Virus record (IMG/VR): IMGVR_UViG_3300013131_000280
Location: 1-21,644 of that record
DNA: 21,644 bases
Reading direction: 5' to 3' (one strand)
DNA from: a virus
The notes below the pieces were generated by a model. It did no database searches. It was not told the origin of the DNA and worked only from the letters and a program-made list of their open reading frames with translations. The translations under genes were made by a program, and so were the position numbers. Of this stretch, positions 1 through 21,644 are shown in pieces (position 1 is the first letter of the stretch; every line of letters starts with the position of its first letter).

Positions 1-338
1 AAAATCAAACCTGTTGGACCAGTCATTGGCTGAACGCCGCAGATGTCATAAGCCATTAGGTTTGGTAGTGCACGACGGACGAGTCCGATTAGGATTGGGT
101 CGAAACCCTTGATGCCGCCTTCGCTGCCAACTACTGGTGACATGCCGCCGCCAACTGCGTTGGCTGGTGCTGCTTCCCATAGATTTTGCATTGAACGGGC
201 TTCTTCCATTAGTGCGCGTTCTTGGTTCTCAAGAACAAGTGCAGTAACTGCACGCTTGTATGGGTCAGTAACTTTTGGTAGATCGCCGTGATCTAGTACT
301 GGAGCCCACTTCTTTACATATGTCTCATTAAGATACAT
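1..338 (-). CDS. gp23: Major capsid protein gp23, N-terminal part (3' end lies outside the window)
   Basis: This is the major head shell protein of T4-like phages; it forms the hexamers of the capsid. The frame opens at the ATG at 338 and stays open to base 1 (112 complete codons), so the gene is cut by the window edge and is not broken. The translation begins MYLNETYVKKWAPVLDHG and later reads FDPILIGLVRRALPNLMAYD then ICGVQPMTGPTGLIF, the hallmark conserved block of gp23. A gp21-type cleavage site (L-x-E before A) is visible as LWE-A at residues 53-56, which would give a short propeptide of about 55 residues against 65 in T4. A GGAG ribosome site lies about 10 bases upstream. It follows scaffold gene 22 after 27 bases, the usual T4 order. 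Identification is nearly certain; only the extent is incomplete. Confidence 0.97.
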   Translation of the reverse strand, partial: MYLNETYVKKWAPVLDHGDLPKVTDPYKRAVTALVLENQERALMEEARSMQNLWEAAPANAVGGGMSPVVGSEGGIKGFDPILIGLVRRALPNLMAYDICGVQPMTGPTGLI

Positions 339-365
339 TTTATTTACTCCGTAGAAGGTGAGTTA

Positions 366-1541
366 TTAGGCTTTTGGAGCCGTTTTGCTAATTGCGTTTA
401 CATAATGTCTCATCATACCATTAACTTGTGCTACTTCTGGTTCTTCAACAGCTGTTTCTTGAAGAGCCTTTACCTCACTTGTCACTTTCTTTGTTGGGAA
501 GTAGTTCTCGCGGATAGTTGCGAGCTTATTGTCAAACTCACCTTCTGTGGTGAACTCTACGCCCTCTGCGAGCGATTTCATTTTCTCAATCTGCACTTCA
601 GTTAGACCTTCGCAGATCTTACGAATTGCTTCGTTCTTTTTTGCAACATTGAGTTGTTCTGTGAGAGAAGCAATTATTGATGCTGCTTCTTCTGTTGAAT
701 TGACTACTGATTCTTCGAGTTCTGCAACACGATTTGCAAGCTCTTGTGCTACATCGACTTTCTCATCTGGAATTTCGATATAGTGCTCAGCGAATAGATT
801 CTTGAGACCGCCGATGAAATCATCGACGAGTTCAGCACGTAGACCTGCTTCAATAGCAACTTGATTGTCTTCAACCCATTGCTCAACAACATAGTTTAGA
901 TATTCATCAACTTGTGTTGCCATTTGAGTCTTGAGTTCTTCAACTGCTTCAGCAAGAACAACATCGTTCTCTGAAATCATATCTTCTAGGATAGCGTCAA
1001 CACGTGAGTTAACTGCTGCTTCGAAGATTGTAGTTGCTTTTGTCTTGAATTCTTCGGAGAGAGATTCGCCGTTGAAGAGAGCGTCGACATCTTCTGCCAT
1101 TGACTTGGCATGCTTTTTCTTCATGTCGTTCTTATAGGCTTCTTTCATTGCCTTCTCCTCTTCTTCGTCTTCGTCTTCGTCTTCTTCTTCCTCTTTATCG
1201 TCTTCTTTCTTTGCTTCGAAGACAACTTCTTCTTCTTCAGATGCAACGACTTCTTCAGTTGCTGGTTCTTCTGTTACTTCAGCAACAACTTCTGCTGTCT
1301 CATCGGCTTCTGTTTCTTCCATAGCCTGAGTCTTAACAGACTTTGCATCACCCTTTGTTGCTGGTTTTGCTGCTGCAGAAACTCCTGCGGCTGCTTTCTT
1401 ACCAATATCGGTTGGTGCAGTTGTTGGTGTTTGACCGCCGAGATCATCCATCTCTGCTGGTAGTTTTGCTGCTGGTTCTTTACCTGCATTCATTGATGCT
1501 TTTAGAATTTCTGCAGCGGATTCTGATAATGTCTTACTCAT
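366..1541 (-). CDS. gp22: Prohead core scaffold protein gp22
   Basis: This is the main internal scaffold of the prohead; it shapes the capsid and is later degraded by gp21. The protein has 391 residues, longer than T4 gp22 (269). The extra length is an Ala/Pro/Lys/Thr-rich N-terminal part (about 20-70) and a strongly acidic low-complexity run (about 75-130, with long Glu/Asp stretches). The conserved core domain follows at about 150-260, including QWVEDNQVAIEAGL and DDFIGGLKNLFAEHYIEIP, and then a predicted helical C-terminal half. L-x-E sites followed by Ala or Gly (for example LAE-A near 197-200 and LAE-G near 324-327) fit gp21 cleavage. It has an AGGAG ribosome site and its own perfect late-promoter octamer 27 bases upstream, as expected for a high-copy protein. 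It sits between protease gene 21 and capsid gene 23. Confidence 0.94.
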   Translation of the reverse strand: MSKTLSESAAEILKASMNAGKEPAAKLPAEMDDLGGQTPTTAPTDIGKKAAAGVSAAAKPATKGDAKSVKTQAMEETEADETAEVVAEVTEEPATEEVVASEEEEVVFEAKKEDDKEEEEDEDEDEEEEKAMKEAYKNDMKKKHAKSMAEDVDALFNGESLSEEFKTKATTIFEAAVNSRVDAILEDMISENDVVLAEAVEELKTQMATQVDEYLNYVVEQWVEDNQVAIEAGLRAELVDDFIGGLKNLFAEHYIEIPDEKVDVAQELANRVAELEESVVNSTEEAASIIASLTEQLNVAKKNEAIRKICEGLTEVQIEKMKSLAEGVEFTTEGEFDNKLATIRENYFPTKKVTSEVKALQETAVEEPEVAQVNGMMRHYVNAISKTAPKA

Positions 1542-1568
1542 TGTTTTAAACTCCTGAAGAAGTAATAT

Positions 1569-1576
1569 TATTTATA
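1569..1576 (-). promoter_or_regulatory. T4-type late promoter TATAAATA before scaffold gene 22
   Basis: On the minus strand this is a perfect match to the T4 late promoter octamer TATAAATA, recognised in T4 by the gp55 sigma-like factor with gp33 and the gp45 clamp. It lies in the 39-base gap between genes 21 and 22, 27 bases before the gp22 ATG. That leaves room for a short leader with the AGGAG ribosome site. It would drive scaffold and capsid genes together. Function is inferred from match and position. Confidence 0.75.
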
Positions 1577-1580
1577 AATT

Positions 1581-2225
1581 TTACAGTTTTGACAAGAAAT
1601 TTTCGAATATTTTTAGAGAGATCTCGTCAATTTGCTTCTGCTTTGCGTTCTTGATTTGATTATAATATGCGTTAACATCAAATTCTTTGACAACGCCATT
1701 ATCCCAAACCCACTCTCTACCTTCCATAATACCTGAAACGAAAGCACCTGGTGCGGACGGATCCGCTACAATATCAGCCGCTGTGGCTAGATAATAGTCA
1801 TCTTGCACCACGTTAACACCATTCACTTCTTTAAGTGAACCCATGCCACGTGATGATACGCCAAGAGTAGCACCGCCTTCCATTAGAGACTTGGCGATTT
1901 TACCCATTGGTGTTTCAAGAATTTTTGCCTTACCAATCCACTGGTTTCCTTCCTGCTTTAGATTGGTAATAAGATGTGATACGCGATCTAAATTAATTGT
2001 AGGCGAATCTGGATGTCCTAATTCACCAAATGCGCGATTCTTTGTAACATATTCCTCGTTGTATCGTTCTACTTCTTTTGCAAGAATATCTGTCTTATAC
2101 ATACGACCGTTACGATTCTTTTTCTCTGCAACTAGAAATGGTCCAGAGATGTAAAGTGATTTCACACCGTTCTTTTCTTCGATGATCATCTTTACTTCTT
2201 CAACTGTTTCAGTGATTAGTTTCAT
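1581..2225 (-). CDS. gp21: Prohead core maturation protease gp21
   Basis: This is the serine protease of the T4 prohead (herpesvirus-assemblin-like fold). It digests the scaffold and removes the gp23 propeptide before DNA packaging, then cleaves itself. At 214 residues it matches T4 gp21 (212). The catalytic His is expected in GELGHPDSP (H71) and the Ser in LGVSSRG (S124 or S125). A conserved acidic segment AADIVADPSAPGAFV follows at about 149-163. The N-terminal half carries the family stretch KKNRNGRMYKTDIL (35-48). The start codon directly abuts the stop of the upstream basic-protein gene. Family identity is very clear; the assignment of individual catalytic residues comes from knowledge of the family, not from an alignment run here. 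Confidence 0.96.
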   Translation of the reverse strand: MKLITETVEEVKMIIEEKNGVKSLYISGPFLVAEKKNRNGRMYKTDILAKEVERYNEEYVTKNRAFGELGHPDSPTINLDRVSHLITNLKQEGNQWIGKAKILETPMGKIAKSLMEGGATLGVSSRGMGSLKEVNGVNVVQDDYYLATAADIVADPSAPGAFVSGIMEGREWVWDNGVVKEFDVNAYYNQIKNAKQKQIDEISLKIFENFLSKL

Positions 2226-2528
2226 TTATTTTATCCCCAATGCCTTTCTCTTTACGAGAGATCTTTTTCTTTTGAGTAATGCACGAGCCATCTTTGCCTT
2301 GCGCTTAATCTTTGCTCTGCGCGCTGCCATTTTTCTACGCAATCTTTCTTGTGGCTTCATACGAACAAGTTTACCGCCACGGATTGTGAAACCTTTTACA
2401 GCAGAAAAAACTTTTCGTCTTTGAATTTTGCCGCCACGAATACGAGCACGGACGAGTTTTCTACGACCCATCTTTTGAACATTGGCTTCAGCAATAATTT
2501 CTCTTACGATTTCTGAGATAATGCTCAT
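2226..2528 (-). CDS. Very basic small prohead-region protein (gp68 position)
   Basis: The protein has 100 residues, 37 of which I count as Lys or Arg. A short acidic/hydrophobic N-terminus (MSIISEIVREIIAEANVQ) is followed by an Arg/Lys-rich body with the motif GFTIRGGKLVRMKPQERLRR and a Lys/Arg repeat tail ending ALGIK. Its start overlaps the previous stop by four bases (ATGA), so translation is probably coupled. In T4 the gene between 67 and 21 is 68, a prohead core protein. Position, size and charge suggest the same role, perhaps neutralising the acidic core proteins gp22 and gp67. I do not see enough sequence identity to call it gp68 outright. A DNA-binding internal head protein is the main alternative. 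Confidence 0.82.
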   Translation of the reverse strand: MSIISEIVREIIAEANVQKMGRRKLVRARIRGGKIQRRKVFSAVKGFTIRGGKLVRMKPQERLRRKMAARRAKIKRKAKMARALLKRKRSLVKRKALGIK

Positions 2529-3409
2529 TGCCCACCAATCGTATATTCAACTTTGCTTAACGCAAAGTGTGCTGCTTTTTCAAACCCCTTTGGAGTTTTA
2601 AGCATTTCAGCAAATTTCTTTTGATTGTCTGGATTCAATGCACCATGAACCATATGAATGGCTTTTGCTGCACCATGGCTTACTTTGAGTTTAGAACCAT
2701 CATCAAACTTCATGTGTTTTGCTAATGCCTTTGGTGTTTGCTCTTGAGCATATGCCGCAACTTGATCAAGGCTTTCCATTAGATCAGTTTCCTCTGATTG
2801 AATACCAGGAACTGTTGCATCATCTGTCTTTGTTCCTGTTGGGCGATATGGAATTGTGAACGTCAATCCCATTCTTTCATTTACATACATCGCAACGCGA
2901 CGACCATCAGGGAAAATACGAATACCTGTTCTCTTTAGAACAAGCATTGGTGGTGGGCTAACTTCATCGCGCAATGTGGCTTCACACAATTGATCGCCAT
3001 CTAGAACATCATATGAGTTCATTAATGATTTCTTGGTTATGCCTGGTTTTAAAACTTGTAATTGACGACGAAATCGATTCATTGGAACATCAGAAGATAA
3101 TGCATCTGATGGAACTTGTGATGTGGCAGAAATATAATTGTTTCTTTCGCTTGATGATAGTTTGTTTAAGACTTGGCTGAATGGTATCTTTGGATTTTTC
3201 GAGAGTGCCTTTACAACTTTTTCGTGACCAGATGCAGCTGCGTTCACATTAAGACCTGTAATTCCCAATGTTGTTTTTGCAGCATTTAGTTTCTGACGCA
3301 CTTCTGCGCCAGCATTTTTATTCTGCGGCGGATTCGCTGGCATCTGCTTCGACTGCTGATTCTGCATCGGAGCTTCCGTCAACTTCTGTCTCAATTCCTT
3401 CAATTTCAT
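2525..3409 (-). CDS. Unrecognised 294-residue protein inside the head assembly operon
   Basis: I do not recognise this protein by function. The N-terminus (MKLKELRQKLTEAP) is the helical start common in T4-like head-module proteins. A Gln/Asn/Pro-rich linker follows (15-35), then a helical domain with KNPKIPFSQVLNKLSSSERN. A central block contains FPDGRRVAMYVNERMGLTFT at about 167-186, and a helical C-terminus follows. The ATG at 3409 lies inside gene 67, giving a 92-base overlap in a different frame. Later in-frame ATGs at 3367 and 3343 would still overlap. A GGAAG-like ribosome site precedes the 3367 ATG better than the 3409 one, so the start is uncertain. Its place between core genes 67 and 21 suggests a prohead or head-completion role, which is inference only. 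Confidence 0.85.
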   Translation of the reverse strand: MKLKELRQKLTEAPMQNQQSKQMPANPPQNKNAGAEVRQKLNAAKTTLGITGLNVNAAASGHEKVVKALSKNPKIPFSQVLNKLSSSERNNYISATSQVPSDALSSDVPMNRFRRQLQVLKPGITKKSLMNSYDVLDGDQLCEATLRDEVSPPPMLVLKRTGIRIFPDGRRVAMYVNERMGLTFTIPYRPTGTKTDDATVPGIQSEETDLMESLDQVAAYAQEQTPKALAKHMKFDDGSKLKVSHGAAKAIHMVHGALNPDNQKKFAEMLKTPKGFEKAAHFALSKVEYTIGGQ

Positions 3410-3566
3410 TTGTTTCTACTTCTGGTGTTAGTAATGAGGATGCAATCTCTACCTTTTTAACTTCAAGCGCATCAGTCACACGCGCTGCTATTGTGGCATC
3501 AAAAGCAGCCTTTACTGCTTCTTCATCTCCAGCAATTGCAGCATTTACTAATTCGATAGTTTCCAT
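3318..3566 (-). CDS. gp67: Prohead core protein gp67
   Basis: This small acidic core protein is needed for correct prohead shape and is degraded by gp21 in T4. I start it at the ATG at 3566 (82 residues, against 80 in T4), giving METIELVNAAIAGDEEAVKA. That start has a GGAG ribosome site five bases away. A TTG at 3578 would add four residues, but it overlaps that ribosome site and is unlikely. The N-terminal helical domain ends near EVKKVEIASSLL; the C-terminus is a Glu/Asp/Ser/Ala-rich tail, as in the family. It follows portal gene 20 after 15 bases, exactly as in T4. Its last 92 bases also encode the start of the next gene. Confidence 0.88.
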   Translation of the reverse strand: METIELVNAAIAGDEEAVKAAFDATIAARVTDALEVKKVEIASSLLTPEVETNEIEGIETEVDGSSDAESAVEADASESAAE

Positions 3567-3570
3567 AAAA

Positions 3571-3576
3571 ATCTCC
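3571..3576 (-). promoter_or_regulatory. Ribosome binding site that decides the gene 67 start
   Basis: The minus strand reads GGAGAT, then TTTT, then ATG. The alternative TTG start at 3578 overlaps this site, so the ATG at 3566 is preferred. Confidence 0.7.
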
Positions 3577-3581
3577 AATTA

Positions 3582-5192
3582 TTATTTAGTAATTTGAGCA
3601 TTAAATGCTTGGTTCAAGTCATTGGCTGGTGCTGGTGCTGATACACCAGCAGAAGGAACACCTTGTTGTGGTGGCATTATGCCAGGTTGATTTGGCATAA
3701 CTCCATTTTCACTACTGGCTTGTTCTTCTTCCAATTCTTTTTGCATACGCTCAATGCCTTCTTCATCAAAATGAAGGACATGTTTTTTAATCCATGCTTT
3801 AGAGAAATAAACTCCAACATATGGATCAATTTGTGTCATAAGTTGTAGACGTGCTGCCATCAACTCTGCTTCCTTGAGTTCCATAAAGTTATTATCTTTA
3901 AGGAAGTCATAGTGAATCGTTTCTTTTAGTTTTTTCCACTCATCGATCGAACAAATGCCTTTAAGAGCAAGTTGACGTTCCATGAGTTCGTCAAATAGAA
4001 TGCTGAAACGAGCACGAATGCGATCAATAAACTTACTGAACTTCAATTCATCGCGTGTGATTTCTGTCGAACGACCAAGAGTAAACCCAGTTGCAGATTC
4101 TAAGCGAGAAACTGGAACATTCAATGACTTGTATAGTTTCTGTTCGAAATACTTAACGTCTGATAGTTCGCCAAGATTTTGTCCTGCTGGCAACGTTGTG
4201 ATTTCTGTTGATTTGCCTTCGCCACGACGAGGAATCCAGAAGTCTTCCATCATTGACATGAACTTACGATCGTCTTTGACTTCGCCAGTGGCTGAATCAT
4301 AAACGACTTTATTGCGGAACTTTGTCATAATGTCGCGCAAGTATTGTTCTGACTTCACTTTAGGCATATTGCCAACGTCAATGTAGAACACACGACGTTC
4401 TGGAGCACGCGAGAGTCTGTAGATGACAACAGCATCCTCAACCATTCGGAGCTGGTTGAGAGGCTTTATCGCTTTGTGAAGGTACGATAATACGAGTTGT
4501 CTTTTTGCATCCATCAAACCAGAATTGATATTAACGATTGCGTCAGTGGCAATCTTCACACCAGCATCAGCTGCTGATGACACCATGTTCTGACCTTGAA
4601 CGGTTGCTTTTTCATTGAAAACATAAAATTCTTGCACGCCTTGTACAACTTCAATGCCAGTGCGTGGATCTTTCTTTTTGATCACACTACGCACTTTTTT
4701 AATTTTGCGCGGATCAATATAGACTAATTCTTGAATGCCAAGTCTTGGTTGTTTTTCGTCAATCAAAACTTGATAGAATAAACGACCGTCGATATACCAT
4801 TGACGGAAAACATCTTGACCACCATTTGAGAAGTCAAGCATGCGAAGAATTCCTTCAAATTCTTCACGAATCATTTCTTTAATTTTTTCTGGCTGTTCTA
4901 GATCATCGAGTATAATTGTGACGGATTTGCCAGTTACATCGTGCACAATTGCTTCATTTACAACATCGTCAATTGCAGCCTCTAGTTCTGGCTGCATTGC
5001 CATTTCACGATAGCGAGTAATTAAATCATTCTCGTTTTTAAAACTGGCTTCAAGGTCAAGATAAGTTCCGAAATATCCACCAGCCGTGACAGTGAGTGCA
5101 CCATCATCGTTTGTTGGAGTTGCGACTTGAGGCTGAAGTTGAACTTCAGGCTTTTTGCGAAGGATTTCGAAACCGAATAGATTTATTGCCAT
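3582..5192 (-). CDS. gp20: Portal vertex protein gp20
   Basis: This is the dodecameric portal that nucleates the prohead and serves as the channel for packaging and ejection. At 536 residues it is close to T4 gp20 (524). Diagnostic segments include AMQPELEAAIDDVVNEAIVH near the N-terminus, then GRLFYQVLIDEKQPRLGIQE, and RMVEDAVVIYRLSRAPERRV in the middle. The block EDFWIPRRGEGKSTEITTLP is followed by SRLESATGFTLGRSTEITRD, a signature of T4-like portals. The C-terminal tail is Pro/Gln/Ala-rich and low-complexity (about 490-525). It begins 21 bases after a strong terminator, has a GGAG ribosome site and no convincing promoter of its own. Confidence 0.98.
   Translation of the reverse strand: MAINLFGFEILRKKPEVQLQPQVATPTNDDGALTVTAGGYFGTYLDLEASFKNENDLITRYREMAMQPELEAAIDDVVNEAIVHDVTGKSVTIILDDLEQPEKIKEMIREEFEGILRMLDFSNGGQDVFRQWYIDGRLFYQVLIDEKQPRLGIQELVYIDPRKIKKVRSVIKKKDPRTGIEVVQGVQEFYVFNEKATVQGQNMVSSAADAGVKIATDAIVNINSGLMDAKRQLVLSYLHKAIKPLNQLRMVEDAVVIYRLSRAPERRVFYIDVGNMPKVKSEQYLRDIMTKFRNKVVYDSATGEVKDDRKFMSMMEDFWIPRRGEGKSTEITTLPAGQNLGELSDVKYFEQKLYKSLNVPVSRLESATGFTLGRSTEITRDELKFSKFIDRIRARFSILFDELMERQLALKGICSIDEWKKLKETIHYDFLKDNNFMELKEAELMAARLQLMTQIDPYVGVYFSKAWIKKHVLHFDEEGIERMQKELEEEQASSENGVMPNQPGIMPPQQGVPSAGVSAPAPANDLNQAFNAQITK
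3583..3590 (-). promoter_or_regulatory. Possible weak late promoter ACTAAATA before gene 67
   Basis: The minus strand reads ACTAAATA, six of eight matches to TATAAATA, 16 bases before the gp67 ATG. It overlaps the last codons and stop of the portal gene, so coding constraint could explain it. The same octamer occurs before genes 18 and 13, which is the only reason to list it. Confidence 0.25.
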
Positions 5193-5203
5193 TGTATCTC
5201 CAT

Positions 5204-5233
5204 TATATAAAAAGGGGGAGCGGAAACTCCCCC
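5204..5233 (-). terminator. Rho-independent terminator between tail tube and portal genes
   Basis: On the minus strand a 7-base GC-rich stem (GGGGGAG pairing with CTCCCCC, loop TTTCCG) is followed at once by TTTTTATATAA. This is a textbook intrinsic terminator reading in the direction of the genes, and it lies 13 bases after the gene 19 stop. It is the only strong hairpin-plus-T-run I found in the window. On the plus strand no T-run follows the stem, so it is one-directional. Confidence 0.85.
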
Positions 5234-5246
5234 CTCAGACCAATCA

Positions 5247-5825
5247 TTAACCGAGTAGTCCACCAAGGGCACCACCAAAACCTGGCACGGTTCGGTCATT
5301 TGCTTCCCAGTACTGATATTGGAATGTTACTGAGAATTCTTCGATAGCATCATTTGAACCCCAATCGAGGTCAATTGCAGCGATATCGACAGGGAACATA
5401 CCGACGAACCTGTACTTCTTGATTGGCGATCCGCCAGCCTTTGAGTACTGGAACACTTCAGCATCAACAGCATATTGCTGTGTTGTAAGTGCAGCGCGTA
5501 GGTTTGTTACGTTGTCATTGATTCCGCGAACCCATGATTCCATCGCATTGCGAATAATAAAGTCTTCATCGTTAATAATTGTCACTGTCCAGTCAGCAAA
5601 CGTGCGATTGCCAGCAACTTTAACTTCACGACCGAAGTAGTTTACTGGAACGCTACCGAGTGTTGAGCCAGGAAGCTGTGCGGTTTTAACCAGAAATGTT
5701 GACTTTAATTGCGCTGATGATCGACCCGCAACGTATGAAGGGTAGTTTAGTCGCACTTCAAACAGATTAGGGCGAGCACCATCACCACTCAACTGAGTAC
5801 GAAATTGATTTACATTAAATGGCAT
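5247..5825 (-). CDS. gp19: Tail tube protein gp19
   Basis: This is the inner tube subunit of the contractile tail, made in many copies. The protein has 192 residues (T4 gp19: 163). It begins MPFNVNQFRTQLSGDGARPN followed by LFEVRLNYPSY, typical of T4-like tubes. The middle includes KVAGNRTFADWTVTIINDED and NAMESWVRGINDNVTNLRAA. The C-terminus has DIAAIDLDWGSNDAIEEFSV and then a Gly-rich end. It is preceded by an AGGAG ribosome site and a near-consensus late promoter that overlaps the sheath stop codon. It is followed by a strong terminator, so it may also be transcribed as a short unit. Confidence 0.96.
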   Translation of the reverse strand: MPFNVNQFRTQLSGDGARPNLFEVRLNYPSYVAGRSSAQLKSTFLVKTAQLPGSTLGSVPVNYFGREVKVAGNRTFADWTVTIINDEDFIIRNAMESWVRGINDNVTNLRAALTTQQYAVDAEVFQYSKAGGSPIKKYRFVGMFPVDIAAIDLDWGSNDAIEEFSVTFQYQYWEANDRTVPGFGGALGGLLG

Positions 5826-5848
5826 TGTTTTCTCCTGAGCCTATACTC

Positions 5849-5856
5849 TATTTATT
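5849..5856 (-). promoter_or_regulatory. Late promoter AATAAATA before tail tube gene 19
   Basis: The minus strand reads AATAAATA, seven of eight matches to the T4 late octamer, 23 bases before the gp19 ATG. It overlaps the stop codon of gene 18. Together with the terminator after gene 19 it would make a monocistronic tube message. Confidence 0.55.
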
Positions 5857-7546
5857 AGAAGCGACCAACGATTTCATCGAAGGCAACACCAGTACGGACA
5901 GCCACAAAGTTCAACTGGATAAAGTTGATTGACTTGGCTGGCTTGATGTAGATATCGCCAACAAATTCGTTACGATCGATAACTTCTGAACTATTGTTTG
6001 TTTCATCGCAAACAACGCGGAAGTCATAGATGCCACGACGACCTTGTACCAAACGTAGGAATGGCTCAACAAGATTTACAAACTGAGCGCGAGTAAATTC
6101 ATCGTTGAACTCGAATAGGCTTGCGCGTGCAGCACGAGCAATTGCTTTTTCAAGAACGATAAAGAGACGACGAACATTAATGCGATCAAATGCACTTGGC
6201 TTACTTTGTAGCGTCTTATCGCCAAAGAGAACAGTTCCTTCTCCTGGGAACGATACAATTGGATTTACGCCATTCTTATAAAGAGTGTCGCGTTGTGCTT
6301 GATTTGGATTAAATGCAAGTTTAACCACACTCTTCAGTTGACCGCGATTGAATCCAGCTGGTGAGAACCATGGATCGCGATCAGCATCTGTACGAGCACA
6401 TAGACCAGCAACGTCACCGTTACATGGAATCCAACGGTAGGTATCGTTGTACTTGTCGTACTGATATTTCCAGTTGCTATCCATTACAGCGAATGATGTT
6501 GAGGTTAGATTATTACGGAAGTTGACGATTGCTGTTACTGGGTCAGCTGCTTGGCAGTTTGCAAGAGCAGGTGACACGAACGCAACGCAGTCTCTACGAC
6601 CAACTGCTAGTGACACAACATTTGCTGCAAGAGTTTCATCTGCTGAACCAGTCATTACGAGACTGATGTCGACATTATCTGTTGAAGCAAATTGAGCATA
6701 TGCAGTTTGCACGTTACCAGTTGTTGGAGCAGCATCAGTACCACGAATGAAGCTGACACCGTTTAGATTTTCACCTGCAAATGCATGAGTTGCATTTGCC
6801 GCAACACCCCATGTTGAGTTGTTTGGACCCATTACATAGAGGTAGCGTGAATTGACATATAGAACATCGCGGTAGTAGAGTGATTCACCGCTTTCACCCT
6901 TGGCATTTGTTGCCTTGGAAACGTTTGCAAATCTTTCAATGACCGTGTTTGGTGTTCCTGAAATCAAACCATCTTCGTCGATGACAGCAATATGCATTTC
7001 ATCGTTTGCAAGAGAATAATGATTTGCGCTAACCCAAGTTGAAGTTCCTGGAGCAGCATCGAAGTATGGAGCATATGTCCAAGTCGTAAAAGCAGAAGTA
7101 TTTGTATTAGCACATACTGCAACTTTTAGCGAGTTACCAAGAGCACCTGGATAACGTGCGGCAAACAAAATATTTGAGTTTGCTGCAGTAAAGAATGTTT
7201 GGAAGTAGTGATCTTCGCTCTTTACCTTTACGTTTGAAGCAAAAGAACCTGATGCAACGTTTAGTGCAAGAGCAGTGTTTAACGTTGCAGCGTCTGCACG
7301 TGAAACGAACAAGCTGTTGCTGTATGCAAGGAAGTTTGCGGCAGTAAAGAAGTTAAGTGCAGTCGTTGAATCTGGTTGACCATATAATTCAACGAGTTGA
7401 TCTTCTGAAGAAACTTGTCTTAGAAGGTCGATTGGACCCCACTGAAACGCGCCAGCGATCGCGCCAGTGGATGTAGAAATTGCTGGGACAACTGTAGTTG
7501 CATCAATTTCTGATACATTCACGCCTGGAGATACTTGAAAAGCCAT
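5855..7546 (-). CDS. gp18: Contractile tail sheath protein gp18
   Basis: This is the sheath subunit that contracts during infection. The protein has 563 residues (T4 gp18: 659). The N-terminus MAFQVSPGVNVSEIDATTVV followed by STSTGAIAGAFQWGP is the typical sheath start. The C-terminal conserved domain includes GFNRGQLKSVVKLAFNPNQA, then INVRRLFIVLEKAIARAARA and SLFEFNDEFTRAQFVNLVEP. It ends with INFIQLNFVAVRTGVAFDEI followed by VGRF, the widely conserved sheath tail. The middle (about 100-330) is the variable, surface-exposed part. It has a 59-base leader with an AGGAG ribosome site and a possible promoter, fitting high expression. Confidence 0.98.
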   Translation of the reverse strand: MAFQVSPGVNVSEIDATTVVPAISTSTGAIAGAFQWGPIDLLRQVSSEDQLVELYGQPDSTTALNFFTAANFLAYSNSLFVSRADAATLNTALALNVASGSFASNVKVKSEDHYFQTFFTAANSNILFAARYPGALGNSLKVAVCANTNTSAFTTWTYAPYFDAAPGTSTWVSANHYSLANDEMHIAVIDEDGLISGTPNTVIERFANVSKATNAKGESGESLYYRDVLYVNSRYLYVMGPNNSTWGVAANATHAFAGENLNGVSFIRGTDAAPTTGNVQTAYAQFASTDNVDISLVMTGSADETLAANVVSLAVGRRDCVAFVSPALANCQAADPVTAIVNFRNNLTSTSFAVMDSNWKYQYDKYNDTYRWIPCNGDVAGLCARTDADRDPWFSPAGFNRGQLKSVVKLAFNPNQAQRDTLYKNGVNPIVSFPGEGTVLFGDKTLQSKPSAFDRINVRRLFIVLEKAIARAARASLFEFNDEFTRAQFVNLVEPFLRLVQGRRGIYDFRVVCDETNNSSEVIDRNEFVGDIYIKPAKSINFIQLNFVAVRTGVAFDEIVGRF

Positions 7547-7585
7547 GTTTTTGCTCCTGTCTTGGAGATAAAGAAACTTACGAGT

Positions 7586-7593
7586 TATTTAGT
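7586..7593 (-). promoter_or_regulatory. Possible late promoter ACTAAATA before tail sheath gene 18
   Basis: The minus strand reads ACTAAATA within a 59-base non-coding gap, 39 bases before the gp18 ATG. It matches six of eight bases of TATAAATA. The gap is long for this compact region and the sheath needs high expression, so a promoter is expected here. The exact element is uncertain. Confidence 0.42.
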
Positions 7594-7605
7594 ATTTTGG
7601 GTTTT

Positions 7606-9237
7606 TTAACGGTCAACAACATCCCAAAGTGCGCCATCTAACACAAATCTTCGGTCTGGATCATCAACATCGATATGTCCAGCAAGAAAAGTTGGGAGCG
7701 ATTCCTCTTCAATCTGTTTTAATTGTTCTTCGTGTAGTTTTTGTTTAATGTTTGTGTTCGTCATATCAGCAAAGAACTGCTGATTCGTCATCCAAGAGAA
7801 CAGGACGAGACACATAACAAGGTCATCATGACTCCCTTCCTCTGCTTCAAAACTTCCACCCTTTGCAATAAAGGTCGAAAGTTCGGCGATCATATCAAAA
7901 TCTTGAATAAGAATTTTTTGTCCTTCGATTAAATTCTTAAGAATAGAGCAGCCGAGCCTCTTAACAGACTTCGTGGTTCGAATTCCTCGCTGAGATTTAT
8001 TACCGTATCCCCAAGTAAGAGCAATCTTTCCTTTTAGATCTACTGTAGAAAGAATATTTTCGTATTCATAATCTTCAAATAGAGAATCAGTAATTTGTTG
8101 TCCATTGTCGTTTATCTCAACAAGAACCTGTGCTTGATTGTAGTAGTCTGCAATCTGTTTAATGACCGAAGGATACACTAATGGACTGATATTATTATCT
8201 TTATATGTCGCGACGAGTCTATATGGAATCTGAGTAATATCAATCGCAATACATGCAGAATAATCTAATCCTCGCCCTCGAGAAGTGTCGACAATTACGG
8301 TATAAGAATGCCCTACAATCGGTGCTTCATATAATTTAATTCCTGTTTCTGATACATGCTGCGGTTTAACAAATGCAAGAGATTTAAGAGCAGCTGCTGA
8401 TAATAAAGTTCCCGCCGAGCCCATGAACTCGCATTCCATTTCTTGAAGAAATTTTTCTTCTCCGAGAATTTTTCTTTGATCATCAGCCCACGCTTGATCA
8501 CGACCTGGAACTTGACGCCAGTTGGCTTCAATATGTTTAAAGCCATTCTGACCTTCGACTGCCTCTGTCCACATACGATAATAGTGATTCATACCACATG
8601 GTGTAGAAGAAATTAAAATCTTAGACTGTGTACCAGAAGAGATCGTAGGATAAACAGAGGTGAAGAATTCTTCTGCAATGTTGCTTGGAACGAAAGCAAA
8701 CTCATCCAAATATAGTAGCGAAATAGAATAACCACGAATTGCAGAAGATGCAGTAGAGGTTGCCATCACACGGCAGTTATTTTCTAATTCAATATCGCCT
8801 TTGTTCCAAACCTTCACACCCTGCTGAAGCCATAATGGCAAAGATTCATATGCAATTTTAATGCGATTGAGAATTTCACGAGCCGTTGGTGCTTTGTTTG
8901 CAAGAATCGCGACAAACTTATCTTCGTTGAATAGAATATACCAGAGGATATATCCAACGACCATCGTGGTCTTACCCACCTGACGACCAGCCTTTACAAT
9001 CACACGACGATTGTCATTGATATCTGTAACTGCTTGCCGCTGAAATGGATAGAGTTTAATTTGCACAAAACCTTTGTCAAGAGTAATAATCTTAACATAG
9101 TTTTCAATAAAATACAATGGATCTTGAGAACACTTGATAAACTCACGGACTTGATCTTCCGTAAGTTGCAATTGTGTGTTGATCCGCTTCAGGCGTGGAT
9201 TAGCCAAATAATGTTTGATTCTAGTCGACAGATTCAT
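7606..9237 (-). CDS. gp17: Large terminase subunit gp17 (packaging ATPase and nuclease)
   Basis: This is the DNA packaging motor: an N-terminal ATPase drives DNA into the prohead and a C-terminal RNase-H-like nuclease cuts the concatemer. The protein has 543 residues (T4 gp17: 610). Walker A is VKAGRQVGKTT (81-91, K89). Walker B with its catalytic Glu is LLYLDEF (174-180, D178, E179). The coupling motif is ILISSTPCG (207-215). Nuclease acidic residues are expected at D317 (VIVDTSRG), E374 (VLVEIND) and D471/D472 (GSHDDLV). All key motifs are present, so it should be active. The start overlaps the gp16 stop by 17 bases, implying coupled translation of the two subunits. Confidence 0.99.
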   Translation of the reverse strand: MNLSTRIKHYLANPRLKRINTQLQLTEDQVREFIKCSQDPLYFIENYVKIITLDKGFVQIKLYPFQRQAVTDINDNRRVIVKAGRQVGKTTMVVGYILWYILFNEDKFVAILANKAPTAREILNRIKIAYESLPLWLQQGVKVWNKGDIELENNCRVMATSTASSAIRGYSISLLYLDEFAFVPSNIAEEFFTSVYPTISSGTQSKILISSTPCGMNHYYRMWTEAVEGQNGFKHIEANWRQVPGRDQAWADDQRKILGEEKFLQEMECEFMGSAGTLLSAAALKSLAFVKPQHVSETGIKLYEAPIVGHSYTVIVDTSRGRGLDYSACIAIDITQIPYRLVATYKDNNISPLVYPSVIKQIADYYNQAQVLVEINDNGQQITDSLFEDYEYENILSTVDLKGKIALTWGYGNKSQRGIRTTKSVKRLGCSILKNLIEGQKILIQDFDMIAELSTFIAKGGSFEAEEGSHDDLVMCLVLFSWMTNQQFFADMTNTNIKQKLHEEQLKQIEEESLPTFLAGHIDVDDPDRRFVLDGALWDVVDR

Positions 9238-9622
9238 TTTTGAGTTTCTTCAACAGCTCTGCAGTCGAACCAACGAATACAGCCTTGTCAATCGCAATAT
9301 TAGTAGGTGCTGTTTCTTTCGGTTTTAAATCTTGCTGTTGTTTTTGCAAGATCATAAGTTTCTCTGTCACATCAGAGAGATTCTTAATCATGTTTGCGGC
9401 AACTTCGTACGCTCTTGGATGCTGCGATTCTTTCGCAACTTCGAGAATACCATCGAGTGCTTCGTTACCCTTTTCAATTAGATTGTAATAGTTTGAACGA
9501 GAATAATCTGCGTCTGGATTATCCTCATTAGATTGATGTATTGTAATTGGCTTCTCCTCTTGAACTACAGGAATATAATCTGTGTTCAGTATCTCAGCCA
9601 AATTTTTATCAGTATCACTCAT
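9221..9622 (-). CDS. gp16: Small terminase subunit gp16
   Basis: This subunit recognises DNA and regulates the packaging motor gp17 by forming oligomeric rings. The protein has 133 residues (T4 gp16: 164). After an acidic, probably disordered N-terminus (1-38) comes a helical region, SNYYNLIEKGNEALDGILEV then AKESQHPRAYEVAANMIKNL. A coiled-coil helix DVTEKLMILQKQQQDLK follows, the typical gp16 oligomerisation part. The HPRAYEV motif is frequent in marine T4-like gp16. The start overlaps the gp15 stop (ATGA) and its own end overlaps gp17 by 17 bases. The call rests on this context plus the coiled-coil pattern. Confidence 0.92.
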   Translation of the reverse strand: MSDTDKNLAEILNTDYIPVVQEEKPITIHQSNEDNPDADYSRSNYYNLIEKGNEALDGILEVAKESQHPRAYEVAANMIKNLSDVTEKLMILQKQQQDLKPKETAPTNIAIDKAVFVGSTAELLKKLKNESVD

Positions 9623-10626
9623 GTTATATCAGGGAAATCCTGTATGACCTCATCAAACCCAAATGCAGTATTTGAATTTGCTGTATTTGGAGTTGGCTGA
9701 ATAACCAACTTCGATAATTGCAACTCGTTTATTGCAAAGGTTGCAACATTGTAAGAAGCATTTGAAACTGCACCAGTCATATACTTGCCTGGTTTGAGAA
9801 CACCGCTCACATCATAAACCACAAGAGAATTTGCAGTTGGATTCCATGAACTTACAAAGGCAGTTGTATTAGCAGAACTTAATTCGCGACCCTCATATAC
9901 GAGCTCGCCAGTCTGGAATGTCCCCAATCCACCAGTATTGGCAAAGTAAATTACTCTTTCGTTTCCAGTAGTTAGTGCATTATTAAATGTATTTGCAGTA
10001 ACCTTGCGAATAATTTCGCGAGATACGATTGGTCCATACATATAACCCTTTGCAACAAAAACCAGCGACCAAGTTATGAGGCGAGTTGGATCTGCCCCAG
10101 TGCCTTCATCCTGTACAGTTTGATTGACGCTCTGTAGAATAAATGGAATATCTGTTCTTTGATCTGCTAATCCGATAAAATCAATCGTCATCGTATAGTC
10201 TGGATTAAAGTATGGCAAAATTTGTTCTACAATTTGAGTGCCGTCTTCAACATTTCTCACATATATGTCCAAAGTAAATTCAAAATCATATGGAGTTGTT
10301 CTCAATGCCTTTACAGTTGTTGATGATTCAGCTGAGTAACTCTCTGAGAATAGGTTTCTTTTTCTGAGTGGATCATATGTAACATTAGTTAATTCAAAAC
10401 TCATTCTTGGAAGAGTCAATTGAACTTGTTTTGCGAGGTTTGGATCTTGCGTAATACGCTGATAGAATTTTTCTTTTTGCGAATACTGTAGTGGAACAAT
10501 AATTCGTTCAATCTCAATCGTTCCTGCTTTATTATATCGAACAAGACGGATATCGTTGAACAGTGTGCCAAAAGCCACAACCATCTTACGAATAATTCTA
10601 TGGTAAAAATGCGAACTAGAAAACAT
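9619..10626 (-). CDS. gp15: Tail terminator / sheath stabiliser gp15
   Basis: In T4, gp15 caps the finished tail tube and sheath and joins the tail to the neck. The N-terminus MFSSSHFYHRIIRKMVVAFG resembles T4 gp15 in layout. Shared segments follow: IIVPLQYSQKEKFYQRI, LPRMSFELTNVTYDPLRKRN, the hallmark IVEQILPYFNPDYTMTIDF, and then TRLITWSLVFVAKGYMYGP. The protein is 335 residues against 272 in T4. The extra length is a C-terminal domain (from about 235) that looks beta-rich with many Thr/Asn. The start shares one base with the gp14 stop (TAATG), and the end overlaps gp16. Confidence 0.95.
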   Translation of the reverse strand: MFSSSHFYHRIIRKMVVAFGTLFNDIRLVRYNKAGTIEIERIIVPLQYSQKEKFYQRITQDPNLAKQVQLTLPRMSFELTNVTYDPLRKRNLFSESYSAESSTTVKALRTTPYDFEFTLDIYVRNVEDGTQIVEQILPYFNPDYTMTIDFIGLADQRTDIPFILQSVNQTVQDEGTGADPTRLITWSLVFVAKGYMYGPIVSREIIRKVTANTFNNALTTGNERVIYFANTGGLGTFQTGELVYEGRELSSANTTAFVSSWNPTANSLVVYDVSGVLKPGKYMTGAVSNASYNVATFAINELQLSKLVIQPTPNTANSNTAFGFDEVIQDFPDIT

Positions 10627-11495
10627 TATGGCTCACCGAATGGATTGGCTTCACTGAAATCAAGAATATTGTCAGCCTCAGTTTCAATACGGAAATTATC
10701 TTGCATACTTTCTTCGTTTGCATCTTTTATCATATCTGGCGCAGTTGCGAGAGTATACTGCGTATTGCTTGAGTTTCCTTTAATTAAAGTGTTTGCTGCA
10801 AATGCACCGCGAATATTTCTCAATTCAAGAGTTAGAGTTGGCTTATCCCATTTTGCTACAACGCCGCGAGCAGTTGATGCTGCAAGAGATGCGCCTTGAT
10901 ATACCCACTCAAGAGAAGTATATGCACCTGATCCACCTGATGACATTACATAACTTGTTGTGATGGCTTGCGTATCAGCAATGGTATCAATTTCACTCAT
11001 TCCAGTATTCAGATATTCGCCATTATACTTGAATGTCTCGAGCGATAGTCCATACATATATGGCAAGAGTTTACCTGCTTGGAAAAAGTTTTTTTCTTCT
11101 TCAACAAAACGAATTTCCATTAATTTTTGTTGCACAGTGAGAAAAATTAAATCACCTTCTTTTGGAACATTTCTTTCAAATTTAACATATCGATCAAATG
11201 TTCTGCGCGCAACAGCAACCTTTGCGTCTTTCTGTATCTGTAAACCAAACTTAGAAAAGAATTCTTGATTTCCTTCAAAGTCATTAAAGGTTTCAAGATA
11301 CATCTCAATTTTAAATGCTCGAGTAAATGATTTGACTGGGTCATCGCCGAAGAGTTCATCAATTGATGACTGCGAATCTCGAGGAATATAATAGACATCT
11401 ATTCCATGATTTTTGATTGATTCAATGATCAAATCTTCCAAAAGGTGCTGTTCAGTAGTCGCCTTTTGATTATTAAAATATACGCTAGTTGCCAT
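10626..11495 (-). CDS. gp14: Neck protein gp14
   Basis: This is a head-completion/neck protein that joins the filled head to the tail. The 289-residue protein (T4: 256) carries segments that line up with T4 gp14: LLEDLIIESIKNHGIDVYYI then PRDS, the FGDDPVKSFTRAFKIEMYL block, FSKFGLQIQKD, and VPKEGDLIFLTVQQKLMEIR. It ends in SEANPFGEP, similar to the T4 SSPFDNDFMD-type end. A Ser/Gly/Thr-rich beta section lies at about 165-245. It sits one base after gp13 and overlaps gp15 by one base, the standard 13-14-15 operon. Confidence 0.95.
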   Translation of the reverse strand: MATSVYFNNQKATTEQHLLEDLIIESIKNHGIDVYYIPRDSQSSIDELFGDDPVKSFTRAFKIEMYLETFNDFEGNQEFFSKFGLQIQKDAKVAVARRTFDRYVKFERNVPKEGDLIFLTVQQKLMEIRFVEEEKNFFQAGKLLPYMYGLSLETFKYNGEYLNTGMSEIDTIADTQAITTSYVMSSGGSGAYTSLEWVYQGASLAASTARGVVAKWDKPTLTLELRNIRGAFAANTLIKGNSSNTQYTLATAPDMIKDANEESMQDNFRIETEADNILDFSEANPFGEP

Positions 11496-11496
11496 T

Positions 11497-12258
11497 TTAT
11501 CCCACTAACATTTGAGGTGGTTCTTCGTATACATCTCTTAAATCGATTTCTAATTTTTCGATCGCGACTGATGCCTCGTCGTAGATCGTTTGACCGTTAA
11601 TTACTAAACCGCCAGGAAGAGTGTAGTTTCCATATTTCTTTAAGTTTGTACCCCACTGTTGTTTAAACAACTCGGTGGTGTATTTCTTTAGCCAAAAGTC
11701 ATCAAAGGCTTTACTGTAAGTTTCTGGATCGACAATACGATTTGCTTCGAAGCACATATAGTTCCCAGCAATAAACTTACCACCCCAGTCTGTTTGCACA
11801 TGGACTCGATTGGTTTTTTTATTATAGTTGTATGGATTTTCACCAGTAATAATCATATCCAGCATCGATAAATGCTCGCGCGCAATCACATAATAGGTAT
11901 ATGAAGACGCTGTGAGATTATAAAAATCGTTCAATCTCAACTGATAGTTGATATCGAACATATTAAACCCAGCAGAGGAGGTCGAAGACTGCGAGGCACC
12001 TGTGTATGGGAAAACTCTTGACACACCGATAATTGAATCAGAGAGTTGAACGTATCTATTCAGAATATCTGCACTCGTGAGTTTATGCGCAAGATAAGTT
12101 CGTTCGGTACCATCGAAATGAAACTCTCTAAATTTTTGTAATGCTTCATCGACACGATCGTCGAGCTGTTCGTCGTCGACATTGATATCAATTACTGGAA
12201 ACCCAAGTTTGCGGAGGCAGTAATCCTTGAGTTCTTGACGAGTGCTTGGTTTTGCCAT
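11497..12258 (-). CDS. gp13: Neck protein gp13
   Basis: This is a head-completion protein that works with gp14 at the head-tail joint. The protein has 253 residues, shorter than T4 gp13 (309) but normal for marine T4-like phages. The N-terminus MAKPSTRQELKDYCLRKLGF is the family signature, followed by DINVDDEQLDDRVDEALQKF and REFHFDGTERTYL. The C-terminal region has WLKKYTTELFKQQWGTNLKK then LPGGLVINGQTIYDEA. It starts the conserved neck-terminase-tail block immediately after the sugar-modification cassette and has a leader with an AGAGAGG ribosome site. Confidence 0.94.
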   Translation of the reverse strand: MAKPSTRQELKDYCLRKLGFPVIDINVDDEQLDDRVDEALQKFREFHFDGTERTYLAHKLTSADILNRYVQLSDSIIGVSRVFPYTGASQSSTSSAGFNMFDINYQLRLNDFYNLTASSYTYYVIAREHLSMLDMIITGENPYNYNKKTNRVHVQTDWGGKFIAGNYMCFEANRIVDPETYSKAFDDFWLKKYTTELFKQQWGTNLKKYGNYTLPGGLVINGQTIYDEASVAIEKLEIDLRDVYEEPPQMLVG

Positions 12259-12285
12259 TGAGATAGAACCTCTCTAATTATTGTA

Positions 12286-12293
12286 TATTTAGT
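12286..12293 (-). promoter_or_regulatory. Possible late promoter ACTAAATA before neck gene 13
   Basis: The minus strand reads ACTAAATA, then TAC, 27 bases before the gp13 ATG. It overlaps the stop codon of the upstream glycosyltransferase gene. The same octamer lies before gene 18. It could separate neck-gene expression from the variable cassette upstream. Confidence 0.38.
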
Positions 12294-13038
12294 TCTCTAT
12301 TAACTTGCCATCTCGAGAAGAATAGACCAAGTTGGGGTCCATATGAGCAAACTGTTCCCAGTTCGGCTCACCTTCAAGTATTCGTTTTCCTGTCGACTCT
12401 TCGCCGATGTGTTCTATTAGATTTTCACCATTACGACCTTTTAATTGCGCTGAGAACATCTGATGAAAGAAATCTAAGAAAACCATAATCATTCCTTCGT
12501 TAATATTGAATCCCCAATACTCTCGGAAAGGATAATCTACGATCGATTTTTTATACAAACTAAAGATAATCGGAAATGTTTTTGTATTTTTACTATAATA
12601 AAAGTCGCCGAATGGAATATCACCCTCTTCAATTTTACATGGCTCTTCGTGGAAGTACCATGGTTGGCGTTGAAGAACCACAGACGCCATCTTCTGATTA
12701 GATTCTAGAACTGCAATCATGTCATCAATATGAATCGATCGTGTTAAAACAACATCATCTTCTTGATGCAAGACATAATCATAATCTTGTGTCTTTAGCC
12801 ATTCAAAGAAGCCAGACCATGTAACCGACAACCCTTTGTTTATCGTATTCAGCCACAATAAGGTTTTGTGTGTTTTTGCGAACAACTGAAAGATAGAATC
12901 GTTTCTTGTTCTAGGATAATCGTCGACGATTAATCTAGTGACATCATGATCCCCATAGTTGATTTTCTCGAGAGAGTCGAGTGTTTTCGTCAGATATTGC
13001 AGACGATTACATGAGAAAATTACATGAAGAATCTTCAT
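12289..13038 (-). CDS. GT2-like (GT-A fold) glycosyltransferase
   Basis: This is a probable nucleotide-sugar-dependent glycosyltransferase. The N-terminus ILHVIFSCNRLQYLTKTLDS followed by LEKINYGDHDVTRLIVDDYP is the beta-alpha-beta start of GT-A enzymes that bind nucleotide sugar. The segment DYDYVLHQEDDVVL places an acidic E-D-D (93-95) where the metal-binding DxD motif is expected. The downstream part contains aromatic-rich segments (QRQPWYFHEE, FREYWGFNINEGM) that may form the acceptor side. No membrane segment or signal peptide is visible, so it should act in the host cytoplasm. The start directly follows the stop of the DUF6445-like gene. The donor and acceptor cannot be read from the sequence. 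Confidence 0.82.
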   Translation of the reverse strand: MKILHVIFSCNRLQYLTKTLDSLEKINYGDHDVTRLIVDDYPRTRNDSIFQLFAKTHKTLLWLNTINKGLSVTWSGFFEWLKTQDYDYVLHQEDDVVLTRSIHIDDMIAVLESNQKMASVVLQRQPWYFHEEPCKIEEGDIPFGDFYYSKNTKTFPIIFSLYKKSIVDYPFREYWGFNINEGMIMVFLDFFHQMFSAQLKGRNGENLIEHIGEESTGKRILEGEPNWEQFAHMDPNLVYSSRDGKLIEN

Positions 13039-13596
13039 TTAGTATTCTGTATTAAAAAAGAAGGTTTGAAATAATCTTCCGTTTTCGAGATTGTTTCCGA
13101 AATAATCCACTGAGGCGTGATAAAGATTCCCTCGATACAATACGATACGATTATATTTGTTCGCAACGTAATCTACCATTTCCCATTTTGTATAATCATA
13201 TCCATCTAGATGCGGTTGGCTGTTATCTTTTCTTTCGTACTCTTGATTTTCTTTCCATCGATATAACGCTGTCCCCGCAGATAGCGGAGCGCCAGGAGTT
13301 AGATAACACACAGCAGCCCATGTATTGTGACTGTCGGCATGAATCCATGTGCGATCTTGCGCAGTGCAGATTTGAAACGCCCCAGTATATCCAGACTCTT
13401 CAAACCAATGTGTAATCTTACCACCCGCATTTTGCACGATATATTGAATCGATGATTTAAGGTCATCAGGAAGATATGGCTTTGTACGAAGTCCAGGATA
13501 ATTACCCGAAACCTCAAATTTAAGAGAAAGAGCAAATGCTCGTAATTGATCTGGATTACTATAAAAATCATCAACAACAATAAGTTTAGTTTTCAT
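13039..13596 (-). CDS. DUF6445-family, 2-oxoglutarate/Fe(II)-oxygenase-like protein
   Basis: The protein has 185 residues from the ATG at 13596. It matches my knowledge of DUF6445: the opening VVDDFYSNPDQLRAFAL, then NYPGLRTKPYL. Next comes WIHADSHNTWAAVCYLTPGA with an H-x-D pair (H86, D88), GTALYRW, NRIVLYRGNLYHAS with a distal His (H160), and GRLFQTFFF with an Arg (R174). An H-x-D...H...R arrangement is the iron and 2-oxoglutarate site of the double-stranded beta-helix oxygenases, so hydroxylation of a protein or sugar is plausible. The substrate is unknown. It sits between two glycosyltransferase-type genes, nearly back to back. An earlier in-frame ATG at 13656 lies inside the previous gene and is less likely. 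Confidence 0.85.
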   Translation of the reverse strand: MKTKLIVVDDFYSNPDQLRAFALSLKFEVSGNYPGLRTKPYLPDDLKSSIQYIVQNAGGKITHWFEESGYTGAFQICTAQDRTWIHADSHNTWAAVCYLTPGAPLSAGTALYRWKENQEYERKDNSQPHLDGYDYTKWEMVDYVANKYNRIVLYRGNLYHASVDYFGNNLENGRLFQTFFFNTEY

Positions 13597-13600
13597 AAGA

Positions 13601-13606
13601 TCACCT
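13601..13606 (-). promoter_or_regulatory. Ribosome binding site that decides the start of the DUF6445-like gene
   Basis: The minus strand reads AGGTGA, four bases before the ATG at 13596, and overlaps the stop codon of the upstream gene. This supports the 13596 start over the one at 13656 and suggests translation coupled to the upstream gene. Confidence 0.65.
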
Positions 13607-14357
13607 AGTAATACATAAATCTTGCTGACGTTCCATCCCAACCACAAACTCTCCAATCTGTTTCAATAACATCTTTTTCAAATGGGCGAGTGAGATAGTA
13701 GGAGAGAGTTTCAATATCATAATGCGACATCGGCTTTTTATTTAGAAGGTGTATCGCTGCCTCATTTATATCAATCATTCGTTCTAATTGCGAAGAACCA
13801 AATGCATACAAAACAGTGCAGTATTGATGGATTCGATTATTCTTTTGTTCTGCTCGCCTGTCAATGAATGAATAATTCCAAGAGTCATTCCATTCAAAGT
13901 TTAGCGGTCGTTTAAAAAAAATCTTGTGCAAATTTTGCACATTAAAAAGAGAATCATCCATCTCAAAATAGAAATATCGACCGCATGTTTTGATAACATA
14001 ATCGTATTCTTTAATTTCTTTTTTAAACTTCTTATAAAACGTATTCAATAAAAAAGATTCACACAAACTTTTATTTGGATGCGTGTTTACAATTTCAAAC
14101 GCTGACGCATCGAGTTCTTTAAGTGGAATAAATTCTGTATCTCTGAAAAATCTAAATGTATCTTGGTACTCTGCATAATCTTCTGAAGAATCGACAACAA
14201 CAATCTTGGCTCTAGGAAATGCTGCTCTGATTGAGTTAACAGTAAAAATTGTCTGACGAAATCTTTCTTCATTTGAGAAAACAGTACGCACTTTACTGTA
14301 TGTCAGTGGTGCGTTTCTTGTTTGTATTGATGATCCAACAATAAAAAGTTTATTCAT
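13605..14357 (-). CDS. Probable GT-A-like glycosyltransferase, family not recognised
   Basis: The protein has 250 residues. It begins with a short beta strand (NKLFIVGSSIQTR), then FTVNSIRAAFPRAKIVVVDS followed by SED, a Rossmann-like start as in GT-A enzymes. The segment EYDYVIKTCGRYFYFEMDDS carries K-x-x-G-R-Y (K123, G126, R127), which recurs in nucleotide-sugar-binding viral and bacterial transferases. An acidic M-D-D (133-135) follows. The C-terminal part HYDIETLSYYLTRPFEKDVI resembles the end of such enzymes, but I cannot name the family. It overlaps the GT4 gene by eight bases and is followed after eight bases by the oxygenase-like gene, so it belongs to the cassette. No signal peptide or membrane helix is visible. 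Confidence 0.72.
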   Translation of the reverse strand: MNKLFIVGSSIQTRNAPLTYSKVRTVFSNEERFRQTIFTVNSIRAAFPRAKIVVVDSSEDYAEYQDTFRFFRDTEFIPLKELDASAFEIVNTHPNKSLCESFLLNTFYKKFKKEIKEYDYVIKTCGRYFYFEMDDSLFNVQNLHKIFFKRPLNFEWNDSWNYSFIDRRAEQKNNRIHQYCTVLYAFGSSQLERMIDINEAAIHLLNKKPMSHYDIETLSYYLTRPFEKDVIETDWRVCGWDGTSARFMYY

Positions 14358-15345
14358 AAAAACTATTCTTTATGATCTTATCAAGATAAACTTTATGTTT
14401 GTGATGTATTTCCTCATCAGAGAAATTTAATCCCCATTCTCTACAATCAAAAGGTGAAATTTTATCAATTGATTCTATGGCGTTTAATAGAGATTTAAAA
14501 TCTCGTACACGATATCCTGTCTCACCTTCTAATACAATCTCAGGAAATGCACCCCAGTCTGTTGTAATGACTGGAGTGCCAGAAAGATTTGCTTCAATAA
14601 TCATATTGCCAAATGGCTCAACGTAATACGTTAATCCAAGCAATCCTTTGGCATTTTTCATCAACTGTTTTCGTTGTTCAGCATTTGCAACACCAAACAT
14701 CTCAACATGATCTGGAACTTTTTTATATCCTAATGGCTGTAACGATCCAGGTCCAGCAATAATAAGTTTCTTTCGCGTTTTTTCTGTGGCTTGAATGGCT
14801 AGATGCACACCCTTTTCTTCACACACTCTCCCAAAATATAAGAAATAATCTTCTTTCTTTTCGTTATATTCAAACTCACCAATCGTAAATGGATTCCCGA
14901 TTACTTCGTCATACCAAGAAGGATTCATAAGCATTCCGCGCTCACCGTAGAACATATGCATATTTGCATACGAAGTAAACACGCGATATGGAGCAAAAAT
15001 GCCATTTGCGCGATAACCAATTGAAGGCTCAACAGGTTTGCAGGTTGGATTCATTTCGCAAGCCAATTGATTATCTACACCAAAAAAACAGACAATCAAA
15101 TCGCCATCACTTGCGCGTTTGCGAATTTCTGCGCCAGCAATTTCATTAAATCGGTTGATTTCTTTTGGTGCGGTGTGAATGTCAATATGCTCGCAATCGA
15201 CCTGTGCGCCTGGAATTCCATAATGAATCATATGGAAGTGTGGCGATAAATGTTTGATGTATTTGTATGCATGAACCGCAAATGGGTCCACACGATTCAT
15301 CAATCCTGTTGGATTGCGAGGATTTACCAAAACATGGATCTTCAT
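14350..15345 (-). CDS. GT4-family (GT-B fold) glycosyltransferase
   Basis: This is a retaining glycosyltransferase with a two-Rossmann-fold architecture. The C-terminal half is diagnostic: YFGRVCEEKGVHLAIQA (170-186), KKLIIAGPGS (192-201) and the E-x7-E motif EPFGNMIIE (E243, E251). Then comes ANLSGTPVITTDWGAFPEIV followed by EGETGYRV, typical of GT4 nucleotide-sugar binding. The N-terminal half (1-150) is the acceptor domain. At 331 residues it is complete but compact. It is the first gene of the four-gene cassette after the heptad-repeat fibre and overlaps the next gene by eight bases. The sugar and acceptor are unknown; fibre, capsid or host surface polysaccharide are all possible. Confidence 0.93.
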   Translation of the reverse strand: MKIHVLVNPRNPTGLMNRVDPFAVHAYKYIKHLSPHFHMIHYGIPGAQVDCEHIDIHTAPKEINRFNEIAGAEIRKRASDGDLIVCFFGVDNQLACEMNPTCKPVEPSIGYRANGIFAPYRVFTSYANMHMFYGERGMLMNPSWYDEVIGNPFTIGEFEYNEKKEDYFLYFGRVCEEKGVHLAIQATEKTRKKLIIAGPGSLQPLGYKKVPDHVEMFGVANAEQRKQLMKNAKGLLGLTYYVEPFGNMIIEANLSGTPVITTDWGAFPEIVLEGETGYRVRDFKSLLNAIESIDKISPFDCREWGLNFSDEEIHHKHKVYLDKIIKNSFYE

Positions 15346-15371
15346 AACAAACTCATCAAAAATAATTTAAA

Positions 15372-17270
15372 TTACTTGGCATCCTTCATTGTCAAGGTGC
15401 CCCAATATGTTGTACCACCATCATAAGTGATAAAAGTCCACAAGTCACGAGCATTTGCTGCTGTTGTTGCAGGAGGCGCAGAACCACCAGCCCAATATAC
15501 TGTATTCGCAAATGTTGGTGATCTTCCACCAGTACCATCTTGCATAATCAATAATGAGAATTGCTGAGCAGTTCCAGAAGATGGAGCATTAATAAAAGTA
15601 AATTGTGCGCTTGCAGTCATTACGCGACGGAAATAATTTGAGATTGACAAATCGCAAGTATTAGCACCATTTACATTCGTATTTGCTTCAAGGAAATCTT
15701 TATATGCTTTTAACGTTATTGACGTTGTGCCAGTACTAATATTATTTGCAGCAGCGTAAGCATTATTGGCTTGTCCATAAGCAGTATTCGCTTGATCACG
15801 AGCACTGTTGGCTTGAGCATAGGCATTAACAGCATTCGAGTTTGTATTAGTGATATTAGTATTAACTGTACCGAATGTCGTATTAACAGTACCAAAGGTT
15901 GCGTTAATTGTACCGAGATGGGCATTAATAGTTGGAATACCAAGTGCAGTACTGTTAGCAGTAAAGTCAACATTGGCTCTGCCAGTTGTTGAGTTAGCAG
16001 TTACAGAAACATTAACAGTTGCAGAATTATTAAAGTTTACATTTGCCTTTGTAATAACAACTGCGTCATTTGCATACACAGCAACTGTATTCGCTGCAGC
16101 ATTAGCCAAACCAGAGGCATAGGTATTTGCGCCAGAAATGTTTGTATTCAGAGTTCCAAATGTAGTATTTGTTGTTCCGAATGTGGTATTAATCGTTGCG
16201 AAGGTTGTATTCGCATCAGAGCGTGCATTATTTGCTTGAGCATATGCTAGATTTGCCTGACCATATGCTGAGTTCGCTTGAGCGTAACCAGCATTGGCTT
16301 GCGTATAAGCATCATTAGCAGTGTTGCGAGCGGTATTTGCTTGAGCATATGCTAAATTTGCCTGACCATATGCTGAGTTCGCTTGAGCATATGCATCTTT
16401 TGCTACGACATTTGCTTGATTTGCATTGATCAGAGCAATATTTGCCTGACCATATGCTGAGTTCGCTTGAGCATATCCTAGATTTGCAGAAGCATATGCA
16501 TCAAGAGCAGTATCGAAGGCATAGAAAGTTCCTTCGCCATCTGCCCATTTCCATTGATCAGCTGCTTCGTCCCACTTCAGAACAGCATTAGTAGATGATC
16601 CACGATTGATAGTAATAAATGCATCAAGTGCAGGAGCACCAGCCACATTTGAATTAAGGATAATCTCATTATCTTCAACGGAAAGAGTGTCAACATTTAG
16701 AGTAGTATAACTACCAAGGACTTCAAGATTACCTTGAACAACAAGGCTACCAGTAATCGTGCCGCCAGAAACACTAAGTTTTAGATTTGCTTCACCATAT
16801 GCACTATTAGCAGTATTGCGAGCAGTATTGGCTTGTCCATATGCGCCATTTGCCTGAGCATATGCACCGTTGGCTTGACCATACGCACCATTGGCAGTAT
16901 CGCGAGCAGTATTGGCTTGATCCCGAGCTGCATTGGCTTGATTATATGATGCCACAACAACTTCGTTTGAGCCTGCATTATTTGCTGCACTATATGCACT
17001 CTTAGCAATTGAGTCTGCAGTATTTGCAGCACCGTATGCATTTTGCGCTGTTGTTTGAGCAGTATTTGCGGCTGCATAAGCATCATTGGCAGTAGTGCGT
17101 GCTGTGTTTGCTTGACCTCGAGCAGAATTGGCTTGATCAGTAACATTCAATCCAGCAGTTGTAATAAATGTCATAGAATTTAAAGTGTTCGCGTTCAACG
17201 TCGTGACAGTCGCACCAACGTCGATTATCACGTTACCGTAAATTCTAGAACCGTCTTTTAATTTTGCCAT
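15372..17270 (-). CDS. Tail fibre-like virion protein with alanine/asparagine heptad repeats
   Basis: The protein has 632 residues. The N-terminus MAKLKDGSRIYGNVIIDVGA is a common start of marine phage fibre proteins. Heptads of the type A-Y-x-Q-A-N-x fill about 46-165 and 256-355, a second type T-F-G-T-x-N-T occurs at about 356-376 and 454-474, and A-Y-x-Q-A-N-x returns at 480-510. These suggest long trimeric coiled shafts. A beta module at about 166-255 contains LVVQGNLEVLGSYTTLNVDT then NEIILNSNVAGAPALDAFI, frequent in phage fibres. The C-terminal domain (515-632) looks beta-rich and could be the tip or a trimerisation domain. Near-identical DNA repeats lie within. It has a weak GAGAACG ribosome site and a near-consensus promoter. 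Attachment to host is inferred. Confidence 0.85.
   Translation of the reverse strand: MAKLKDGSRIYGNVIIDVGATVTTLNANTLNSMTFITTAGLNVTDQANSARGQANTARTTANDAYAAANTAQTTAQNAYGAANTADSIAKSAYSAANNAGSNEVVVASYNQANAARDQANTARDTANGAYGQANGAYAQANGAYGQANTARNTANSAYGEANLKLSVSGGTITGSLVVQGNLEVLGSYTTLNVDTLSVEDNEIILNSNVAGAPALDAFITINRGSSTNAVLKWDEAADQWKWADGEGTFYAFDTALDAYASANLGYAQANSAYGQANIALINANQANVVAKDAYAQANSAYGQANLAYAQANTARNTANDAYTQANAGYAQANSAYGQANLAYAQANNARSDANTTFATINTTFGTTNTTFGTLNTNISGANTYASGLANAAANTVAVYANDAVVITKANVNFNNSATVNVSVTANSTTGRANVDFTANSTALGIPTINAHLGTINATFGTVNTTFGTVNTNITNTNSNAVNAYAQANSARDQANTAYGQANNAYAAANNISTGTTSITLKAYKDFLEANTNVNGANTCDLSISNYFRRVMTASAQFTFINAPSSGTAQQFSLLIMQDGTGGRSPTFANTVYWAGGSAPPATTAANARDLWTFITYDGGTTYWGTLTMKDAK
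16231..16478 (-). repeat. Near-identical DNA repeats inside the heptad fibre gene
   Basis: About 53 bases at 16231-16283 recur at 16336-16388 with a single difference. About 35 bases of the same unit recur at 16441-16475. The offsets are 105 and 84 bases, which are whole numbers of 21-base heptads, so copies can recombine without breaking frame or heptad phase. Confidence 0.8.
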
Positions 17271-17294
17271 TTTTCGTTCTCGAGAAATCTTTTA

Positions 17295-17302
17295 TATTTA
17301 TT
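17295..17302 (-). promoter_or_regulatory. Late promoter AATAAATA before the heptad-repeat fibre gene
   Basis: The minus strand reads AATAAATA, then TAAAAG, seven of eight matches to the T4 late octamer. It lies in the 59-base gap between the 75-residue gene and the fibre gene, 24 bases before the fibre ATG. It could also drive the downstream sugar cassette. Confidence 0.55.
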
Positions 17303-17329
17303 AGACTCTGAAGTATCCTCTAGTGCCAT

Positions 17330-17557
17330 TTAAGTAGAGTTCAAAGTATAATCGTCAAAATAATTTGCGACTTGCATTAATCCATTTGCATGAATTCTGC
17401 GCGCAAGACCATCAGCGATTGGACTAATTGTCACCTCATCAAATTCTGCAGCAAAGAATGCTGTATCATTTGCTGACACAGCAGAACCAGTCACCTCATC
17501 CAGTTCACCCTTTATAAGAAGAATGCCTGTGTTATCAAGTCTTTCTGTAATTGCCAT
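17330..17557 (-). CDS. Small unrecognised protein with three F-D-E-V-T-like repeats
   Basis: The protein has 75 residues. Three short repeats stand out: GELDEVT (17-23), AEFDEVT (37-43) and NYFDDYT (65-71). Each follows a probable beta strand, and MAITERLDNTGILLIKG forms the start. Similar small proteins with repeated G-x-F-D-E-V-T occur next to fibre genes in marine T4-like phages, to my knowledge without a proven function. It starts one base after the stop of the collagen-like fibre gene and precedes another fibre gene. A small virion component, fibre connector or assembly factor is the likely role, by context only. Short length and tight coupling support it being a real gene. Confidence 0.75.
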   Translation of the reverse strand: MAITERLDNTGILLIKGELDEVTGSAVSANDTAFFAAEFDEVTISPIADGLARRIHANGLMQVANYFDDYTLNST

Positions 17558-17558
17558 A

Positions 17559-20500
17559 TTATAAGAACACTGTATCTAATGTTGCAGTTGATGTGTTGTA
17601 GTAAACAATTACCTTCACAGCTCCAGTTGTATTTGCATATGCAATATTATTTGCAGCCACAATCGTATTTGATGTTAACGTGCTCGTTGTTTTTGCAAAT
17701 GTTAGATTTGCATTTGCACCAACACTGCCGCCATCATTGAAGATAACTTGCGTATCAGATCCAGCAACTGGTCCAGTTGGTCCTTGAGGACCAGTCACAC
17801 CTTGTGGTCCTTGTGGACCTTGAGGACCCGCGACACCTTGTGGTCCTTGTGGTCCTTGAGGACCAACATCACCAGTTGATCCAATTGATCCTTGTGGTCC
17901 TTGTGGTCCTTGTGGACCTTGTGGTCCTGTATCACCAGTTACACCTTGTGGACCTTGTGGTCCTTGTGGACCAGTGACACCTTGTGGTCCCTGCGGTCCT
18001 TGTGGTCCAGTATCACCTTGAGCACCTTGTGGTCCTTGAGGACCCTGCGGTCCAGTGACACCTTGTGGTCCTTGTGGACCTTGCGGTCCAGTATCACCAG
18101 TGTTTCCAAGTGGACCTTGCGGACCTTGCGGACCTTGTGGACCTGTTGGACCAACATCTCCAGTCACACCCTGTGGACCTTGTGGACCAGTGTTACCAGT
18201 TACACCCTGTGGACCTTGAGGACCTTGAGGACCTTGAGGACCTTGTGGACCAGTATTACCTTGCGGACCTTGTGGACCAGGAACTGTTGAAGCATCACCT
18301 TGTGGACCTTGTGGTCCAGTGACACCCTGTGGTCCTTGTGGACCCTGTGGACCTTGAGGACCATCAACACCTTGTGGACCTTGTGGTCCTTGAGGACCAA
18401 TAACACCTTGTGGACCTTGAGGACCAGCATCACCAGTCGCGCCAGTAATACCTTGAGAACCTTGCGGTCCTTGAGGACCTTGCGGACCTTGTGGACCAGT
18501 TGGACCAGCGACGCCCTGTGGTCCTTGAGGACCTTGCGGACCAAAGTTACCTTGAGCACCTTGCGGTCCTTGTGGACCTGGAATTGTTGATGAATCGCCT
18601 TGTGGTCCAGTTGGTCCAATATCACCTTGTGGACCTTGTGGACCAGCAACACCCTGCGGTCCTTGTGGACCCTGTGGACCTTGAGGACCATCAACACCCT
18701 GCGGTCCTTGTGGACCTTGTGGACCAGTGTTACCAGTCGCACCTTGCGGTCCTTGTGGTCCTTGTGGTCCAGTGACACCCTGTGGTCCTTGTGGACCTTG
18801 TGGACCTGCTGGACCAACATCACTAATTTCAATCGTTCCACCCATTGATGAATGGAATTGACAAACATAATACAACGTGTTTGGAGCATTATAAGGAACA
18901 GCAAAAGTTATATTACCAGAAGCTGTTCCGCCATTTGTTACGCCACTGCTATAAACATTTCCAGAACTATATGCCCCCGAAACTGTTTGAATCCAGAATG
19001 GATGACCAGCGGCGTTTACATTTAAGATATAAGTAAATCCACGCAATAATCTAAGTGTTGGGTTACTGGACCCATCGATGGTATATGCGCTCGCACCACT
19101 GTTTGTAATAGTATATGTTCGAGCACCTGTTGTTCCTTGTGGACCTTGCGGTCCTGTGTTGCCAGTGACACCTTGAGGACCTTGTGGTCCTTGTGGACCT
19201 TGTGGACCAGTGTCACCTGTTGCACCCTGTGGTCCTTGTGGTCCAGTGACACCCTGTGGTCCTTGTGGACCTTGTGGTCCAGTGACACCCTGTGGTCCTT
19301 GTGGACCTTGCGGTCCTTGTGGACCAGTGTTACCAGTCGCACCTTGAGGACCTTGTGGACCAACGATTGCTCCAGCATCTACCCACGAAGCTGTTCCTGT
19401 ACTGTAAACATATAAGTGACCATTTGCTGTTACAATATATGCATCACCATCAGAACCACTACCAGGAAGATTACCAACTGTTGCAACAGTTCCTAAGATT
19501 GTAATGCCAGAACCCTGCACGCCAGTAGGACCTGATGGACCCTGTGGACCAGTGTTACCTGTTGCACCTTGAGGACCTTGTGGACCAGTGGAACCTTGAG
19601 GACCCTGTGGACCTTGTGGTCCAGTGACACCCTGTGGTCCTTGAGGACCATTAACACCTTGAGGACCTTGTGGACCATCAACACCTTGAGGACCTTGTGG
19701 ACCTTGTGGTCCAGTGACACCCTGTGGTCCTTGTGGACCTTGAGGACCTTGTGGTCCAGTGACACCCTGTGGTCCTTGTGGACCAGTGTTACCAGTCGCA
19801 CCCTGTGGACCTTGAGGACCTTGAGGACCTTGAGGACCTTGTGGACCTTGCGGACCTTGTGGACCAGTGACACCTTGTGGTCCTTGTGGACCTTGTGGAC
19901 CTTGTGGACCAGCAACACCCTGTGGTCCTTGCGGACCTTGAGGACCATCAACACCCTGTGGTCCTTGTGCACCAAGAAATCCTTGAGCACCCTGCGGTCC
20001 TTGTGGACCCTGTGGTCCTTGTGGACCTTGTGGTCCAGTGACACCTTGAGGACCAGATGGACCTTGTGGACCAACGATTGGACCAGCATCAACCCAAGAT
20101 GCAGATCCACTATTGTAAACGTACAAATGACCATCAAAGAGAACGATATATGCGTCACCGTCAGATGCGCCACCTGGAAGATTTGCAAAAGTTGCTACAG
20201 TTCCTAAGATTGTAATACCAGATCCAGCTGGACCCTGTGGTCCTTGAGGTCCTGTTGGACCAGTAGAACCTGCTGATCCTTGTGGTCCTTGTGGACCAGT
20301 ATCACCAGTGACACCTTGTGGACCCTGTGGACCGAAATCACCTTGAGGACCTTCTGGACCTTGTGGTCCTTGAGGACCTTGTGGTCCAACATTTCCTAAT
20401 GGTCCGATATCACCCTGCGGTCCTTGAGGACCCTGTGGACCCTGCGGACCTTGTGGACCTTGCGGACCAGTGTTACCAGTATTTCCAAGTGGACCCTGTG

Positions 20501-20789
20501 GACCTTGTGCACCTGTTGAACCTTGTGGACCTTGTGGACCTTGTGGTCCCTGTGGTCCTTGTGGTCCCTGTGCGCCTGTTGAACCTTGAGGACCCTGTGG
20601 ACCTTGAGGACCCTGTGGACCTTGTGGTCCCTGTGGACCAGCAACACCTTGCGGACCCTGCGGTCCCTGTGGACCACCTGATGGTCCTGTTGGTCCAGTA
20701 TCACCTTGAGGACCTTGAGGACCTTGAGGACCAGTGCTACCTGTTAAACCCTGCGCACCACGACCTGTTGAAACGCGAACTTGAGTCAT
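17559..20789 (-). CDS. Collagen-like tail fibre protein with globular inserts
   Basis: The protein has 1076 residues. Gly-x-y triplets, mostly G-P-Q, cover about 10-189, 240-426, 477-555 and 658-1008 and should form triple-helical rods. Between them lie two copies of a 50-residue module (190-239 and 427-476: [12 protein letters not shown] then LPG...DGDAYIV...HLYVY...SWVDAG). A cupredoxin-like domain follows at about 556-657, and a C-terminal 68-residue tail starts [20 protein letters not shown]. These modules are common spacers in marine phage collagen-like fibres. No lysine appears in the triplet regions; Thr is frequent in the y position. The start overlaps the upstream stop (ATGA). It is presumably an elongated host-binding or surface fibre; the exact location on the virion is unknown. 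Confidence 0.93.
17766..18818 (-). repeat. Collagen-like triplet repeat, C-terminal rod
   Basis: This is a 9-base repeat family encoding Gly-Pro-Gln, broken by units such as G-V-T, G-D-T, G-V-D and G-N-T. About 351 residues form the longest rod of the fibre. Codons vary (GGT/GGA/GGC, CCA/CCT, almost always CAA), so the DNA copies are similar but not identical. Confidence 0.95.
18819..19124 (-). other. Cupredoxin-like domain inside the collagen-like fibre
   Basis: About 102 residues (556-657 of the fibre) form a non-collagen island. It starts [20 protein letters not shown], then has a beta-rich body with [11 protein letters not shown] and ends [19 protein letters not shown]. His596, Cys643, His646 and Met649 are placed like the four ligands of type-1 copper proteins (C-x2-H-x2-M here, against C-x2-H-x4-M in plastocyanin). 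The fold is inferred from this pattern. Copper binding is unproven, and the shorter His-Met spacing is a reason for caution. Confidence 0.7.
19125..19361 (-). repeat. Collagen-like triplet repeat, short third rod
   Basis: About 79 residues of G-x-y triplets, mainly G-P-Q with G-A-T, G-N-T, G-V-T and G-D-T units, between the second 50-residue module and the cupredoxin-like domain. Confidence 0.93.
19362..19511 (-). repeat. Second copy of a 50-residue globular module in the fibre
   Basis: Residues 427-476 repeat the module at 20073-20222 with most positions identical: [42 protein letters not shown]. It is a small beta-rich spacer between collagen rods, probably a trimerising or registering element. 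That role is inferred. Confidence 0.85.
19512..20072 (-). repeat. Collagen-like triplet repeat, second rod
   Basis: About 187 residues of G-x-y triplets between the two copies of the 50-residue module, again dominated by G-P-Q. Confidence 0.93.
20073..20222 (-). repeat. First copy of the 50-residue globular module in the fibre
   Basis: Residues 190-239 of the fibre: [20 protein letters not shown], then [20 protein letters not shown] and SWVDAG. It pairs with the copy at 19362-19511, and the two look like an internal duplication. Confidence 0.85.
20223..20762 (-). repeat. Collagen-like triplet repeat, N-terminal rod
   Basis: About 180 residues of G-x-y triplets following a short non-collagen start (MTQVRVSTG). 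It includes G-S-T-G-A-Q units and one irregular Gly-Gly step near residues 38-39. Confidence 0.93.
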
Positions 20790-21121
20790 TTCGTTACCTG
20801 CGGTAGAACTGTTATAATGCCTTCAACGAGGCGTGTTGTAATATTGGAACTGTCGATTTGTTTAACATCAAACAAGTATCGACCAGCCTTAATATTAGAT
20901 GTGGTCGCAGAATTTAGACTTAGAGTGATATTTCCGTTAGAAGTATTGGCTACGGTAACGGTGAGATTTGCAGTAACAGAGGAAGAATAAAAAGACTTGC
21001 GCATAGAAGATGTGAATGAATAGTTAGCAATGTTTAAAGCACTGCCATCATCCTTAATCAAGTCTAGATCAACGGTGAGATCTGTACCCTGGTCCAGATC
21101 TAATTCTATAAACTGCGCCAT
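20786..21121 (-). CDS. Small beta-sandwich fibre/baseplate protein, BppU N-terminal-like
   Basis: The protein has 111 residues. The pattern [20 protein letters not shown], then a strand [30 protein letters not shown], and YLFDVKQID...[14 protein letters not shown] matches the beta-sandwich domain seen at the N-terminus of the BppU tail protein and in many small virion proteins. In Lactococcus phages BppU connects receptor-binding proteins to the baseplate. A comparable connector role for the collagen-like fibre that follows is plausible. The stop overlaps the fibre start (ATGA), implying coupled, roughly equal expression. It has its own perfect late promoter. The fold call is from motif recognition and should be tested by structure-based search. 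Confidence 0.8.
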
Positions 21122-21146
21122 TTATGAAATCCTATTAATATTGCTC

Positions 21147-21154
21147 TATTTATA
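21147..21154 (-). promoter_or_regulatory. T4-type late promoter TATAAATA before the fibre operon
   Basis: The minus strand shows a perfect TATAAATA octamer 25 bases before the ATG at 21121, in a 65-base non-coding gap. It would drive the BppU-like protein, the collagen-like fibre and the 75-residue protein. A small inverted repeat (CTATTT...AAATAG-like) surrounds it and may be chance in AT-rich DNA. Confidence 0.75.
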
Positions 21155-21186
21155 AAATAGGGTATTCACAGAGCCAAAGATGTCTC

Positions 21187-21644
21187 TTAATTTACTTCGA
21201 TAGCAACAACTGTAACTGGAGTAGAATTAGCAGCCACGGTGTATGTCGCAGTGTTTCCTGGGAGGTGACTAAAAATATATCCATTAGTTGAATTTGGAGA
21301 GCGTTTTTCCTCTCCATTCACCAGAAAATTCTCTCCTCGAACATACAAGAACATTTTTTTATTCGTAGTATGAGACACTTCATTATTTACTATTCTCGCT
21401 GCCTGGAACGTACATTGAGAAGTAGTTACATTTTCTGTAGTGATTCTTAAAAACGATCCATTACTAACTAGAACTTTTACAGACTTTGAATAATCCCAAG
21501 GATCAATATATGATGACCATGTATTCGTATACAAATTATTTGCAACATATATGCTATTATCTTCATAGATACAATCAACAGTCCCGTCGACAATCAAGCA
21601 ATATGATGTTGAATTTGATGGAAAATACTGAAACTGTGATTGAA
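21187..21644 (-). CDS. Unrecognised protein, C-terminal part (5' end outside the window)
   Basis: The frame is open from the window edge to a TAA at 21187, at least 152 residues. Reading back from the TTG at 21597 there is no stop, and the residues ...FQYFPSNSTSYCLIVDG continue into the same protein. The gene is therefore truncated by the window and TTG need not be its start. The visible part looks beta-rich with many Asn/Thr/Ser, contains KKMFLYVRGENFLVNGEEKR, and ends TYTVAANSTPVTVVAIEVN. I recognise no family. Its place upstream of fibre genes in a virion block suggests a baseplate or fibre component, by context only. Confidence 0.7.
   Translation of the reverse strand, partial: QSQFQYFPSNSTSYCLIVDGTVDCIYEDNSIYVANNLYTNTWSSYIDPWDYSKSVKVLVSNGSFLRITTENVTTSQCTFQAARIVNNEVSHTTNKKMFLYVRGENFLVNGEEKRSPNSTNGYIFSHLPGNTATYTVAANSTPVTVVAIEVN

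What the first reader, a model, noticed from the sequence alone, without database searches (positions are those of the whole stretch)
13039..13596. DUF6445/2OG-oxygenase-like gene placed between two glycosyltransferase-type genes in a structural operon
Seen: conserved H86, D88, H160 and R174 positions, with family-like flanks. It is flanked by two transferase-type genes with almost no spacing and has a coupled ribosome site. The family's substrate is unknown to me. The company it keeps suggests hydroxylation of a sugar or of an amino acid that is then glycosylated.
Basis: partly seen in the sequence, partly recalled or inferred. Interest (0 to 1): 0.5.

Follow-up and report, generated by a model that had tools for sequence, protein, structure and literature searches.

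The report
Phage oxygenase beside collagen tail fibre
A small gene in an uncultured virus of bacteria encodes what looks like an iron- and 2-oxoglutarate-dependent hydroxylase, set among three sugar-transfer genes and near a collagen-like tail gene, which suggests that such viruses may hydroxylate and sugar-coat their own collagen-like tail fibres.

Summary
The gene (minus strand, 13596 to 13039, 185 aa) matches Pfam DUF6445. H86, D88, H160 and R174 are invariant in 81 aligned sequences. A confident predicted model has the 2-oxoglutarate oxygenase fold. Both neighbours are glycosyltransferase-like: one by fold (GT6-like), one by weaker profile hits (GT2-like); a third such gene follows.

The gene lies 4 kb from a 1,076-aa collagen-like tail protein. 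All 22 close loci that reach far enough (window included) carry one. Collagen matches occur in 26 of 30 hand-picked viral records with this DUF6445 clade, some picked knowing this, against 0 of 50 and 3 of 43 control records. Eleven of 12 Burkholderiales loci have a collagen-like gene within 2 kb. Some relatives stand beside proteins resembling human collagen galactosyltransferase and lysyl hydroxylase LH3. Four cultured phages carry such a protein close to a lysine-rich collagen-like fibre gene.

Best reading: DUF6445 hydroxylates a collagen-like tail protein and the glycosyltransferases decorate it. The fold is well supported; the substrate is inferred from gene company (about 45%); the residue is unknown. 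Kinship, habitat and record length confound the controls, and most phage collagens sampled lack DUF6445 nearby.

The parts
13039..13596 (-). DUF6445 protein P0001, 185 aa, 2OG-Fe(II)-oxygenase-like; HxD (H86, D88), distal H160, R174
12289..13038 (-). P0002, GT2-like glycosyltransferase (249 aa), starts directly after the DUF6445 stop
   Evidence: Pfam E 5e-4, under cut-off; PHROG 3047 E 7.7e-7
13605..14357 (-). P0003, 250 aa, GT-A glycosyltransferase fold, nearest GT6; no family hit by sequence
14350..15345 (-). P0004, 331 aa, glycosyltransferase (Glycos_transf_1)
   Evidence: (E 2.4e-18)
15372..17270 (-). 632-aa repeat-rich fibre-like protein (AxxAN repeats, 0.9% Pro); Pfam Alanine_zipper E 3.6e-8; the gene at this place in many close relatives is itself collagen-like
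17330..17557 (-). 75-aa ORF between fibre and collagen-like genes, no Pfam family
17559..20789 (-). Collagen-like tail protein, 1076 aa, 262 Gly-X-Y triplets in runs of six or more (163 GPQ), 2 Lys; candidate substrate
   Evidence: Pfam Collagen E 1.7e-112; PHROG tail and tail fibre families
11497..12258 (-). gp13-like neck protein downstream of the cassette (37% identical to the annotated head-tail adaptor of S-WAM2)

Best explanation
The gene encodes an Fe(II)/2-oxoglutarate oxygenase that hydroxylates side chains of a phage tail-fibre protein, most likely the collagen-like protein encoded upstream at 17559-20789. The three adjacent glycosyltransferases (P0004 of the Glycos_transf_1 type, GT6-like P0003, GT2-like P0002) then build a glycan on that protein, probably starting on the new hydroxyl. 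Shown by computation: fold, conserved catalytic residues, conserved cassette, and association of this DUF6445 clade with collagen-like genes in phages and bacteria. Inferred: catalytic activity, the collagen-like protein as substrate, the order hydroxylation then glycosylation. Unknown: which residue is modified.
For: Fold: model pLDDT 96.8; VIA-align best rows OGFOD1 Z 14.6 (2.5 A over 158 residues), PHD2 14.5, PiuC 14.5, P. putida prolyl-4-hydroxylase 14.4, tied within 1 Z. H86, D88, H160, R174 invariant in 81 of 81 aligned sequences. 22 of 22 close loci (window included, several near-identical) that reach the upstream tail gene have a collagen-like ORF. Pfam Collagen in 26 of 30 hand-picked records with this clade (25 over the cut-off), 14 of the 18 more distant ones; without the four of these already known to carry collagen, 10 of 14. 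Controls 0 of 50 and 3 of 43. Bacteria: 13 of 24 loci have Gly-X-Y runs, 11 of 12 in Burkholderiales; in 12 of the 13 genomes searched a Collagen match lies within 3 kb. Neighbours within two genes include GT2, GT25, GT10 and GT11 families (91 proteins); none among 61 immediate neighbours of the distant clade. L216, L206, L203 and L198 have a collagen-like gene upstream of DUF6445 and downstream a protein with GT25 and oxygenase parts; that of L216 matches LH3 (E 8e-33), mimivirus R699 (5.5e-31) and procollagen galactosyltransferase 1 (1.6e-21).
Against: Only 2 of 75 collagen-carrying viral loci drawn by DNA pattern have DUF6445 in the locus. In L077 and L079 the cassette (without the GT2-like gene) stands beside a fibre without collagen runs; collagen matches occur elsewhere in those records. 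Four of 30 records had no collagen match. In the TerL-anchored sample the 3 of 43 records with a P0001-like gene and the 3 of 43 with collagen do not overlap; two of the former end near the gene. Kinship, habitat and record length differ between case and control sets, and the case records were hand-picked. S-SSM7 and Sf-FS3 relatives sit in sugar-nucleotide clusters. Where an LH3-like protein is present it brings its own oxygenase, so DUF6445 is not needed for lysine there. No residue common to the partner collagens singles out a target. The collagen label is scattered on the tree (12 changes, shuffled mean 12.4).
Confidence: 0.45

Rival explanations
1. The oxygenase oxidises a sugar, sugar nucleotide or lipid-linked glycan, and the cassette remodels the host surface polysaccharide (O-chain) against superinfection.
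For: Relatives in S-SSM7 and Sf-FS3 lie between glycosyltransferase genes near UDP-glucose dehydrogenase and epimerase genes. A gene with an FkbM methyltransferase domain is next to the relative in DSL-LC02. Glycosyltransferases of pelagimyophages, many of them in the host recognition cluster, have been read as O-chain modifiers (PMC7029224, passages).
Against: Several of the nearest folds are peptidyl hydroxylases, though ties within 1 Z include others such as PiuC. The collagen association is not predicted. No sugar-nucleotide gene was recognised among the eight window proteins scanned with Pfam.
Confidence: 0.25
2. It hydroxylates the adjacent AxxAN-repeat fibre or another virion protein, not the collagen-like one.
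For: The 632-aa fibre gene is nearer than the collagen gene in the window, and L077 and L079 keep the oxygenase next to such fibres without collagen within 10 kb upstream.
Against: In 18 of the 22 complete close loci the fibre gene at that place is itself collagen-like, and 11 of 12 Burkholderiales loci have a collagen-like gene.
Confidence: 0.15
3. It is an auxiliary metabolic enzyme acting on host metabolism or 2-oxoglutarate levels, and the neighbours are incidental.
For: Cyanophages carry many 2OG oxygenases, proposed to shift host 2OG (PMC3037559, passages) or to act in DNA repair (PMC9146016, passages). Distant DUF6445 members often sit beside other 2OG oxygenase genes.
Against: The position between glycosyltransferase genes in a structural operon is conserved in close relatives, and bacterial relatives stand beside collagen-like genes.
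Confidence: 0.1
4. It is a virion protein, as the PHROG 1644 and RefSeq name 'minor coat protein' says.
For: PHROG 1644 match E 2.2e-37; the name stands in six records opened.
Against: All four catalytic residues are invariant in 81 sequences, and the fold is an enzyme fold. One paper search found no basis for the name among the six papers it listed.
Confidence: 0.04

Closest known systems
Pfam DUF6445 (PF20043)
   Same: Member by profile, over the curated cut-off
   Different: Pfam gives the family no function; no paper in the held library names it
Peptidyl-prolyl hydroxylases OGFOD1, PHD2, P. putida P4H
   Same: Same fold and HxD...H plus Arg pattern (the pattern in those enzymes is recalled)
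   Different: 14-18% identity in their rows; Pro is 0-1% of X positions in three of 14 partner collagens, so Pro need not be the target
Mimivirus and animal collagen lysine modification (L230, R699, PLOD/LH3, COLGALT1)
   Same: Collagen-like gene, 2OG oxygenase and glycosyltransferase together; some DUF6445 loci and four cultured phages hold an LH3- and COLGALT1-like fusion
   Different: No such fusion was seen in the window, its collagen has only 2 Lys, and its glycosyltransferases are Glycos_transf_1, GT6-like and GT2-like
Host recognition cluster of pelagimyophages (PMC7029224, passages)
   Same: Tail fibres and glycosyltransferases beside neck genes in T4-like aquatic phages
   Different: Glycosyltransferases read there as host O-chain modifiers; collagen repeats are mentioned but not linked to an oxygenase in the passages seen

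Membership tests
DUF6445 (PF20043) | Profile score over the gathering cut-off | tested here: met
   56.2 bits against 24; all 81 aligned sequences match at E 0.1 or better
2OG-Fe(II) oxygenase superfamily | Double-stranded beta-helix fold | tested here: met
   pLDDT 96.8 model; Z up to 14.6 against oxygenases
2OG-Fe(II) oxygenase superfamily | HxD...H iron ligands and distal Arg or Lys for 2OG | tested here: met
   H86, D88, H160, R174 invariant in 81 of 81; strand positions as recalled for the superfamily
2OG-Fe(II) oxygenase superfamily | Iron ligands converge in space | not testable with these tools
   No model coordinates were given
2OG-Fe(II) oxygenase superfamily | Relationship detectable by sequence profile | tested here: inconclusive
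   11 of 81 sequences hit PF13640 and 10 hit PF13759 at E 0.1 or better, best 2.3e-4 and 1.5e-4; hhalign with 8 phage oxygenases probability 1.4
2OG-Fe(II) oxygenase superfamily | 2OG- and Fe(II)-dependent turnover | not testable with these tools
   Needs an assay
Prolyl hydroxylases (P4H/PHD) | Hydroxylates peptidyl proline | not testable with these tools
   Window collagen has Pro in 69% of X positions; three of 14 partner collagens have 0-1%
Collagen lysyl hydroxylases (PLOD) | Lysine in Y position of the partner collagen | tested here: not met
   2 Lys in 1076 residues of the window collagen; Pfam files the protein as DUF6445
Collagen-like protein (PF01391) | Gly-X-Y repeats over the Pfam cut-off | tested here: met
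   E 1.7e-112, 262 triplets
GT6 glycosyltransferases (P0003) | Fold | tested here: met
   BoGT6a 4cjb Z 14.7 (3.5 A over 204 residues), bovine a3GalT Z 14.5; sequence membership not shown
PHROG 1644 minor coat protein | Presence in virions | not testable with these tools
   Profile match and name only

The most novel reading that the evidence does not exclude
Phages and some bacteria carry dedicated collagen-maturation cassettes in which a clade of DUF6445 is a hydroxylase of prokaryotic collagen-like proteins. It may act on a residue other than Pro or Lys, perhaps the Gln or Thr that often fills the Y position, creating attachment sites for glycans added by neighbouring glycosyltransferases. 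This would be a parallel to animal collagen maturation acting on tail fibres.
Probability: 0.3. Interest if true: 0.82.

Novelty: new variant of a known kind. Interest (0 to 1): 0.62.

Why it matters
Hydroxylation and glycosylation of collagen are usually taught as eukaryotic traits, with mimivirus the viral exception. If tail fibres of aquatic phages are matured this way, it would give a function to a clade of a family of unknown function and to part of the unexplained crowd of 2OG oxygenases in marine and freshwater phages. It would bear on fibre stability and host recognition, and the LH3-like version can be tested in cultured Synechococcus and Roseobacter phages. It could also supply compact enzymes for making modified recombinant collagen.

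Tried and rejected
PHROG name 'minor coat protein': kept only as a weak rival; no support seen.

Prolyl hydroxylation as the one shared activity: not adopted. Pro is 0-1% of X positions in L084, L336 and L211.

Gln in Y as a signature: Gln is 24-100% of Y in all 14 partner collagens and 0-48% in 20 non-adjacent bacterial Collagen matches, some of which may not be true collagens. But 67 viral collagens chosen by a Gln-containing DNA pattern have a median of 41%, so it is not specific, and that sample is biased.

Pandoraea-type DUF6445 as a common bacterial gene: no; 7 of 399 sampled genomes at E 1e-8, and the six apart from the query genome are only 30-36% identical. In one search, 20 of 300 genomes had any DUF6445. 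The 20 short loci from that search (2.2-3.7 kb) showed no Gly-X-Y runs, which is too little flank to judge.

gp13-anchored local control: 1 of 80 loci with collagen and 11 of 80 with DUF6445, the one with collagen (L447) having both (Fisher p 0.14 within that set). L447 was not among the 25 gp13-anchored records of the 0-of-50 control, which were chosen for length. With it the control would be at least 1 of 51; Fisher p for 10 of 14 against 1 of 51 is 6e-8 and against 3 of 43 is 5e-6. The other 25 control records had shown no collagen run in the locus when a sample of that clade was surveyed (0 of 42). TerL-anchored control: 3 of 43 for each trait and no overlap (43 of the 97 loci, chosen mainly for length).

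Tree: the count of label changes (12) equals the shuffled mean (12.4), so collagen adjacency is scattered, not one inherited block. All 13 positive rows lie on one side of a branch of weak support (71). Rows without collagen were dropped if the flank was short while rows with collagen were kept, and redundancy was reduced within each label, so the fractions are biased upward.

Searches that found nothing useful: PDB by sequence with P0001, NCBIfam with P0001, P0002 and P0003, DUF6445 in papers, near DNA relatives of the window in the phage collection (five records, short matches in the repeat-coding part).

Full report
What is there. The ORF is on the minus strand, 13596 down to 13039, 185 aa. 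It matches Pfam DUF6445 at E 6e-15 and PHROG 1644 at E 2.2e-37. It starts at an ATG preceded by an AGGTGA run that overlaps the stop of the upstream gene, and the next gene begins directly after its stop.

Fold and active site. An alignment of this protein with 80 relatives 22-85% identical to it shows H86, D88, H160 and R174 invariant, together with G35, R37, L99, G108, N149, R150 and F180. The model has mean pLDDT 96.8; H160 lies on the strand E158-162 and R174 at the start of the last strand, as recalled for this superfamily. Foldseek's first hit is OGFOD1 (E 7.9e-6). VIA-align gives OGFOD1 Z 14.6, PHD2 14.5, PiuC 14.5 and P. putida P4H 14.4. These are ties within 1 Z, and PHD2 fills much of the list because it has many entries, so the lean towards peptidyl hydroxylases is mild. 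By sequence the link is weaker: 11 of 81 sequences reach PF13640 at E 0.1 or better, and a profile comparison with eight phage oxygenases was inconclusive. Distances between the metal ligands could not be measured.

Neighbours in the window. P0004 matches Glycos_transf_1. P0003 has no family hit, but its model (pLDDT 93.9) matches GT6 enzymes over 204 of 250 residues (Z 14.7). P0002 has weak GT2 hits. Beyond them lie an alanine-zipper fibre protein and a 1,076-aa collagen-like protein with 262 Gly-X-Y triplets, 163 of them GPQ, which matches PHROG tail and tail-fibre families. The order fibre, P0004, P0003, DUF6445, P0002, gp13 recurs in close viral relatives, many of them fragments. Of window plus 80 loci, 72 were grouped with the anchor by the script and 9 loci were not; four loci (L077-L080) lack the P0002 gene.

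Collagen association in viruses. Twenty-two entries of this group (window included, several near-identical) reach the upstream tail gene; all 22 hold a collagen-like ORF upstream of the cassette. Thirty records with this clade were picked by hand, 12 from the close group and 18 others; 26 have a Pfam Collagen match (25 over the cut-off), 14 of the 18 others. Four of those 18 (L184, L201, L206, L216) were already known to carry collagen; without them it is 10 of 14. Nineteen records were searched with the window TerL: six matched, five of them over most of its length at 80, 51, 36, 32 and 32% identity, and those five have both DUF6445 and collagen, so several phage lineages are involved. Controls: 0 of 50 viral records (25 anchored on gp13, 25 with distant DUF6445) and 3 of 43 TerL-anchored records. 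Fisher p for 10 of 14 against 3 of 43 is 5e-6. Records differ in length, habitat and kinship, and one gp13 locus with collagen was outside the control (see Tried and rejected). Local survey: 8 of 42 cluster representatives at least 34% identical to P0001 have Gly-X-Y runs in the locus against 0 of 42 more distant ones. On a tree of 93 representatives, 13 of 36 rows on one side and 0 of 57 on the other have such runs within 5 kb, with the biases given under Tried and rejected.

Collagen association in bacteria. Thirteen of 24 have Gly-X-Y runs of eight or more; among 12 Burkholderiales loci (Pandoraea, Massilia, Roseateles, Paraburkholderia) 11 do, the exception being a 5.3-kb contig. Eight of these 12 are named Pandoraea strains and one a Pandoraea MAG, so they are not independent. 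Thirteen of the 24 were given to a whole-genome search; in 12 a Collagen match lies within 3 kb of DUF6445. In L323 (Pandoraea) and L325 (Roseateles) the order is collagen-like gene, a gene with weak PP-loop hits, DUF6445, and a radical SAM gene downstream (Pfam hit in L325; by sequence start in L323). Massilia L344 has the collagen-like gene directly upstream of DUF6445. This type is rare in the order.

Glycosyltransferase association. Ninety-one of 125 listed same-strand neighbours within two genes of this group were scanned: GT2 family 9, GT25 4, GT11 2, GT10 2, 2OG oxygenase PF13640 12; one protein can match several, the window's own genes are included, and 25 of 66 families were shown. 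Sixty-one of 74 immediate neighbours (one gene only) of the distant group gave no glycosyltransferase family among all 23 listed, and PF13640 14.

Collagen-maturation-like loci. In L216 a collagen-like gene, a 111-aa gene, DUF6445, a 75-aa ORF and a 635-aa protein with GT25, GT_PLOD (E 3.7e-43) and weak 2OG oxygenase hits follow one another. That protein matches human LH3 (8.4e-33), mimivirus R699 (5.5e-31), human procollagen galactosyltransferase 1 (1.6e-21) and a procollagen lysyl hydroxylase domain (6ax6, 1.4e-7) in the PDB. L206 and L203 have a GT4, GT25, OGFOD2-like fusion after DUF6445, L198 a full-length relative of it, L217 a truncated one, and L196 and L193 a split version before DUF6445. 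Five of these seven have collagen runs (not L196 and L193), with Lys in 27-57% of Y positions. L216 and L198 carry clear phage genes (tail fibre, portal) and L206 a virion structural protein match. Eleven isolate or single-cell records, some of them duplicates, hold a relative of the L216 protein. Four were opened (S-CAM9, CRP-6, S-8S55, S-PRM1), and all four have a fibre gene with collagen-like GQKGEKG-type repeats one to three genes upstream, Lys being 27-44% of Y. Three of these four are cyanophages with the same gene order. Their cassettes hold other annotated 2OG oxygenases (not in CRP-6); DUF6445 was not tested there, and one search places S-8S55's DUF6445 elsewhere in its genome.

Reading. 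An oxygenase placed with glycosyltransferases and a collagen-like tail protein in several phage lineages, and with collagen-like proteins in bacteria, is most simply a hydroxylase of that protein, with glycosylation to follow. Catalysis, substrate and residue are inferred. Lys is nearly absent from the window collagen (2 in 1,076). Pro is 0-1% of X positions in three of 14 partner collagens.

What is known. Papers seen as passages only: PMC7029224, PMC12619734, PMC9146016, PMC8968730, PMC3037559, PMC9301287, PMC9546862, PMC3368898. PMC9301287 reports viral prolyl 4-hydroxylase genes, says that collagen can be part of viral tail fibres and calls their use cryptic, so the general idea is not new. 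PMC3368898 states that bacteria and viruses lack the prolyl hydroxylases for collagen. DUF6445 appears in no paper of the held library. Of the papers listed (6 of 6; 9 of 9; 1 of 1; 20 of 309; 15 of 16; 8 of 2,607), no title or abstract start describes a collagen-modifying cassette in a phage. These are capped listings, and the library lacks most subscription papers.

Noticed in passing
18810-19097 (minus strand), inside the collagen-like protein: A non-collagen insert with a His and a C-x2-H-x2-M run recalls copper proteins; PDB hits to laccase, rusticyanin and auracyanin are weak (E 0.16-1.1).
   Followed up: partly
L216 6283-8187; S-CAM9 (L702), S-PRM1 (L705), S-8S55 (L704), CRP-6 (L703): Phage proteins related to the L216 protein, which joins procollagen-galactosyltransferase-like, LH3-like glycosyltransferase and lysyl-hydroxylase-like parts, near Lys-rich collagen-like fibre genes.
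   Followed up: yes
L323, L325, L344 (Pandoraea, Roseateles, Massilia): Bacterial loci with a collagen-like protein upstream of DUF6445; L323 and L344 have a 117-120-aa ORF after it, L323 and L325 also a gene with weak PP-loop hits and a radical SAM-type gene. Function unknown.
   Followed up: partly
L085 6699-8561 (S-SCSM2R); L084 5806-7956 (DSL-LC02): DUF6445 at the end of a 621-aa protein with TPR hits; the gene before DUF6445 in DSL-LC02 carries FkbM methyltransferase, radical SAM and SPASM hits and a borderline TPR hit.
   Followed up: partly
L234 5998-6573, L211 1819-2394, L189 1427-2011: DUF6445 behind an N-terminal region of about 115-140 aa that was not identified.
   Followed up: no
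L110 3461-3964 and the same ORF beyond it: 384-aa ORF with DUF6445 at residues 10-177 and about 200 further residues that look by eye like a second oxygenase.
   Followed up: no
PHROG 1644 and RefSeq records (L083, L086-L090): The name 'minor coat protein' stands on this oxygenase family in six records opened.
   Followed up: partly
L322 1-6312: A contig binned as an Actinomycetes MAG carries a like cassette (67% identical DUF6445, neck-type gene beside it); perhaps a phage contig and a host hint.
   Followed up: no
L337-L342: Actinobacterial DUF6445 relatives with no Gly-X-Y run in the locus; L338 and L339 have two DUF6445 rows each.
   Followed up: no
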